64,000 bases of DNA from Candidatus Tectimicrobiota bacterium (GTDB lineage: Bacteria > Tectomicrobia > Entotheonellia > Entotheonellales > Entotheonellaceae), in NCBI GenBank assembly GCA_026005175.1, contig BPKO01000005.1:186001-250000 (forward strand), read 5' to 3'. The position numbers were made by a program, and so were the translations under genes. Positions within the stretch are counted from its first letter, which is position 1; every line of letters starts with the position of its first letter. Under the pieces are notes generated by a model. The model ran no database searches and was not told the DNA's origin. It saw only the letters and a program-made list of their open reading frames with translations. This document shows, in pieces, positions 1 through 64,000 of the stretch.

Positions 1-733
1 CTGGCGAGCATCTCCGGGCGCGCCGGGCAGCCACCGACACCGGTGGGGACGCCGGTGGTCGACCAGCACGGGGCGACCTTACTGGCCCTGGGGGTGCTGG
101 CTGGGCTGCTGGAGCGGCAGCGCACCGGCCGCGGCCTGCACATCGAAGTGAGCATGCTGCGCGCGGCGCTCAACCTGCAGTACGAGCTCCTCTCTTACCT
201 GCTCAACGGCGCGCAAATGCGCAAGAGCCCGACCAGCCTGGCGAGCATGTTCCATCCTGCCCCCTACGGGGTCTATGCCACCAAAGACGGATACCTGGTG
301 CTGTCGATGACCCCGCTGCCGCAGCTACAAGCGGCCCTCAACCTTCCCGAGCTCGAGCCCTACGCGCGGGTCCCATACAACTTTGCCGACCGCGAGGCCA
401 TCGCGCGGCTGCTGGAGCCGGTCCTGCGCACCCGCACCACCGCCGAGTGGCTCGAGGTGCTGCTGCCCCAGGGGGTCTGGGCGGCGCCTGTCCTGGCCCC
501 CCGGAGAGATCTTCGCCGATCCGGCCATCCCAACCGCCGAGCTGGTTGAGGCGTTTGACCACCCGGTGGCCGGCCGCGTGCGGCTGCTGCGCTTTCCCCT
601 GGAGTTTTCCACCGGCCGAGCCACAGTGCGCCGCCCCCCGCCGCTGCCAGGAGAGCACACCGACGAGATCCTCGCCGAGCTGGGCTTGAGCGAGGCCGAC
701 GTCGCGCGCCTGCGCGCCCAGGGTGTGGTATAG
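1..733 (+). CDS. CaiB/BaiF-type (class III) CoA-transferase, 3' part, frameshifted
   Basis: C-terminal part of a family III CoA-transferase, which moves CoA between acyl groups. The frame is open from base 1 (GRAGQPPTPVGTPVVDQHGA), so the start lies outside the window. The stretch after the G-rich turn, the helix LLERQRTGRGLHIEVSML and the HPAPYGVYATKDGYLVL segment match the second half of CaiB/BaiF proteins. The frame breaks at the C6 run 497-502. Removing one C joins VLAP to GEIFADPAIPTAE, the normal family continuation, and the protein then ends at the TAG at 731. A sequence insertion error is more likely than a pseudogene because the downstream frame is fully conserved. Substrate cannot be told. 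Confidence 0.85.
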
Positions 734-743
734 GGCAGAGGGT

Positions 744-772
744 TTGACAGCGGCGGAATTTTGTGGCTAAAT
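744..772 (+). promoter_or_regulatory. Sigma70-type promoter of the peptide ABC operon
   Basis: TTGACA at 744-749 is separated by 17 bases from CTAAAT at 767-772, just after the CoA-transferase stop. The roughly 95-base leader holds a TGGCCG/CGGCCA hairpin (815-834) and ends in a GGGAG Shine-Dalgarno before the ATG at 875. Confidence 0.6.
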
Positions 773-874
773 AGAAAGCCCTTGTGTAGGTAGAATAAGT
801 GAGCCGCATAGAAGTGGCCGCCCGGCGACGGCCAGCGAAGCGGCTGCGCGTGATGGCATGACAAGGGAGCCGGC

Positions 875-1873
875 ATGGCGACGCTGTTAGCGGTGCGAGA
901 CCTGACGACGTACTTTTACACCCCGGAAGGGGTGGTCAAAGCCGTCGACGGGGTCTCCTATGATGTGGAAGAAGGCGAGATCGTTGCGTTGGTCGGGGAA
1001 AGCGGCTGTGGCAAGTCGGTCAGCGCCCTCTCCATCATGGGGCTCATTCCTACCCCGCCGGGGCGCATCGTGCGGGGGGAAATCCTCTTTCAGGGGCAGA
1101 ACCTCCTGGCGCTAGACCGCGAGCAGATGCGCCAGATCCGGGGCAAAGAGATCGCCATGATTTTTCAGGAGCCGATGACCTCTCTCAACCCGGTGCTGAC
1201 CATCGGCCGGCAGCTTACCGAAACCCTGGAAGTGCACCGCCAGGTGAGCAAGGAAGAGGCAACGCGGCGGGCTATTGAGGTGCTTCGCGACGTGGGCATT
1301 CCCGACGCCGAGCGCCGCCTGGGGCAGTACCCGCACCAGTTCAGCGGCGGCATGCGGCAGCGGGTGATGATTGCCATGGCGCTCATTTGCCAGCCCAAGC
1401 TCATTTTGGCCGACGAGCCCACCACCGCCCTCGACGTGACCATTCAGGCGCAGATCCTGGAGCTGCTCAAAGAGCTCAGCCAGCGCTTCGGGGTGGCCAT
1501 CGTGCTCATCACCCACAATCTGGGCGTGGTGGCCCGCTATGCCGACCGGGTCAACGTCATGTACGCCGGCAAAGTGGTCGAGCGCGGCCCGGCGTGGGAC
1601 ATTTACTACCACCCGCGCCATCCTTACACCCTGGGGCTGCTGCGCTCGGTGCCGCGGCTGGACCAGCCCAAGAAAGACAAGCTCGACCCCATCGAAGGCC
1701 AGCCGCCCGACCTGGTCAACCTGCCCCCCGGGTGCAGCTTTGTCCCGCGGTGCCGCTTTGCCGTCGCGCCCTGCCACCAGGAAGTGCCACCCCTGGTGCC
1801 GGTGGGAGACGGCCACCTGGCTGCTTGCTGGGTGGCGGACAAGCTGGCAGAGGAGGCAAAGGAGAAGGCGTAA
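875..1873 (+). CDS. Peptide-type ABC transporter ATP-binding protein (OppD/DppD-like)
   Basis: First ATPase of an oligopeptide/dipeptide/nickel-type importer, 332 aa. Walker A is GESGCGKS (near residue 41), the Q-loop lies in IFQEPMTSLNP, the ABC signature is FSGGMRQR, and Walker B is LILADEPTTALD. The C-terminal oligopeptide-transporter extension (HPYTLGLLRSVPRLD, then CSFVPRC with clustered Cys) is complete, which is typical of OppD/DppD. The start follows a GGGAG Shine-Dalgarno. The gene is followed without a gap by the second ATPase, then by a binding protein and two permeases, giving a full operon. The imported substrate may be a peptide or another small solute; family membership does not decide it. 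Confidence 0.92.
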   Translation: MATLLAVRDLTTYFYTPEGVVKAVDGVSYDVEEGEIVALVGESGCGKSVSALSIMGLIPTPPGRIVRGEILFQGQNLLALDREQMRQIRGKEIAMIFQEPMTSLNPVLTIGRQLTETLEVHRQVSKEEATRRAIEVLRDVGIPDAERRLGQYPHQFSGGMRQRVMIAMALICQPKLILADEPTTALDVTIQAQILELLKELSQRFGVAIVLITHNLGVVARYADRVNVMYAGKVVERGPAWDIYYHPRHPYTLGLLRSVPRLDQPKKDKLDPIEGQPPDLVNLPPGCSFVPRCRFAVAPCHQEVPPLVPVGDGHLAACWVADKLAEEAKEKA

Positions 1874-2916
1874 ATGGCAGAAGCGTTAAGCCGCGGTGAA
1901 GAGCAGGGATTCCAGGGCTCGGGGGCCACGGCCAACGACTACATCCTGGAGGTGCGCCACCTGAAGAAGTACTTCCCGGTCACTTCGGGCATCGTCTGGC
2001 AGCGCGTGGTGGGGCTGGTCAAGGCGGTGGACGACGTCAGCTTTGCCATCCGCCGCGGCGAGACCCTGGGCCCTGGTGGGGGAGTCGGGCTGTGGCAAGA
2101 CCACCCTGGGGCGCTGCATTCTGCGGCTGGAGACCCCCACGGCGGGCCAGATCCTCTTTGAAGGCCAGGACCTGACGGCGCTGAGCGAGGCCGAGCTCAA
2201 ACCCCTGCGCCGGCGCATCCAGGTGATTTTCCAGGACCCTTATAGCTCCCTTAACCCCCGCATGACCATCGGCACCATCATCGGCGAGCCGGCCCGCGTG
2301 CACGGCATCGTCACCAGCCGGCAGGAGTGCCGCGAGCTGGTGGCCGAGTTGCTGACCGTGGTGGGACTGCGTCCTTCCATGGCCGACCGCTATCCTCACG
2401 AGCTCAGCGGCGGGCAGCGCCAGCGCGTGGGCATTGCGCGCGCCTTGGCCCTGCGCCCCAGCTTTATCGTCTGCGATGAGCCGGTCTCGGCCCTCGATGT
2501 CTCTATTCAGGCCCAGATCATCAACTTGCTCGAGGAGCTGCAGGCGCAGTTCGGCCTGACATACCTCTTTATTGCGCATGATCTTTCCGTGGTACGCCAC
2601 ATCAGCGATCGCGTGGTGGTGATGTACTTGGGCAAAGTCGCCGAGGTGGCAGACTGGAAAGCGCTCTACGACAACCCGCTGCACCCCTATACACAGGCGC
2701 TGCTCTCGGCGGTGCCCATTCCCGACCCCGCGGTGGAAGCACGGCGCAAGCCCATTATCTTGCATGGGGAGGTACCCAGCCCGCTCAACCCGCCCTCGGG
2801 ATGCGTCTTCCATCCCCGGTGTCCCATGGCCGTTGAGGCCCTGCAAAGCCGAAGTGCCGCCGCTGCGCGAGGTGATGCCCGACCACTGGGTGGCGTGCCT
2901 GCGGGTAGGAGAGTAG
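1874..2916 (+). CDS. Peptide-type ABC transporter ATP-binding protein (OppF/DppF-like), two frameshifts
   Basis: Second ATPase of the importer. The ATG abuts the stop of the preceding gene. Two breaks split the frame. Removing one C at 2071-2073 restores [16 protein letters not shown] (Walker A). Removing one C in the CCC before TGCAAAG (about 2839-2841) restores a [12 protein letters not shown]-terminus ending at the TAG at 2914. The repaired protein has about 346 aa, normal for OppF, with [12 protein letters not shown], signature LSGGQRQR, Walker [13 protein letters not shown] and the HPRCPMA Cys motif. The same type of single-base insertion occurs twice in one otherwise perfect gene, so sequence error is the likely cause. 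It should pair with the OppD-like protein as a heterodimer. Confidence 0.88.
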
Positions 2917-2928
2917 CGTGGAAGCCGC

Positions 2929-2958
2929 TTGACAGAAGCGGCAGCGGTGCAAGATAAT
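2929..2958 (+). promoter_or_regulatory. Internal sigma70-type promoter for the binding-protein gene
   Basis: TTGACA at 2929-2934, 18-base spacer, GATAAT at 2953-2958. It sits between the ATPase gene and the solute-binding protein. A separate strong promoter would allow the binding protein to be made in excess over the membrane parts, as is usual for ABC importers. Confidence 0.65.
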
Positions 2959-3003
2959 GCCCTGCCAGATACGGGAAAAAGTCCATTAGGTAGGAGGTTG
3001 GCT

Positions 3004-4632
3004 ATGCAACGACTTCGCTTGGTACGCAGCCGCTGGCTGGTAGCGGGCGTGGTGGTGCTGGTTCTCGGGCTGGCGACAGCCGCCTGGGCTGCCGAACAGC
3101 CCCGCCACGGCGGCATCCTCACCTACATCGTCTCGGCTTCCGGCTTCCCCAGCATGGACGGCCACCGCGAGACCACTTTCGCCGTCGTCCAGCCACTGGC
3201 CCCCTTCTATAGCGTGCTGATCAAAGTCAACCCCGAAAATCCTGCCGATCCCACCGACTTTGTGGGCGACGTGGCCGAAAGCTGGACGGTGAGCCCCGAC
3301 GGCCGCGTTTACACCTTCAAGCTGCGCCGCAATGTCAAGTTTCACGACGGCAGCCTCATGACCTCGCGCGACGTCAAGGCCACGTTTGACAAAATCATCT
3401 TCCCGCCGCCCGGAGTGGCCAGTGCCCGCAAGGGCATGTACACGATGGTCGAGGCGGTGGAAGCCCCGGACGACTTCACCGTGGTCTTTCGCCTCAAGTT
3501 TCCCACCGCCGCTTTTTTGCCGGCCCTGGCCAATCCGTTTAACTGGATTTACAAAGCCGACATTCTCGAAAAAGACATGCACTGGTACGAAAAAAACGTG
3601 CTGGGCACCGGGCCCTTCAAGTTCCAGGAGTACGTGGCCGGCTCGCACGTGGCCGGGGTGCGCAACCCCGACTACTTCATCCCCGGACTGCCTTACCTCG
3701 ATGGCTTCCGGGCGATTTTTATTGCCAAGGAAGCCCCGCAGGTGGCAGCCATTCGCGGCGGGCGGGCGATGGTCAACTTTCGCTCGTTTCCGCCCAAGAT
3801 TCGCGACGACTTGGTGCGGGCCATGGGCGACCAGATCGTGGTGCAGGAAAGCGCCTGGAACTGCGCCCTCTATGTAGTGCCCAACCACAAAGTGAAGCCT
3901 TTTGATGATCCGCGGGTGCGGCGGGCCTTGACGCTGGCCTTGGACCGCTGGGGGGCAGCGGAGACGATTTCCAAGATCGCCATCGTTAAGACGGTGGGGG
4001 GATTGGTGTTTCCGCACCATCCGCTAGCAGCGTCGCGGGAGGAGTTGCAGCAGATCGCGGGCTTTTGGCCCGATATAGAGAAGTCGCGGCGTGAGGCGCG
4101 GCGGCTGCTGCGCGAGGCGGGAGTGCCGGAGGGGTTCAAGTTTCGCTTTCACAACCGGGGGGTGGAGCAGCCCTACAAGGTGCTGGGCATCTGGCTGATT
4201 GACCAGTGGCGGCAGATTGGTCTAGAAGCCGAGCACTGGGTGCAGCCCACGGCGCAGTTCTACGCCACCCTGCGCAGCCGGCAGCAGCAGTACGAAGTGA
4301 GCATGGACTTCAACTGCCAGTCGGTGGTGAACCCGATTCTCGACATCACCAAGTTCCTCTCCCAGGACGTCTCGTCGCTGAACCACGCCGAGTATGAGGA
4401 CCGGGAGCTGGACGCGCTGCACGCGCAGATTTTGCGTGAGACGAATACCGAGAAGCTCAAGGCGTTGCTGCGGCAGTTTGAGAAGCGGGTGCTAGACGAG
4501 CAGGCGCACTACCTGATTACCCTGTGGTGGCACCGCATTGTGCCGCACAATGCGCGCATGCGGGGGTGGAAGATCAGCCCCAGCCACTACCTCAACCAGG
4601 ACTTGGCCACCGTGTGGCTGGCCCCGGAGTAA
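3004..4632 (+). CDS. Peptide-type ABC transporter substrate-binding protein (SBP family 5)
   Basis: Periplasmic solute receptor of the importer, 542 aa. The ATG at 3004 follows TAGGAGG (Shine-Dalgarno) and begins a classic signal peptide: RLRLVRSR basic start, a hydrophobic stretch, and cleavage near AWA-AEQ. The body shows family 5 features: AESWTVSPDGRVYTFKLRRN, VKFHDGS, a GTGPFKFQEY block (near residue 200), and a C-terminal domain with LLREAGVPEGFKFRF. An upstream in-frame ATG at 2929 would place the signal peptide internally and is rejected. The family binds peptides, nickel, sugars or opines; the ligand is unknown. Confidence 0.92.
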   Translation: MQRLRLVRSRWLVAGVVVLVLGLATAAWAAEQPRHGGILTYIVSASGFPSMDGHRETTFAVVQPLAPFYSVLIKVNPENPADPTDFVGDVAESWTVSPDGRVYTFKLRRNVKFHDGSLMTSRDVKATFDKIIFPPPGVASARKGMYTMVEAVEAPDDFTVVFRLKFPTAAFLPALANPFNWIYKADILEKDMHWYEKNVLGTGPFKFQEYVAGSHVAGVRNPDYFIPGLPYLDGFRAIFIAKEAPQVAAIRGGRAMVNFRSFPPKIRDDLVRAMGDQIVVQESAWNCALYVVPNHKVKPFDDPRVRRALTLALDRWGAAETISKIAIVKTVGGLVFPHHPLAASREELQQIAGFWPDIEKSRREARRLLREAGVPEGFKFRFHNRGVEQPYKVLGIWLIDQWRQIGLEAEHWVQPTAQFYATLRSRQQQYEVSMDFNCQSVVNPILDITKFLSQDVSSLNHAEYEDRELDALHAQILRETNTEKLKALLRQFEKRVLDEQAHYLITLWWHRIVPHNARMRGWKISPSHYLNQDLATVWLAPE

Positions 4633-4675
4633 CTCGGAGGTGAGATCGCCGTTCCTGAAGGGCTGAGGAAGACCG

Positions 4676-5629
4676 ATGCACCGCTACATCATCCGGCGGC
4701 TGTTGTTGATGATTCCCACCCTGCTAGGGGTGGCGATCCTCATCTTCGTGCTCATGCGCCTCCTCCCTGGCGACATCGTGGAGATCCGGCTCGCCTCGGA
4801 GGGGGCGTATGTGTCGCAAGAGACGATTAACAAGGAACGGGCGCGCCTGGGGCTGGACAAGCCGCTGTGGCGGCAGTTCCTCGACTGGTTGTGGGGCGTT
4901 GCCCGCTTCGACCTGGGCCAGTCGATGTGGACCGGGCGCGCCATTACCTATGAGATCGGTATCCGCTTCCAGCTGTCGCTGCAGATTGCCATCATGGCCA
5001 CCTTGGTGGCGGTCATCCTGGCCATTCCCTTGGGAACCCTGGCGGCGCTCAAGCAGGATACCTGGGTCGACTACGCGGTGCGCGTCTTTTCCATTGCCGG
5101 GCTGGCCACGCCCTCGTTCTGGCTGGGGATTCTCATTCTCCTCACGTTTCTCATTTTTTTCCGCTGGGCGCCGCCCATGGTGTACACGCCCATTTGGGTA
5201 GACCCGGTGGCGAACCTGTCGCAGCTGACCTGGCCGGCATTGGCCACCGGGTATCGCTACTCGGCAGTGGTCATGCGCATGACGCGCTCTTCGGTGCTGG
5301 AAGTGCTGCGTGAGGACTACATTCGCACGGCGCGGGCCAAAGGGCTGTGGGAGCGGCTCATTCTCGTGCGCCATGCCCTGAAAAACGCCATGCTGCCGGT
5401 GCTCACCGTCACCGGACTGGAGTTTGCCTTTCTCATCGGGGGCCTGGTGGTTACCGAGCAAGTCTTCAACCTCAACGGCCTGGGCAAGCTCTTTGTCGAC
5501 GCCGTGGGCCACCACGACTACACCCTGGTGCAGGGGCTGGTGCTGCTGGTGGCTTTTGTTTTTGCCTTCACTAACTTGGTGGTGGACGTGCTTTACGCGT
5601 GGCTCGATCCGCGCATTCGCTATCAATAG
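4676..5629 (+). CDS. Peptide-type ABC transporter permease (OppB/DppB-like)
   Basis: Inner-membrane permease, 317 aa. It starts with the family's MHRYIIRRLLLMIPTLLGV helix, followed by a periplasmic loop with RARLGLDKPLWRQF and about five more membrane segments. The cytoplasmic coupling loop carries the EAA-like motif DYIRTARAKGLWERLILVRH. It follows the binding-protein gene by 43 bases and precedes the second permease by 10. Confidence 0.92.
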   Translation: MHRYIIRRLLLMIPTLLGVAILIFVLMRLLPGDIVEIRLASEGAYVSQETINKERARLGLDKPLWRQFLDWLWGVARFDLGQSMWTGRAITYEIGIRFQLSLQIAIMATLVAVILAIPLGTLAALKQDTWVDYAVRVFSIAGLATPSFWLGILILLTFLIFFRWAPPMVYTPIWVDPVANLSQLTWPALATGYRYSAVVMRMTRSSVLEVLREDYIRTARAKGLWERLILVRHALKNAMLPVLTVTGLEFAFLIGGLVVTEQVFNLNGLGKLFVDAVGHHDYTLVQGLVLLVAFVFAFTNLVVDVLYAWLDPRIRYQ

Positions 5630-5639
5630 GTGGTTGACT

Positions 5640-6548
5640 ATGGCCACACGTGAGACAGTGGTTGCCCCGCCGCCTTCTCCATTAGAGGTCCCGCCGCGTG
5701 CCCGGTGGTGGCGGGCGGTGGGGCGTTTTGTGCGCCAAAAGCCGCTGGGCACGGGCGGCGCGGCGATCGTCTTGTTCATGATTCTGGTGGCGGTCTTTGC
5801 CGATGTCCTGGCGCCATACGATCCTCTGGACACCGATTACCTCAACATGTTCTCGCCGCCCAGCTATCACCACTGGCTGGGCACCGACGACTTTGGGCGC
5901 GATATTCTCTCGCGCCTTATTTACGGCTCGCGCACCGCGTTGCTGGTGGGTTTTGTATCGGCTTTTCTAGGGGCAACGCTAGGGCTTATCATTGGCGTGG
6001 CCAGCGCCTATTTTGGCGGCACCACCGATTTGCTGGTGCAGCGCGTGCTCGACGTGTTTCTCTCTTTCCCCTTGATCATTCTGGCGCTGGCGGTGGTAGC
6101 GGTGTTTGGTACCGGGGTGGGCAACGTCATTTTGGCCATCACCATCCCCCTGATTCCGCGCTGTGCGCGCGTGGTGCGCTCCAGCGCCCTGGCCATTCGT
6201 GCTATTCCTTATGTGGATGCGGCCCGCGCCTGTGGCTTTAGCCACTGGCGCATCATCCTGCGCCACATGCTGCCCAACGTGGTGGCGCCGTACCTGATCA
6301 TGCTCACCGCCTTCCAGGGGCAGGCCATTTTGCTGGAGGCTTCTCTCTCCTTCCTGGGCCTAGGGGTGCAAGAGCCGGTGCCCGCCTGGGGGCTCATGCT
6401 GCGTGGCGGCGCAGAGCAGTATGCTGAAAGCGCGCCCTGGATGGCAATTTTCCCCGGCCTGGCGATCAGCCTCGCCGTGTTTGCGTTCAACATCTTTGGC
6501 GACGCGCTACGCGACGTCCTTGATCCGCGGCTGCGCGGCACCACGTAG
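5640..6548 (+). CDS. Peptide-type ABC transporter permease (OppC/DppC-like)
   Basis: Second permease, 302 aa. The N-terminal cytoplasmic region is followed by LFMILVAVFADVLAPYDP, and HWLGTDDFGRDILSRLIYGSR, the diagnostic OppC/DppC block. The EAA-like loop PYVDAARACGFSHWRIILRH and the C-terminal DALRDVLDPRLRG are present. The ATG at 5640 was chosen because it follows a TAGGTGG Shine-Dalgarno and leaves a normal N-terminus; an in-frame ATG at 5424 lies inside the preceding gene. Last gene of the operon. Confidence 0.92.
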   Translation: MATRETVVAPPPSPLEVPPRARWWRAVGRFVRQKPLGTGGAAIVLFMILVAVFADVLAPYDPLDTDYLNMFSPPSYHHWLGTDDFGRDILSRLIYGSRTALLVGFVSAFLGATLGLIIGVASAYFGGTTDLLVQRVLDVFLSFPLIILALAVVAVFGTGVGNVILAITIPLIPRCARVVRSSALAIRAIPYVDAARACGFSHWRIILRHMLPNVVAPYLIMLTAFQGQAILLEASLSFLGLGVQEPVPAWGLMLRGGAEQYAESAPWMAIFPGLAISLAVFAFNIFGDALRDVLDPRLRGTT

Positions 6549-6570
6549 GCTCCTGCCTGGCGAGGCTGTC

Positions 6571-6599
6571 TTGACGGCATGGCGACGGCGGCATAGCAT
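6571..6599 (+). promoter_or_regulatory. Promoter of tRNA-Arg
   Basis: TTGACG at 6571-6576, 17-base spacer, TAGCAT at 6594-6599, about 90 bases upstream of the tRNA. Confidence 0.5.
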
Positions 6600-6689
6600 C
6601 TAAGGCGAGTGAGGTGTGCCTGGGTCGCCCGTAAAAGATCGGGGCTGCCCGGGATGCCAGCTCGCTGCAGACGCTGGCGGTGCCGCCTT

Positions 6690-6763
6690 GCCCCCTTAGC
6701 TCAGCGGGACAGAGCATCGGACTTCTAATCCGAGGGTCGCAGGTTCGAATCCTGCAGGGGGTG
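6690..6763 (+). tRNA. tRNA-Arg(TCT)
   Basis: A 74-base cloverleaf. Acceptor GCCCCCT pairs with AGGGGGT, D-stem GCTC/GAGC, anticodon stem TCGGA/TCCGA around loop CTTCTAA (anticodon TCT), T-arm GCAGG-TTCGAAT-CCTGC. CCA is not encoded. The 210 bases downstream, to the HEPN gene, hold no gene that I can see. No copy of the tRNA 3' end was noticed nearby that would mark an attachment site. Confidence 0.95.
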
Positions 6764-6975
6764 CTTGAAAATCAACGAGCTGTGGGAATTGGCAAGGGCG
6801 AAAGCGCCGGCGTGGTCCATGCTTGGTCCACTCCTGAAGTGCTCGTAGAACCCTGCGGCGGCATGGGGTGTCTGCACCTGGAGCCGCGGGGCGTAGTGCA
6901 GGCCTGCTCCACACCACAACTTGCCCGCCGGCACGTGCTGGCACGCGATGGCAGGGTGTCAAGAGGTTCATGCTC

Positions 6976-7365
6976 ATGCCCAACCGTGCACGAGACTGGT
7001 TCCAGCAAGCCGTGCGTGACTTGGAGCAAGCGGAAGACTCCCGTCACGCTGGGCGCCACGAGTGGGCTTGCTTCGCTGCCCAACAAGCGGCTGAGAAGGC
7101 TGTCAAAGCCCTTCACCTTCGCCTGGGGCAGGAAGCCTGGGGACAAATGGTGGCACGGCTGCTCCGCGAGCTGCCAGAACACGTCGCAGTGCCAACAGAA
7201 CTGATCGAACAGGCGCAGGTACTGGACAACTTCCCGACTCGTTATCCCAATAGCCATCCTGAAGGAGCTCCCTTCGAACATTATGGCCTTCTTCAGAGTG
7301 AAGAAGCTATTCGCTATGCCCGTGCGATCCTTGCGTTCGTCCGTCTTCACATGGCCCAAAGCTGA
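6976..7365 (+). CDS. HEPN-domain protein (toxin-type partner of MNT)
   Basis: A 129-aa HEPN protein of the short MNT-associated type. The helix WACFAAQQAAEKAVKALHL (near residue 27) is the family hallmark. RYPNSHPEG (near residue 85) supplies an R-x4-H pair of the kind used by HEPN ribonucleases. The ATG at 6976 is preferred because AAGAGG lies 9 bases upstream; the ATG at 6970 would be too close. The nucleotidyltransferase gene overlaps its 3' end, the usual order for such pairs. Family knowledge suggests an RNase or otherwise growth-inhibiting toxin neutralised by the MNT partner. Activity here is inferred. Confidence 0.85.
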   Translation: MPNRARDWFQQAVRDLEQAEDSRHAGRHEWACFAAQQAAEKAVKALHLRLGQEAWGQMVARLLRELPEHVAVPTELIEQAQVLDNFPTRYPNSHPEGAPFEHYGLLQSEEAIRYARAILAFVRLHMAQS

Positions 7366-7684
7366 GGAAGTGGACCGGGCTGTACGCAGCCGGGCGCAAA
7401 AAGTGGCGCAGCAACGCCCGGAGGTCATTCGCATCGGCTATCTCGGCTCCTACGTCCGGGGAGACTGGGGTGTGGGGAGTGACCTCGACCTGCTTATCCT
7501 GGTGGAGCGGAGCGCGCGGCCCTTTGCTGAACGCGCATCGGCCTGGGACACCATGGAGCTGCCCGTTCCGGCCGATGTGTGGGTATACACGCCGGACGAG
7601 TGGCAAGCCCTGGCCGCGCAGGGAAGCCGGTTTTACCGGGAGGCCAGCCGGGACGCCGTCTGGGTGTACGCAAGGCAAAAATAG
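7316..7684 (+). CDS. MNT-type minimal nucleotidyltransferase (antitoxin-type)
   Basis: A pol-beta-fold minimal nucleotidyltransferase, about 122 aa. GSYVRGDWGVGSDLDLLI fits the catalytic G-S-x10-D-x-D motif exactly. In MntA/HepT systems this enzyme AMPylates the HEPN toxin. The start is uncertain: ATG 7316 overlaps the HEPN gene by 50 bases, GTG 7370 lies just after its stop, and ATG 7283 is further upstream. The catalytic domain is complete with any of them. Confidence 0.82.
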   Translation: MPVRSLRSSVFTWPKAEEVDRAVRSRAQKVAQQRPEVIRIGYLGSYVRGDWGVGSDLDLLILVERSARPFAERASAWDTMELPVPADVWVYTPDEWQALAAQGSRFYREASRDAVWVYARQK

Positions 7685-7755
7685 AGTTCTGGTCATATCC
7701 GTCGATAGCAAGTCCGAAGCAGTAGCGTATTAGAGGCGACGCAGGCGCCAAAGCC

Positions 7756-7812
7756 CCTAACCTGCCGCCGAGGCGTGAATGCCTTGCGGCCGGGAAGGCA
7801 AGGCGGCTTAGG
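7756..7812 (+). other. Foldable leader upstream of the HbpS/ABC operon
   Basis: In the 184-base gap before the GlcG-like gene, CCTAA plus GCCGCC (7756-7760, 7764-7769) pair with GGCGGCTTAGG (7802-7812). Inside, CGAGGC/GCCTTG (7769-7786) forms a 6-bp hairpin. An alternative CCTTGC/GCAAGG pairing (7782-7803) competes with both. Mutually exclusive stems in a 5' leader are what a cis-regulatory RNA would show. No known riboswitch core was recognised. Confidence 0.35.
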
Positions 7813-7868
7813 TCCTGGTCGCTATTGCCTGGCAAGGCTCTGTCAGCGAGCAGCACAGGGAGGAAGGG

Positions 7869-8393
7869 ATGGCAAAGCTGACCGCAAAGGAGTGCCGCGC
7901 TTTCATCGATGCCGTGGTTGAAAAGGCCGAAGCCATGGGCGTTCCGGTCTCGGTGGCGGTGGTGGACAGCGGAGGGCACCTGATCGTCCTTGAGCGCATG
8001 GACGACGCCGGGTTCATCAGCACGGACATCGCGTGGGCAAAGGCCTATACCGCCGTGGCTTTCCGGGCGCTGAGCCCGCGCTTTCCCGATGGGCTGGTGA
8101 TCCAGCAGTGGTTCAAAGAACGCAACCCGCAGATGCTGGTCAATGCTGCTGTCTTTACCAACGGCCGCATCGTTGCTTCCGGAGGGTGTGCCCCTATCTT
8201 CAAAGGGGATGAGCTGGTGGGGGCATACGGCATCAGCGGCGGTACTTCGGATCAGGACGAAATCCTGGCCCGCCACGCGCGTGAGGCCGTGGGGTGGGCA
8301 CACCGGCCCCAACACGATACCACCCCTGAGGATGTGAAGCGCCATATTCGCGAGATCTACGCCAAGATTGGGCTCGGCGAGCGGGAGCTTTAG
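7869..8393 (+). CDS. GlcG/HbpS-family protein (DUF336)
   Basis: A 174-aa protein of the GlcG/HbpS family. Family landmarks are VVDSGGHLIVLERMDDA, VIQQWFKERNPQMLV and the glycine-rich GCAPIFKGDELVGAYGISGGTSDQDE. Members bind haem or cobalamin, or occur with glycolate and aromatic catabolism genes. No signal peptide is visible, so it is probably cytoplasmic. The Shine-Dalgarno is AGGAAGG. The ATPase of an ABC importer follows after 5 bases, so it is probably the first gene of that operon and may handle or sense the imported compound. Confidence 0.85.
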   Translation: MAKLTAKECRAFIDAVVEKAEAMGVPVSVAVVDSGGHLIVLERMDDAGFISTDIAWAKAYTAVAFRALSPRFPDGLVIQQWFKERNPQMLVNAAVFTNGRIVASGGCAPIFKGDELVGAYGISGGTSDQDEILARHAREAVGWAHRPQHDTTPEDVKRHIREIYAKIGLGEREL

Positions 8394-8398
8394 GATCC

Positions 8399-9187
8399 GT
8401 GCCCCACATCGAGATCGTTGGCATCACGAAGGTCTACGAGCAGCCGGCGGCTCCCCCGATTGTCGCGCTCGATGGCGTCGACCTCACCGTCGAGCACGAT
8501 CAGTTCGTGAGCCTTGTGGGGCCAAGCGGCTGTGGAAAAAGCACGTTGCTGCACCTCGTCGGCGGCTTTATCTCTCCCAGCACCGGCGAGATTCGCATCG
8601 ATGGCCGTCCCGTCACCGGGCCAGGCCCGGACCGCGGCATCGTCTTCCAGAACTTTGCCCTGTTTCCGTGGCTTACGGTGCGCGGCAACGTCGAGTACGG
8701 CCTGGCCGAAAAGGGCATACCTCGTAGGGAAAGGCGAAAGGTTGCCCAGCACTTCATCGATATGGTCAAGCTGACCGGCTTTGAGGAGGTCTATCCGCAT
8801 CGCCTTTCGGGGGGCATGCAGCAGCGCGTCGCCCTGGCGCGCATGCTGGCTTGCGACCCGCAAATCCTGCTCATGGACGAGCCTTTCGGAGCCCTGGACG
8901 CTCAAACGCGGCTGATCCTGCAAGAGGAGCTCAAGGAGATCTGGCGCCAGGCTCGCAAAACCGTGCTCTTTGTCACGCACGACGTGCGTGAGGCGGTCTT
9001 CCTCTCCCAGCGAGTGGTGGTGATGACGGCCCGCCCCGGCCGGATCAAAGAAATCGTCGATACCGATTTGCCTGCGGATGCGCCGCGGCTGGCGGTGGAT
9101 GCCTTGGCCGAGGACATCTGGGCCACCCTGCGTGAGGAGGTCTTAAAGGCCGTTGTGCCGGGGGACAGGCGGGAGCAGGCGCCGTGA
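8399..9187 (+). CDS. ABC transporter ATP-binding protein (nitrate/sulfonate/taurine type)
   Basis: A 262-aa ATPase of the SsuB/TauB group. Walker A is GPSGCGKST, the signature LSGGMQQR, Walker B ILLMDEPFGALD, and the switch His lies in VTHDVREAV. The start is GTG at 8399, 5 bases after the preceding stop. The gene overlaps the first permease by 4 bases, so translation is probably coupled. Confidence 0.9.
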   Translation: MPHIEIVGITKVYEQPAAPPIVALDGVDLTVEHDQFVSLVGPSGCGKSTLLHLVGGFISPSTGEIRIDGRPVTGPGPDRGIVFQNFALFPWLTVRGNVEYGLAEKGIPRRERRKVAQHFIDMVKLTGFEEVYPHRLSGGMQQRVALARMLACDPQILLMDEPFGALDAQTRLILQEELKEIWRQARKTVLFVTHDVREAVFLSQRVVVMTARPGRIKEIVDTDLPADAPRLAVDALAEDIWATLREEVLKAVVPGDRREQAP

Positions 9188-9927
9188 CCACGATCCGTTT
9201 TTACCTGCCGCTTTTCCTCAGTCTGGTGGCATGGCAGGCGGCGGTGACGGCCGGCCTGGCGCCTGCGGAGATGGTGCCTGCGCCTCTGGCAGTGTTCGAG
9301 GGGCTGTGGCGGCTGCTGCGCGGCGGCGAGCTGCTGCGTCACGTTGGCGTGTCGATGTACCGCCAGCTGGCCGGATTCATGCTCGCCGCGGTGATAGGGA
9401 CTGCCTTGGGCATCGGCATGGCGCGCCTCGAAGGGGTCCGGCTTGTCTTTGAGCCGCTGCTCAAACTCCTTTACCCGCTGCCCAAATCGGCGCTCATCCC
9501 ACTGCTCATTTTATGGTTTGGGATCGGCCACAACTCGAAGATCTTTGCTATTTTTCTCGGCTGCCTCCTGCCGGTTGTCCTCAGCGTTTACAACGGCAGC
9601 CGTGGGATTCCTCGCTGGCTCGTGTGGTCGGCGCAGAGTCTGGGCACCCGCCCTTACCGCCTGCTGTGGAAGGTGTACTTCCCCGCCACGCTGCCTGACC
9701 TCCTGAGCGGCCTGCGCATTGGCCTGGCCCTGTCGTTTACCCTGCTGGTCAGCTCCGAATTCCTGATCGCCCGCGCGGGACTTGGCTTTCTCATTCAAAG
9801 TGTGGGAGAAATGGGAGACTACGCCGCCATGTTCGCCGCCATCCTCGTCGTCGCTCTGATCGGGTTTGCCGCCGATCGCCTCTTTGTCCGGCTCATGGCG
9901 CGCGCGCTGCGCTGGCAGGAGCCGTGA
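9184..9927 (+). CDS. ABC transporter permease (SsuC/TauC type), first
   Basis: A 247-aa membrane permease with a GTG start in a 4-base overlap with the ATPase. LYPLPKSALIPLLILWFGIGHNSKI is the conserved family helix and loop. The EAA-like segment is SAQSLGTRPYRLLWKVYFPA. About six hydrophobic segments are seen. Two different permeases in this operon suggest a heterodimeric channel. Confidence 0.9.
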   Translation: MTTIRFYLPLFLSLVAWQAAVTAGLAPAEMVPAPLAVFEGLWRLLRGGELLRHVGVSMYRQLAGFMLAAVIGTALGIGMARLEGVRLVFEPLLKLLYPLPKSALIPLLILWFGIGHNSKIFAIFLGCLLPVVLSVYNGSRGIPRWLVWSAQSLGTRPYRLLWKVYFPATLPDLLSGLRIGLALSFTLLVSSEFLIARAGLGFLIQSVGEMGDYAAMFAAILVVALIGFAADRLFVRLMARALRWQEP

Positions 9928-10721
9928 TGCACGCCACCCCTGTTCTCCGCCGTGCTCTCGGGCTCGGCGTGCTCAAACGCTGGGCCTCCGTCATCGCCCT
10001 GTTTGCGCTCTGGGAGGGTGTGTGCCGTGCGCGCCTCGTCGACCCGTTTCTCTTGCCCGCGCTCAGCGAGGTGCTGCGTCGCGGGGCAGGCGAGCTCTGG
10101 TCTGGTGAGCTGGTGGCCTTCACTGCCCTGACCCTTTACCGGACGCTGGCCGCCTTTGTCTTGGCTGGAGCCATCGGCATCGCGATAGGCGTCTCCATGT
10201 CGCTCTCTGCGCCGCTGCGCTGGTTTGGGGAACCGGTCGTTTCCTTTGCGTTTCCCATTCCCAAAATTGCCCTGATGCCGATCTTCGTTTTGTGGTTTGG
10301 CGTGTTCGACCTCTCCAAAATCGTCATGACCACGGTGGCCGCCGTGGTGACGGTGATCAGTGCCACCCATCTTGGCACGCGGCATATCGACAAGTACCTG
10401 CTGTGGTCGGCGCAAAGCCTGGGTACGCACCGCCGGGCCCTGTTCTGGAAAATCGTGATTCCGGCGGCACTACCCGCCATTTTGACCGGCTTGCAGATTG
10501 CCCTGCCCATGTGCCTCATCGTCTCCATCGTCACCGAAATGATCACCGGCGGGCGAGGACTTGGCGGCTACATGATTTACGCTTCGCGGTTTGCCGAATC
10601 TGATAAGGTGTTTCTCGGGATCTTTCTAACCGCGCTGATAGGCTACGTGCTAACCGAAGGGCTGGCCATGGCCCGCCGCCGGCTGCTGGCCTGGCATCCA
10701 GAGGAGACGGTCATGGTGTAG
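9924..10721 (+). CDS. ABC transporter permease (SsuC/TauC type), second
   Basis: A 265-aa paralogue of the preceding permease with FPIPKIALMPIFVLWFGV and the EAA-like SAQSLGTHRRALFWKIVIPA. GTG 9924 and ATG 9927 are adjacent possible starts, and the gene overlaps the first permease by 1-4 bases. The two permeases probably arose by duplication. Confidence 0.9.
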   Translation: MMHATPVLRRALGLGVLKRWASVIALFALWEGVCRARLVDPFLLPALSEVLRRGAGELWSGELVAFTALTLYRTLAAFVLAGAIGIAIGVSMSLSAPLRWFGEPVVSFAFPIPKIALMPIFVLWFGVFDLSKIVMTTVAAVVTVISATHLGTRHIDKYLLWSAQSLGTHRRALFWKIVIPAALPAILTGLQIALPMCLIVSIVTEMITGGRGLGGYMIYASRFAESDKVFLGIFLTALIGYVLTEGLAMARRRLLAWHPEETVMV

Positions 10722-10730
10722 CCCCCTGCC

Positions 10731-10759
10731 TTGTGTATGCCGGCCCCAGCGCGTATACT
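10731..10759 (+). promoter_or_regulatory. Promoter of the binding-protein gene
   Basis: TTGTGT at 10731-10736, 17 bases, TATACT at 10754-10759, 33 bases before the start of the solute-binding protein. As in the peptide ABC operon, the receptor gene has its own promoter. Confidence 0.6.
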
Positions 10760-10791
10760 GCCCATGACACCTAACTCAAGGGGAGCCTCCC

Positions 10792-11793
10792 ATGCACGGA
10801 CTGCGAAGCCTCACGGTGGCGGTGCTTGCGGTGGCGGGCCTGATGGCCGCTTTGCCGGCGCTGGCCCAGCCAAAGCTTCGGGTCGGCTACGTCGTGGTGC
10901 CGATCCAGCTCGGTCCGCTCATTTTTGCCAACGACAAGCTGACCGTACACAAAGGAAAAAGTTACACGGTGGAGTTCATTCACTTCCGCGGCAGCGCCCC
11001 GCAGCTCACGGCGCTGGTGGCTGGGGAGCTTGAGATTGCTGCCTTGGCGTTTTCCACCTTTGCCGCCGGTATCGTCAATGCACGCCAAGACCTCGTGGCG
11101 CTGGCCGATATCGCCCGCGACGGGCCCAGTTTTTCAACCGTTTACGGGGTACTGGCCGACTCGCCTATCCAGACGATTCCAGACCTCAAGGGCAAGGTAC
11201 TGGCAATCAACGCCAAGGGGGGAGCCGTCGACATGGCGGCGCGCATCGTGCTGTTGCAGCATGGCCTCAAACCCGGGCTGGACGTCACGTTCATCGAGGC
11301 GCAGTTCGGTGCCATGGAGGCGATGCTGCGCCAGAGAAAAACCGACGTGGCAACGTTTGTTGCCCCCTTCTGGGCGGCGGCTCAGAGAAAAGGCGGCATC
11401 CGGCCTCTCTTCTACCAGCGCGACGGACTAGGAACAACCCAGTTTCTGCTCTATGTGGCCAGACGCGAGTACGTGGCGCAGCATCGTCAGGTGCTGGTTG
11501 ACTGGCTGGAAGACTACGTGCGCGGGACCCGCTGGTTCCTCGATCCGGCCAACCGCGAGGAGGCGCTTGCCCTCACCGCGGCGTTTACCAAAAGGCCACC
11601 CAGCGCCTATGCCGACTGGGCGTTTCTCCCAGGCAAAGACTATTACCACGATCCCGATGGCCGCCTCGACCTCCAGGCCCTGCAGCGCAACATCGATGCG
11701 CTGCAGGAGCTGGGTATCCTGCGCCGTTCCTTCCCGGTGGCAGACCACACCGACGCCTCGCTGCTTGAGGCGGCCCTGGCACAGCTGCGCTAA
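10792..11793 (+). CDS. ABC transporter substrate-binding protein (NMT1/THI5/SsuA-like)
   Basis: Periplasmic receptor for the importer, 333 aa. A signal peptide ends near ALA-QPK. It is followed by LRVGYVVVPIQLGPLIFAND, a GELEIAALAFSTFAAG segment and IPDLKGKVLAINAKGG, all typical of NMT1/THI5-like or SsuA-like receptors. Family ligands include sulfonates, nitrate, pyrimidine precursors and aromatic compounds. I saw no TPP or other known riboswitch signature that would identify the ligand. Confidence 0.88.
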   Translation: MHGLRSLTVAVLAVAGLMAALPALAQPKLRVGYVVVPIQLGPLIFANDKLTVHKGKSYTVEFIHFRGSAPQLTALVAGELEIAALAFSTFAAGIVNARQDLVALADIARDGPSFSTVYGVLADSPIQTIPDLKGKVLAINAKGGAVDMAARIVLLQHGLKPGLDVTFIEAQFGAMEAMLRQRKTDVATFVAPFWAAAQRKGGIRPLFYQRDGLGTTQFLLYVARREYVAQHRQVLVDWLEDYVRGTRWFLDPANREEALALTAAFTKRPPSAYADWAFLPGKDYYHDPDGRLDLQALQRNIDALQELGILRRSFPVADHTDASLLEAALAQLR

Positions 11794-11813
11794 CCCTCTT
11801 GCGCCGCCAGCAG

Positions 11814-11875
11814 GCGAGCGGCGAGCCCCGGCATGACCCCCTCGCCGCCCGGAGGCGTCGCCGCTCGCTGCCGGG
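11814..11875 (+). repeat. Interlocked inverted repeats between importer and speE
   Basis: GCGAGCGGCGA (11814-11824) is complementary to TCGCCGCTCGC (11858-11868), and CCCGGCA (11827-11833) to TGCCGGG (11869-11875). The order A-B-A'-B' would give a pseudoknot in RNA. It lies in the 3' region of the binding-protein gene, upstream of the speE -10 box. There is no U-run, so a simple intrinsic terminator is unlikely. Confidence 0.5.
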
Positions 11876-11898
11876 ATGCACGCTGCGGCTTCCTCTTC

Positions 11899-11904
11899 TA
11901 TAAT
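11899..11904 (+). promoter_or_regulatory. -10 box of speE promoter
   Basis: A perfect TATAAT, 55 bases before the chosen speE start. No good -35 element is seen at the right distance. Confidence 0.45.
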
Positions 11905-11959
11905 AGAGGCAGCCCGCCAGCGCATACACGTCATCACGGCAGCAGAAGGAGCAAGGGCG

Positions 11960-12817
11960 ATGGCCGCAGCCGCTGAGCCCATCTGGTGGTACGAGCACGA
12001 CTTCTTTGTCGGCATCCGGCAGGGCCTCCAGGTGCGACTGCTGTACACGGAGAGGTCGCCGTACCAAAAGATCGAAGTCTACGAGCACGCCCTTCTGGGC
12101 CGTATCCTCGTGCTGGACGACATCTTGCAAACGACGCAGGCCGACGAGTTTGTCTACCACGAGATGCTCGCCCAGGTGCCCCTGCTTGGCCAGCGGGAGG
12201 CCCCGGTTTCGGTGCTCATCATCGGCGGCGGCGACGGCGGCGTCCTGCGCGAAGTGCTGCGCCACGCGTGGGTGCAGCGCGTGGTCATGGTGGAAATCGA
12301 CGAGCGCGTGGTGCGCGTGGCCGCCGAGTACTTGGGCATCAACGGCAACTACGACGACCCGCGCGTGGAGCTGCGCTTCGAAGACGGCAGCGCCTACGTG
12401 CGCTCAGCCGCCGCGCGCGCCCAGCCGTTTGATGCCGTGATCATTGACGCCACCGATCCCATCCTGGGACCAGGAGAAGCCCTCTTCTCACGCCAGTTCT
12501 TTGCCGACGTGCGCGCCTGCCTTGCCCCCGCCGGAGTGATGGTGCGGCACCTGGGCAACCCGGCTTATCAGCGGGAGATCTTCCGCACCGGGGTGCGGTG
12601 GGTGCACGAGGTGTTTGGCAGCGTGCAGGTCTACCGGGCGGCCATTCCGACTTATCTGGGCGGGGACATGGCGTTTGTGCTCAGCACCAACGACGGCCAT
12701 TCCTGCCAGGAGCCCCGCTTGGCGCTGCGCGGCCGCTACTACAACCACGCCGTGCACCGCGCCGCCTTTGTCCTGCCCACTTGGTGGCAAGAGGTGATGG
12801 AAGAAGCTCAGGCGTAA
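11960..12817 (+). CDS. speE: Spermidine (polyamine) synthase
   Basis: A 285-aa aminopropyltransferase that makes spermidine from putrescine and decarboxylated S-adenosylmethionine. WWYEHDFF near the start, SPYQKIEVYEH, RILVLDDILQTTQADEFVYHE, the nucleotide loop LIIGGGDGGVLREVLRH, and IIDATDPILGPGEALFS carry the substrate- and cofactor-binding residues, including the catalytic D of the DATDP segment. ATG 11960 was chosen for the AAGGAGCAAGGG region upstream; an earlier in-frame ATG at 11876 precedes the TATAAT box. A Memo-family gene follows after 15 bases. Confidence 0.92.
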   Translation: MAAAAEPIWWYEHDFFVGIRQGLQVRLLYTERSPYQKIEVYEHALLGRILVLDDILQTTQADEFVYHEMLAQVPLLGQREAPVSVLIIGGGDGGVLREVLRHAWVQRVVMVEIDERVVRVAAEYLGINGNYDDPRVELRFEDGSAYVRSAAARAQPFDAVIIDATDPILGPGEALFSRQFFADVRACLAPAGVMVRHLGNPAYQREIFRTGVRWVHEVFGSVQVYRAAIPTYLGGDMAFVLSTNDGHSCQEPRLALRGRYYNHAVHRAAFVLPTWWQEVMEEAQA

Positions 12818-12832
12818 AGGGAGCAACGTCCG

Positions 12833-14053
12833 ATGCCCCTTCCGGCCCTGCGACCCGTCGACGCTTTTCCCATTGAGCACCAGGGACAACAGCTGATCTG
12901 CCTGCGCGACGTGGAAGGCTACGTCGAGGAGCAGCTCGTCCTGACGCCGGCGGCGTTTTTTGTCGCCTGTCAGCTCGACGGACAGCACGACGTGGTCGAC
13001 ATCCAGTACGCCTACGCCCGCCAGTTCGGCGGACAGCTGCTTTACGCCGAAGAGGTGCTCAAAGTCGTACACCACCTCGATCAGGCCGGCTTTCTCTACA
13101 GCGAGCGCTTTGCTGCCTTGCGGCAGCGCGTGATTGAAGCCTTCCGGCAAGCCGAGACACGCCCGCCCTACCTGGCCGGGAAGTCCTACCCGGCACAGGC
13201 GAGTGAGCTGCGCGTGTTTCTCGACGCGTTCTTCCTGCGCCACGACGGCCCCGGCCGCCAACCCGTCCCTGGAAACGGCACCCCCTTGCGTGGCCTTGTC
13301 GCCCCGCACATCGACTTTCACCGCGGCGGCCATGCCTACGCCCACGGCTACTTGCGGCTGTTCCAGCAGGGCCCCCCAGAGGTGGTCTTTATTTTTGGCG
13401 TGGCCCACGCCGCACCGCCGGTGCCGTTTATCCTCACCCAAAAGCACTTTGCCACCCCCTTTGGCACGCTGGAGACGGCCCGGGAACTGGTCCACCACCT
13501 CGAGGCGGCCTGCGCCTGGGACCCCTATGCCTACGAAATCGTGCACCGCACCGAACACTCCATCGAGTTTCAGGCGGTGATGCTGGCGTATTTCTACGGC
13601 CCGGCGGTGCGCATCGTGCCCATTCTCTGCGGCGCCTTTGCCGCCGAAGTGCCGGTTGAACCGCAGGCCCTCCCCGAGGTGCAGGCCTTCCTTGCCGCCT
13701 GCCAGGAGCTGGTGGCAGGGGCAGGAAAGCGGGTAAGCGTCATCGCCGGCGCCGATCTCGCCCATGTGGGGCGGCGCTTTGGGGATGCCTTCGACATCGA
13801 CGCGCGCGTCGTGCGCGCAGTGGAAGCGCGGGACAGAGAAGACCTGCAGCACGTGACCGCTGCCGACGCTGAGGGCTTCTACCGCTCGGTAATGCGGGAC
13901 CAAAACCGCCGGCGGGTCTGCGGCCTGAACTGCATTTACGCGGCGCTCAAGGCCCTCGCCGGCAGTGTGGCCGGCGGCGAGCTGGTACACTACGACTACG
14001 CCCCCGACCCTGCGGGGGGCATCGTGTCGTTTGCCAACGTGGCCCTGGCGTGA
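12833..14053 (+). CDS. Memo-family protein (AmmeMemoRadiSam system B-like) with PqqD-like N-terminus
   Basis: A 406-aa protein. Residues from about 160 onward form the Memo fold (related to class III extradiol dioxygenases): VAPHIDFHRGGHAYAHGY, IFGVAHA, HRTEHSIEFQAVMLAYF and GADLAHVGRRFG hold the conserved His and Glu residues of the putative metal site. The first 110 residues, with YVEEQLVLTPAAFFVACQLDG, look like a PqqD-like or winged domain, also seen on bacterial members. The usual radical-SAM and AMMECR1 partners are not in the window. Function is unknown; here it follows speE closely and may share its transcript. Confidence 0.8.
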   Translation: MPLPALRPVDAFPIEHQGQQLICLRDVEGYVEEQLVLTPAAFFVACQLDGQHDVVDIQYAYARQFGGQLLYAEEVLKVVHHLDQAGFLYSERFAALRQRVIEAFRQAETRPPYLAGKSYPAQASELRVFLDAFFLRHDGPGRQPVPGNGTPLRGLVAPHIDFHRGGHAYAHGYLRLFQQGPPEVVFIFGVAHAAPPVPFILTQKHFATPFGTLETARELVHHLEAACAWDPYAYEIVHRTEHSIEFQAVMLAYFYGPAVRIVPILCGAFAAEVPVEPQALPEVQAFLAACQELVAGAGKRVSVIAGADLAHVGRRFGDAFDIDARVVRAVEARDREDLQHVTAADAEGFYRSVMRDQNRRRVCGLNCIYAALKALAGSVAGGELVHYDYAPDPAGGIVSFANVALA

Positions 14054-14056
14054 GCA

Positions 14057-14401
14057 CTAGGGCGTCTCGGCTTGCTTTTCCAGCCAGGCCACAAAGTGTG
14101 GCGGCGCCATGTAGCCCACGCCGGCGGCAGCCGCCGCCGTCCTGTCGTCGGGGGCGTCGCCGATGTGGACCACGGTGTCGTAGCGGGCTTTAAGCGATGC
14201 CAAGTCGCGCTTGTGAACGACAAAGTCGGGCTGCAGGCCGTGGGCCTGCCACTGCGATTGCTGCTCTTCGGGCGCCTGCCCTCCCGAGCCGCCAATGGCC
14301 CAGCCCAGCCGTCTGGCCTTGCGCAGGTGCTCGGGGGTAATCGGGCCAGCAGGAGTGCCCCACACCAGGGTGCCGTCGCGGTCAAAGGCCAGCGCGTTCA
14401 T
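14057..14401 (-). CDS. Small HAD-superfamily phosphatase-like protein
   Basis: A 114-aa protein starting MNALAFDRDGTLVWG. DRDGT is the HAD nucleophile motif DxDGT/V. IGDAPDDRTAAAAAGVGYM is motif III/IV with the metal-binding Asp residues. It lacks a large cap domain and is shorter than most HAD enzymes. The start follows GGAGGGAAGCG. It converges on the Memo gene with a 3-base gap. Substrate unknown. Confidence 0.78.
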   Translation of the reverse strand: MNALAFDRDGTLVWGTPAGPITPEHLRKARRLGWAIGGSGGQAPEEQQSQWQAHGLQPDFVVHKRDLASLKARYDTVVHIGDAPDDRTAAAAAGVGYMAPPHFVAWLEKQAETP

Positions 14402-14444
14402 CGCTTCCCTCCTGCACGGCGTGCCGCACGAGCACGCCGCGGCG

Positions 14445-14474
14445 TTGACTGCCAAGGCAAGTTCTCAGTATACT
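14445..14474 (+). promoter_or_regulatory. Promoter of tRNA-His
   Basis: TTGACT at 14445-14450, 18-base spacer, TATACT at 14469-14474, ending 11 bases before the tRNA. A typical distance for a tRNA promoter. Confidence 0.65.
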
Positions 14475-14485
14475 CAAGCCATCGG

Positions 14486-14560
14486 GGGTGAGCGTAGCTC
14501 AGCGGCAGAGCGCTGGACTGTGGCTCCAGTGGTCATGGGTTCAAATCCCATCGCTCACCC
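14486..14560 (+). tRNA. tRNA-His(GTG)
   Basis: A cloverleaf with the extra G at position -1 opposite discriminator C, as in bacterial tRNA-His. Acceptor GGTGAGC/GCTCACC, D-stem GCTC/GAGC, anticodon stem CTGGA/TCCAG around CTGTGGC (anticodon GTG), T-loop TTCAAAT. CCA is not encoded. The 3' end overlaps the stop-codon end of the opposite-strand quinone reductase gene by 6 bases. Confidence 0.95.
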
Positions 14561-15604
14561 TGCCCCGCTTGCTTGCGCCTCGCTTCCTGCCACCGTAAGC
14601 ACCACCTTGCCCAGGTTACGCCGCTCGTGCAGGTAGCGGTGTGCGGCCGCTGCCTCGGCGAGGGGGAAAGTCTGCGCGATCACCGGCCGCAGCCTCCCTT
14701 CGGCCGCCCACGCCAGCAGGGTTTCAAGGGCTGGCCGCAGCCGCTGCTGCGCCTCCCACAGGTGGCCGAGGTGGACGCCGATCACGGCGCGGTTGTCTTG
14801 CATCAGGCGCAGGGGGTGAAAGCGGGGCAGGCGCAGGAGCTGCCAGGCCACCGAAAGGAGGCGCCGCCGCGGCCCGCCGCTCAGGCGCGACATGCCAAAC
14901 AACACCAGGCGCCCCAGCGGGGCCAGCAGGCGGTAGCTCTGGGCAAAGGAGCGCCCGCCCAGCGGGTCGAGAACCAGGTCGAGGCCGCGGCCCTGGGTAA
15001 GGCGCCGGATCGCCGCAGGGACGTCCTCGCGGCGGTAGTCGATCAGATGCTCGACGCCCTGCTGGCGCAAGAACTCGTGCTTGCCCGCCGAGGCGGTGCC
15101 GTAGATCTCGGCTTGCTGCAAGCGGCACAGCTGCACCGCCGCCAGGCCCACGCCGCCGCCGGCGTTGTGAATGAGCACCCGCTCTCCGGGCTGCAGGTGG
15201 CCGCAGAGGTGCACCAGCACGTAAGCGGTCAGGTAATTCACCGGCAAGGCAGCGGCGGTGGGAAAATCCAGGGAAGAAGGCAGGGGAAACACCTGCGCCG
15301 CCGGCACCACCACTTTTTCGGCATAGCCGCCAAAGCGCGTCAGGGCCACGACGCGCTGGCCCACCCTGAACCCCGTGACGTCTGGCGCCACGGCTTCCAC
15401 GGTGCCGGCCACTTCGTAGCCCACCACCACCGGCGGCTTGGGGCAGTCAGGGTACAGCCCCTGCCGTGCCAGGAGGTCGGCAAAGTTGACGCCGCTGGCC
15501 CGCACGGCAATGCGCACCGTGCCCGCTTGCAGGGCAGGCTCGGGAACCTCCTCGAGGCGCAGGACCTCGGGCGGCCCGTAGCGGGGGATGCACACCTGCC
15601 GCAT
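14555..15604 (-). CDS. Zinc-less quinone oxidoreductase (MDR family)
   Basis: A 349-aa medium-chain reductase. GVNFADLLARQGLYP, VVGYEVAGTVEAVAPDV and RVVALTRFGGYAE match quinone oxidoreductase-type MDR proteins without the structural-zinc Cys cluster. The NADPH loop is LIHNAGGGVGLAAVQL, and DLVLDPLGGRSFAQSYRLLAPLGRLVLFG follows. It uses NAD(P)H to reduce quinones or enones; the true substrate is unknown. Its stop lies inside the tRNA-His acceptor region on the other strand. The PAC2 gene ends 11 bases upstream, so the two are probably co-transcribed. Confidence 0.88.
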   Translation of the reverse strand: MRQVCIPRYGPPEVLRLEEVPEPALQAGTVRIAVRASGVNFADLLARQGLYPDCPKPPVVVGYEVAGTVEAVAPDVTGFRVGQRVVALTRFGGYAEKVVVPAAQVFPLPSSLDFPTAAALPVNYLTAYVLVHLCGHLQPGERVLIHNAGGGVGLAAVQLCRLQQAEIYGTASAGKHEFLRQQGVEHLIDYRREDVPAAIRRLTQGRGLDLVLDPLGGRSFAQSYRLLAPLGRLVLFGMSRLSGGPRRRLLSVAWQLLRLPRFHPLRLMQDNRAVIGVHLGHLWEAQQRLRPALETLLAWAAEGRLRPVIAQTFPLAEAAAAHRYLHERRNLGKVVLTVAGSEAQASGAG

Positions 15605-15615
15605 GGCGCGGCGGC

Positions 15616-16497
15616 TCAGTCCTCGTTGCGCTCGCGCCGCTGCTCGCGCAAGAAGCGCTCCAGCTCGCGCGCCAGCTCCTCGCCGCTGGGCAAGGCGTCG
15701 ATGGCCTCTTCCTGGGGCTCCTCCTCCTCGGCGTCGCGCTCTTCCAGGCGCCGCACGTACTCGGCAATCTTGGGATCGGCGGCGAGGGCGGCAGCCACGC
15801 GCTGGTCGAAGTCCTGCGCCGCACGCTCCAGCTCGCTGAGGTCGGTGGTAAAGTCGAGCAACGTCAGCACCCGGCGCACCAGCGCCAGCGCCGCTTTGAC
15901 GTTGGGCGAAGCGGCGATGTAGTGCGGCACGTTGGCCCAGATGCTGATGGCCGGCAGGCCGCGGCGGCGACAGGTATCGTGCAGCACGCCAACGATCCCC
16001 GTGGGGCCCTCGTAGCGCGACACCGACAGCCGCAGCCGCCGCGCCAGCGCCGGGTCGCTCGCCGAGCCCGTCAGCCGCACCGGGCGCGAGTATGCGACGT
16101 CGGCCAGCAAGGCCCCCAGCGTGACCACCAGCTCGACTTTGCACTGCTGCACGACGTGCAAGATGGCTTCGGTATAGGCCCGCCAGCGCAGATGCGGCTC
16201 CACCCCCAGGCCGATGATCACGTCCTGTGCCAGCTCAGGATGGCGGGCATAAGCGAACTCGTTAGATGGCCAGATAATTTCGCGCTCGCCCCGGTTCCAG
16301 CGCAGCTGCGGGCGCTGCTCAACAAAGTTGTAAAACAGCTCTGGGTCGATGCTGGCAAACTTCTGGGCTGCCAGCCGCTGCGTCAAAAAGCGAGCAGCAA
16401 AAGTGGCGGCACTGCCGGCATCGTTCCAGCCAGCAAAAGCAAGAAGCAAAATAGGACGGCGCAGCGTAGGAAGCATGCTAAACGAGAGGACGTCCAT
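15616..16497 (-). CDS. PAC2-family protein (proteasome assembly chaperone-like)
   Basis: A 293-aa PAC2 protein. RRPILLLAFAGWNDAGSAA and FVEQRPQLRWNRGEREIIWP are the family's signature regions, and VVTLGALLADVAYSRPVRLT and YEGPTGIVGVLHDTCRRRG follow. The C-terminus is a highly charged, Glu-rich helix likely to form a coiled coil. The ATG at 16497 follows GGAAGGAG. PAC2 proteins assist proteasome assembly in eukaryotes; the bacterial role is not established. No Pup or proteasome gene is in the window. Confidence 0.85.
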   Translation of the reverse strand: MDVLSFSMLPTLRRPILLLAFAGWNDAGSAATFAARFLTQRLAAQKFASIDPELFYNFVEQRPQLRWNRGEREIIWPSNEFAYARHPELAQDVIIGLGVEPHLRWRAYTEAILHVVQQCKVELVVTLGALLADVAYSRPVRLTGSASDPALARRLRLSVSRYEGPTGIVGVLHDTCRRRGLPAISIWANVPHYIAASPNVKAALALVRRVLTLLDFTTDLSELERAAQDFDQRVAAALAADPKIAEYVRRLEERDAEEEEPQEEAIDALPSGEELARELERFLREQRRERNED

Positions 16498-16534
16498 CGC
16501 GGACTCCTTCCACCACAGACCACAGGAGACGTCT

Positions 16535-16570
16535 AGAGCGTGGCCAGCAGCGCCGCTGGCCACGGGCTCT
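16535..16570. repeat. Strong inverted repeat in the PAC2 leader
   Basis: CGTGGCCAGC (16539-16548) pairs with GCTGGCCACG (16555-16564) across a 6-base loop, and AGAG/CTCT (16535-16538/16567-16570) extend it. It lies between the ramB terminator and the PAC2 start. No U-run follows on either strand. It could be a leader hairpin or a protein site. Confidence 0.5.
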
Positions 16571-16585
16571 GGGGCAAGTTGTAGC

Positions 16586-16614
16586 AAAAAACGCCCCCTG
16601 CTGCAATCAGGGGC
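16586..16614 (-). terminator. Intrinsic terminator of the RamB/ScfR-type gene
   Basis: Read on the minus strand directly after the stop codon: GCCCCTG, 7-base loop, CAGGGGGC (one G bulged), then G and six T. This ends the regulator transcript and separates it from the PAC2 gene. Confidence 0.8.
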
Positions 16615-18114
16615 TCAGGAAGCGCCAAAGGCCGCCTTGAGGCGAGCAAGGGCCTCGTGGCGCCGCTGCCGCGCCGCTTCTTGGGTGAAGAGGTGCGGCG
16701 GGGCGGCACGCTCGCCGCAGGCCTCAAGCCAGCAGCGCTCGCAGGTCTCGTTGATGGTAAGACGCGGGATGGCCGGGTCGTCCCAAAAGCGCACGGTGGC
16801 TTTGAAGGCGTCGTCGAGGCGAAAGCCCAGCGTCACGCTGGTGTTGGTGCCCGGCGTCAAGGCCAGGGGACGAGCCAGGGAAAGGCAGAAGTACTCGGCG
16901 TCGCTGTCGGCAAACACCGAGCGCTGTACGCCCAGCAGCGGCGCCTGCCCCTCTCCTTGCTGCTGCCGCTGGGCGAACTCGCGCAGCAGGCGCACCGCCA
17001 GCCAGCGGCGGCAGTAGTGCTCGTGCAAGTCGATGCCGTGGGGCAGGGGAAGGTGCGACATGTTGAGGTGCTTGGTCAGGCGGTAAACGCCGCTGCCGGC
17101 CACGCTGTGGAGGCGCAAAAAGTGCAGCTGGGGCAGGTGCAAGAACGTCGGCAGGAGCTCGCTCAGCCGGTAGAAGAACATCTCCGGCGTGGCCCGGTAG
17201 CGCGCCAGGAGAGCCAGAAACGCCTTGCCGTCCCAGCGCCGCCGCTGCAAAAAGGCGCCGAGGTCAGCCACCACCCGCTCGCGGTTCATGAGCAAGGCCC
17301 CGGCAAAGTACGAGGCTTTGAAGTCGTTAAAGACCTGGGCAAAGGAGTTGACCTCGATGGGCGAGGACGTGGCGGCGCGCTCGCGAAGCCCAAGGTAGCA
17401 GTAGCCAAGCTCGCGCCCGAGGACAAAGGCCTTCTGGGCCGGCAGCAGGCGGCGGTTGAGGAGCAGGCGCGGCGGGGTGGCGTCGATCCACACCGAGCGC
17501 AGCCCCTGCAGCTCGGGATAGGCCTCCAGCGCGGTGTCATCCAAGACGTACCCGTACGTCTCGGTGAGCACCGCCGCCAGCGCCTCAAGGGCCGGCGGCA
17601 CCTGCGGGTCCCAGCCGCGTTCGGCAACAAAGCGCGCCGCCGCCTCTTCCAGCTCGGGGAAGTAGTTGTGGTGCATCTCCTGGTAAGAGCGCAGCGCCGC
17701 ATAGAACAAGTGCTCAACGCGCATGTCGTAGCGGCTGGCCACCTCGCCGACCGCCCGAATAAGCGCACTGGCTTCGTGCGGGGCGCGGGTGATGAGGTCG
17801 AGCACGTCATGGGGCGCCACGCCGAAGAGCTGAAACGGAAACTCGCGCAGCAGCGGCGACGCAAGAAACGCTCCCAGGGAGTCGAGCTCCTGGTCGAGCT
17901 TGAGCGACACCAGCTCGTCGTAAGCAACGCCCAGGGCGGCCGCCAGCTGCATGATCCGGGCTGCCGAAGGATACTTCTTGCCCTTTTCGATTTCCGTCAG
18001 GTACGAAGGTGAAAGGCCAGTGCGCGCTGCCAGCGCCTTGAGGGTGTAGCCGCGCCGCTCGCGAAACTGCCGCAGCTTCATGCCAAAAATGGCCCGCACG
18101 TGGTCGCTCGACAT
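16615..18114 (-). CDS. XRE/IrrE-type transcriptional regulator (RamB/ScfR-like)
   Basis: A 499-aa regulator of the short-chain fatty-acyl regulator family. The N-terminal XRE helix-turn-helix (about residues 10-65) is KLRQFRERRGYTLKALAART with GLSPSYLTEIEKGKKYPS. The centre has IrrE-like segments (AFVLGRELGYCYLG, in which the HExxH-type metal motif is not intact) and the C-terminal part has a DUF2083-like region ending with several Cys (ETCERCWLEACGE). RamB controls aceA/aceB in corynebacteria, and this gene is divergent from isocitrate lyase with shared operators, so control of the glyoxylate bypass and autoregulation are likely. ATG 18114 follows GGAGGAGG. Confidence 0.85.
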   Translation of the reverse strand: MSSDHVRAIFGMKLRQFRERRGYTLKALAARTGLSPSYLTEIEKGKKYPSAARIMQLAAALGVAYDELVSLKLDQELDSLGAFLASPLLREFPFQLFGVAPHDVLDLITRAPHEASALIRAVGEVASRYDMRVEHLFYAALRSYQEMHHNYFPELEEAAARFVAERGWDPQVPPALEALAAVLTETYGYVLDDTALEAYPELQGLRSVWIDATPPRLLLNRRLLPAQKAFVLGRELGYCYLGLRERAATSSPIEVNSFAQVFNDFKASYFAGALLMNRERVVADLGAFLQRRRWDGKAFLALLARYRATPEMFFYRLSELLPTFLHLPQLHFLRLHSVAGSGVYRLTKHLNMSHLPLPHGIDLHEHYCRRWLAVRLLREFAQRQQQGEGQAPLLGVQRSVFADSDAEYFCLSLARPLALTPGTNTSVTLGFRLDDAFKATVRFWDDPAIPRLTINETCERCWLEACGERAAPPHLFTQEAARQRRHEALARLKAAFGAS

Positions 18115-18133
18115 CGCCGCCTCCTCCCTCCCT

Positions 18134-18163
18134 AGCATACCCCACTCGCCTCACCCCGCTCAA
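18134..18163 (-). promoter_or_regulatory. Promoter of the RamB/ScfR-type gene
   Basis: On the minus strand, TTGAGC (18163-18158), 18 bases, TATGCT (18139-18134). Transcription would begin close to the Shine-Dalgarno, leaving a very short leader. Confidence 0.5.
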
Positions 18164-18170
18164 GCCTCTG

Positions 18171-18230
18171 TTCGCTTTTAGCGAATTTTGTTTTTTAGCG
18201 AAAATTCGCTTGAAACAAAAATTCGCTTGA
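18171..18230. promoter_or_regulatory. AT-rich multi-site operator between ramB-like gene and aceA
   Basis: Three sites share the core TTCGC/GCGAA: palindrome TTCGCTTTTAGCGAA (18171-18185), palindrome AGCGAAAATTCGCT (18197-18210), and a direct repeat AAAATTCGCTTGA at 18201-18213 and 18218-18230 (17-base period). The composition is much more AT-rich than its surroundings. The sites overlap the aceA -35 and sit just upstream of the regulator's promoter, as expected for an autoregulated divergent control region. Confidence 0.75.
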
Positions 18231-18238
18231 GGTAGACT
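18210..18238 (+). promoter_or_regulatory. Promoter of isocitrate lyase gene
   Basis: TTGAAA at 18210-18215, 17 bases, TAGACT at 18233-18238. The spacer contains the last operator half-site, so a bound regulator would block RNA polymerase. Confidence 0.55.
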
Positions 18239-18319
18239 CTGCGCCATGGGGTTACCGCGAGAGGGTAGGGCGGGCCGCGCCTGCGGGGTGGCCGCCTTTT
18301 TGCCGTGAAGGAGGGACCG

Positions 18320-19489
18320 ATGGCAGTGAAGCGGTGGGAAGACATTGTGGCCGGACGGGTGGCGCCTTCGGCAACACCGGAGGAGCGCTTTTTGGAGTTT
18401 CGCTTTCCCCAGGAGCATCCCAGCACGCTGCTGCGGCGGCTGCTGGCTGAAGAACCCTACGTTTTTGCCCCCGGGCTTTACAATGCCGGCGGCATGAAGC
18501 TGGCGGCCTATGCCGGCTTTAAGGCAGCGTACCTGAGCGGCTTTTCGTACGCCGTCGAAGAGCACGGCGTCACCGACGTGGGGGCCTTCAGCCGCAGCGA
18601 AATTGCCGAGCAGGCCCGGCGCATGGTGCGTGCCTGTAACTACTGGGTGCGCGAGCAGTACGTCAACGAAGGCAAAATCGTGCAGCCCTTGCCCCTAATC
18701 ATGGACCTCGAAGACGGCCACGGCGGCTTTGGCCAGGTGCAGCAGTTCATGCAGCTGATCGTCCCCGCCGGGGTGGCCGGCGGCCACCTCGAAGACCAGG
18801 CGGAGCGGCGCTGCGGCCACCTGCCGGGCAAGGTGCTGGTGCCGGTTGAAAAGCAGATCGAGCGCCTGCTGGCCGCCCGCAGCGAGGCCGAGCAGCTGGG
18901 CTGCCCCGACTTCGTGCTTATCGCCCGCACCGATGCCGCCACCGCCCGCTACACCCCCGAAGGGGTGCGCGGCAGCCTCCAGCTGGCCATCGAGCGCACC
19001 CTGGCTTACGCGCGGGCCGAAATCCACAACCGCCGCGCCATCGACATGGCCTGGTGCGAGTTCCCCGACCAGGACTTCGATGCCATCGTCTACTGGGCGC
19101 GCGCGGTGCGCAAGGAGCACCCCGACTTGCCGCTGGCCCTCAACCTCTCCTCGTCGTTTGACTGGACCAACCCGCGCTACCGGCCCTACACCATGGAGCA
19201 GCTGGCCGAGGAAGGCTTTAAGTACCTCTTTATGACCCTGGCTGACAACCACGCCGGGCGCTGCGGCAGCTGGGCGTTCTTCATGGACATCCAGCGCCGT
19301 GGCATTGCCGCCTTTGCCGACTTGCAGCGCCGCGAGGCGGCGGTGCAGACGCCCTCGCGCAGCCATAACCTACTGGCCGGCACCAAGGCTTACTTTGTCG
19401 GCGGCACGGTGTTTGGCTCGCGCAGCTTCACCGCCGGCGACGTGCGCCAGTCCGACGCCGAGCTGTCGCTGGTGGACGTCAAGGCGTAG
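18320..19489 (+). CDS. aceA: Isocitrate lyase
   Basis: A 389-aa enzyme of the ICL/PEP-mutase family that splits isocitrate into glyoxylate and succinate. [20 protein letters not shown] gives the metal site. The catalytic loop is [13 protein letters not shown], followed by [18 protein letters not shown] and [10 protein letters not shown], the order seen in ICLs. The loop reads RRCGH where classical ICL has KKCGH and methylisocitrate lyase KRCGH; the downstream spacing favours ICL. It is shorter than E. coli AceA (about 434 aa). ATG 18320 follows GGAGG. Its 3' end overlaps the convergent M20 gene by 11 bases. No malate synthase is in the window. Confidence 0.85.
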
Positions 19490-20882
19490 GCGAGCGGCGG
19501 GGCACCGCGGTGCCCCGCTCGGCCAGCAGCGCGAAGTACTTCACAAAGGCTTTAAGGCCGCCGCTGGCCTGTCCCCAGTCGAAGTACTCGTTGGGGGCAT
19601 GGTAGCCGTGCTCGGGCAGGCTGAGGCCCAAAAAGACCACCGGCACGCGCAGTTCCTCGGCCAGGGTGACCACGGCGCCGATGGAGCCCCCCTCGCGGAT
19701 AAACGCCGGCGAGCGGCCAAAGCCAAAGCGCAGCGCGGCGCGCACCGCCTCGGCGTAAAACCCCTCGAAGCTTCCCAGATAGGGCCGCAGCGCCCCCGCT
19801 TGGCGCACTTCCACCTCGGGGTGGCACTGGCGCACGAAGTCGCGCACCAGGGCAAAAATGCGCTCGGGGTCCTGGTCGGGGACCAGGCGCATGCTGAGCT
19901 TGGCCTCGGCAGCGGCCGGGACGATGGTTTTCACGCCGGGACCGTGGTAGCCGCCGCTGATGCCGTGCACTTCGAAAGTCGGCCGGCTCCACAGGGCCTG
20001 GACGGTTTCCGCCACGCTGCGGGTGCGTAGCCGGTAGAGGCCATGGGCGCGCTTGAAGGCCGCCAGGCTGAACCCCGAGGCCAGGAAGTTGGCCAGCTCA
20101 GCGCGGCGCAGGCGCCGCACGTCATCGTAAAATCCCTTGATTTTCACCCTGCCGCTGCGCGCGTCGTAACACTGGGTAATCAGCTGGGCCAGCTCCCCCA
20201 CCGGGTTGCGCGCCGCGCCGCCGGTGAGGCCGGAGTGGCAGTCTTTGGCGGCGGTCTGCAGCCGCAGGGTGAGGGCCAGTAGCCCACGCAGGCCATAAGG
20301 CACCGCCGGCCGCGTGCGCGACAGCCAAACGGTGTCGGAGACCAGCACCGACTGGCAAGTCAGGGCCGCACGGCGGGCGCGGACAAAGTGGGCAAAGTGG
20401 GGGCTACCGATTTCTTCTTCGAGCTCCCACAGAAACTGCACGTTGAGCGGGATGCCCTGCTGGTGGGCAAAGCGCGCCGCCAGCAGCGCCGTGAGCGCCG
20501 GTCCCTTGTCGTCGGTGGTGCCGCGGCCAAGATAGCGGTCGCCGTCGCGGTGAAAGGCAAAGGGCGCAAAGCGCCACTCGGGCTCCTCGGCCGGCTGCAC
20601 GTCAAGGTGGTTATAAATCGCCACCGTGGGCCATGCCGGGTCTCCCTGCAGCTGCCCAAAGACCACCGGATAGCCGGGGGTGTCGACGACTTCGGCCTGG
20701 GCGCCGCAGGCCTGCAGAATCTCGGCGGCGCGCCGCGCCCCGCGCCGCACGTCCTCGGCGTGCGCCGGGTCCATGCTGACCGTCGGGATCTGCACCAGAT
20801 CCCGCAGCAGCGCTTCGAACTCCTCACGCAGCGCCGGCAGCGCCTGCGTCAAGGCCTCGTTGAGCTCGCCATCGCTGCGCAT
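19479..20882 (-). CDS. M20-family metallopeptidase (dipeptidase/deacylase type)
   Basis: A 467-aa zinc peptidase of the ArgE/DapE/CPG2 group. The ligands appear in order: YNHLDVQP (His), [10 protein letters not shown] (bridging Asp), [11 protein letters not shown] (catalytic and metal Glu), VSDTVWL (Asp), and [13 protein letters not shown] near the end (His). A dimerisation domain lies between, around [14 protein letters not shown]. It probably hydrolyses a dipeptide or N-acyl amino acid. ATG 20882 follows AAAGGAGG. No signal peptide, so cytoplasmic. Confidence 0.9.
19492..19520. repeat. GC-rich hairpin at the aceA/M20 convergent junction
   Basis: GGGGCACC-GC-GGTGCCCC (19499-19516) with flanking GAGC/GCTC. 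It is just past the aceA stop and within the last codons of the M20 gene. It may slow polymerase from both sides, but no T-run follows. Confidence 0.45.
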
Positions 20883-20908
20883 ACTACCTCCTTTTACCGC
20901 ACACGTGG

Positions 20909-20937
20909 CAGACACGGTTCCTCAAGGCGAGTATAAT
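20909..20937 (+). promoter_or_regulatory. Promoter of the 2-hydroxyacid dehydrogenase gene
   Basis: CAGACA at 20909-20914, 17 bases, TATAAT at 20932-20937, 41 bases before the ATG. The leader contains AAGAGGAG as Shine-Dalgarno. Confidence 0.65.
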
Positions 20938-20978
20938 AGCGGCGACAACCGCTGACCCTCAGCCAAGAGGAGCCTTCC

Positions 20979-21962
20979 ATGCCCTACAAAATCGTCTTGT
21001 CGCCTCACTTGCCTGCGGCCATCGTGGATACCGCCTACGCCTTGCTTCCCCCTGGCTACACCCTGGAAGTGGTCGATCCGGGGGGACCGGAGTTCCTGGA
21101 AGCCATGCGCGACGCCGACTTCTTTGTCGGCTTTGCCCGCCTGGGGTTCGACGACGACTTTTACCGCGCGGCGCCGCGCCTCAAGCTGGTACAGCTGCTC
21201 AGTGCCGGGTACGACCGCATCAACATCGAGGCTGCGCGGCGCGCCGGGGTGCCGGTGGCCAACAACGGCGGCGCCAACGCCGTGGCGGTGGCCGAGCACA
21301 CCCTGATGCTCATGCTCGCCGTTTACAAGCGGCTGGCCTGGCACCACCACAACGTCATCAGCGGCAAGTGGCGCGTCGGCGACTTCGCCAACCCCCGCCT
21401 GTACGAGCTGGCGGGGAAAACCCTGGGCATCGTCGGCCTGGGCACCATCGGCAAGAAAGTGGCGCGCCGGGCGCAGGCCTTCGAGATGCGGGTGCAGTAC
21501 TACGACCTCGTGCGCCTCAGCGAGGACCAAGAAGACGCCCTGGGGGTGCGGTTTGTCCTCTTTCCGGAGCTGCTGCGCACTTCGGACGTCGTCTCCTTGC
21601 ACGTGCCGCTCACCGAGCGCACCCGCGGCATGATGAGCACCCGCGAGTTTGCCGCCATGAAGCACGACGCCATCCTCATCAACACCTGCCGCGGCCCGGT
21701 GGTGGACGAGGAAGCGCTGTACCACGCCCTGACCACGGGCCAAATCGCCGGAGCCGGTCTCGACGTCCTGCAGCAGGAGCCGCCGCCGGCCGACCATCCC
21801 CTCTTCAAGCTCGACAATGTCGTCTTTACCCCCCATACCGCCGGCCCCACCTGGGAGACGTGGACGCGGGCCTTTCGCAACGCCTATGACAACATCCAGC
21901 GGGTGGCCGCCGGCTCGCCCCCCCTGTGGGTCATCCCGGAGCTGCGCCTGCCCTCACTCTAG
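20979..21962 (+). CDS. D-isomer-specific 2-hydroxyacid dehydrogenase
   Basis: A 327-aa NAD(P)-dependent dehydrogenase of the phosphoglycerate/glyoxylate reductase family. The dinucleotide loop is LGIVGLGTIGKKVARRA. Catalytic Arg lies in NTCRGPVVDE, Glu in VLQQEPPP, and His in FTPHTAGPT. The N-terminal substrate domain has LLSAGYDRINIEAA and GANAVAVAEHTL. It lies near isocitrate lyase, so reduction of glyoxylate is possible, but phosphoglycerate or another 2-oxoacid cannot be ruled out. The stop overlaps the convergent enoyl-CoA hydratase gene by 4 bases. Confidence 0.88.
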   Translation: MPYKIVLSPHLPAAIVDTAYALLPPGYTLEVVDPGGPEFLEAMRDADFFVGFARLGFDDDFYRAAPRLKLVQLLSAGYDRINIEAARRAGVPVANNGGANAVAVAEHTLMLMLAVYKRLAWHHHNVISGKWRVGDFANPRLYELAGKTLGIVGLGTIGKKVARRAQAFEMRVQYYDLVRLSEDQEDALGVRFVLFPELLRTSDVVSLHVPLTERTRGMMSTREFAAMKHDAILINTCRGPVVDEEALYHALTTGQIAGAGLDVLQQEPPPADHPLFKLDNVVFTPHTAGPTWETWTRAFRNAYDNIQRVAAGSPPLWVIPELRLPSL

Positions 21963-22825
21963 CCCTGGGCTTTGGGCCCAAAGGGCTCGGGCCGGAAGGG
22001 GGCGTCGCGCTTCTCCAAAAAGGCGCGCATGCCCCCCTGGCGCATGGCGACAAAGAGCTCGTCGCGCAGCGGCAAGTGGGAGGCGTGGGCCAGGGTGGAG
22101 AGCACGCCGTTGAGCAGCAGGCCGCCGTAGAGGCCGGCAGCCTGCAAGCCCATGCAGGTGATGGCTTTGTTGAGGCGCACCGAGGGCTCGGGCACCTTGG
22201 CGATGCGTTCGGCCAGAGCCCGCGCCCGCGGCAGCAGCTGTGCGGCCGGCACCACCTCGTTGACCAGCCCCAGGCGCAGGGCCTCGTACGCGTCGAGATG
22301 GTCGCCGGTGAGGGCGTAGCGGTGGGCCGCCTTCCAGCCGGCGAGGGCGGCAAAAAGGAAGGTGGTGTTGGAGATGTGGCGCACCTCGGGCTGCCCGAAT
22401 ACCGCCTCCTCTGAAGCCAGGGTGATGTCGCAGGCCAGGGCGTACCAGAAGCCCCCGCCCATCGCCCAGCCGTTTACCGCTGCAATCACCGGCGTGCCCA
22501 GCTGCCACAGGTGCAGCAGCTTGCGCACGTTGTCGGTGTCGTTGTCCCACCACACCTTGAGGTACTCGCCGAGGCTCAGGCCGCTGGGGTCAAGGCGGCT
22601 GCGGGGCTGCTCCGGGCTCGGCGCCATGTCGTAGCCGGCGGAAAAGGCGCGGCCGGCGCCGGTGAGGATGATGGCCCGCACCTCGCGATCGGCGTCGGCT
22701 TCGTCGAGGGCAGCGTGCAGCTCGGCTTCCAGCGCCGGGTTCAGGGCGTTGAGGGCTTCGGGGCGGTGCAGCGTCAGCGTCACCACCGGCCCCGTCTTGT
22801 CGTAGAGCAGGTGCTGGTAAGGCAT
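21959..22825 (-). CDS. Enoyl-CoA hydratase/isomerase (crotonase) family protein
   Basis: A 288-aa crotonase. VTLTLHRPEALNALNP starts the fold. FSAGYDMAP is the first oxyanion-hole segment and GWAMGGGFWYALACDITLASE the second. The region where hydratases carry catalytic Glu reads FGQPEVRHISNTT, with a Glu present. ATG 22825 follows GGAGG. It sits 14 bases downstream of the acyl-CoA synthetase gene, so the pair may activate and then hydrate or isomerise a carboxylic acid. Confidence 0.86.
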   Translation of the reverse strand: MPYQHLLYDKTGPVVTLTLHRPEALNALNPALEAELHAALDEADADREVRAIILTGAGRAFSAGYDMAPSPEQPRSRLDPSGLSLGEYLKVWWDNDTDNVRKLLHLWQLGTPVIAAVNGWAMGGGFWYALACDITLASEEAVFGQPEVRHISNTTFLFAALAGWKAAHRYALTGDHLDAYEALRLGLVNEVVPAAQLLPRARALAERIAKVPEPSVRLNKAITCMGLQAAGLYGGLLLNGVLSTLAHASHLPLRDELFVAMRQGGMRAFLEKRDAPFRPEPFGPKAQG

Positions 22826-22839
22826 GGCCTCCTCCGCGG

Positions 22840-24969
22840 TCACAGCAGCCCGGCGGCGCGGGCCCAGCGGTACTTGGCGCCGAGCACCGCCACCGGCTTC
22901 TCGGTGGTGTACGGGTACGCCAGGATGTGGTGCGCCATGAGGTACTGGCAGGCCGCCTCGACTTCCACGTCGCCTACCAGGGAAGCGACGATGGGCTTGT
23001 GAATACCGCGCTGGCGCGCCTCTTCCACCACCTCGCTGAGCAGGGTGGCAAACACCATGGGCGGCGTGATGATGGTGTGCCAGTAGCCAAGAATGAGGGC
23101 ATGCACGCGCGCGTCGTTAAGCGCCACGGTAATGGCGCGGCGGTAAGTGGTGGGCGGCTCGCCTCCCGTGATGTCTACTGGGTTGCCGGCGGCGCCAAAG
23201 GGCGGAATGATCTCCCGAAAGGCGGCATCGAGGTCGGGTGGCAGGGTCATCAGCTGCAGCCCGTGGTCGACGCAGGCGTCAGACAGCAGCACCCCCGAGC
23301 CGCCAGCACCGGTGAGGATGAGCACGTTTTCCCCCTTGGGGGTGGGCAGAACTTGCAGGCCACGGGCAAACTCCAACATGTCATTGAGACTCAGGGCGCG
23401 GATGACCCCGCACTGGCGCAGCACCGCGTCGTAAATGCGGTCGTTGCCGGCCAGGGCGCCGGTGTGCGAGCGGGCGGCGCGGGCACCCAGGGCGGTGCGG
23501 CCGGCTTTGAGCACGACGATGGGCTTTTTCTTCGACACCCGCTGCGCCACCTCGGCAAAGGCCCGCCCGTCTTTGAGGTCTTCCACGTGCATGGCAATCA
23601 CCTGCGTGTGGGGATCCTGCTCGAAAAAGGTGAGCAAGTCGTCCTCGTCGATGTCCGACTTGTTGCCCAGGCCGACGATGGCCGACACGCCCATTTTCGT
23701 CGAGCGGCTAAAGCCCACGATGGCCATGCCCACGCCGCCGCTTTGCGACGACAAGGCCACGCTGCCCCGTTCGGTATAGGGGGTGCAAAAGGTGGCGCAG
23801 AGGTTTTTGGGGGTGTAGTAAAAGCCGTAGATGTTGGGTCCCATGAGGCGCACGTTGTACTGGCGGGCAATGCGCACCACTTCTTGCTGCAGCGCCACCT
23901 CTCCCACTTCGGCAAAGCCCGAAGGAATAAGAATGGCGCCGGCGATTTGCTTCTGCCCCACCTCGGGGAGCACCTGCGGCACCAGGCGGGCAGGAATACA
24001 GAAAATGGCAATGTCCACCGGGCCGGGAATGTCAAGGACGCTCTTGTAGCACGGCCGCCCCAGGATGGCCTCGGCGCGCGGGTGAATGGGGTAGATCTGG
24101 CCCGCGTAGCCGCCGTTGATCAGGTTTTGCATCACCGCGTGGCCGATTTTCCCTTCTTCGGGAGAGGCGCCGATGACGGCCACCGCCTCAGGTTGCATGA
24201 TGCGCCGCATGGCGCGCAGGATCTCCTCCTGGGAGGGGCGGTAGCGGTCCGGAGGTGGGCTGAAGTCGACGACCATGCGGGCATCGACTGCCGTGGCCCC
24301 TTCGGGTGTCGCAAACACCGGGTTCAAGTCCAACTCGCGGATTGCCGGAAAGTCGTGCACCAGCTGCGAAACGCGCACGATGAGGTCGGCCAGCGCCTCG
24401 CGCTGCACCCCCGGGGTGCCGCGCACGCCGCGCAGCACCGCCGCTCCGGCAAGCTCGTCGAGCATGGCCAGGGCCTCCTGGGGCGTGGTGGGCGCCAGGC
24501 GAAAGGTGACGTCTTGTAGCACCTCCACGAAAATGCCGCCCAGCCCGAAGGCCACCACCTTGCCAAAGCTGGGGTCGGTGGTGGCGCCGACGATCACTTC
24601 CTGTCCGCCAGAGAGCATGCGCTGCACCTGCACCCCGAGGAGCGTGGCGTCGGGCTTGTAGGCGCGCGCGTTGGCCAGCAGCGTGGCGTAAGCGCGCTCG
24701 ACTTCTGCCGCGCTCGTTAAACCGGTAAGCACGCCTCGCGCTTCGGTCTTGTGAAGGATATCGGGCGAAGCGATTTTGAGAACAACGGGAAACCCGATGT
24801 CTTGGGCCAGGCGGACGGCCTCGGCGGCCGAGGTGGCCAGGCCTTGCGGGGGGGTAGGAATACCATAGGCAGCACAGACGCGCTGCGCTTCCGGCGGCGT
24901 CAGGGCGCTGCGGCCGGCGCGCCGCACTTCCTCCAGCACGGCCCTTACGGTGTCCCCATCATAGTGCAT
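22840..24969 (-). CDS. ADP-forming acyl-CoA synthetase (fused ATP-grasp and CoA-ligase halves)
   Basis: A 709-aa NDP-forming acyl-CoA synthetase. Residues about 10-220 are the ATP-grasp (beta) half: GFPVVLKIASPDILHKTEARG, IVGATTDPSFGKVVAFGLGG, and IRELDLNPVFA. From about 245 on comes the alpha half, with CoA-binding AVIGASPEEGKIGHAVMQNL, SQSGGVGMAIV, and ARSHTGALAGNDRIYDAV, whose His is the phosphorylated residue. The beta-alpha order in one chain is a known arrangement. It makes acyl-CoA plus ADP reversibly. It lies within the HIT-ygfZ-synthetase-hydratase run. Confidence 0.9.
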   Translation of the reverse strand: MHYDGDTVRAVLEEVRRAGRSALTPPEAQRVCAAYGIPTPPQGLATSAAEAVRLAQDIGFPVVLKIASPDILHKTEARGVLTGLTSAAEVERAYATLLANARAYKPDATLLGVQVQRMLSGGQEVIVGATTDPSFGKVVAFGLGGIFVEVLQDVTFRLAPTTPQEALAMLDELAGAAVLRGVRGTPGVQREALADLIVRVSQLVHDFPAIRELDLNPVFATPEGATAVDARMVVDFSPPPDRYRPSQEEILRAMRRIMQPEAVAVIGASPEEGKIGHAVMQNLINGGYAGQIYPIHPRAEAILGRPCYKSVLDIPGPVDIAIFCIPARLVPQVLPEVGQKQIAGAILIPSGFAEVGEVALQQEVVRIARQYNVRLMGPNIYGFYYTPKNLCATFCTPYTERGSVALSSQSGGVGMAIVGFSRSTKMGVSAIVGLGNKSDIDEDDLLTFFEQDPHTQVIAMHVEDLKDGRAFAEVAQRVSKKKPIVVLKAGRTALGARAARSHTGALAGNDRIYDAVLRQCGVIRALSLNDMLEFARGLQVLPTPKGENVLILTGAGGSGVLLSDACVDHGLQLMTLPPDLDAAFREIIPPFGAAGNPVDITGGEPPTTYRRAITVALNDARVHALILGYWHTIITPPMVFATLLSEVVEEARQRGIHKPIVASLVGDVEVEAACQYLMAHHILAYPYTTEKPVAVLGAKYRWARAAGLL

Positions 24970-25004
24970 AGGCAGTCTCCCGAAGACAAAAGGTCATTCC
25001 AAGC

Positions 25005-26117
25005 TCAGCGCTTCTCCAGCGGGTGCTCCTGGCGCGTGCCCCGGTACAGCGGCAGCTCGGCGACGGTGGCCGGCACCGACTCGCCGTCCACCACCACTGC
25101 CAGCGGCTGCCCGGGGGCGCTCACTTCCCGGCGCACATAGGCGAGGGCCACGGGCTGCTGCAGGGCCGGAGAATAGGCGGCACTGGTCACCCAGCCCACC
25201 TCCCGCTGCGGGCTTACCACCTTGGCGCCGCTGGGCGGCAGGGGGCCGCGGGCGAGCAGCAACCCGACCAGCTGGCGGTTGACGTGGCCGCGCGAAGTGA
25301 CGCGGGCAATGACTTCCTGCCCCACGTAGCAGCCTTTGGTAAAGCTAATGGCGGCCAGCAAGTTGGCTTCCAGCGGCAAGGTGTCGGGCGTCAGCTCGCG
25401 TCCGGCCAGCGGGAGGCCGGCTTCGATGCGCAGCACCTCGAGGGCGTGCAGCCCCACGGGGCGCAGGCCGCAGACCTGGCGGTGGGCCCACAGCGCTTCC
25501 CAGACCTCGCCCAGGGTCGCCATGGGCAGCAGCAGCTGGTAGCCCTCCTCGCCGGTGTGGCTGCGGCGGATGAGGCGCACGGTGTGGCTACCCAGGTGCC
25601 AGAGTTCGTGGCCGTAAGGCGGCAGCGCGGGAAGGGCAGCCCCGGCCGCTTGCTCTAAGCAAGCGGCCGCCTGCGGCCCCTGCAGAGACAGCAGTCCCCA
25701 CTGGGCGCTGACGTCTTCGAAGACCACGTCGTCGGCGATGACAAAGGCTTCGATCGCCTGGCAGAAGGGCTCGACCAGCTGCGGCTCGAGGTCGAGCAGG
25801 TAGGCTTCCGGGGTAGCATAGACCACGAAGTCCGCGATCATCTTGCCCTTGTTGGTCAAAAAGGCCGCGTAGCACCCCTCTCCCGGGCGCAGGCCGGCGA
25901 TGTCGTTGGTCACCATGGCGTGCAGGAAGCGCTGACGGTCGCTGCCGGTGACCCGCACCAGCCCGCGGTGCGAAAGGTCGGCGAGGCCCGCCTGCTGCCG
26001 CACCGCCCAGTACTCGACCTGGGGGTCGCCAAAGTGCAGCGGCACTTCCCAGTCGGCCACCGTGGTGAAGGTGGCGCCCAGGGCCTGGAAAGTCGAAAAG
26101 AGCGGGCTGCGGCGCAT
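25005..26117 (-). CDS. ygfZ: Folate-binding YgfZ/GcvT-like protein
   Basis: A 370-aa tetrahydrofolate-binding protein of the YgfZ (IbaG/IscA-helper) family. KGCYVGQEVIARVTSRG is its diagnostic motif with the conserved Cys. ADLSHRGLVRVTGSDRQRFL and MVTNDI are in the N-terminal folate-binding part. YgfZ supports Fe-S cluster assembly and repair. It begins 6 bases after the HIT gene, suggesting one operon. Confidence 0.88.
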   Translation of the reverse strand: MRRSPLFSTFQALGATFTTVADWEVPLHFGDPQVEYWAVRQQAGLADLSHRGLVRVTGSDRQRFLHAMVTNDIAGLRPGEGCYAAFLTNKGKMIADFVVYATPEAYLLDLEPQLVEPFCQAIEAFVIADDVVFEDVSAQWGLLSLQGPQAAACLEQAAGAALPALPPYGHELWHLGSHTVRLIRRSHTGEEGYQLLLPMATLGEVWEALWAHRQVCGLRPVGLHALEVLRIEAGLPLAGRELTPDTLPLEANLLAAISFTKGCYVGQEVIARVTSRGHVNRQLVGLLLARGPLPPSGAKVVSPQREVGWVTSAAYSPALQQPVALAYVRREVSAPGQPLAVVVDGESVPATVAELPLYRGTRQEHPLEKR

Positions 26118-26123
26118 GCCGGC

Positions 26124-26540
26124 TCAGCCTTCCAGGGCGGCACGGAGCTGCTGGGCCACCTGCTGGATGCGCGCCGCGTCGCCTGGCCGCATCTCCCACC
26201 ACCGCAGGACGCCGTCGCCCTGGCGCCGCGGCACGAGGTGAAAGTGGGTGTGGAACACCTCTTGCCCGGCGGCGCGGCCGCTGGCGTGAAGCAAGTTAAG
26301 CCCCTCGGGCTGCAAGGCGCGCCGGATCGCCTGCGCCACTTGCAGGCACAGGCGCATCATGCCGGCTCCCACCTCCGGCGGGAGGTCAAAAAGGTCGGTG
26401 CTGTGGGCTTTGGGCAGTACCAGCACGTGGCCGTCGGCCGCCGGGTTGATGTCCATGATGGCCAGGGCCTGGGCGTTTTCGGCCACCACCGTGCTGGGGA
26501 GCTGCCCGGCCACAATGGCACAGAAGACACACTCCGCCAT
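26124..26540 (-). CDS. HIT-family nucleotide-binding hydrolase
   Basis: A 138-aa histidine-triad protein. FCAIVAGQLPSTVVAE, DINPAADGHVLVLPKAH, and the triad VFHTHFHLVPR are all present. Members hydrolyse nucleoside phosphoramidates or related nucleotides. First gene of a minus-strand operon with ygfZ, acyl-CoA synthetase and crotonase. Confidence 0.93.
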   Translation of the reverse strand: MAECVFCAIVAGQLPSTVVAENAQALAIMDINPAADGHVLVLPKAHSTDLFDLPPEVGAGMMRLCLQVAQAIRRALQPEGLNLLHASGRAAGQEVFHTHFHLVPRRQGDGVLRWWEMRPGDAARIQQVAQQLRAALEG

Positions 26541-26582
26541 GCCTTTCCTCCGTCACTGCCGCTAAGGGCCAAGTCTCTCCCC

Positions 26583-26612
26583 ACTATAGCGGCAGGGACC
26601 GGGCAGGGTCAA
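26583..26612 (-). promoter_or_regulatory. Promoter of the HIT-ygfZ operon
   Basis: On the minus strand TTGACC (26612-26607), 18 bases, TATAGT (26588-26583), 43 bases before the HIT start. It lies just beyond the end of the glycogen-debranching-type gene. Confidence 0.65.
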
Positions 26613-26617
26613 GGCCG

Positions 26618-28819
26618 CTACTTGACGACCACGATCTCGACCTCGCCTTCTCGGCGCGTCACGCTCACCCCCACGTCCTGTGGGTAGCGGTAGAGGGTGA
26701 GGTCAAGGGTGGCTTGCCCGACGCGCAGGTTGGTGATGCGCACCTCTTGCAAGAAGGGGGGCAGCAGCGGCGCGGTGAAGCAGATCTGGGGCTGGGGATG
26801 GCGGAAGGAGAGGCCCAGGCAAGCTTGCAGCAGCAAGAACACCGCGGCGCTGGCCCAGGCTTGCGGCGCGCAGGCCACCGGGTAAAGAGTCGGCCCTTCG
26901 CCAGGACGCCGCGTAAAGCCGCAGAAGAGCTCCGGCAGGCGGTGCAAGTCCATGAACAGGCAGGCGTCAAAGAGGCCGGTGAACACCTTGAGGGTGGCCT
27001 CCTTGAGGCCGTAGCGGGCCATGCCCGCGGCGATGAGGGCGTTGTCGTGAGGCCACACCGAGCCGTTGTGGTAGGCCATGGGGTTGTAGCGCCGCTCCGA
27101 AGAAGAAAGGGTGCGAATCCCCCAGCCAGAAAAGGCGTCCTCGGCCAGCAGCGCGGCGGCCACGCGCCGTGCCCGCTGCGGGCTAGCAATGCCGCTGAAG
27201 AGGGTGTGACCGGCGTTGGAGCTGCGCACGCGGCAAGGGCGCTTGTGGCCGTCGAGGGCCAGGACGTAAGTGCCAAGCTCCTCGCTCCAGAAAGCCCGCT
27301 CGAACTGCTCTTGCAAGGCCTGGGCCTGGCGCCGCAGCGCGGCGGCGCGCTCCGCTTGCCCCAGCACGGCGGCGAGCTCTGCCGCGCCCTGTTTGGCGGC
27401 GTAGACATATCCCTGCACTTCGCACAGGGCGATAGGGCCTTCGGCCAAGCGGCCGTCGGCGTGAAAGACGGCGTCGTGCGAGTCCTTCCAGCCCTGATGC
27501 ACCAGGCCGCGGGGCGAGCGGCGCGCGTACTCGACAAAGCCGTCGCCGTCCACGTCGCCGTAGGTGTCGATCCAGTGCAGGGCCAGCTCGATGTGGGGCC
27601 AAAGGGTTTCGACAAACGCCAAGTCGCCGGTGCGGCGGTAGTACTCGTAGGCCAGCACCACAAAGAGGGGTGTGGCATCGACGCTGCCGTAGTAGCGGCC
27701 AAAGGGAATCTCGCCCAGCGCCGCCATTTCTCCCTGGCGCGCCTCGTGCAGGATCTTGCCCGGCTCGGCGTCCTGCTCGGGAATCACCTCCTGGGCCTGG
27801 GTGGTGGCGAGGTAGGCGAGCACGCCGCGGGCCAGAGCCGGGTTGACCCACAGGTACTCGAGGGCGGTGATGAGGCCATCGCGGCCAAAGGGCGTGCTGA
27901 ACCAGGGCACGCCGGCGTAAGGGTAAGGGCCGGTGGGCATGGCGGTAACCATCATGTAGAGGTCGGCGCGCGAGCGGTTGAGCCAGTCGTTGAACTGCTC
28001 ATTAGACGTGTAGATGGCGCAATCGCCGCTTTTGGCCTCGCGCAGGGCGCCGTCGGCCAGCGTAAAGGCTTCGTGGAACGCCAGCCGCGGCGGCCGCGGC
28101 TCGGAGGTATGGCAGGAAATGGTGAGGAAAAAGGCTGCCGCTTCTTTGGGCTGCAGCTGCACCGCCAGCTGCAGCTCGCCGGGGCTCACCCGCTTGGGCG
28201 CCGGAGCACAAGCAATGCGGGTATATCTCTTGATGCCGTCAAGCCCTTCGTAGGCCAGGGTGACGCCGCTGGGATCGACGTGCGGGGGCAGCAGGCGGCC
28301 CCGCTGCCGCCGCTTGAGGCCGCGCACTTCAAAAATGTCGGCAAAATCGGCGGCAAAGCGCAGGGTGAGGTCGACCTCGAGGGGCTCCAGGGCGTAGTTG
28401 CGCAGGGTCAGACATTCGTAGCAGGTACCCTGCCAGAGGAACTTGGAGCGCTGAAGGTGCAGGGTGTCGCGGTGGAGGACCACCTGCCCGTCGGCGGTCA
28501 CGTCGGGATTGGCCAGGTCCACGGTAAGAAGGGCGTTTTCCTCGTGCACGGTGGAGCTCAGCAGCAAGGGACGGGAAGTGCCCAGAAGCAGCTCGAGACG
28601 GCTGAGGAAGCGGGTTCCGGCGTGATAGAGCCCCTGCTCGCCGAGCCCCAGCGGGGTGATGTCGCCGTAGCGGTTGAACACCGCAAAGGTGTCCCCTTCT
28701 TTGAGCACCCGGGTGCGGTCGTCGGCGAGGGCCGACGTGGCCAGGATGTAAAACTCGTCCTCAATCCGGATGATTTCCTGGCGGGCGGGCGTCTGTCGCG
28801 GCAGCATCCCTAGCGGCAT
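26618..28819 (-). CDS. Amylo-alpha-1,6-glucosidase (glycogen debranching-type) family protein
   Basis: A 733-aa enzyme of the bacterial debranching-type family. The N-terminal domain (about 1-280) has FAVFNRYGDITPLG and YHAGTRFLSRLELLLG. The (alpha/alpha)6 catalytic domain has AGVPWFSTPFGRDGLITALE, WIDTYGDVDGDGFVEYAR and MAYHNGSVWPHDNALIAAG with acidic residues at the expected places. It acts on branched or short glucans. Starts at ATG 28819 or 28807 are possible (AGAGAAGG upstream). No other glycogen gene is in the window. Upstream, TGGACG-N17-TAACAT on the minus strand might be its promoter. Confidence 0.88.
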   Translation of the reverse strand: MPLGMLPRQTPARQEIIRIEDEFYILATSALADDRTRVLKEGDTFAVFNRYGDITPLGLGEQGLYHAGTRFLSRLELLLGTSRPLLLSSTVHEENALLTVDLANPDVTADGQVVLHRDTLHLQRSKFLWQGTCYECLTLRNYALEPLEVDLTLRFAADFADIFEVRGLKRRQRGRLLPPHVDPSGVTLAYEGLDGIKRYTRIACAPAPKRVSPGELQLAVQLQPKEAAAFFLTISCHTSEPRPPRLAFHEAFTLADGALREAKSGDCAIYTSNEQFNDWLNRSRADLYMMVTAMPTGPYPYAGVPWFSTPFGRDGLITALEYLWVNPALARGVLAYLATTQAQEVIPEQDAEPGKILHEARQGEMAALGEIPFGRYYGSVDATPLFVVLAYEYYRRTGDLAFVETLWPHIELALHWIDTYGDVDGDGFVEYARRSPRGLVHQGWKDSHDAVFHADGRLAEGPIALCEVQGYVYAAKQGAAELAAVLGQAERAAALRRQAQALQEQFERAFWSEELGTYVLALDGHKRPCRVRSSNAGHTLFSGIASPQRARRVAAALLAEDAFSGWGIRTLSSSERRYNPMAYHNGSVWPHDNALIAAGMARYGLKEATLKVFTGLFDACLFMDLHRLPELFCGFTRRPGEGPTLYPVACAPQAWASAAVFLLLQACLGLSFRHPQPQICFTAPLLPPFLQEVRITNLRVGQATLDLTLYRYPQDVGVSVTRREGEVEIVVVK

Positions 28820-28889
28820 CCTTCTCTTCTACAGACTCAAGACCCTACGCTTGCACTCTTCCTTATGTTAACGGCATGTGGCGTGGCCG

Positions 28890-28918
28890 TCCACTTTCCC
28901 CTCTCTACGGGATATAAT
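28890..28918 (+). promoter_or_regulatory. Promoter of the SDR gene
   Basis: A perfect TATAAT at 28913-28918, with a weak TCCACT 17 bases upstream (28890-28895), 50 bases before the ATG. Confidence 0.45.
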
Positions 28919-28968
28919 CGGCCCTTACGTCGTGTCCCTTCGAACCCGCACAGAAGGAGTGAGAAGAC

Positions 28969-29760
28969 ATGGAGCTCGGGCTGCAGGGCAAAGTGGCCAT
29001 TATTACCGGCGGCAGCGCCGGCATTGGCAAAGCCACCGCGAAGCGGCTGTGCGAGGAGGGCGTCCGCGTCACCATCTGCGCGCGCCGCCCCGAGGTGCTG
29101 CGCCAGGCGGCAGAGGAGATCGAGGCGCAGACGGGCGGCGAGGTGCTGGCGGTGCCGGCAGACGTGTGCCGCGACGAGCAGGTGGCCCAGATGGTGCAGC
29201 AGACCCTGGATCGGTTTGGCGGCGTCGACATTCTGGTCAACAACGCCGGCGGCTCGCGCGCTTTCTCGTTCTTCGAGGCCACCGAGGCGCTGTGGCGAGA
29301 AGACCTGGAGATCAAGCTCTTTGGCGCCATTCGCTGCATCCGGGCGGTGGTGCCTTCCATGCGCCAGCGCGGCGGCGGCCGCATCATCAACATCACCACC
29401 ATTGGCGGCAAGGCGCCGCGCCCGCACGCCTTGCCCACCACGGTGAGCCGCGCCGCCGGCATCAACCTGACCAAATCGCTGGCCAGCGAGTTTGCCGCCG
29501 ACAACATCCTTGTCAACACGATTTGCCTTGGCCTGGTCAAGAGCGCCCAGTGGGAGCGCCGCTACGAAGCGCTGCGCCAGCAGCAGCCCGACCTCACCCT
29601 GGAGGCGTACTATGCCCAGGTGGGGCAGCGCGTGCCGCTGGGGCGCATGGGCGAACCGGAAGAAGTGGCCGACCTCATTGCCTTTCTCGTCTCCCCGCGG
29701 GCGGCGTTTATCACCGGCACGGCCATCAACTTCGACGGCGGCGCCGCGGCAGTGGTCTAA
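28969..29760 (+). CDS. SDR-family protein lacking the canonical YxxxK dyad
   Basis: A 263-aa short-chain dehydrogenase/reductase-fold protein. The cofactor loop is ITGGSAGIGKATAKRL, and ILVNNAGG and GRIINITTIGGK are normal. Where the catalytic Y-x3-K should stand, the sequence reads TTVSR (PTTVSRAAGINLTKSL): Tyr is Thr and Lys is Arg, and the Ser of the triad is Thr. The C-terminus (GRMGEPEEVADLIAFLVSP, ITGTAINFDGG) is standard. It may be a binding protein or use a different chemistry. Expressed from its own promoter; Shine-Dalgarno GGAGTGAG. Confidence 0.85.
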   Translation: MELGLQGKVAIITGGSAGIGKATAKRLCEEGVRVTICARRPEVLRQAAEEIEAQTGGEVLAVPADVCRDEQVAQMVQQTLDRFGGVDILVNNAGGSRAFSFFEATEALWREDLEIKLFGAIRCIRAVVPSMRQRGGGRIINITTIGGKAPRPHALPTTVSRAAGINLTKSLASEFAADNILVNTICLGLVKSAQWERRYEALRQQQPDLTLEAYYAQVGQRVPLGRMGEPEEVADLIAFLVSPRAAFITGTAINFDGGAAAVV

Positions 29761-29774
29761 GCGCGTGTGACCCC

Positions 29775-29803
29775 TTGACATCGGCGTGACTGCTACGTAT
29801 ATT
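29775..29803 (+). promoter_or_regulatory. Strong promoter of the structured small transcript
   Basis: Consensus TTGACA at 29775-29780, exactly 17 bases, TATATT at 29798-29803. It is one of the best promoter matches in the window and points at a unit that ends in a strong terminator about 210 bases on, with no recognised gene in it. Confidence 0.75.
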
Positions 29804-29830
29804 GTTGACCACCAAAGTGGGGTTGAGACC

Positions 29831-29929
29831 ATGATTTACTTGCTGACGGAGTGCCTCAAATTTCCGTTAAAGGGCTCCCCTCGTCACCTGCCCCCAGACG
29901 AGGCGGAGCACGAGAAGCGGGGCTGGTGA
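29831..29929 (+). CDS. Possible small ORF (32 aa) inside the structured transcript
   Basis: ATG at 29831 after GGGGTTGAG reads MIYLLTECLKFPLKG and continues to a charged end, stopping at TGA 29927. It would be the only protein of this transcript. The overlap with strong RNA stems and the lack of a recognised family make coding doubtful; it could be a leader peptide or small protein. Confidence 0.22.
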   Translation: MIYLLTECLKFPLKGSPRHLPPDEAEHEKRGW

Positions 29930-29983
29930 GCGGGCCTCCAGCCCGTGGGCGTTTCCCGGCGTGGGACGCCGTAAGCAATGCGA

Positions 29984-30019
29984 GGGGATGCTGCAAAGGG
30001 CAGCATCCCCTTCTTTTTT
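29984..30019 (+). terminator. Intrinsic terminator of the small transcript
   Basis: A perfect 11-bp stem GGGGATGCTGC (29984-29994) / GCAGCATCCCC (30000-30010) with a 5-base loop, followed by TTCTTTTTT. A textbook rho-independent terminator. Confidence 0.92.
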
Positions 30020-30024
30020 GTCCC

Positions 30025-30053
30025 TTGTCACCGCCAGGCCGCTGTGCTACAGT
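30025..30053 (+). promoter_or_regulatory. Promoter of the SprT-like gene
   Basis: TTGTCA at 30025-30030, 17 bases, TACAGT at 30048-30053, directly after the preceding terminator and 31 bases before the ATG. Confidence 0.6.
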
Positions 30054-30084
30054 CAAAGGCCCTTGACGCGCTTGTGACTGCTGC

Positions 30085-30801
30085 ATGAGGCCTGCTGACC
30101 CCGACACCCGCTGCCCGTTTGTGGCGACCGTTGCCGCCCTGCCGGCGGCCTGGCTTGCCGAGCGCCTGGCGGCCCCGGTGACGCTGGCGTGGACGCGCAA
30201 TCGCGTGGTCATGGTCAGGGTGAGGGTTTTGGCCGGCGGGGGCTACCGGGTGCGGTTGCACGGCTGCTTTCGGCAGGCCCCGATGCCGGTCTGGCAGGCG
30301 CTGGTGGCGTACATCCGGCACGGCGACCGCACGGCGCGGGCCATCCTGCGGCGCTTCCTGCAAGGCGAGGGGGCGCTTGCTGGCCCGGAGCCGGCCGGAT
30401 CGTGTCCAGCGCGTGGTGCGGCGCGCGGCCGCTACTTCGACCTCGAGGAGATCCTGCGCACCCTCAACCGCCGTTACTTTGGCAACCGCGTGCAGGCGCG
30501 CATCGTCTGGGGGCGGCGGCCGCCGCGGCGGCAGCGGGTGTCGATTCGACTAGGATCGTACTGTGCCCGCACCCGTCTCATTCGCATCCATCCCGCTCTG
30601 GACCAGGCCTTTGTGCCGCGCTACGTGGTGGAGAGCGTGGTCTTTCACGAAATGCTGCACCAGCTCGTGCCGTGCCGCCGCGTGCGGGGCCGGCGATGCC
30701 TGCATCCGCCGCGCTTTCGCCAGTGGGAGCGGCAGTTCCCTGCCTATGCCCGCGCCGAGGCCTGGAAGCGACGCCACTTGACGCGGTTGCTCCGTAGCTG
30801 A
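30085..30801 (+). CDS. SprT-like zinc metalloprotease-domain protein
   Basis: A 238-aa protein. The second half is an SprT-type domain: LEEILRTLNRRYFGNRVQARIVWG (DPBB-like entry), RLIRIHPALDQAFVP and the zinc motif VFHEMLHQLVP (HExxH), followed by a His in CLHPPRFRQWE as possible third ligand. The first 110 residues are basic, with no known domain. SprT/Spartan proteins cut DNA-protein crosslinks in eukaryotes; the bacterial role is unclear. The transporter gene follows after 6 bases. Confidence 0.82.
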   Translation: MRPADPDTRCPFVATVAALPAAWLAERLAAPVTLAWTRNRVVMVRVRVLAGGGYRVRLHGCFRQAPMPVWQALVAYIRHGDRTARAILRRFLQGEGALAGPEPAGSCPARGAARGRYFDLEEILRTLNRRYFGNRVQARIVWGRRPPRRQRVSIRLGSYCARTRLIRIHPALDQAFVPRYVVESVVFHEMLHQLVPCRRVRGRRCLHPPRFRQWERQFPAYARAEAWKRRHLTRLLRS

Positions 30802-30807
30802 CGTGCC

Positions 30808-31515
30808 ATGCCCGCTCCCCACCCGGCCACTCCCGCGACGCAAGCCCCTTCTTCGCCCTGGTTCGTGCTGCTGGTGGCCGTCTTTACCACCTGCCTCATC
30901 ACCGCCAACATCGTGGCGGTCAAGCTGGTGGTCGTCTTCGGGCTGGTGACGCCGGCAGGCATCGTGGTCTTTCCGCTTAGCTACATTTGCGGCGACGTGC
31001 TCACCGAAGTCTACGGCTACCGGCAGGCGCGGCGGGTTATCTGGCTGGGCTTTTTTTGCAACCTCCTGGCCGTGCTGGCGATTTGGATTGGCCAAATTCT
31101 GCCCCCTGCCCCTTTCTGGGAAGGGCAGGCGGCGTACGTGCGCATTTTGGGCTATACGCCCCGGCTGCTGGTGGCTTCTTTCCTTGCTTACTTGGTGGGC
31201 GAGTTTGCCAATGCCTTTGTGCTGGCCAAAATGAAAATTGCCACCCGCGGGCGCTGGCTGTGGACGCGCACCATCGGCTCGACCCTGGTCGGGCAGGGGC
31301 TCGACTCCCTGGTGTTTATCACCCTGGCCTTTGCCGGCACGCTTCCCGTGGCGGCGCTGCTTTCTACGGTGGTGACGCAGTGGCTGCTCAAAACGGCCTA
31401 CGAAGCGGCAGCCACCCCCCTGACGTACGGCGTGGTGGCGTGGCTCAAGCGGCGCGAGGGGCTCGACGTCTATGACGAGGGCACGCACTTCAGTCCCTTG
31501 CGCTGGCGCGACTAG
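30808..31515 (+). CDS. Queuosine precursor transporter (YhhQ/VUT family)
   Basis: A 235-aa membrane protein with about six hydrophobic segments. NIVAVKLVVVFGLVTPAGIVVFPLSYICGDVLTEVYGY is the family's N-terminal region (cited here only as a stretch from about residue 30 to 68), and RTIGSTLVGQGLDSLVFI and LKTAYEAAATPLTY are the other conserved blocks. YhhQ imports preQ0/preQ1 for queuosine synthesis. No que gene is near, which fits salvage. Confidence 0.88.
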   Translation: MPAPHPATPATQAPSSPWFVLLVAVFTTCLITANIVAVKLVVVFGLVTPAGIVVFPLSYICGDVLTEVYGYRQARRVIWLGFFCNLLAVLAIWIGQILPPAPFWEGQAAYVRILGYTPRLLVASFLAYLVGEFANAFVLAKMKIATRGRWLWTRTIGSTLVGQGLDSLVFITLAFAGTLPVAALLSTVVTQWLLKTAYEAAATPLTYGVVAWLKRREGLDVYDEGTHFSPLRWRD

Positions 31516-31539
31516 TCCTTCTTGAGAAGGAGCCTTGCG

Positions 31540-32922
31540 GTGTCGATTCCGCACGAGCCCTCGGCCCCGGCTGATCCGGTGGCCCAGGCCTGGCACTATC
31601 CTCTCTTTGAGGCCATCTTGCAGCGCCGGGCCCGGCGCTTCCCCCTAGGGGCCACCATGCCCGGGAAGGCGCAGCACTTCGTTTCCCCGCATCCGCCGCT
31701 GCCCTTGTCGCCGCAGGAAGAAGCGCTGCTTATCCTGGCCGGCACCGGCCTCAGCGGCTTGCAGCTTGGCGACCTCCCCTTTGTCGATGCCCAGGGCGCT
31801 TCCCTGGGCGGCAACACCCTGCTGCAGTTTGCCGGCCGCGTCTATGCCAGCGCCTGCGGCGCCCACGGCACCGAACTTTTCTACACCAACGACACCGGCG
31901 TGTACCTGGTGCGGCTGCGGCCGGTGGCGCCGCAGCGCATGCAGGAGTATACCGGCTGCGAGGATCGCGAGCGGCTTCTGCGCTTGGTCGAAGCCCACAC
32001 CGTGCGCCTGCAGGCGCAACGCCTCGACATCCCGCGCCGCTGGCCGGCGCTGCTCGCCTTCAACCAGTGGAACGTCAACGTCCCGGGCAGCACGCTCTTC
32101 ATGCCCGTAACCGACGTCACCGGCGAGTACATCAACCTCCTGCTGCTGCTTTTTGACGCGCCGCACCGGCTCTACATTTACGACGACCTCAACGGCAACG
32201 CCGAGCCGCTCAAGCGCTGGGCCGAGGCCGGGAAGCTTGAGCGCCGCTTTGCCTATCCCCTCTCGCAGCTCGAGCGCAGCGCGGCGCAGCAGTTTGTCGC
32301 CGTCGAGCAAGCCCTCATGCTGCAAAACATGTACCTGGCCTTGCAGGCCATGGGACTGGGCGGCTGGCTGTTTGGCGCCGGCAATCCGCTGGTGGTCTTT
32401 GGCGGGACGCCAGCTCCGGGCCTGGGCTTTCGGTTCTGGCGGCCGCCGGCAGGCAGCAAGAACCCGGCCCCCCATCCGGTGGGCCTCGACGGCCTCTTTG
32501 AAGCCTACTGCCCGCCTTACTACCCTTCCATGGCGGCGGCGGTGGAGGCGGTCGTTGCCAGCAAGTGGGGCCAAGGCGGCCTGTTTACCGGCGACGGCGG
32601 CCCCGTCCCTTTCCGTGACCCCCAGCACCTGGCCCGCGAAGTGCCGGTCACCCCAGACGAGGTGGTCCAGATGGCCAAGGACCTCTGCACTTACATCTAC
32701 CAGACCTACGGCCGCTTTCCCGCCCAGCTGGACGCCATGAACATGTGCCTGTGGCTGCAAGCCCACCATCTTGAGACGGCCTACTACGACCGCTTCCTGC
32801 AGCCCGGCGCCTACCACGAGGCCATTGCCACCCACCTGCAGCGCTGGCACGCCGCCCCCTCTCCCCCGCGCGAGCCCCCCACCCCTGGCGTCCCGTGCCG
32901 CAAAAGACTTGACAAAGCCTGA
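31540..32922 (+). CDS. Uncharacterised protein, possibly nitroreductase-fold related
   Basis: A 460-aa soluble protein that I do not firmly recognise. EAILQRRARRFPLGATMPG, PLPLSPQEEALLILAGTGLSG and GGWLFGAGNPLVVFGGTP recall a group of actinobacterial and environmental proteins loosely related to nitroreductases. A hallmark flavin site cannot be shown. There is no signal peptide or membrane segment. The GTG at 31540 is chosen because AAGGAG lies 7 bases upstream; the TTG at 31522 would precede it. It lies directly upstream of the CarH-like regulator. Confidence 0.6.
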   Translation: MSIPHEPSAPADPVAQAWHYPLFEAILQRRARRFPLGATMPGKAQHFVSPHPPLPLSPQEEALLILAGTGLSGLQLGDLPFVDAQGASLGGNTLLQFAGRVYASACGAHGTELFYTNDTGVYLVRLRPVAPQRMQEYTGCEDRERLLRLVEAHTVRLQAQRLDIPRRWPALLAFNQWNVNVPGSTLFMPVTDVTGEYINLLLLLFDAPHRLYIYDDLNGNAEPLKRWAEAGKLERRFAYPLSQLERSAAQQFVAVEQALMLQNMYLALQAMGLGGWLFGAGNPLVVFGGTPAPGLGFRFWRPPAGSKNPAPHPVGLDGLFEAYCPPYYPSMAAAVEAVVASKWGQGGLFTGDGGPVPFRDPQHLAREVPVTPDEVVQMAKDLCTYIYQTYGRFPAQLDAMNMCLWLQAHHLETAYYDRFLQPGAYHEAIATHLQRWHAAPSPPREPPTPGVPCRKRLDKA

Positions 32923-32937
32923 ACACCCGCGTAGAGG
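32909..32937 (+). promoter_or_regulatory. Promoter of the CarH-like gene, almost leaderless
   Basis: TTGACA at 32909-32914, 17 bases, TAGAGG at 32932-32937, overlapping the end of the preceding gene and the Shine-Dalgarno itself. The expected start would be at or near the ATG 32945, so the transcript would be leaderless or nearly so. Confidence 0.45.
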
Positions 32938-32944
32938 AGGCGGC

Positions 32945-33889
32945 ATGGGACGCTATCGCATCAAAGCGGTGGCCCGCATGACGGGGTTTCGGCCCGAGCT
33001 CCTGCGGCGCTGGGAGCAGCGCTACGGGCTCTTTGCGCCGCCGCGCGCCGGCAACCGCTACCGCGAGTACGACGAGGAGGACGTGCGGCTGCTGCTTTAC
33101 ATCAAGGCGCAGCTTGCCCAGGGGCGGGCCATTGGGGAGCTGGCGGCAGAGGGGCGGGAGGCGCTGCTGCGCCGTCTGGCCGCGTCGCCTGCTGCCTCCA
33201 AGGCGGCAGCGCTCGTCGAAGAGCTCGTGGGCTATCTGCTTGCCCTGCAAAAGTCCCAGTTTGATGCCAGACTGCGGGAGTGCGCCGCGCTTTACCCCTT
33301 TGCCGAGCTGGTCACCGAGGTGCTGGTGCCGCTGGTGCAGCGCCTGGGCGCGCTGCGGCAGGCCGGCCAGGCGTCGCTGGGCAGCGAGCGCCTCGCCGTA
33401 GTGGCGGTCAAGAGCCGTCTGCTGGCCATGCTCCAGGCCACCGCCCCGGGTAGAGCAGCGCCGCTGCTGCTTTGTGCGTGCCCCGCGGGGGAGGTGCACG
33501 AGCTGGGACTGCTGGCCTTTGCCTGCCTTGCCCAGCAAGCGGGGTGGGAGGCGTGCTACTTGGGAGCTGACGTCCCGCTTGCCGAGCTTCTGGCCGTTTG
33601 CCGGCACTTGCAACCGGCGCTGGTAGCCCTCTCCTGCACCAGGGTCGACAGCGCCGCGCGCTACGGCGCGCTGGTGCAGGAACTCGACGTCCACCTTGCC
33701 TCGCAGTATCCCACCCTCTTGGGCGGGCAGGCGGTCGCCCGCTGGCGGCCCCCCGAGGGGCTGCGCTACCTGCGGCTGTGCCCGTCGCTTGCCGAAGCCA
33801 GGGAGATTCTGGCGGGCACCCCGACAGAAAATCCCTTACCCGAATCCCGTCAGCGGAGCTGTGCCCTTCCTTGCAGAAAGGACGCCTAG
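32945..33889 (+). CDS. MerR-type regulator with cobalamin-binding domain (CarH/LitR-like)
   Basis: A 314-aa regulator. Residues 1-70 are a MerR helix-turn-helix (YRIKAVARMTGFRPELLRRWEQRYGLF). A four-helix segment follows (about 85-165), then a B12-binding Rossmann domain with GEVHELGLLAFACLAQQAG (E-x-H-x2-G, lower axial His) and ACYLGADVPLAELL. In CarH the helical part has W-x9-E-H with the upper axial His; here the aligned segment is ALRQAGQASLGSERL, so Trp and His both appear to be Arg. It may bind B12 in another state or act without light. ATG follows GAGGAGG. The fused carboxyltransferase starts one base after its stop. Confidence 0.85.
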   Translation: MGRYRIKAVARMTGFRPELLRRWEQRYGLFAPPRAGNRYREYDEEDVRLLLYIKAQLAQGRAIGELAAEGREALLRRLAASPAASKAAALVEELVGYLLALQKSQFDARLRECAALYPFAELVTEVLVPLVQRLGALRQAGQASLGSERLAVVAVKSRLLAMLQATAPGRAAPLLLCACPAGEVHELGLLAFACLAQQAGWEACYLGADVPLAELLAVCRHLQPALVALSCTRVDSAARYGALVQELDVHLASQYPTLLGGQAVARWRPPEGLRYLRLCPSLAEAREILAGTPTENPLPESRQRSCALPCRKDA

Positions 33890-35725
33890 ATGTTTCGCCG
33901 CCCGCAGGTGCGAGAGCTTTACCGCGATGCCACCGAAGCCCCCGAGAAACTCAAAGCCCGTGAGGCCATTGCGGCGCTTTACACCGACTTTGAGCCCTGG
34001 ACCAACTTGCTCGCCTTCACCCCGGCTGTGCGCACCCCCGGCGGGCGTCTTCTGGAAGCCGACCCCCGGGATCCGGTGTTGCAGCGCACCATGCTTGTGG
34101 GCGTTGCCCGCTTCGAAGGGCAGGACGTGGCGCTGATTGCCCAGCAAACCCCGCCGCGCGAAGAAGAGCGAGGAGACTACAACTACGGCATGACGCCGGC
34201 CGACGGCTATATCCTGGCGCTGAGCATGATGCACTACGCGGCCCTGCACCAGCTGCCGCTGCACACCTTCATCGACACGGTGGGTGGCGATCCCTTTGAG
34301 GCCGCGGCGGCCAAGCTGCAATCCTGGCTGATCTCGGAGTGCATCACCACCCTGCTCACCCTCGAAGTGCCCACCGTCTCGGTCATTCTAGGGCACGGCG
34401 GCAGCGGCGGAGCGCTGGCGCTGCAGCCGGCCGACTGGCGGCTGATGCTTGAGCGTGCCGTGTTTTCGGTGATCTCGGCGCAAGGCTGCGCCGCCATTCT
34501 CTTTCGCGCCGTGACCGAGGAGACGGTAGCCGCCGCCCTTGACGTCTTGCAACCCACGGCCGACGCCATGCTGCGCTACGGCATCGTGGACGCCGTGGTG
34601 GCCGAGCCGCCCCTGAGCGCACCGGACTACCGCGCCCGCACCCTCGACAACCTGCGCCAGGCGCTGCGCCAGGCCATGCAGGCGCTTGCTGCTATGTCTT
34701 GCGACGAGCGGGTGGCCGCGCGCTTGGCCAAAGTGGCACGCTGCGGGCGGGTGAGCGAGCGCAAGCCCTGGGAGCTGAACCTGCGCGTGGTGCAGCTGAC
34801 GCGGCGGCTTTTTCGCAAGACGGTGAGCCAGACGCGCGACCCGCACGTGGCGGCTATCCGCTGGCACCTCCATGGCGACCCCAACACCCTGCCGCTGCGG
34901 TGTAAAGACGAGCGGGATCCGGCCGACCCCAGCCTCATCCTGCGGCCTGGATGCCGCAAGTACCTCGACGAGGAGGCTTTCCAGCGCTGCTATTTCTCCT
35001 GTCCTTACTGTGGCCGCCCGGACAGCATTGACGCTTACCACTATATTGACTTGCTCTTTGATCGGCAGTCGTTTCACGAGCTCTACCCCAACCTGACCGT
35101 GGAGGACATCGAAGGCTGGCGCCACTTTTACGACTACACCGCGAGCCGCCGCCAGGCCGAAGCACGCGCCCACGCCAAGGAAGCGCTGGTCATTGGCTAC
35201 GCCACCCTGCGGGGCCTGCCTGTAGCCTGCGCCATCAGTCACTTTCCCTACCTCGGGGGCTCGCTCGGGGCAGCCAGCGGGGAGAAGTTCTGCGCCATTG
35301 CCGACTATGCCCTCGACCACCGGCTGCCGCTGCTCATCGTCACCGCCACCGGCGGCGCGCGCATGCAAGAAGGCACCGTGGCCCTTTACCAGATGGCCAA
35401 GACCTGTGCCGCCATGGTGCGGCTGCGCCGCGCCGGTCTCCTCACCCTGGCCGTGCTGGGCCATCCCACCACCGGGGGGACTTTTGCCAGCTACGCCACC
35501 CAGGCCGAGTTTCTCGTCGCCGAGCAAGGTGCCACTTTGGCCTTTGCCGGCCACCGCGTCGTCAAGCTCACCAGCGGTGGCCGGGTGCTGCCGCCGGCGG
35601 CCACCACGGCCGCCTTTTTTGCCGAGCACGGCCTCCTCCACGCCGTGGTGCCGCGCCCGCAGCTGCCGGCGTTGCTCTATGGGGTGCTGCGCAGCTGGTA
35701 CGCCCGCCAGAAAGCGCCGGCCTGA
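33890..35725 (+). CDS. Fused AccA-AccD-like carboxyltransferase (alpha-beta order)
   Basis: A 611-aa carboxyltransferase. Residues about 60-260 match AccA (biotin carboxyl-carrier/acetyl-CoA carboxyltransferase alpha): NYGMTPADGYILALSMM, LHTFIDTVGGDP, ILGHGGSGGALAL, FSVISAQGCAAILF. Residues about 350-600 match AccD (beta): FSCPYCGRPDS (zinc-ribbon remnant), FPYLGGSLGAASGEKF, VTATGGARMQEGTVALYQMAK, HPTTGGTFASYATQAEF. AccA-type precedes AccD-type in one chain, the reverse of the usual fused PccB order. The first zinc-ribbon Cys pair is not clear. The start abuts the CarH-like stop, so they are one operon and the regulator may control it. Acyl-CoA substrate unknown; no biotin carboxylase is in the window. 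Confidence 0.83.
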   Translation: MFRRPQVRELYRDATEAPEKLKAREAIAALYTDFEPWTNLLAFTPAVRTPGGRLLEADPRDPVLQRTMLVGVARFEGQDVALIAQQTPPREEERGDYNYGMTPADGYILALSMMHYAALHQLPLHTFIDTVGGDPFEAAAAKLQSWLISECITTLLTLEVPTVSVILGHGGSGGALALQPADWRLMLERAVFSVISAQGCAAILFRAVTEETVAAALDVLQPTADAMLRYGIVDAVVAEPPLSAPDYRARTLDNLRQALRQAMQALAAMSCDERVAARLAKVARCGRVSERKPWELNLRVVQLTRRLFRKTVSQTRDPHVAAIRWHLHGDPNTLPLRCKDERDPADPSLILRPGCRKYLDEEAFQRCYFSCPYCGRPDSIDAYHYIDLLFDRQSFHELYPNLTVEDIEGWRHFYDYTASRRQAEARAHAKEALVIGYATLRGLPVACAISHFPYLGGSLGAASGEKFCAIADYALDHRLPLLIVTATGGARMQEGTVALYQMAKTCAAMVRLRRAGLLTLAVLGHPTTGGTFASYATQAEFLVAEQGATLAFAGHRVVKLTSGGRVLPPAATTAAFFAEHGLLHAVVPRPQLPALLYGVLRSWYARQKAPA

Positions 35726-35738
35726 AGTCGGGCCGGGC

Positions 35739-35767
35739 TTGTCAAAGCGCCCCGATGCCGGTAGAAT
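35739..35767 (+). promoter_or_regulatory. Promoter upstream of the 201-aa protein
   Basis: TTGTCA at 35739-35744, 17 bases, TAGAAT at 35762-35767. It starts 13 bases after the carboxyltransferase stop and may also drive hisD and the operon beyond. Confidence 0.65.
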
Positions 35768-35788
35768 GCCGGCGTGGGAGTACGGGAG

Positions 35789-36394
35789 ATGGACGAAAGA
35801 GCGCAAGGGCGACAGGTGCTGGCCCACGGAGAGGTGGAAGCGACGGCCGTGCACCGGTTTTTCCCCCTGCGTGTGGGCTACGTCTGGACGTATGCCGAGC
35901 GGGTGACCACGCCTGCCGAAGAAGTGCTGCTCGAGCGACGCGTCACGTTCACCGTGGAGCGCGATCACCGCGGCGAGTATCAGGCCTTCTGGGACTTCCA
36001 GAGCGGCCACACGCCCTTGCCCAACGTGCGCTATCGTCTCGTTGCCGACGGCGTCCAGGAAGCCCACCTGATGGGAAATACTTCTTACACGGGCTTTGTT
36101 TACCTTCTCAAGGCGCCCCTTCAGGTGGGCACCGCCTGGACGGGGTTGCTGGGCGCCGCGGTGCGCATTACGGCGGTGGCCTTCACGTGGCAAGTCCCCG
36201 CAGGACGCTTTTCGCCCTGTGTGGCCACCCTGCAAGAAGAAGAGCCGACACCAGAGGACCGGCTGGAAACGACACGTCACTTTGCGTTCGACGTCGGGCT
36301 GGTCTGGCAACAGCGCCGCCTCTTCCGGGGCACGGCCTTGCGGCGCATCGATACCATGACGCTGCAAAAGCTGCCAGAACCCTTGCGGCTGTAA
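35789..36394 (+). CDS. Uncharacterised 201-aa protein
   Basis: No family recognised. The protein starts FFPLRVGYVWTYAERV after a short polar stretch, a beginning common in secreted beta-rich proteins that start just past a lipoprotein or export signal, but no signal peptide is present here. It contains many beta-type segments and few charged helices. ATG 35789 has GGGAG 8 bases upstream; a GTG start at 35774 is also open. hisD follows after 59 bases. Confidence 0.6.
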   Translation: MDERAQGRQVLAHGEVEATAVHRFFPLRVGYVWTYAERVTTPAEEVLLERRVTFTVERDHRGEYQAFWDFQSGHTPLPNVRYRLVADGVQEAHLMGNTSYTGFVYLLKAPLQVGTAWTGLLGAAVRITAVAFTWQVPAGRFSPCVATLQEEEPTPEDRLETTRHFAFDVGLVWQQRRLFRGTALRRIDTMTLQKLPEPLRL

Positions 36395-36453
36395 GAAGGG
36401 TTCCGCCGTGTCGTGTCTTGTGAGCGCGCTCTGTGGCCTGCGGGAGTAACGCG

Positions 36454-37743
36454 ATGCAGATCCGGCGCCTGGCCGAGCTGGATGCGGAAACGCGCGCGCG
36501 GCTGCTGCAGCGAGCCCGAAGCGACGTGCAGCGCGTGCTGCCGCAGGTGCAGGCGGTCATGGAGGAGGTGCGGCGCCGCGGCGACGCGGCGGTGCGCGAG
36601 TACACGGCCCGCTTTGATGGGGTAGCACTGGAAGCGCTGCGGGTAACGGAGGAAGAGCTGGCAGCGGCGCGGGGGCAAGTCGATCCGGCCCTGCGGGAGG
36701 CCCTGGAAAAAGCCAAGGAGGCCCTGGAGGCCTTTCACCGCCGGCAGCTGCCCCGCGACGAGGTCTTCGAGCTACGCCCTGGCGTGCGCGTTGGCCGCCT
36801 GTGGCGCCCGATCGAGAAAGTCGGCCTTTATGCCCCAGGCGGCAAGGCCACTTATCCCTCCACGGTGCTCATGCTGGGCGTGCCGGCCCAGGTGGCCGGC
36901 TGCCCGCAGCGTGTCCTGTGCATCCCGCCGCGGCCCGATGGCTCGCTGCCTCCGGCCATGCTGGTGGCCGCCGAGCTCGTGGGCATCCGCGACATCTTCA
37001 AGATTGGCGGGGCGCAGGCCATCGCCGCCATGGCCTTTGGCACCGAGTCGGTGCCGCAAGTTTACAAGCTCTTCGGTCCGGGAAATATTTACGTGGTGGC
37101 GGCCAAGCTCTGGGCCGCCAGTTCCGGCTTGCCGCTGGCCATTGACTGCCCGCCCGGCCCTTCGGAGATCGTCATCATTGCCGACGACACCGCCCCGCCG
37201 GCGTTTGTGGCGGCCGACTTGCTGTCGCAGGCCGAGCATGGCGAGGACTCTGCTGCCCTGCTCCTTACGCCCTCGCCGCGGCTGGCGGAGCAAGTGGCGG
37301 CAGAAATCGCCCGCCAGCTGCCGGCGCTGCCCACCGCGGCACGCATCCGGGCGGCGCTCGAGCGTTACGGGATGATTCTTGTCGCGCAAGACGTGGAGGC
37401 TTGTGTATACTTTTGCAACGTCTACGCGCCCGAGCACGTCGAGGTGATGACTGCCGACCCGTGGGCGGTATGCGCGCGCCTCGTCAATGCGGGGGCGGTG
37501 TTTATCGGGCCGTACGCGCCGGTGAGCATGGGGGACTACCTGACGGGGACCAACCACGTGATTCCCACCGGGGGCTATGCGCGGGCCTTTTCTCCCCTGT
37601 CGGTGGATGCGTTTGTCCGGAAGCTCGAGGTGCAAGAGCTGACCCGCGACGGCTTGCGGGCGTTGCAGGAACCCCTGCGCGCGCTGACGGCGGCGGAGGG
37701 GCTGGCGGCGCACCAGCACGCCGTTGACATTCGTCTGGCGTAG
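36454..37743 (+). CDS. hisD: Histidinol dehydrogenase
   Basis: A 429-aa enzyme for the last two steps of histidine synthesis, oxidising L-histidinol to histidine with NAD. VGLYAPGGKATYPSTVLM, KIGGAQAIAAMAFGTES, LFGPGNIYVV, DCPPGPSEIVIIAD, the catalytic VYAPEHVEVM (Glu-His) and TNHVIPTGGYARAFSPLSVD are all standard. ATG 36454 follows CGGGAG. No other his genes lie in the window. A DUF4175 gene follows after 9 bases. Confidence 0.93.
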   Translation: MQIRRLAELDAETRARLLQRARSDVQRVLPQVQAVMEEVRRRGDAAVREYTARFDGVALEALRVTEEELAAARGQVDPALREALEKAKEALEAFHRRQLPRDEVFELRPGVRVGRLWRPIEKVGLYAPGGKATYPSTVLMLGVPAQVAGCPQRVLCIPPRPDGSLPPAMLVAAELVGIRDIFKIGGAQAIAAMAFGTESVPQVYKLFGPGNIYVVAAKLWAASSGLPLAIDCPPGPSEIVIIADDTAPPAFVAADLLSQAEHGEDSAALLLTPSPRLAEQVAAEIARQLPALPTAARIRAALERYGMILVAQDVEACVYFCNVYAPEHVEVMTADPWAVCARLVNAGAVFIGPYAPVSMGDYLTGTNHVIPTGGYARAFSPLSVDAFVRKLEVQELTRDGLRALQEPLRALTAAEGLAAHQHAVDIRLA

Positions 37744-37752
37744 GAGAACCGC

Positions 37753-40700
37753 ATGGACCGGGATTACCGTCTCCTTGTCGCCTTTGTCCGCCGCGTGCAG
37801 CGCGGGCTCTACGGGCGGCGCCTGCTCCAGGGCGGCGTGCTCGCGCTCACCGTGCTCCTGGCGGTGCTGCTGTTGGGCGCCGGGGTGCAGCTGCTGCTGC
37901 CCCTGGTGCCGGTGGCGGCGCTGTTTTACAGCGGTTTGGCGTTGCTGGTGCTGGTGGCCACCGCCCTGTACGTGGTATGGCCGGCGGTGCGCCCGGTGCG
38001 CCTGCGGCAGGCGGTGGTGGAGACCGAAAAGGCGTATCCCGAGCTCCATGACGACCTCACCAACGCCCTGGAGCTGGATCCGCAAGCACTCGCCCGCCAC
38101 AACCCTTACGGCATGGCCCTTGACTTGGTGCGGGCCCTGCACCGCCACACCGCCCGCCGCGTGCAGCAGCTCTCTGCGCAAGCGGTCGTGCGCCGCCAGC
38201 CGCTCCTTGGCCTGCCGTGGTGCGGCTTGCTGCTGGTGGCCACCGCCCTGGTGGCCTTGCTGCAGCCCACGCTGCTGACAGGGGCGCTACAGGTTGGCTT
38301 GCATCCCTGGGAATTCCTGGCCATGCGGCGGCTGGAGATCCGGGTGGCGCCCCAGCACGCCGTGGTGGCGCGTGGCACCAACGTGGAGGTGACGGCGACG
38401 GTGCAAGGCCGCGTGCCGCGCCGCCTGTTTTTGGTGGTCAAGCGCGAAGGCGAAGCAGACAAGCGCTATCCCATGGAGGCCGCCGGCGACGGCATATTTC
38501 GCTACTTGTTCGTCAAGCCGCAAAACTCTTTTACCTTTCAGGCTGAGGCGCGCGGGGTGAGCTCGCCGCCGGGAAGGGTGGAGGTGGTGCCGGCGCCGGC
38601 CGTTGGCCACTTGGTGCTGCAGTACCGGTTTCCGGCCTACACGGGACTAGCGCCGCGCACGCAGGAAGGCGGCGGCGACATCCAGGCGCTGCCCGGCACC
38701 CAGGTGCAGCTGCGCCTGCGCACCAACGTGCCGGTGGTCAAAGGGGTGCTGCGCTTTGCCGACGGCAGCCAGCTGCCCTTGCAGATTGCGGAGACCACGC
38801 TGCAAGGCGAGATTTTGGTCACCCGGGACGGCGCCTACACCATAGAGGTGGAGGACCGCCACGGGCTGCGCAATCCGCAGCCGCCGCGCTACCAGGTGCA
38901 GGTGATTCCGGATCGCGTGCCCACGGTGGCGGTGCGGTTTCCGCCGGACGGGGCAGAAGTGGACGAGACCACGGTGCTGCACGTGGAATACACGGCCGAA
39001 GACGACTTTGGACTGCAGGACGCAGCGCTGGTGTACTTTGGTGCCGACGGCGTGGAGCGGCGTATTTCGCTGCATCCCGGGCGCTTTGCTCACCCGCGGG
39101 TGCAGGAGACGTTTAGCTGGGACATGCAGCAGTGGCCGCTGCCTGCCGGGGACACGGTGCAGTTTTACGTGGAAGTCTACGACAACGACACCATTTCTGG
39201 GCCCAAGCGGGGGGTGTCGCCGACGCAGACCTTGAAGGTGCGCAACCGCCAGCAAGAACACGAAGAACTGCAGGGCTTGCAAGAAAGGCTCGCCGAGGCC
39301 TTTCTCGACCTGCTGGCCGACCACCTCGAGCAGGCCGACCGCCTCGAGGCCTGGCAAGCCCGCCTCGCGGCCGGCGAGCCGCCCTCGCCCCAGGCCCTCG
39401 AGGAGATGCAAGCGCAGCCGCGCCAGGCGCTGGCGCAGGTGCAGCAGCTGGCGCAGCAGCTGGCCGAAGCCTTGGACCGCGTGCAAAACGATCCATACAG
39501 TACTTATGAGACATACGCGAATCTGCGCGCCATGCAGCGCAACCTGGAACACCTGCAGCAGTCGCTGCTGCCGCGGCTGCAGGCGCAGCTGCAGCCGCTG
39601 ACGCCGCAAGCCGCCTCGCCGTCGCAGCTTGCGCCGGCGCAGGCGGCGCTGGAAGAGACCATCCGGGAGTTGGAGCGCCTGGCCACCCTGGCCGAGCAGA
39701 CCACGCATGCCGAAAAGCTCCACGATCTGGCTGCCATCAGCAACAAGCTGCTCGAGGAACAAAACCGCTTGCTGTCAGCCCTCAACGACTTGCCTCCCGA
39801 CTTCCGCGGCGGCGAGCTGCCCCCAGAACTGCAAGCGCTCCTCGACCGCCTCGAAGACCTCATGCAGCAGCTGGCACAAGCCGTCTCCCAGTTGCCCGCC
39901 TCCTTGCCCGACGAGTTTCTCAACCGCCAGCTGGAGACCTTGCCGCTCCAGGAGTTGCTGCCGCAGCTCCAGGAACTCCGCCAGAAGCTGGCCGCCGGGG
40001 ACCTGGAGGGGGCCCGCCAGCTGGCCGAAGCCCTGCTCAAAACCCTGTCGGCGATGGTGGCCGCCTTGCAAAACATGCAGCAGCAGGCCCGCGGTGGCCC
40101 TATGGAGGCGATGCAGCAGCAACTCCAGACGTCGGCCAACAAGCTCAACGAGCTCATCCAGCGCCAGGAACGCCTCCTCGACCAGACCCAGCGCATCGAT
40201 CAGCAGGCCCTGCAGCAGCTCAATCAGGCGCAGCGGCAGGCATACGCGGAAACGCAGCGGCGCCTCGAGGCCCAGCTGCGCGCGCTGTCGCAGCTGGCCT
40301 GGGATCTGGTGCAGCAGGCGCAGCGCCACCCCGAGCTTGACGCGGCTTTCCGCCAGGCTTACCAGCAGCTGCTCAAGCAGCTGCATACCCTGCAGCGGCA
40401 GCTGGAGGGCCCGCGAGATCCCCGAGATGCAACAGGAGCTGCAAGCAGCGCAGCAGCAGCTGGCCTGGATGCAGCGCCGCGCGGCACGCCTGGCGCCGCC
40501 TGACCAGGCGCTGCAGCGCCTGACAGCGCAGGCGCAGGAGCAGCTGGCCGCCATGCATCGCGCACTCGAGCAGCTGCCGCGCGACCGCCACGCCATGCTC
40601 ACCCCGGCGCAGCGCCAGCAGCTGGCCGAACTGGGGCAGGAGCAAGGCGCGGTGCGCCAGGACACCCAGGCCCTGCAGCAGGCCTTCGAAGGGCTGCTCC

Positions 40701-41150
40701 CCTTGATGCCGTTTTCTGCCCAGCGAGCTGAGCCAGAACCTGCAAGAAGCGCTGCCCTGGATGGGGCAAGCCGAAGGGGCGCTGCACCAGCACCGCAGCC
40801 AGCAGGCCGTGCCGCCCGAGCAGCAGGCCCTCGAGCACTTGCGCAGCGCCCAAAATGGCCTGCAGCAGGCGTTGCAAGAGATGGCCCAGCGCGGCCAGAT
40901 GATGGGCATGTCCATGCCCATGCTGCGCCAGACCGGGCGGCTGCCCATGCCCATGCTGCCCCAGCCTGACGTCGATGAGCAGCAAAACGGCGTGGCCGGG
41001 GCAAGCGTGCGCAACTTCCAGCTGCCCGACCGCGAAGCTTACAAAGTGCCGCGCCTGTTTCGCGAAGACGTCATGGAGGCGCTCAAGGAAGGCTACCCGG
41101 CTCGCTACAAGGAGCTGATTGAGCAGTACTACCGCAACATCGTCCGCTAG
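37753..41150 (+). CDS. DUF4175-family membrane protein, two frameshifts
   Basis: About 1131 aa once two single-base insertions are removed: one C at 40410-40412 (joins QLEG to REIPEMQQ) and one T in the T4 at 40712-40715 (joins MPF to LPSELSQN). Two or three membrane helices lie near residues 25-75 and 155-175, an Ig-like extracytoplasmic region follows to about 500, and then a long, Gln- and Leu-rich coiled coil ending near LPDREAYKVPRLFREDVMEA, the DUF4175 C-terminal motif. Envelope or periplasmic scaffold role is inferred. It opens a seven-gene run ending at 49937. Confidence 0.82.
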
Positions 41151-41163
41151 AGGATCCGTGAAA

Positions 41164-42750
41164 ATGCGCCGGCGCCTACTTGGCCTTGTCCTTTGCCTGC
41201 TGCTGGGGTGGCCGCTGTGTGCGCTGGCCACTCGCCAGGCAGAGCCCGTAGAAGAAGCGCTCGATTTCGCCGAGGGGCAGCGTCTTCTCGAGCGGTGGCA
41301 AGCCGAGGCGGCACGGCAGTGGGCCGAAGCGCGGCTGGCCCGCGAGCCTTCCCAGCCGCAGTGGCACTTCCTCCACGGCCAGGCGCTGTTTTACCTCGGG
41401 GAGTACTCGCAGGCCCTGGAAGCTTTTGCGCGGGCGCTGGCCCTGCTGCCCCACCCGCATTTTCAGGCCTATCGGGACTTTGTTGCCCAGACCCTGCAGA
41501 GCACCGCTGCCCTCAAGCGCCTCGAAACCCCGCACTTCTCCATCTTCCTCGACCCCGAGCGCGACGCGGCACTCGTGCCGTACGTGGCCGAGGTCCTGGA
41601 AAGGAGCTACCAGCGGCTGGGAGAGCTCTTTGGCTATTTCCCGGCAGAAAAAGTGCGGGTGGAGATCTTTCCCACCCCGGAGACGTTTTACCCGGCGTCT
41701 AGCCTGTCGGCCCGCGACATCGAGGTCTCGGGGGCGATCGGTATCTGCAAGTTCAACAAAATCATGCTGCTGTCTCCGCGCAACCTGCTGCGCGGCTACC
41801 GCTGGAGCGACGCCCTGAGCCACGAGTACCTCCACTACCTGCTGGTGCACCTGAGCGGCAACCGGGCGCCCATCTGGCTGCATGAGGGGATTGCCAAGTA
41901 CTTCGAAGCTGCCTGGCGGCAGCCCCAGCTCTCGTGGCTCGACCGCCGCACCGAGACCCTGCTGGCGCAGGCACTGCAGTCAGACGGCTTTGTGGGCTTC
42001 AAGAACATGGAGCCGTCGCTAGTCAAGCTGGATACCACTTACCAGGTGCAGCTGGCGTATGCCGAAGCCGCTTCGGCGATTGCTTTTCTCGTGCACCGGC
42101 TCGGCACCGAGGGGTTGGTGCGCCTGCTGCGCGCGCTGCCGCAGGCGGGCAGCGCCGCCGAAGCCCTGGCCAGGGTGATGGGCCTGTCGTTTGAGGCCTT
42201 TGAGCAGGCCTGGCGCCAGTTCCTGCAAGCGCAGGGGTTGCGGGTGCATCCCGGCGTGCACTTGCCGCAGTTTACGCTAAAGCAGGGCGGCGTGCTTTCT
42301 GAGGACGAGGTGCGGCGAGAGATTGCTTCTGCCGCCGCACGGATGCATGCCCGCCTGGGAGACCGCTTGCGCCAGCGCGGCCGCGCCCAGGCGGCGGCCC
42401 GCGAGTACCGCCGCGCCCTGACCCAAGAGCCTTACTCCCCCTACCTGCTCAACAAGCTCGCCATGGCCCTCATGGCCCAGGGGGCCTGGCAGCAAGCCCT
42501 TGCCCCCCTGCACCAGGCGCGCGACCTCGATCCCGATTACGTCACCACGTATACCAACCTCGGCCGCCTGCACCTGGTGCTAAAGCAGCCCGAAGCGGCC
42601 TTTGCCGCCTTGTGGGAGGCGGTGCAGATCAATCCCTTCGATCCCGACCTGCACCGCCTGCTGGCCGAGGTCTACCGCCAGCGCGGAGACGAAGCGAGCG
42701 CTGCCCGGGAGTACCAGCTCTTTCAACGGTTACAGGAGAAGTCGTCATGA
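41164..42750 (+). CDS. Peptidase MA-like zinc protein with TPR repeats
   Basis: A 528-aa exported protein: signal peptide RRRLLGLVLCLLLGWPLCALA, a TPR-like N-terminus, then a gluzincin-type catalytic segment SHEYLHYL (HExxH) with APIWLHEGIAKYFE as the distal Glu block, and C-terminal TPR repeats (AREYRRALTQEPYSPYLLNK and two more). This is typical of peptidase MA-family proteins. Start ATG 41164; GAGG at 41151 is a plausible Shine-Dalgarno. It overlaps the MoxR gene by 4 bases (ATGA). Confidence 0.83.
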   Translation: MRRRLLGLVLCLLLGWPLCALATRQAEPVEEALDFAEGQRLLERWQAEAARQWAEARLAREPSQPQWHFLHGQALFYLGEYSQALEAFARALALLPHPHFQAYRDFVAQTLQSTAALKRLETPHFSIFLDPERDAALVPYVAEVLERSYQRLGELFGYFPAEKVRVEIFPTPETFYPASSLSARDIEVSGAIGICKFNKIMLLSPRNLLRGYRWSDALSHEYLHYLLVHLSGNRAPIWLHEGIAKYFEAAWRQPQLSWLDRRTETLLAQALQSDGFVGFKNMEPSLVKLDTTYQVQLAYAEAASAIAFLVHRLGTEGLVRLLRALPQAGSAAEALARVMGLSFEAFEQAWRQFLQAQGLRVHPGVHLPQFTLKQGGVLSEDEVRREIASAAARMHARLGDRLRQRGRAQAAAREYRRALTQEPYSPYLLNKLAMALMAQGAWQQALAPLHQARDLDPDYVTTYTNLGRLHLVLKQPEAAFAALWEAVQINPFDPDLHRLLAEVYRQRGDEASAAREYQLFQRLQEKSS

Positions 42751-43817
42751 GCCCCGACGTGGATCCTGCCGCCTCGCCGTTGCCGGCCGATGAGCCAGAG
42801 AGCGAAGAAATCGCGGCCATTGCCGAAGTGGCCCGCCAGCGCCAGGCCATCCTGAGCGAGATCAAGAAGGTGATCGTCGGACAGGATCGGGTGATCGAGG
42901 AGCTGTTGATTGCCTTGCTGGCGCGCGGGCATTGCCTGCTGGTGGGGGTACCAGGGCTGGCCAAGACCCTGCTCATCAGTACCCTGGCCAATGTGCTCCA
43001 CCTGCGCTTTAACCGCATCCAGTTTACGCCTGACTTGATGCCGTCGGATATCACCGGCACCGATATTCTCGAAGAGGATCCCGAGACGGGGCACCGGCGT
43101 TATCGCTTTTTGCGCGGGCCCATTTTTGCCAACATCGTGCTGGCCGACGAGATCAACCGCACCCCGCCCAAAACGCAGGCAGCGCTGCTGCAAGCCATGC
43201 AGGAGTACCGGGTTACCGCCGGCGGGCGCACCTACGACCTTGACTTGCCCTTTTTCGTGCTCGCCACCCAGAATCCTATCGAGCAAGAGGGCACTTATCC
43301 GCTGCCCGAGGCGCAGCTCGACCGCTTTATGTTTCACATCGGCGTCGACTACCCCTCGTTTGAGGAAGAAGTCGACATCGTCCTGCACAACACCTCGGCG
43401 TACAGCCCACAGCTGCAACGGGTGCTGAGCGCGCCCAAGATCCTGCAGCTCCAGGACCTGGTGCGGCGGGTGCCAGCGACGCCTTCGGTGGTGGGCTATG
43501 CCGTGCGTCTGGCGCAGCTGTCGCGGCCGAGCCATCCGGAGGCCCCCGCCTTTGTCAAGGAGTGGGTGAGCTGGGGGGCAGGGCCCCGCGCCTCGCAGTA
43601 CTTGGTGCTGGGGGCCAAGGCGCGAGCGTTGCTGTATGGTCGCTTTGCCGCTTCGGTGGAGGACATCCGGGCGCTGGCGCCCTCGGTGCTGCGCCACCGC
43701 ATTCTCACCAACTTCAATGCCGAAGCCGAAGGTGTGACCTCGCTCACCATCATCGAGCGCTTGCTCGACACGGTGCCGCCGGAAGCAGTGGACTTGCGCC
43801 ACGCCCTGGTGCAGTAA
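42747..43817 (+). CDS. MoxR-family AAA+ ATPase
   Basis: A 356-aa AAA+ chaperone-like ATPase. Walker [11 protein letters not shown], Walker [11 protein letters not shown], sensor 1 [27 protein letters not shown], and a C-terminal lid with [20 protein letters not shown]. MoxR ATPases act with VWA partners in metal insertion or protein maturation. The ATG overlaps the preceding stop (ATGA) and a DUF58 gene follows. Confidence 0.92.
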
Positions 43818-43829
43818 GCGAGCGCAGTG

Positions 43830-44720
43830 ATGCCGGCCTCAGCAAAGCGCTATTTTGATCCCCTCGTCCTGGCCAAAATCGCTTCCCTCTCCCTGCGGGC
43901 CCGCCACGTGGTGGAGGGGCTGCTCAGCGGGCTGCACAAGAGCCCCTACCGCGGCTACAGCGTCGAGTTTGCCGAGCACCGCGAGTACGTCCCCGGCGAC
44001 GAGATCCGGCGTATCGACTGGAAGGCCTACGGCAAGTTCGACCGCTACTTCGTCAAGGAGTACGAAGAGGAAACCAACCTGCGTGCTTACCTCTTCCTTG
44101 ACGCCAGCGCCTCTATGGGCTACGGCTCGACGGGCCTCAGCAAGTTCGAGTACGGCTGCTACCTGACCGCTTCCCTGGCCTATCTCATGCTGCGTCAGGG
44201 GGATTACGTGGGGCTGGTGACGTTTGGCGAGCACATCTTGCGCTATATTCCGCCGCGGGCCAGCCTGCACCACCTGCAGGCCCTCACCGCCCACCTGGAG
44301 GCCGTGACCCCGCAGGGGCCCACGCGCCTGGCGGCGGCATTGCAAGAGATGGCCAGCAAGATCACCCGGCGGGGCATGATCGTGGTCATCTCCGACCTCT
44401 TCGACAACCCGGACGAGGTGCTGCGGGCGCTGAAGCTCTTTCGCCACCGCCGCAACGAAGTCCTCGTGTTTCACCTGCTCGACCACAACGAGCTGGACTT
44501 TCCCTTCCAGCGCCTGACGGTGTTTGAGGATATCGAGGACGCGCGGGTGCGCGTGCTGTCCGATCCGCGCGCCGTTCGCGAGGCCTACTTGCGCCAGCTG
44601 CAAGCCTTCCTGGCGGCCTACCAGCAGGGCTGCCGGCGCGAGCGCATCGACTACAGCCTCTTTGCCACCACCACGCCGCTGGACGTGGCCCTGACGCGCT
44701 ACCTGGCGCGGCGGCAGTAG
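43830..44720 (+). CDS. DUF58/VWA-domain protein
   Basis: A 296-aa DUF58 protein with a von Willebrand-like metal motif LFLDASASMGYGS (DxSxS). The family marks HKSPYRGYSVEFAEHREYVPGDEIRRIDWK and ISDLFDNPDEVLRAL are present (first as a region of about residues 38-67). It is the usual partner of MoxR. GTG 43827 and ATG 43830 are both possible. Confidence 0.9.
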   Translation: MPASAKRYFDPLVLAKIASLSLRARHVVEGLLSGLHKSPYRGYSVEFAEHREYVPGDEIRRIDWKAYGKFDRYFVKEYEEETNLRAYLFLDASASMGYGSTGLSKFEYGCYLTASLAYLMLRQGDYVGLVTFGEHILRYIPPRASLHHLQALTAHLEAVTPQGPTRLAAALQEMASKITRRGMIVVISDLFDNPDEVLRALKLFRHRRNEVLVFHLLDHNELDFPFQRLTVFEDIEDARVRVLSDPRAVREAYLRQLQAFLAAYQQGCRRERIDYSLFATTTPLDVALTRYLARRQ

Positions 44721-44730
44721 GAGGACGGGC

Positions 44731-46844
44731 TTGACGTTTTTGCATCCGGTTTTTCTTCTCGGGACCTTGGCGGCAGCGGTGCCGGTGATTCTCCACCTCA
44801 TTGCGCGCCGCCGTGCCCTGGTGCACCGCTTTCCGGCCGTGCGCTTTTTGCTGCTGGCCGACAAGCGCACGGCACGCAAGTTTCGGGTCCACCAGTGGCT
44901 GCTGCTTGCCCTGCGGGTGCTGGCCATTTGCTTGCTGGCCCTCGTGCTGGCCCGCCCGCGGCTGAGCGGCAGCGGCGCGCAGGCGGCGGTGGCCCAGCCG
45001 CCGGAAGCGGTGGTGCTGGTGCTGGACAACAGCCTGAGCATGGCCTATCGCGACGGGCAGCGCTCGCGCTGGGAGCGGGCCCCAAGCGTTGGCCACTCAG
45101 GTGCTTCAGGGGCTGCGGCCTCAGGATCGCGCGGCGGTGGTGCCCTTGCTGCCGCCGCCAGAAGCAACGCCACCGTTTTTCAGCAGCGACCGCGGCACGC
45201 TCATGGCGCAGCTGGCAGCCCTCACCTTGCGCCATGAGCCCGTGGACGTCGTTCCCCCCCTGCGCCAGGCGCTGGCCTTGCTGCGGCAGAGCCCCGTGGC
45301 CCGCCGCCGCCTGGTGCTGATTTCTGACTTCACCACCCAGGGCTGGGAAGACTTCCATGCCGGCCGCCTGGGCACCCTGCCCCAGGGGATGGTGCTGCAC
45401 TTTCTGCGCATTGGCGGCGAGCAGCGGGACGCCAACGTGCTCGTCGAAGACCTCCAGCTGCACGACGCCCCCTTGATCGCCGGCGCTCCCCTGCGGGCGA
45501 CCGCCACCGTCTACAACGCCGGCCGCGAGCCGGTTCACAACCTGCGCCTGGAGCTGCTGCTGGCGCACGAAAAAGTCGGCGAGCAGCTTGTCGACCTCAC
45601 CCCCGAAGCGCGTGTCACCGTGCCGTTTCGCTTCACCGCCCCGGCCGCCGGCCTCCACTGGGGCGTGGTGCGGCTGGCCGGCGACCGCTTTTCCCCTGAC
45701 GACCAGTTCTTCTACGCGCTGCGCACGGTGACCTCCGGCGCGCCTCCTGGTGGTGGATGGCGATCCAGGCACCTCGCTTTACGACAGCGAGATCTTTTTC
45801 CTCACCAGCGCCTTGCAGCCCCTGGGCGCTTTGGGACAGGCGGCGTTTTACCCCAAGCCCGTCACCTGGGAAGGCTTGGCCCACGAGCGCCTGGCCGACT
45901 ACCAGGCAGTGATTCTCTGTAACGTGGAGGCCTTGCCCCCGCACGTGTGGCAGCAGCTTTACCAGTTCGTCTATGAGGGCGGCGGCCTGGCTTTCTTTGC
46001 CGGAAATCGCGTCAAGCCGGCCTCGTACAACGCTCAGCTGTACCAGACGGCCACCCCTTTGTTGCCGCTGCCGCTGGGGGAAGCGGTGCAGCGGCCCGAG
46101 ACGGCCCCGCTGACCATTGCCGCGTTTGACGCGACACATCCCCTGATGCGGCCTTTTGCCGGAGAAGAAGAGATCTTGCAGCGGCCGCGGTTTTACCGCT
46201 ATCTGCGGCTGGAAGGCTGGCAGGCGGCTTCGGACGTGCGGGTCATCTTGCGCCTACAGGACGAGAATCCCCTGCTGGTGGAGAAGCGCTTGGGGCGGGG
46301 GACAGTGCTGTTTTTTGCCACCACCGCCGACCGGGACTGGACGGACCTGCCCACGCGTACCGCCTATGTGCCCTTGATGCATGGCCTGGCCAGCCACCTG
46401 GCGCGCCTGGCGGCGGCGGCGCAGCGTCCTGGAGTGCTCATGCCGCAGCCGTTTGTGTACGCGGCGCCTTCTGTGGAAGCGGGGACGGCCCTGACGGTGA
46501 TCACCGCCGATGGCCAGCGGCGCCTGAGCCGGTTTCGCCGCGAAGGCGAGCAGAGCGTGGCCGAGTTTGCCGCCTATTCGGTCCCGGGCCTCTATCGCCT
46601 GCAAACGCCCGAAGGACCGGATCTGTTGCCGGTCAACGCCACGCGCCGCGAGTCGCGGTTTGAAAAGCTGCAGGCCGACGATCTGCAGACCCGCTGGCGG
46701 CCGCTGCCGGTGGTGCTCGAAGACGAAGCGGCCTTCGGGCGGACTGCCCACCAGACCCTGCCGGCCAAAGAGCTGGCAGGCCTGCTGCTCGTGGTGCTGG
46801 TTGCCGTGCTGGCAGTGGAAAACGTCTGGAGTAACCGGTTGTGA
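44731..46844 (+). CDS. BatA-like VWA membrane protein, two frameshifts
   Basis: About 703 aa once two single-C insertions are removed: C4 at 45080-45083 (joins WERA to QALATQV) and CC at 45743-45744 (joins SGA to LLVVDGD). The N-terminus has a BatA-type anchor (LHPVFLLGTLAAAVPVILHL then HRFPAVRFL) and a second helix, VWA metal motif VLDNSLSMAYRDG, a Ig-like mid region and a C-terminal helix. The start is TTG at 44731 with AGGAGG 6 bases upstream. The whole protein is clean apart from the two breaks. Confidence 0.82.
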
Positions 46845-46857
46845 AGGACAAGTGCTT

Positions 46858-47637
46858 ATGCTGACGCGGCGAGCTTTGCTGCGGCGTGGGGTGTACGGGA
46901 TGCTGCACGCCATGGGACTGTACGGGGTTGGTGCGGCATGCGCGCGGCAGGCCGTGGCCCTGCCCGCCTCAAATACCTTTGTCCTGGCCCAGCTCAAGTA
47001 CCGCGGGGGGCAATGGGACCCGCGGCCACGGGCCACGGTCTCGCTCATGCACGAGGTGCGGCTGCGCACCAGTGTCGAAACCCGCGACGAGCGGCAGGTG
47101 GTGACGCTTGAGGACCCCTTGCTGTTTTCGTACCCCTTCCTCTACATGACAGGCGAGCGGGCGTTTGCGCCTTTTACCGAAGCAGAGCGGGTGATCTTGC
47201 GGCGTTACTTGCTCTTTGGCGGCCTGCTGCTGATCGACGATGCCCGTGGCACCAAGGGCCAGGACTTTGATGCCAGCGTGCGGCGCGAGCTGGCGCAGCT
47301 CTTTCCCGACCGTCCCCTGCGCATTTTGCCGCCAGAGCACACGGTCTTTCGCTCTTTTTACCTCATCCGCACCATCGGCGGGGTGCGCATTGTCAACCCG
47401 TATCTCGAAGGCATCGACATCGAAGACCGCACGCCGCTCATCTACTGCCAAAACGGGCTGGGCGCCGCCTGGGAGCGCGATTACCTCGGCAACTGGGTGT
47501 CCCCGTGCTATCCGGGCGGCGAAGCGCAGCGCCTAGAGGCGTTCAAGCTCGGCGTCAACATCGTCCTGTACGCCCTCACGGTCAACTACAAGCAAGACCT
47601 GATTCACTTGCCTTTTATTCGTAAGAAGCTGGGATGA
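46858..47637 (+). CDS. DUF4159-family protein
   Basis: A 259-aa protein. An N-terminal RRALLRRG run before a hydrophobic segment ending near ALPA suggests export, possibly by Tat. The DUF4159 core shows FVLAQLKYRGGQWDPRP, DPLLFSYPFLYMTGE, LRRYLLFGGLLLIDDA and FKLGVNIVLYALTVNYKQD. DUF4159 proteins recur in MoxR-DUF58-VWA operons; molecular role unknown. It overlaps the next gene by 4 bases. Confidence 0.85.
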   Translation: MLTRRALLRRGVYGMLHAMGLYGVGAACARQAVALPASNTFVLAQLKYRGGQWDPRPRATVSLMHEVRLRTSVETRDERQVVTLEDPLLFSYPFLYMTGERAFAPFTEAERVILRRYLLFGGLLLIDDARGTKGQDFDASVRRELAQLFPDRPLRILPPEHTVFRSFYLIRTIGGVRIVNPYLEGIDIEDRTPLIYCQNGLGAAWERDYLGNWVSPCYPGGEAQRLEAFKLGVNIVLYALTVNYKQDLIHLPFIRKKLG

Positions 47638-49937
47638 TGGCGCTGTACCCCTTTTTCTGGCAAACGACGGCAGGGCTGTTTCGCGGCACCCTCAGCTGGG
47701 AGCTGACGTTGCCGCCGCTGCTTACTGTGCTGTTGGCCCTTGTCTTTGCGGCACTGCTCGGACTGCAGTGGCGCCAGCTGCGCGGCCGCGTGCCGCGCCT
47801 GACGCGCTGGGGGTTGTGCGTGCTGCGCGGGATGGTCTACTTGCTGATCCTGGGCCTGATCCTCAACCCCACCCTCCTCATTCAGAAAGTCCTGCGCTTG
47901 CTGCCGCCGCTGGCGGTGCTGGTGGATACGTCCGGCAGCATGGCCCTGCCGGCAGAAGAAGACACCACCCGGCTGCAGCAGGCCCTGGCCTACCTGCAGC
48001 GCGGCGAGCCGCCGCTGGTCCAGGCGCTGGCCGAGCGTTACCAGCTCAAGCTCTACCAGTTTCACGAGGCGCCGGCCGCTTTGCCGCTTGAGCGCCTGGC
48101 CGAGGTGACCCCGGGCGGAAACACCACCGATCTCCTCGGTTCCTTGGCGGCGGTCCTCGATACCAGCCAGGCGGCGCGGCCTGTGGGGGTGCTCCTGCTC
48201 AGCGACGGTGCCCATCACGGGGCGGCGACGGGGCTTGACTACCTGCGGCAAGCCGGCATTCCGGTGGTGGCCCTCGGGGCGGGAAACCCCGCCACCTACC
48301 GCGATATCCGGGTGGGCGCGGTGACCGCCCCCACCCTTGCCTTCTTGCACTATCCCGTGGAAGTAAAGGCGACGATCCAGGCCTGGGGCTATGCGGGCGA
48401 ACGGCTGCCGGTGGTGCTGCAGCGCGAAGGCCAAGTGGTGGCCACGGTCACCGTTCCCGTCACCACCGATCCCTTCGTCCATGACGTCCATTTCGAAATC
48501 GTTCCCGACGCGCTTGGGGAATTTACCTACACGGTGAGCGTGGCACCCCGCCTGGGCGAGGCGCTGACGGCCAACAACCGCCGCGACTTTCCCCTTACCG
48601 TGGCCCGCGACAAGATTCGCGTGCTGCTCGTATGCGGCAGCCCGACGTGGAACTATCGCTTCCTGCGCCAGGCCCTCAAGCACGACCCAAGCATTGACTT
48701 GGTCTCGTTCGTGATTCTGCGCACGCCCACCGATGTGGTCAACGTGCCGGAGAGCCAGCTGAGTCTCATTCCTTTTCCTACCCGCCGCCTCTTTACCGAG
48801 GAGCTGAAGAATTTTGACTTGCTGATTTTCGAAAACTTCAGCTTCCAGTATTACTTCCCGTGGTACTACCTCGAAAACGTTCGCAAGTACGTCCTTGAAG
48901 GCGGGGCGTTTGCCATGATCGGTGGGCCGCTGGCGTTTGCGCAGGGCGGCTATGCGGAAACGCCGATCGAGGAGCTGCTGCCCGTGTCGCTGCAGCGGGG
49001 GCGGACGGACTACCGCGAAGTCACCCATCGCTTGGTGCTTACCGCCGAGGGCCAGACGCATCCGATCACCCGCCTGGCGGCCGATCCGGAGGAGAACCAG
49101 CGCATTTGGGAAAGCTTGCCAGAGCTCGATGCCCTCAATGTGCTCGGGCGCGCCAAGCCCGGTGCGACGGTGTTGGGCGTCAGCAGCCAGCGGTTCAACG
49201 GCGAGGCACTGGTGCCGCTGCTGGCCGTGCAGCCCTTTGGCAAAGGCCGCACTCTGGCGCTGGCCAGCGACTACATCTGGAAATGGAACTTCCAGATGGC
49301 CGGCCGCATGGATTCCAACCAGTACTACTTGCAGTTTGTGCGGCAGCTGGTGCGCTGGCTGGTGCGTGACCCGGCGCTCAACCAGGTGCGCATTCGCGCC
49401 GATGCCAGCGCCTTTCCGCTCGGCAGTGAGGTGGGCGGCACGGTGCAGGTGCTGCGCGACGACTACCGGCCGGCCGCGGCGGCGGAAGTCCGCATTGCCT
49501 TGCACACTCCGGGCGGGGCGGTGCAGCCCCTGCCCGCGGCGCCCACCGGGAACCGCGGCGAATTCCGGTATCGCTTCCGCGCCGAGGAGGAGGGCTTCTA
49601 CCGCCTCGAGGTGACGGCCGACGTGGAGGACAGGCGGCTGGAAGGCAACCGGCTTTTGGTGCACGTCTTCCACCCGGGGGACGAAACGCAGCAAGCAGCG
49701 CCGAACCACGCCTTGCTGCGCGACATTGCCGAGCAGACCGGCGGCGCCTTCTTTTCCCTCTCCGAAGGCCGCCCCCCTTCTGCGGCCAGCCTGGCGGAGT
49801 TTTTCGGCGGCACCGTCCAGTACCGGGTGCTCGAAGAGCGGCGCCTCCATCTGCGCGAGACCTGGCTTCAGTTCCTCATCGTCCTCGGGCTGCTGGCTGC
49901 AGAGTGGGGATGGCGGCGCCGCGCCGGCCTCTTCTAA
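47634..49937 (+). CDS. Membrane-anchored VWA/glutamine amidotransferase-like protein
   Basis: A 767-aa protein. Two helices lie near residues 25-80, then a VWA domain with MIDAS motif AVLVDTSGSMALP and LLLSDGAHHG. The centre has a GATase1-like domain with IRVLLVCGSPTWNYRFLRQAL and LEGGAFAMIGGPLAFAQGGY, lacking a clear catalytic Cys-His-Glu triad. A beta-rich region and a C-terminal helix (WLQFLIVLGLLAAEWGW) follow. It closes the operon. Family members are described as envelope proteins without known activity. Confidence 0.85.
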   Translation: MMALYPFFWQTTAGLFRGTLSWELTLPPLLTVLLALVFAALLGLQWRQLRGRVPRLTRWGLCVLRGMVYLLILGLILNPTLLIQKVLRLLPPLAVLVDTSGSMALPAEEDTTRLQQALAYLQRGEPPLVQALAERYQLKLYQFHEAPAALPLERLAEVTPGGNTTDLLGSLAAVLDTSQAARPVGVLLLSDGAHHGAATGLDYLRQAGIPVVALGAGNPATYRDIRVGAVTAPTLAFLHYPVEVKATIQAWGYAGERLPVVLQREGQVVATVTVPVTTDPFVHDVHFEIVPDALGEFTYTVSVAPRLGEALTANNRRDFPLTVARDKIRVLLVCGSPTWNYRFLRQALKHDPSIDLVSFVILRTPTDVVNVPESQLSLIPFPTRRLFTEELKNFDLLIFENFSFQYYFPWYYLENVRKYVLEGGAFAMIGGPLAFAQGGYAETPIEELLPVSLQRGRTDYREVTHRLVLTAEGQTHPITRLAADPEENQRIWESLPELDALNVLGRAKPGATVLGVSSQRFNGEALVPLLAVQPFGKGRTLALASDYIWKWNFQMAGRMDSNQYYLQFVRQLVRWLVRDPALNQVRIRADASAFPLGSEVGGTVQVLRDDYRPAAAAEVRIALHTPGGAVQPLPAAPTGNRGEFRYRFRAEEEGFYRLEVTADVEDRRLEGNRLLVHVFHPGDETQQAAPNHALLRDIAEQTGGAFFSLSEGRPPSAASLAEFFGGTVQYRVLEERRLHLRETWLQFLIVLGLLAAEWGWRRRAGLF

Positions 49938-50563
49938 GCCAGCGTGCGCAGCAAGGCCCGCGCCGGTGCCCCGTCGCCCTCGCGGAGGGCAAGGGGAAGC
50001 ACCAGCAGCTCGTACGGCCCCGGTGGCACGCCGCGCAAGTCGAGCCCCTCGACGATGACCACCCCGGCGGCCAGCAGCAGGCGATGTACCGGAAAATCCC
50101 GGGCGCTGAAGGCATCAACGGACAGGTAGTCGATGCCCACGAGCCGCACGCCCATGTCGATCAGACACTGGGCAGCGTCTGGAGTCAAGGCCACGTAGTC
50201 GGGACAGAAGTCCTGCCGCTCCCAGAGCCTGCCGTTTGGGGTCTGGAAAAGCACCCGCGTGGCACCCGCCAGGGGCAGCGTGCGCAGGGCGGCAGCGGTG
50301 AGGTGCTGTGCCTGCGGCCAGGCACAGACTTGCGCCGGGCCAACGAGGAGGTGCAAGTCGAGCGCCTCGACGCTGGGGCCGTGGGCAAAGAAGTGCCGCG
50401 GGGCGTCGACGTGCGTGCCGGTGTGGGTGCCCAGCACCAGGCGGCTGACGTTGGCGGCGTCGCCCCGGTCCACCTGCGCGACGGGGGTGATCTCCACCCT
50501 GGGATCGCCGGGATACACCGGTAGGGCCGGCGAGAGGGGCACCGTGATGTCATAGAGGACCAT
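49934..50563 (-). CDS. Cyclase-family protein (arylformamidase-like)
   Basis: A 209-aa metal-dependent hydrolase of the cyclase/KynB family. LGTHTGTHVDAPRHFF is the diagnostic HxGTHxDxPxH metal motif. YDITVPLSPALPVYPGDP starts the fold and VGIDYLSVDAF follows. It may hydrolyse N-formylkynurenine or a related cyclic or formyl compound. Converges on the MoxR-type operon with a 4-base overlap. Confidence 0.9.
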   Translation of the reverse strand: MVLYDITVPLSPALPVYPGDPRVEITPVAQVDRGDAANVSRLVLGTHTGTHVDAPRHFFAHGPSVEALDLHLLVGPAQVCAWPQAQHLTAAALRTLPLAGATRVLFQTPNGRLWERQDFCPDYVALTPDAAQCLIDMGVRLVGIDYLSVDAFSARDFPVHRLLLAAGVVIVEGLDLRGVPPGPYELLVLPLALREGDGAPARALLRTLA

Positions 50564-50613
50564 GCTATACTTCTCCTTGCAGGGTTGCGAGGGTTGCCAA
50601 GAAAGGAGGAGCC

Positions 50614-50814
50614 ATGCTGACCCCAGAAGAAATCAAAGCCTTGCGCGAATATACCGGAATGACGCAGGTGCAGATGGCCCAGCTGTTTCGCGTGCGTCCT
50701 GCGATCGTGGCCGCCTGGGAAACGGGCGAGCTGGTGCCGGATGAGGAGCAGATGGAGAAGCTCGAGCGCCTGCGCGCTTCCAAAGCCAAGAAAATCACCT
50801 TTAAGTTCAACTAG
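50614..50814 (+). CDS. Small XRE-like helix-turn-helix protein
   Basis: A 66-aa DNA-binding protein. LTPEEIKALREYTGMTQVQM and AQLFRVRPAIVAAWETGELV form a compact HTH of the XRE/NadS type, and a Lys-rich tail follows. The Shine-Dalgarno AAAGGAGGAG is strong, and a TATACT -10 box is at 50566-50571. It may regulate the divergent cyclase gene or the cytochrome gene downstream. Confidence 0.8.
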   Translation: MLTPEEIKALREYTGMTQVQMAQLFRVRPAIVAAWETGELVPDEEQMEKLERLRASKAKKITFKFN

Positions 50815-50815
50815 G

Positions 50816-50916
50816 CCCTCCTCTGGCGGCCCCCCTCCGCAGCGGAATAGGCAGGTCCCACGGCAGCGTTCTTTGACGGTGTGCAGCTTGCTGGCACCGA
50901 TCACCGCAGAGGAGGG
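50816..50916 (+). promoter_or_regulatory. Candidate Shine-Dalgarno-sequestering leader of the cytochrome c gene
   Basis: CCCTCCTCTG-G-CGG (50816-50829), right after the HTH stop, pairs with CCGCAGAGGAGGG (50904-50916), which contains the GGAGGG Shine-Dalgarno. The 74-base loop holds a second hairpin (GGTG..CAGC/GCTG..CACC, 50878-50898) and palindrome TCCGCAGCGGA (50836-50846). The outer stem would hide the ribosome site. A translational switch is inferred. Confidence 0.5.
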
Positions 50917-50923
50917 TTCTGTC

Positions 50924-51304
50924 GTGTCTACGCTTCGTCGCTGGTGGCTTGTCGCTGTGGTGGGCCTTGGGCTGGGATGGGGGTGGCCCTTGCAAGCCGC
51001 CGATCTTGAGGCAGGGAAAGCGCTGTACCAGCAGTACTGCAGCACCTGTCACGGGCCAGAGGGGAAAGGCAACGGACCGGCCGCGGCGGCCATGCAGCCC
51101 AAACCTCGTGACCATACCGATGGCCGCTACATGAACGCCTTGAGCGATGCCCATCTTTTTAAAGTCATCAGCCAGGGAGGCGCCGCCGTGGGCAAGTCCC
51201 CGCTTATGCCCGCGTGGCAGGGAGTGCTGACTCCGCAGCAAATCCGCGACGTGATGGCTTACCTGCGGACGCTTGCCGTACCGCCCTATCGGCCATCCCC
51301 GTAA
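50924..51304 (+). CDS. Periplasmic class I cytochrome c (single haem)
   Basis: A 126-aa c-type cytochrome. Signal peptide STLRRWWLVAVVGLGLGWGW ends near LQA-ADL. Haem site CSTCHGPEGKGNGPAA (CxxCH) is close to the N-terminus, and KSPLMPAWQGVLTPQQI supplies the distal Met. It should be a soluble electron carrier of the cytochrome c553/c6 type. The start is GTG 50924 after GGAGGG with 7-base spacing. Its Shine-Dalgarno can pair with the end of the HTH gene region. Confidence 0.9.
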   Translation: MSTLRRWWLVAVVGLGLGWGWPLQAADLEAGKALYQQYCSTCHGPEGKGNGPAAAAMQPKPRDHTDGRYMNALSDAHLFKVISQGGAAVGKSPLMPAWQGVLTPQQIRDVMAYLRTLAVPPYRPSP

Positions 51305-51316
51305 GGGGAGGAGACG

Positions 51317-52225
51317 TTAGCTGCCGAGTTTTTTGAGCAGCTCTGCCGCCTGGCGCGCTTCGGGCGTGTCGGGGTATTGCTTCTGCACTTGCTGCAAGAA
51401 AAAGCGGGCATTGCGCAGGTCTTTTAAGGCAGCAAAAGCCATGCCCTGCTTCAAGAGCGCGGCCGGCACTTTGTTGTCCTTGGGATATTTCTGAATGACT
51501 TCGTCAAAGGCGACAATGGCCGCCTCGTACTGCCCTTGTGCGTAGAGAGACTCGCCGATCCAGTACTGGGCATTGCCGGCCAGCGGCGACTGGGGAAATT
51601 CGCGCAGGAGCTGCTTCCAAAGGACGATGGCCACCTCGTAGTTGCCCTGTTGGTATTCGCGCATGGCCCGCTCGTAGAGGCGTTCCACCGCCGGCGTGGC
51701 CGCCGGCGCGGCGGGTGGCGGGGCTGGCGCCGGGGCGGCTGGGGCAGCAGGCGGCGGCGTCGGGGCAGGGGCGGGGCGGGCCGCCGGGGCGGCGGCAGGC
51801 GGCTTGGGCGCCGGCGGGGCTTCCTCGGGGCGCAGGCGGGCTTCGAGTTCCCGCAGGCGCGTTTCCACTTCCGCCAGCTTGGTGGCCAGGGTATCTCCCA
51901 AGTCGGTCCCTATCCCGCCGCGGCGTTGCAAGCGGTGTTCGAGCTCTTGCACCGAACCCCGCAGACGCTGCAGCTCCAGGCGCAGCTCGTCGCTGGTGGC
52001 CACCATGCGGGCCAGCTGCTGCCGGGTCTGGGCCTCTGTTTCCATGAGGCGGCTCACGCGCTGCTCCAGAGAGTCAAGCTGCGCTTTGACGGCGCTGTCT
52101 TGCTGCGCTTGCTGCCGCTGCAGGGCGGTCAGGTCGGCGCGCAGCGCCTGCAATTCGTTCGTACACCCGGCGGCGAGACTCCCCAGGAGCGTGCCGCTCA
52201 GCAGCAAAATGGCGTAGCGTTTCAT
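51317..52225 (-). CDS. cpoB: Tol-Pal system protein CpoB (YbgF)
   Basis: A 302-aa periplasmic protein. Signal peptide with a lipobox-like SLAAGC suggests a lipoprotein, unlike E. coli CpoB. A coiled coil covers about residues 25-135, a Pro/Ala-rich linker about 138-178, and TPR repeats the C-terminus (AMREYQQGNYEVAIVLWKQL, SLYAQGQYEAAIVAFDEVI). CpoB links outer-membrane constriction with peptidoglycan synthesis. ATG 52225 or the upstream GTG 52234 may be used. Last gene of the tol-pal operon. Confidence 0.88.
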   Translation of the reverse strand: MKRYAILLLSGTLLGSLAAGCTNELQALRADLTALQRQQAQQDSAVKAQLDSLEQRVSRLMETEAQTRQQLARMVATSDELRLELQRLRGSVQELEHRLQRRGGIGTDLGDTLATKLAEVETRLRELEARLRPEEAPPAPKPPAAAPAARPAPAPTPPPAAPAAPAPAPPPAAPAATPAVERLYERAMREYQQGNYEVAIVLWKQLLREFPQSPLAGNAQYWIGESLYAQGQYEAAIVAFDEVIQKYPKDNKVPAALLKQGMAFAALKDLRNARFFLQQVQKQYPDTPEARQAAELLKKLGS

Positions 52226-52240
52226 AGGCCTCACACACCT

Positions 52241-52864
52241 CTACGGACCGAGAAAGACGAAGTGTGCTCTGCGGTTTTTGGCCCACGCTTCTTCGTTGTG
52301 CCCTGGATCCAGCGGGCGTTCTTCGCCGTAGCTGACCGTGGACAAGCGGGCGGGGTCGATGCCAAGGGCGACCAGGTACTGTTTGACGGCGTTGGCGCGG
52401 CGCTCTCCCAGGGCGAGGTTGTAGGCCTGCGTGCCCCGCTCGTCGCAGTGGCCCTCAATGAGCACCTTGACATGAGGGTGCGCCGCCAGCCAGGCGGCTT
52501 TTTTTTCCAGCAGGGCTTTGGCTTCCTCGCTAAGGGCAAAGCTGTCAAAAGCAAAATGAACGTCTTGGTGCAGGAAGTCTTCGGCAGGCGCCAGCGCGGC
52601 CACCGTGGCGCTCGGCGCCTCAAAGCGACGGCGCAGGCTCTCCTCGACGATCTGGCGCTCTTTCTCGTCAATGGCCGGCTGGGCGCCGGACTGCGCTGGC
52701 GGCATGGCTACCGCGCTTGGTGGCGGCTCGGCAGGCGTTCCCGGCGCGATCGCGCCGGTCTCAGGGGCCGCAGTGTCCGTAACGACCGGGACGTGCTTGG
52801 CACACCCTCCTGCCCAGAGCAGGAGAAGCAACCCCACCCAGAGGACGCCGGGAACAAGACGCAT
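52241..52864 (-). CDS. pal: Peptidoglycan-associated lipoprotein Pal
   Basis: A 207-aa outer-membrane lipoprotein. Signal peptide with [10 protein letters not shown] (lipobox), a Pro/Ala-rich linker and an OmpA-like domain (about 95-200): [46 protein letters not shown] in two blocks, and [20 protein letters not shown]. It binds peptidoglycan and TolB. Shine-Dalgarno AAAGGGA. cpoB follows after 15 bases. Confidence 0.95.
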
Positions 52865-53006
52865 CGACCTGTCCCTTTCTTCTATCTCGCCCTTGGACTC
52901 CGAGCCGCTCGCGCCGCTCTCCCCAGCCTGGCAGCGCGTCGCTGCGTTGCCCAAGAGCTTAGCAGGGAAAGCCCGCCCCCGACAAGGGATTTTGCTATTG
53001 CCGCGG

Positions 53007-54323
53007 TCAGGGCGCCGGCAGCGCCACCCAGCGGACGCTTTCACAGGCCAGGGACGCCTCGGGCAAGAGGAGGTTGGTCTGGCCGTCGGCACGCGCCAAG
53101 TACCGCCGGTAGCCTGCCGCTTCGCGACTCGTGTACATCACAAAGCGCCCGTTGGGGGCCCAGGTGGGCGACTCGCGCAGGCCGCCGCCGTGGGTGAGGC
53201 GGCGCAAGGCCGTGCCATCGGCCTGGATGGTGTAGATGTCCAGGGCGCCGTCGGGCGAGCGCCCAACAAAGGCAATGGTTTCTCCGCGCGGCGCCCAGGC
53301 CGGCGCCGTATTGTACGACCCCTCGTAGGTCAGGCGCACGGGAGGCCGACCGTGGAGGTCGGTAAGGTAAAGCTGGGGCGTGCCGCTGCGGTCCGAGGTA
53401 AAGACCAGGCGCCGCCCGTCTGGGGCAAAGCTCGGCGACACGTCGATTCCCCAGTGGGACGTCAGGCGCTGCCAGCGCCGCGTGCGCCGGTCATAAAGAA
53501 ACAGCTCGCTATCGCCGTCAATGCTCTGACTCAGCGCCAGGTAACGGCCGTCCGGCGACCAGGCCCCCGGCAGCGCCAGGCCCGCGCCGCTTGTCAGCCG
53601 CTCTTCCGTGCCGCGGCGCAAATCGCGCAAGTAGAGATCGGGATGCCCGTGGCGGTACGAGGTGTACGCCAGCAGCGTGCCGTCAGGGGACAGCACCGGG
53701 GCCACGTTCAGCGCGCCATCCGCGACCAGCGGCTGCACGCCGTGGCCGTCGTAGTCCATCAGCACGATGTCCTTGCCGCCGGTGCCATCGCGGCGTGGCG
53801 CAACACATAGAACTCGGGTATCAAACGGCCCGGCCTCGCCGGTAAACTCGTGGAACACCACGTCGCTAAAGCGGTGGACCATCTCCCAGTAGCGCTCTGG
53901 TGGTCCGCGGTAGGTTTTGCCGCGCCGGGGCCGACGTTGCACCACATCGTGCAAAACAAACTCCACCTGTAACTCCTCGCTGGCCGGCGCGGTGTGGAGG
54001 CGGCCCACAATGACGCCCACCGCGCCCAGCGGCAGCCAGTTCTCGTAAGCCAGGCGATCCAGCGAGGCGGGGGAATCCTCGAGGTAAGTGGCGGGGTCAA
54101 GCACGCGGAAAAAGCCCGAGAGCTCGAGGTCACGCCGCAGCAAGGCGCGGATGGCTTGCCCCAGCTGCGGCGCTTCGGCTTCGCCCAGCAGGCGCGGGAT
54201 GGCCACCGGCAAGAGGTAGCCCCCCGCCGTGTCGATATCGATGTAGACGCGGGTCTGCGGCGTGGCCTGCGAAGCCAAAAGCCACAGGAAAGTCGCCGCC
54301 CACCAGCGCCACCGACGCGGCAC
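53007..54323 (-). CDS. tolB: Tol-Pal system beta-propeller protein TolB
   Basis: A 438-aa periplasmic propeller. A signal peptide ([18 protein letters not shown]) precedes the N-terminal domain with [19 protein letters not shown] and [16 protein letters not shown]40-like PD repeats follow: [72 protein letters not shown]. The GTG at 54323 is preferred over the GTG at 54347 because GAGGAG lies 8 bases upstream. It lies 13 bases past the tolA stop. Confidence 0.92.
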
Positions 54324-54336
54324 GCGTGCTGCTCCT

Positions 54337-55172
54337 CTACGTCTCACGGGGGCGAAAGCGGATCAGCACTTCGAGATACGCCCCGCGGTAGTCTTCTGGC
54401 AGCGGCGGCAGCGGCGCCGCCTGCTGCACGGCACGGCGCAGGGAAGCGTCAAACAACTCGTTGCCCGAGCCCTGCAGCAGCTCGAAGTGCACCACCTCGC
54501 CGTCGCGGCCCACGCGCAGGAGCGCCGTGGCTTCCAGTTGGCGCGCCTCTGCGCTGGGCAAGGGCAAGATCCAGGCCGCGGTAATTTTCTCGCGCACCAG
54601 CTGCTGGTAAACCTGCAGCCGGATGGTCTGCAGGCGCTCGCCGGCCTCGCCCGCATCGCCTGCCTCTGGCTCCGGGGCGACGAGGTGGCCGTAGCGGGCG
54701 CGCAGGGCCGCCAGGCGCTGCGCCACCGCCTGGGCCGGCACGGGTTCGGCACGCGGCGGCGCGGCTTTGGCCTGCGGCGGTTTGGCCTCCTTTGCCGACG
54801 GTGCGGCAGGCGCGGCCGGCTTCGCGGCGGCCGCAGGAGACGTGGAGGTCTCCTTTGCCTGCCGCGGGGCGGACTCGGCGGGCTTTGCGGCAGGTGCCGC
54901 CGGTTTCGCGGCAGGGGGCGGCTTGGCGGTGGCCGGCGCCTTTGGCTTTTTATCAGGCCCAGCCGCGGGCGGCGACGGCTTGGCCGCCGGGGCTTCCAGC
55001 GTCAGGGGGGCATCGACCAGCGTCACCGTATAAACCGAGGGCTTGAGCACCCGCGGCGTGCGCGCCAGCCAGGCACCTGCCAGCATGGCGGCAAGCAGCA
55101 GCGCATGGGCAGCCAGCGAGATGAAAAACGCCGCGGTCATGCCCGACCGTTCGCTTCGCGCTGCCTGAAACG

Positions 55173-55176
<4 letters not shown>
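54337..55176 (-). CDS. tolA: TolA/TonB-type energy-transducing protein
   Basis: A 279-aa protein with one N-terminal anchor helix (AAFFISLAAHALLLAAMLAG), a Pro/Ala/Lys-rich periplasmic linker (about 65-140) and a C-terminal TolA/TonB domain (LRVGRDGEVVHFELLQGSGN and LPEDYRGAYLEVLIRF). Position between tolR and tolB says TolA; the C-terminal block resembles TonB as much as TolA. The linker is shorter than the long helix of E. coli TolA. 4-base overlap with tolR. Confidence 0.88.
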
Positions 55177-55586
<410 letters not shown>

Positions 55587-55600
55587 CGCGCCTCGTTCCG

Positions 55601-56335
55601 TTAGCGGGGCAGCGGCGAGCGGCCCGTTGCGGGAAGCGTCGCCCGCTGCCCGGCGCGCTCTGCAAGCAACACCAACTCGGCCGCAAAGTGCTCCAGCTCT
55701 CCTTCCCAGCGCCGCAGGCGGTGGAGGAAGTGGTTGTACGCCACCACCGCGGGAATGGCCGCTGCCAGGCCTGCTGCCGTGGCAATCAGCGCTTCCGAGA
55801 TCCCGGGGCCGACCACGGCCAGCGAGGCGCCACTGCCCTTCCCAATAGCGTGAAAGGCCTGCATGATGCCCCACACGGTGCCAAAGAGGCCAACAAACGG
55901 GGCGGCGCTGGCGGTGGTGGCCAGAAAGGGAAGCCCGCGTTCGAGCCGCACCAGCTCCTCTGCCTGCGCCTGGCGCAGCGTCTGGCGCAGGGGGTCGAGG
56001 TCTGCGGCGGCCGGGCCGCCGTCAAGCCGCGGTCCCCGGGAGGGGGTTTCCAGCTGGTGGTGCACGGCACGAAAGAGGCGCGCCAGCGGGGAGGCGGCAA
56101 AGCGTCGCGCCGCAGCCGCAACAAAGGCGAGATCCTCGCCGGTCTGCATGGCCCGCAAAAAGCGCTGGCTGTCGCGCTGGGCCCGGCGAAAGAGCCGCAC
56201 CTTGTGCAGGATAATGGCCCAGCTGCCCACCGAAGCCAGCGCCAGCGTGGCCAAGACGACCAGCTGCACGATCGTGCCAAAGTGAGCAAGAATGGCAAGG
56301 AGATCCTGGAGCCCGTGGCCGGTGAGTGCTACCAT
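55601..56335 (-). CDS. tolQ: Biopolymer transport protein TolQ (MotA/ExbB family)
   Basis: A 244-aa motor subunit with three membrane helices. TIVQLVVLATLALASVGSWAI is the first; ATTASAAPFVGLFGTVWGIM and SEALIATAAGLAAAIPAVVAYN are the conserved second and third with the helix-turn blocks that line the proton path. It opens the tol-pal operon (Q-R-A-B-Pal-CpoB). A -10 box TACAAT lies upstream. Confidence 0.95.
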   Translation of the reverse strand: MVALTGHGLQDLLAILAHFGTIVQLVVLATLALASVGSWAIILHKVRLFRRAQRDSQRFLRAMQTGEDLAFVAAAARRFAASPLARLFRAVHHQLETPSRGPRLDGGPAAADLDPLRQTLRQAQAEELVRLERGLPFLATTASAAPFVGLFGTVWGIMQAFHAIGKGSGASLAVVGPGISEALIATAAGLAAAIPAVVAYNHFLHRLRRWEGELEHFAAELVLLAERAGQRATLPATGRSPLPR

Positions 56336-56439
56336 CTCCTGGCTGCTTCCTTACGCTGAGGTTGGCGATGGACGCACCGCTGTGCCCTCGTCTGCGGGAG
56401 TGAAGGCGCGGCGACGAGGAGGAGAGCCGAGCGTTTTCG

Positions 56440-56445
56440 ATTGTA
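56440..56445 (-). promoter_or_regulatory. -10 box of the tol-pal promoter
   Basis: TACAAT on the minus strand, about 105 bases before tolQ, with no strong -35 match at 16-17 bases. The divergent thrC start is 66 bases away on the other side, so this 175-base gap carries both control regions. Confidence 0.4.
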
Positions 56446-56510
56446 GCACGTCTTCAGCCGCCTTGCATCCTGCTGGTCTGGTGCGCAGGGGAGGGCAAAG
56501 GAGAGCCGCC

Positions 56511-57695
56511 GTGTTTTCTTACTTCGATTACCTGGAGTGTTCTGCGTGCTTGCGCCGCTATCCGCCGACGGCGGTATGTAACCTGTGTGCTTGCGGCGAG
56601 CCGCTCCTGGCACGCTACCGGCTTGCGGCCGCGGCTGCCGCCGTCGACCGCGACGGGCTACAGGGCCAGAGCCTGTGGCGCTATCACGCCCTGCTGCCGG
56701 TGCAGAACCCCGAAAGCGTCGTCTCCCTCGGCGAGGGCATGACGCCGCTGCTGCACGCCCGGCGCCTGGGCGCACGCCTGGGCCTTGACTTTCTCTACAT
56801 CAAAGACGAGTCGCAAAACCCCACCGGTTCGTTCAAGGCCCGCGGGCTGGCGGTGGCCATTGCCCGCGCCGCGGAGCTCGGCATCCGGCAGGTGGCAATT
56901 CCTTCCGCGGGCAACGCCGGGGGCGCTGCCGCGGCCTATGCGGCGCGGGCCGGGCTGGAGGCCCACGTGGTCATGCCCCGTGATGTGCCCCGCGCTTTCC
57001 TGGTAGAATGCCAGTACTACGGGGCCCACGTCGAGCTGGTGGACGGCCTGATCACCGACGCCGGACAGCGGGTGGCCGAGGGATGCGCGCGCCACGGCTG
57101 GTTTGAGCTCTCTACGCTCAAGGAGCCGTACCGGGTCGAGGGCAAAAAGACCATGGGCTACGAGCTAGCAGAGCAGCTGGGGTGGGAACTGCCCGAGGTC
57201 ATCGTCTATCCCACCGGCGGCGGCACCGGGTTGATCGGCATGTGGAAGAGCTTTGAGGAAATGGAAGCCCTGGGCTGGATTGCCTCCCGCCGCCCCCGCA
57301 TGGTCGCCGTGCAGGCGGCCGGCTGCGCGCCCATCGTGCGCGCCTTCGAGCAGGGCACGCCGCGTGCCGCGCCCTGGGAGCACGCCGCCACCATCGCCGC
57401 GGGCTTGCGGGTGCCCCAGGCCGTAGGGGATGCCCTGATGCTCAAGGCGCTGCGCGACAGCCAGGGCACGGCGGTGGCGGTGAGCGAGGCGGAGATCCGG
57501 CGCGGCGTCTTTCTCCTTGGCCGCGAGGAGGGCCTCTTTGCCTCCCCGGAAGGCGGCGCCGCCCTGGCCGGCCTGCAGCGCCTGGTGGCGGCGGGCTGGC
57601 TGGACCGGCGGGCGCGCGTGGTGCTGTTTAATACCGGTAGCGGCTTTAAGTACCTCGACGTGCTCGCCCAGGCAGATCCCGCCGCCCTGGCGTAA
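56511..57695 (+). CDS. thrC: Threonine synthase-like PLP enzyme
   Basis: A 394-aa fold-type II PLP enzyme that makes threonine from O-phosphohomoserine. It starts with a Cys-rich zinc-ribbon-like stretch (YFDYLECSACLRRYPP and CNLCACGEP), and SLGEGMTPLLHARRLG follows. The PLP Lys is in NPTGSFKARGLA and the phosphate loop in PTGGGTGLIGMWKSF. Start GTG 56511 follows AAAGGAGAG. Related cysteate or diaminopropionate enzymes share the fold; the zinc-ribbon version is usually threonine synthase. Confidence 0.88.
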   Translation: MFSYFDYLECSACLRRYPPTAVCNLCACGEPLLARYRLAAAAAAVDRDGLQGQSLWRYHALLPVQNPESVVSLGEGMTPLLHARRLGARLGLDFLYIKDESQNPTGSFKARGLAVAIARAAELGIRQVAIPSAGNAGGAAAAYAARAGLEAHVVMPRDVPRAFLVECQYYGAHVELVDGLITDAGQRVAEGCARHGWFELSTLKEPYRVEGKKTMGYELAEQLGWELPEVIVYPTGGGTGLIGMWKSFEEMEALGWIASRRPRMVAVQAAGCAPIVRAFEQGTPRAAPWEHAATIAAGLRVPQAVGDALMLKALRDSQGTAVAVSEAEIRRGVFLLGREEGLFASPEGGAALAGLQRLVAAGWLDRRARVVLFNTGSGFKYLDVLAQADPAALA

Positions 57696-57738
57696 CCCCC
57701 CGGCACCCCTGCCGGTGCCCTCTTGGGAGAAACGGCTC

Positions 57739-57987
57739 GTGTGGGTGGTCCTGGCGCTGATGATCGCCTCTTTGGTCCTGGTTTTCCTGGGGCTGGTTAC
57801 CGATATTACCATGCGCACCCGCGGTACCTCCCCGCTGGTGCACATGGTGCTTACCTATGCCGGGCTGCTGGTGACCTTGCTGGCGCACATGGCGGCGTTT
57901 CTTTACATCATCGGGCTGCGGCAGCTGCTGTTTTCTCAGCAGGCGGCGCGGCACCCTGAAACGGAGGAAGCGGCCGATGACGCTTAA
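57739..57987 (+). CDS. Small two-helix membrane protein
   Basis: An 82-aa protein with two hydrophobic helices (WVVLALMIASLVLVFLGLVT and MVLTYAGLLVTLLAHMAAF) and an acidic tail. No family recognised. GTG 57739 has GGGAG 9 bases upstream; GTG 57715 is also open. Its end overlaps the next gene by 11 bases. Confidence 0.6.
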   Translation: MWVVLALMIASLVLVFLGLVTDITMRTRGTSPLVHMVLTYAGLLVTLLAHMAAFLYIIGLRQLLFSQQAARHPETEEAADDA

Positions 57988-58423
57988 CCCCCCGAGGACA
58001 TGGCCGTATGGCAGGGCGGTGGGCGTGCTGGCCGCGGTCGTCCTCTTTGCCGCTTGCCGCGCGCCGGGTTCGGGCGCCCAGGGTGCCAGCGCACCGAAAA
58101 TCGCCTCGGCGCTGCAGCAGGTGGTGCAACGCATGCAGGCTGACGGGCTCACGCCGGCCAACGTGGCGGCGCGGCAGCCGGAAGCCTATTCTACCCCGCT
58201 GGTGCGCGTCGATGCCCAGGGAAACCTCGAGGTGGCCATCGTGGTCACCGCCCTGGACGAGGCGGCCGTGGCGGCCTTGCAGGCACGGCAAGCGCGCATC
58301 GCGCGCCTTGCCCCCGAGCAACGGCTCGTCCTGGCCTGGGTGCCCTTTCACCGGCTGGAGGCGGTCGCGGCGCTGCCGTTTGTGCGCTTCCTGCGCCCGC
58401 CAAGCTACGCGGTGCACCGCTAA
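57977..58423 (+). CDS. Stand-alone propeptide-like lipoprotein
   Basis: A 148-aa exported protein with a hydrophobic leader and lipobox-like LFAAC. Its C-terminal half resembles the propeptide of the next gene's protease: LEVAIVVTALDEAAVAALQ and LEAVAALPFVRFLRPPSYAV here, against LEVYLHVTALTPATLAAL and LEAVAALPFVRWLRLPVYAV there. It has no protease domain. Stand-alone protease propeptides commonly act as inhibitors or folding chaperones. That role is inferred. It lies 14 bases upstream of the protease. Confidence 0.68.
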   Translation: MTLNPPRTWPYGRAVGVLAAVVLFAACRAPGSGAQGASAPKIASALQQVVQRMQADGLTPANVAARQPEAYSTPLVRVDAQGNLEVAIVVTALDEAAVAALQARQARIARLAPEQRLVLAWVPFHRLEAVAALPFVRFLRPPSYAVHR

Positions 58424-58437
58424 CCAGGGGCTTCTCT

Positions 58438-60853
58438 ATGCACGCATGGTGGTTCCTCTTTGTCTTGCTCTGGGGCGCCGCCTCAGCCCTGGCCCAGGAG
58501 GTCTCGCCGCTCCTGGTCAAGCGGGCGAATTCTGGCCAGACGCGCCTCGCGTCGTCCCTGCTTGCCGTGCGCGAGCTGGTGGCCAGGGAAGGGATGGCGA
58601 CGCTGCGAGCATTGTCTCTGCCCGGCCTGCGCCGCGCCACCGCCGACACCCTGGAGGTTTACCTGCACGTTACCGCCCTGACGCCCGCGACGCTGGCGGC
58701 GCTGCACCGGGAGGGGGTGCAGGTGTACCGCACCAGTTCGCGCTTTGGCCTCGTTTACGCCGCCGTGCCCTGGGCGGCCCTGGAAGCCGTCGCGGCGCTG
58801 CCGTTTGTGCGCTGGCTCCGCCTGCCCGTCTATGCCGTGCGGCGCACGGGAAGCGTGACCTCGCGCGGCGACGAGGTCATGGGCGTGCAGGCCCTGCGCG
58901 CGCAGCTGGGCGTGGACGGCAGCGGGGTGCGGGTGGGCATTATTTCTGACAGCCTGACGCGGTTCCAGGAGGCGGTGGCAAGTGGGGACTTGCCAGCCGA
59001 CCTGCTCGTCCTCGAGCCCGGGGATCCCCGGGACAGCAACGAGGGGCGCGCCATGGCCGAGATCGTCCACGACCTGGCGCCGGGCGCCACGCTGCTCTTT
59101 CACTCCGGCTTTCCCACCAGCCTCGACATGATCGCGGCCGTAGAAGCGCTGGTGGCGGCTGGCGCCGACATTATCGTCGATGACGTGGGCTTCCTCGACG
59201 AGCCGGTCTTCGAAGACGGGCCGGTGGCGCAGGCGGTGCAGCAGGCCGTCGCCCAGGGCGTGCTCTACGTGACGGCGGCGGGCAACAGCGCCGACCGCCA
59301 CTACCAGGGGCCATACCAGGAGTTTAACCCTCACGACGGCGACCCGGAGGTCAACTTGCACGATTTTGGCGGCGGCGATCCCACGCTGGCGGTGGACCCT
59401 CGCCGCGGGCGGCTCGCTGGTGGCGGTGCTCCAGTGGCCCAACCCCTTTGACGCCTCGGCCAATACCGCCGACTACGACCTGTTTCTGCTTGACGAAAGC
59501 GGCCAGCGCGAGGCCTGTACCTTGCCGGGGCTGACGGGCGTCTGCGCCAGCACCGACGTGCAGCTTGGCGGCCCGGCGCCGCCCCTCGAAGTGGTGACGC
59601 TGACCAACCTCACCGGGGCGGCGGTCACCGTCACCCTGGTCATCAACCGCGCTGCCGGAGAAGCCTTGCCACTGGTGCTTAACCTCGACGGCGAGGTGAC
59701 CCTGCGCGAGCACGGCGTGGCGGCGGGCAGCGTCTTTGGCCATCCCTGCCTGCGCCAGGCCCTGGCCGTGGGCGCCATTGACGCTGCGGATCCCGGCTTC
59801 GATACCCTGGAGCCCTTCAGCGCGTGGGGGCCGTGCGCGCTGGCATTCCCCTTTGCCGACACGCGCAGCAAGCCCGACCTGGTGGCCGCCGACGGCGTTG
59901 ACACCACCCTGCCGGATTTTGCTCCTTTCTTTGGCACTTCCGCAGCGGCGCCGCACGTGGCGGCCATCGCCGCGCTCCTTATGGAAGCCACGGGCGGCCC
60001 CGGGGCGCGGCCGGCGACGGCCATCGCCAATGCCTTGCGCCTTCTCGCCGTCGATTTGCCCCCTGCGGGGCCCGACAACCGCTCCGGGCACGGCGCCCTG
60101 GTGGTCGACGCCGCGCGGGTGCAAGACGTGCTGCTTTCGGGGCGCAACACGCCGCCGCAGAGCGTCATCGACGCCCCGGCCGACGACGTGGTGGTGGCGC
60201 CGGGCACCGCGGTCGCCTTTCAAGGCAGCTGTGTCGACGTGCAAGACGAAGACGGGTTTGCCTTCCGCTGGGACTTTTCTGGCGTGGCCCCGCCAAGCAC
60301 GGCGCCACGTCCGGTGGTCCCCTTCCCCACCACGGGCCGCTTCGAGGTGACCTTGACTTGTACCGACCGCGACGGCGCTGCCGATGCCACCCCTGCCATG
60401 CGCACGGTGACCGTCAACGAGCCGCCGCAGAGCCACATCGACGAGCCGGCGGCCGACGTGCGGGTGACGGCCGGCAGCGCCGTGCGCTTTGCCGGCTCGT
60501 GCAGCGACGCCGAAGGCGACGAGCCCTTTGCGTTCCTGTGGTTTTTTGGCGGGGGCACGACGCCGGCCAGCTCGACGCAGCCGGTGCCCGGGGCGCTGGT
60601 CTTCGACACCCCCGGTACTTTTGTCGTCACGCTGCGCTGCACCGACGCCCTGGGGCTGGCCGATCCCACCCCGGCAGCGGTGCGCATCACGGTCGTGGCA
60701 CCGGGCGGGGGCGGTGGTGGCGGCTGTACGCTGCTGGCCGGGCAGACGCCGGCGCTGTCGCCTTGGGAAGCCCTGGGGGTGCTGCTGGTGTGGCTTGGCG
60801 TGCCGGCGCTGGTGCGGCGGCTTGGCCGCAGGCGGCAGCGGCGCGCGCCTTGA
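58438..60853 (+). CDS. Secreted S8/S53-like serine protease with PKD repeats and C-terminal anchor, frameshifted
   Basis: About 804 aa after removal of one C at 59397-59399 (joins LAVD to LAAGGSLVAV). Signal peptide to about residue 18; propeptide to about 140; peptidase core with Asp in VGIISDS, EGRAMAEIVHD where subtilisin has the HGT His, VDDVGF, TAAGNSA, and Ser in FGTSAAAPHVAAIAALL (near residue 500). Glu in place of His recalls S53-like members. Two PKD-type repeats (about 575-755) are followed by GGGGGGGC, a helix and an Arg-rich end, a sorting-signal layout. Cell-surface release or anchoring is inferred. Confidence 0.82.
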
Positions 60854-60970
60854 AGGGGAAAAGGCGCTTGCGCTGCAGGGGGAGACTCCGGTACCTTTTT
60901 GAGGGCCGGGGCCCTGGATCTCCTGACTTGCCTGAGCTCGCTCTACCGTCTTACGCGCTAAGGAGACGCG

Positions 60971-61666
60971 ATGCGCCTGTGGGCATGGCTGTGGGGCTGC
61001 GCCGTGGCGGCACACCTGCTGCTTGCTCCGGCGGTGGCGGCCCGCACGATGTACGTGACCGACACCTTCGAGATCGTGGTGCGGTCGGAAAAGGACACCA
61101 GTACGGGGCGCAACATCATCCGCCTGCTGCCCACCGGCACCCCCGTGGAAGTGCTGGAGACCGACGAATCATGGGCCACCATTCGACTTTCTGACGGGCG
61201 TACCGGCTACGTCCTCAAGCGCTACCTCATCAGTCGCCTGCCTTACAAAGAACAAGCCGAGCAGCTGCAAAGCGAGGTCGAGCAGCAGCGCGCGCGGCTT
61301 GCCACCCTCGAGCAGCAGCTGGCCGAGCTGCGCACCCAGTACGAGCAGCTGCAGCGGGTGAGCGAGGAGCGGGCCACGCAGCTGGCAAAAGTCTCGCAAG
61401 ACTACCAGCAGCTGCGGCAAGAAGCGTCTCAGTACTTACAGCTCAAAGCGGCGTATACCAAGCTGCAAGGCGAGCACGGCACGCTACGGCAGCAGTATAC
61501 CGAGCTCAGCGACGCCTATCTCGTGCTCAAGAAGTCCCGCAACGTCATGTGGTTTCTCAGCGGCGGCGGGGTGATGCTGGCAGGGTGGATCATCGGCATG
61601 GTCACCGAGCGCTTTCGCAGCCGCCGCCGCCGGCAGAGCGGCTACTCTTTCCAGCTTCCCAGTTAG
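60971..61666 (+). CDS. SH3-domain/coiled-coil membrane protein (TIGR04211/YgiM-like)
   Basis: A 231-aa protein with a signal peptide ending near VAA-RTM, an SH3b-like domain (RTMYVTDTFEIVVRSE, LLPTGTPVEVLETDESWATI), a coiled coil of about 90 residues rich in Gln and Glu, and a C-terminal helix (WFLSGGGVMLAGWIIGMV) plus basic tail. This is the TIGR04211/YgiM layout, thought to act in the cell envelope. Shine-Dalgarno AAGGAG. Confidence 0.85.
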   Translation: MRLWAWLWGCAVAAHLLLAPAVAARTMYVTDTFEIVVRSEKDTSTGRNIIRLLPTGTPVEVLETDESWATIRLSDGRTGYVLKRYLISRLPYKEQAEQLQSEVEQQRARLATLEQQLAELRTQYEQLQRVSEERATQLAKVSQDYQQLRQEASQYLQLKAAYTKLQGEHGTLRQQYTELSDAYLVLKKSRNVMWFLSGGGVMLAGWIIGMVTERFRSRRRRQSGYSFQLPS

Positions 61667-61721
61667 ACGCAGCCCGCCCTGCGCGCGGGGCGAGGTGCGC
61701 TTAGCGAGCAAGGAGGTTGCC

Positions 61722-62532
61722 ATGGGCGTTTTAGACGGGAAAGTGGCGCTGGTCACCGGGGCTGGCCGCCGGCGCGGCATTGGCCGCGCCACGGCGGTGG
61801 CGCTGGCAGCAGCAGGGGCCGATGTGGCGGTCACCGGAACCGGGCGCGATCCGGCCACCTATCCCGAAGACGAAAAAGCCGTGGGCTGGCGCGACGTCGA
61901 AAGCACGGTGGCCGAAATCGAGGCGCAAGGGCGCCGCGGCCTCGCCCTCATCGGCGACGTCAGCAAGCCGGCCGACGCCGCGCGCCTGGTCCAGGAAACC
62001 TACGAAACCTTCGGTCGTATCGATATCCTGGTCAACAATGCCGCGGTGGCCCGCGGGGGCCGACCGGGTGCCCTTGGTGGAGCTGGACGTCGAGCTCTTT
62101 CGCCGCGTGCTGGAAGTCAAACTCGTCGGGGCCTTCCTCATGTGCAAAGCGGTGGTCCCTCTTTTGCTGCGGCAAAATCAAGGCGGCCGCATCATCAACA
62201 TCTCCTCGATTGCCGGCAAGCGCGGCGCGGCGCGCACCACGGCTTACTGTGCGGCCAACTTTGGCCTGCAGGGGTTCACGCAGGCGCTGGCGCAGGAGCT
62301 GGCGCCGCACCGCATCAGCGTCAACGCCATCTGCCCGGGGCTCATCGATACGGCGCGCATGGACGTCTTGGGCCGCGGCGAGCAGTGGCAGCGGCACATT
62401 GCGTCGATTCCCATGCGCCGGGCGGCGAGCCCGGAGGAAGTGGCCGGCCTGATCGTCTATCTCTGCTCGCCCCAAGCCGAGTACATCACCGGGCAGTCGA
62501 TCAACATCGACGGGGGGCGGGTCATGTGGTAG
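61722..62532 (+). CDS. SDR-family oxidoreductase, frameshifted
   Basis: About 269 aa after removing one G from G5 at 62055-62059 (joins AVARG to ADRVPLVE). Cofactor loop VTGAGRRRGIGRATAV, IDILVNNAA, and NISSIAGKRG with the catalytic Ser. The Tyr is present in TTAYCAANFGLQ, but the Lys four residues on is Asn (Y-x3-N), a single-base change from AAG. The C-terminus MRRAASPEEVAGLIVYLCSP and ITGQSINIDGGR is standard. The start ATG 61722 follows AAGGAGG. Overlaps the convergent kinase gene by 11 bases. Confidence 0.82.
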
Positions 62533-64000
62533 GGCTCTCGCGGCCGGCAATGGCGTGGTAGAGCACCTTGGTAAGCTCGTCGGACTTAAAGGGCTTGATG
62601 ATACAGCCGCAGAAGCCAAAAGCGCGGTAGTTGGCGAGAAGGGGATCGTTGGCGTAGCCGCTGGCCACAATCGCCCGCACCTCTGGATCGAAGGCCTTGA
62701 GGCGGGCGATGGTCTCTTTGGCGCCCATGCCGCCCGGGATGGTGAGGTCCAAAATCACGGCATCAAACGGCACGCCGGCGTCTTTGGCGCTGATGTAGGC
62801 GGCCAGCGCTTCCACCCCGTCGCGGGCAAAGGCCACTTCGTAGCCGAAGTGGTCGAGAATGGCGCCAATCACATCGCGGATGTCTTCTTCGTCTTCCATG
62901 ACCAAAATGCGGCCGTGGGCCACCGGCACCGCCTCGCGCTCTTCCTGGGGCGCCACCGCGCGCTGGGGGGTGGCGGGCAAGTAGACGTAAAACGTGGTGC
63001 CTTGGCCGAGCGCCGACTCGACGGCGATGTGGCCGCCGTGGTTCTTGACGATGGAATACGAGGTAAACAGCCCCAGGCCGCTGCCCTGGGGCTTGGTGGT
63101 GAAGTAGGGATCGAAGATCTTGGCCAGCACGTCTTCGGCAATGCCCACCCCCTGGTCCTTGACGGTGATGCGCACGTACGGCCCGGGCTGCCGCGGGTAG
63201 AGATAGCCTGCCGTTTTCTCGTCAATGAAGACGTTTTCGGCCCGCACCTCGAGGGTGCCGCCTTCGGGCATGGCCTGGTCGGCGTTAATGATGAGGTTGT
63301 TCATCACCTGGGCGAGCTGGCCGGCATCGGCCTCGACGGACCAGAGGTCTTCGGCCAGCACCAGCTCGCACTTGACGTTGGAGCCGCGCAGCGAAAAATC
63401 GACCGCCGCCCGAATGATGTCGGCAACCGAGGTCGGGCGCTTGACCAGCGTGCCGCCGGTGGAGAAAGCCAGCAGCTGCTGGGTGAGGTTCTGGGCTTGC
63501 AGCGCCGCTTTCTCGGCGCTGGCCAGGCGGGGCCGCCGCCTTGGGGTGGTCCCCGACGTACAGCTTGGCCAGGGAGATGTTGCCCAGGATGGCGGTGAGG
63601 ATGTTGTTGAAGTCGTGGGCAATGCCGCCGGCCAACACGCCGATCGACTCGAGCTTGTCGGCTTTGAGCAGCTCTTCTTCGATGCGGCGGCGCTCGGTGA
63701 CGTCGCGAAAGACGACCACCACCCCCACCAGGCGGCCGTCGCGGTCGTGAATGGGCGCCGCGTTTTCGGCCACCAGATACTCCTGCCCGTGGCGTGCCTG
63801 CAAGAGCGAAGGCCGGTCGCGGCTGACCACGTCGTGGGTGCGCAGCACTTCCGCCACCAGGCTCTCACAGGGGAGGTGGGTTTTGTCGTCCAAGAGGCGC
63901 AGCACCGCTTCCAGAGGCTGCCCGATGGCCTCCTCCTGCGTCCAGCCGGTCATGTCCTCTGCCGCCTTGTTGAGCAGCGCAATGCGGCCGGCGGTGTCGG
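62522..64000 (-). CDS. Hybrid PAS sensor histidine kinase with receiver domain, 5' truncated and frameshifted
   Basis: Reads in from the right edge (DTAGRIALLNKAAEDMTGWT), so the N-terminus is outside. A PAS domain (NAAPIHDRDGRLVGVVVVFRD end) is followed by the dimerisation H-box GGIAHDFNNILTAILGNI, HATPase motifs (NNLIINADQAMPEGG, DQGVGIAEDVLAKIFDPYFT, GSGLGLFTSY), and a C-terminal receiver with phospho-Asp in AVILDLTIPGGMG and Lys in IIKPF. One extra base in the G4 at 63529-63532 breaks the frame after GDHPKAA; removal restores RLASAEKAAL. Signal sensed is unknown. Confidence 0.88.

Follow-up and report, generated by a model that had tools for sequence, protein, structure and literature searches.

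What is encoded in the 324 bp between two conserved genes, for a short-chain dehydrogenase (SDR) and a SprT-like protein, of an uncultured member of the Entotheonella family? The gap runs from the SDR stop at 29760 to the SprT start at 30085 (or a GTG at 30121) of the window, as we call the whole stretch of 64,000 nucleotides that was analysed; the host genome is 4.0 Mb in size and 77% complete. The host phylum is uncultured and is known for natural products. A first-pass annotation had read the gap as a structured small RNA with its own promoter and terminator. The unit is common to no other genome that we searched, and it reads more as a message for a 32-residue mini-protein than as a folded regulatory RNA. 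The features on which this reading is built are collected in Table 1.

Table 1. Features of the SDR-SprT interval and its flanks, in window coordinates
Feature	Position	Strand	Remarks
SDR gene	28969..29760	+	Flanking gene; PF13561, PF00106
Repeat copy 1	29772..29794	+	23-nt imperfect direct repeat, CCCTTGAC-N6-GTGACTGCT; overlaps P1 -35; possible operator
Promoter P1	29775..29803	+	TTGACA-N17-TATATT; 11/12 sigma-70 match
Predicted transcript	29810..30020	+	~210 nt; start inferred ~7 nt past the -10; ends inferred from promoter and terminator
SD-like sequence	29819..29827	+	GGGGTTGAG; ahead of the ORF; duplex with anti-SD
ORF	29831..29929	+	32 aa, MIYLLTECLKFPLKGSPRHLPPDEAEHEKRGW; first AUG of the predicted transcript
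Hairpin 2	29875..29908	+	11 pairs and one bulge; sole internal hairpin predicted at high probability
Hairpin 3	29931..29945	+	5 bp
Intrinsic terminator	29982..30019	+	Perfect 13-bp stem, 5-nt loop, T-rich tail
Promoter-like site P2	30025..30053	+	TTGTCA-N17-TACAGT, 9/12, plus a TG extension; assigned to the SprT-like gene
Repeat copy 2	30060..30082	+	Between P2 and SprT, immediately ahead of the first possible start codon of SprT
SprT-like gene	30085..30801	+	Flanking gene; PF10263

The first question is whether the gap holds a transcription unit at all. P1 is present as the first-pass annotation described it, and it is the top promoter-like site between 28500 and 31500, where three sites were found against 0.3 expected. 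In 450 kb of the host genome, only eight promoter-like sites reach 11/12 and there are about five strong intergenic terminator-like hairpins. The terminator at 29982 has the longest stem among the terminators of these 450 kb, P1 lies 180 nt upstream of it, and by our reading of the site list the two form the sole close promoter-terminator pair in the sample. The perfect hairpin and its T-run (stem 29982-30012, tail CTTCTTTTTT, -25.1 kcal/mol) are as claimed; the stem had been given as 11 bp and is extended to 13 bp by two outer A-T/G-T pairs. Consensus promoters also stand ahead of tRNA genes, at window position 14445 (tRNA at 14488) and at 8655 of L155 (tRNA at 8615), which indicates that the sigma-70 motif is meaningful in the host organism. 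Because the promoter and terminator are rare, their pairing is the only one in the sample and consensus promoters precede tRNA genes, we consider it likely, on the sequence evidence, that the gap holds a self-contained transcription unit about 210 nt long. The claim of an own promoter and terminator held up well, and what had been described as a new promoter right after the terminator is present as the promoter-like site P2.

The same cannot be said of the fold. When the terminator was excluded (29810-29981), the z score was -0.56 against 500 dinucleotide shuffles, and 128 of the 500 folded equally well. Including the terminator gave z scores of -2.5 to -2.8, an excess that is due to the terminator, as it disappears with it. 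Without the terminator, the fold ranks in the middle of genome windows matched for GC content, half of which are as stable, and when pairs were limited to 40 nt the local fold reached a p value of 0.05. Four further hairpins had been described between promoter and terminator, and at least four local hairpins also form in 86% of the shuffled versions of this segment. In the full transcript, the pair probability is firm for hairpin 2 (0.99), middling for hairpin 3 (0.56) and weak for hairpins 1 and 4 (0.28 and 0.20, respectively). The statement that no known RNA family can be recognized was borne out, as an Rfam search matched no family on the stretch. The unit's DNA has no relative in 60 genomes, among them four others of the phylum, and this left nothing alignable for stem covariation. 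With a fold that is at chance level without the terminator, that matches no Rfam family and that is shared with no relative searched, the structured-RNA interpretation in its original sense is without support and probably not correct.

A noncoding, trans-acting sRNA is the best of the alternatives, although we consider it unlikely. According to this explanation, the transcript would not be translated, hairpins 2 and 3 would use their C-rich loops (ACCUGCCCCCA and CUCCA) to pair with the Shine-Dalgarno (SD) regions of target messages, and the terminator hairpin would guard the 3' end. The strong promoter and terminator, the short transcript and the exposed C-rich loop of the well-predicted hairpin 2 all fit such a molecule. 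However, there is no surplus structure apart from the terminator, neither in the z score nor convincingly in the local fold; Rfam and the four phylum relatives offer nothing similar; C-rich loops are to be expected at 63% GC; and a gene-like ORF occupies the middle of the transcript. Among the known RNAs, the Pxr regulatory sRNA (RF01812) gave the best Rfam score on the stretch and has a similar length and a strong terminal hairpin. Its score of 18.4 bits (E value of 0.58) lies far below the gathering score of 80, and we put the match down to chance, with the terminator contributing the signal. A divergent 6S RNA (RF00013) was considered because the genomes of the Entotheonella family that we searched yielded no 6S. 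The length of 6S is similar to that of the unit, but 6S is rod-like and the unit's fold is branched; the model gave no score even at an E value of 10 and the unit is not conserved in relatives, so this candidate was rejected. As a separate observation, Rfam identified 6S RNA in the class relative G004 (L135:1501-1682), but the search gave no match in the four genomes of the family (G000 to G003), where it may have been lost, missed in incomplete assemblies or become too diverged for the model. One arm of the terminator could pair with the neighbouring glycogen-debranching gene at its start (GGGATGCTGCC, minus strand, 28800-28810), a match that we attribute to chance because this 11-mer is present 10 times in the genome.

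The 32-codon ORF that had been noted in passing is indeed present, and it turned out to be the more informative part of the transcript. Its AUG lies about 20 nt from the predicted transcript start, and GGGGUUGAG is found 4 to 12 nt upstream of it. The upstream stretch is predicted to form a duplex of -9.2 kcal/mol with the anti-SD sequence; 72% of the genes in this genome have a weaker one at their first ATG, and 9% of random stretches have one that is as strong. When codon use was modelled on 209 genes of the host genome, the ORF had a log-likelihood ratio of +6.9 bits. Among random ORFs of 28 to 36 codons that begin with ATG, 0.8% reach this value, which corresponds to the 44th percentile of true first-32-codon segments, and the other reading frames across the stretch scored from +0.2 to -21. 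Both synonymous choice (p value of 0.04) and amino acid composition (p value of 0.03) contribute to the signal. The peptide has a short hydrophobic start and a charged C-terminal half. We regard the codon and SD signals, which come from the sequence of a single genome, as modest, and with 32 codons in one genome the codon signal could also be the leftover of a decayed gene. No homologue of the peptide was found in 386 genomes, in which the relatives of the host are all from other genera, nor in plasmids, Pfam, NCBIfam, PHROGs or pattern-searched viral contigs, and the searches of viral contigs and phages gave nothing. Weak peptide matches in G004, in C1 and C10 of the host's own genome, in plasmids and in PDB chain 5fwj share neither a start codon nor a context and were set aside as chance. 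Because no homologue was found in these genomes and databases, selection on the frame is putative. The first-pass annotation had allowed for a small protein gene should only the frame be conserved. The codon and start-site evidence fits that outcome better than a structured RNA, although no homologue that would demonstrate conservation of the frame was found either. The claim is further tempered by the fact that most annotated bacterial sRNAs hold some ORF of 10 to 50 amino acids and only about 10% of them are judged to be coding (PMC5521070).

Taking these results together, our tentative preference, held at close to even confidence, is for a lineage-specific short monocistronic mRNA that encodes a 32-amino-acid protein and possibly also has an RNA role. 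This reading is based on the codon score, the SD duplex, the chance-level fold without the terminator, the rare paired promoter and terminator, and a repeat that is unique in the genome. RNA polymerase would start at P1 near 29810 and stop at the 13-bp terminator. The SD-like site and the first AUG would then direct translation of the frame, so that the main product would most likely be a soluble protein of 32 residues, and the transcript may additionally act as an RNA. We would guess that the product is a small regulator or accessory peptide which is co-controlled with the SprT-like gene through the 23-nt repeat, one copy lying over the -35 of P1 and the other in the leader downstream of P2. 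The two copies are 74% identical and 288 bp apart, and their core, TTGACN6GTGACTG, is found nowhere else in the 4.0 Mb of the genome. The TGAC-N7-TGAC arrangement, with its 11-bp spacing, suggests a putative regulator site that is common to both promoters.

The relatives add another aspect to the history of this slot. The nearest genomes with the same SDR and SprT pair belong to two uncultured Candidatus Entotheonella, in which the SDR orthologues are 72% identical. In both of them, a 428-amino-acid subtilase-like gene is located between SDR and SprT (L039 2656-3942; same position in L040); the name is based on a GTSFASP-type motif and a membrane segment, not on a family search. The gene is also present in G001, of the same family. 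Since no orthologue was found in the 77% complete host genome, the slot appears to have been remodelled. This opens the way to an explanation in which the unit is a nonfunctional remnant: a relic coding ORF in the former subtilase slot, with a fortuitous or left-over promoter and a hairpin that is simply the SDR terminator. We rate this as improbable. Two points speak for it: relatives carry a peptidase gene at this very location, and the hairpin lies 220 nt past the SDR stop, from where it could terminate the SDR transcript. Nevertheless, there is no DNA similarity to the peptidase gene, and alignment of the ORF with the peptidase N terminus at the matching position gave p values of 0.2 to 0.4. 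One of eight tries, against a frame-extended L040 ORF, gave a p value of 0.02. The alignment is not significant, and we rejected the ORF as a peptidase remnant. In addition, an 11/12 promoter that lies 180 nt ahead of the terminator with the longest stem in 450 kb is unlikely to be debris. A mobile element or MITE is dismissed, as the genome contains no second copy.

It is also conceivable that the unit is a regulatory 5' leader, where P1 reads via a leader peptide into the SprT-like gene unless the terminator forms, with an antiterminator that competes with hairpin 2. The anatomy is that of trp-type leader-peptide attenuators, in which promoter, short ORF, terminator and gene follow each other in the same order, and an 8-bp antiterminator pairing is possible between 29876-29883 and 29981-29988. 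We consider this quite improbable: the ORF lacks a codon run, the fold with the antiterminator (-83.2 kcal/mol) is less stable by 10 kcal/mol than the one with the terminator (-93.3), and a separate promoter-like site for SprT follows the terminator. Moreover, the Entotheonella SprT orthologues have no comparable leader, and their upstream gene stops about 30 nt before the start. Based on orthologue length, the GTG at 30121 may be the SprT start instead of the ATG at 30085; neither is preceded by a good SD sequence.

The preferred small-protein message can be compared with the dual-function or peptide-coding sRNAs SR1/SR1P, VcdRP/VcdP and SgrS/SgrT, which are also short transcripts with their own promoter, an intrinsic terminator and a small ORF; VcdP, for example, has 29 amino acids (PMC8672173), compared to 32 here. 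The unit differs from them in that it has no sequence relationship to them and no conservation, its structure beyond the terminator is at chance level and its transcript is predicted from sequence. A more elaborate version, in which a taxon-restricted dual-function RNA arose in the slot of a lost subtilase, encodes the 32-amino-acid protein and shares an operator with SprT so that one regulator controls both, seems a long shot to us. Our literature search found no paper on a mapped sRNA or a small protein in the host phylum. If real, the unit would be a mini-gene that either arose de novo or evolves fast, in an uncultured, natural-product phylum. A more general lesson is that in a GC-rich genome a promoter, a terminator and hairpins found by eye do not amount to a structured RNA, and the ORF should be tested first.

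Two minor observations concern similar signals elsewhere in the host genome. A second TTGACA-N17-TATATT site, with the same hexamers and spacing as P1, is present at L145 11704 (plus strand). A TPP riboswitch at L146 1278-1389 (minus strand) overlaps a terminator-like hairpin that is among the few strong ones in the sampled sequence.
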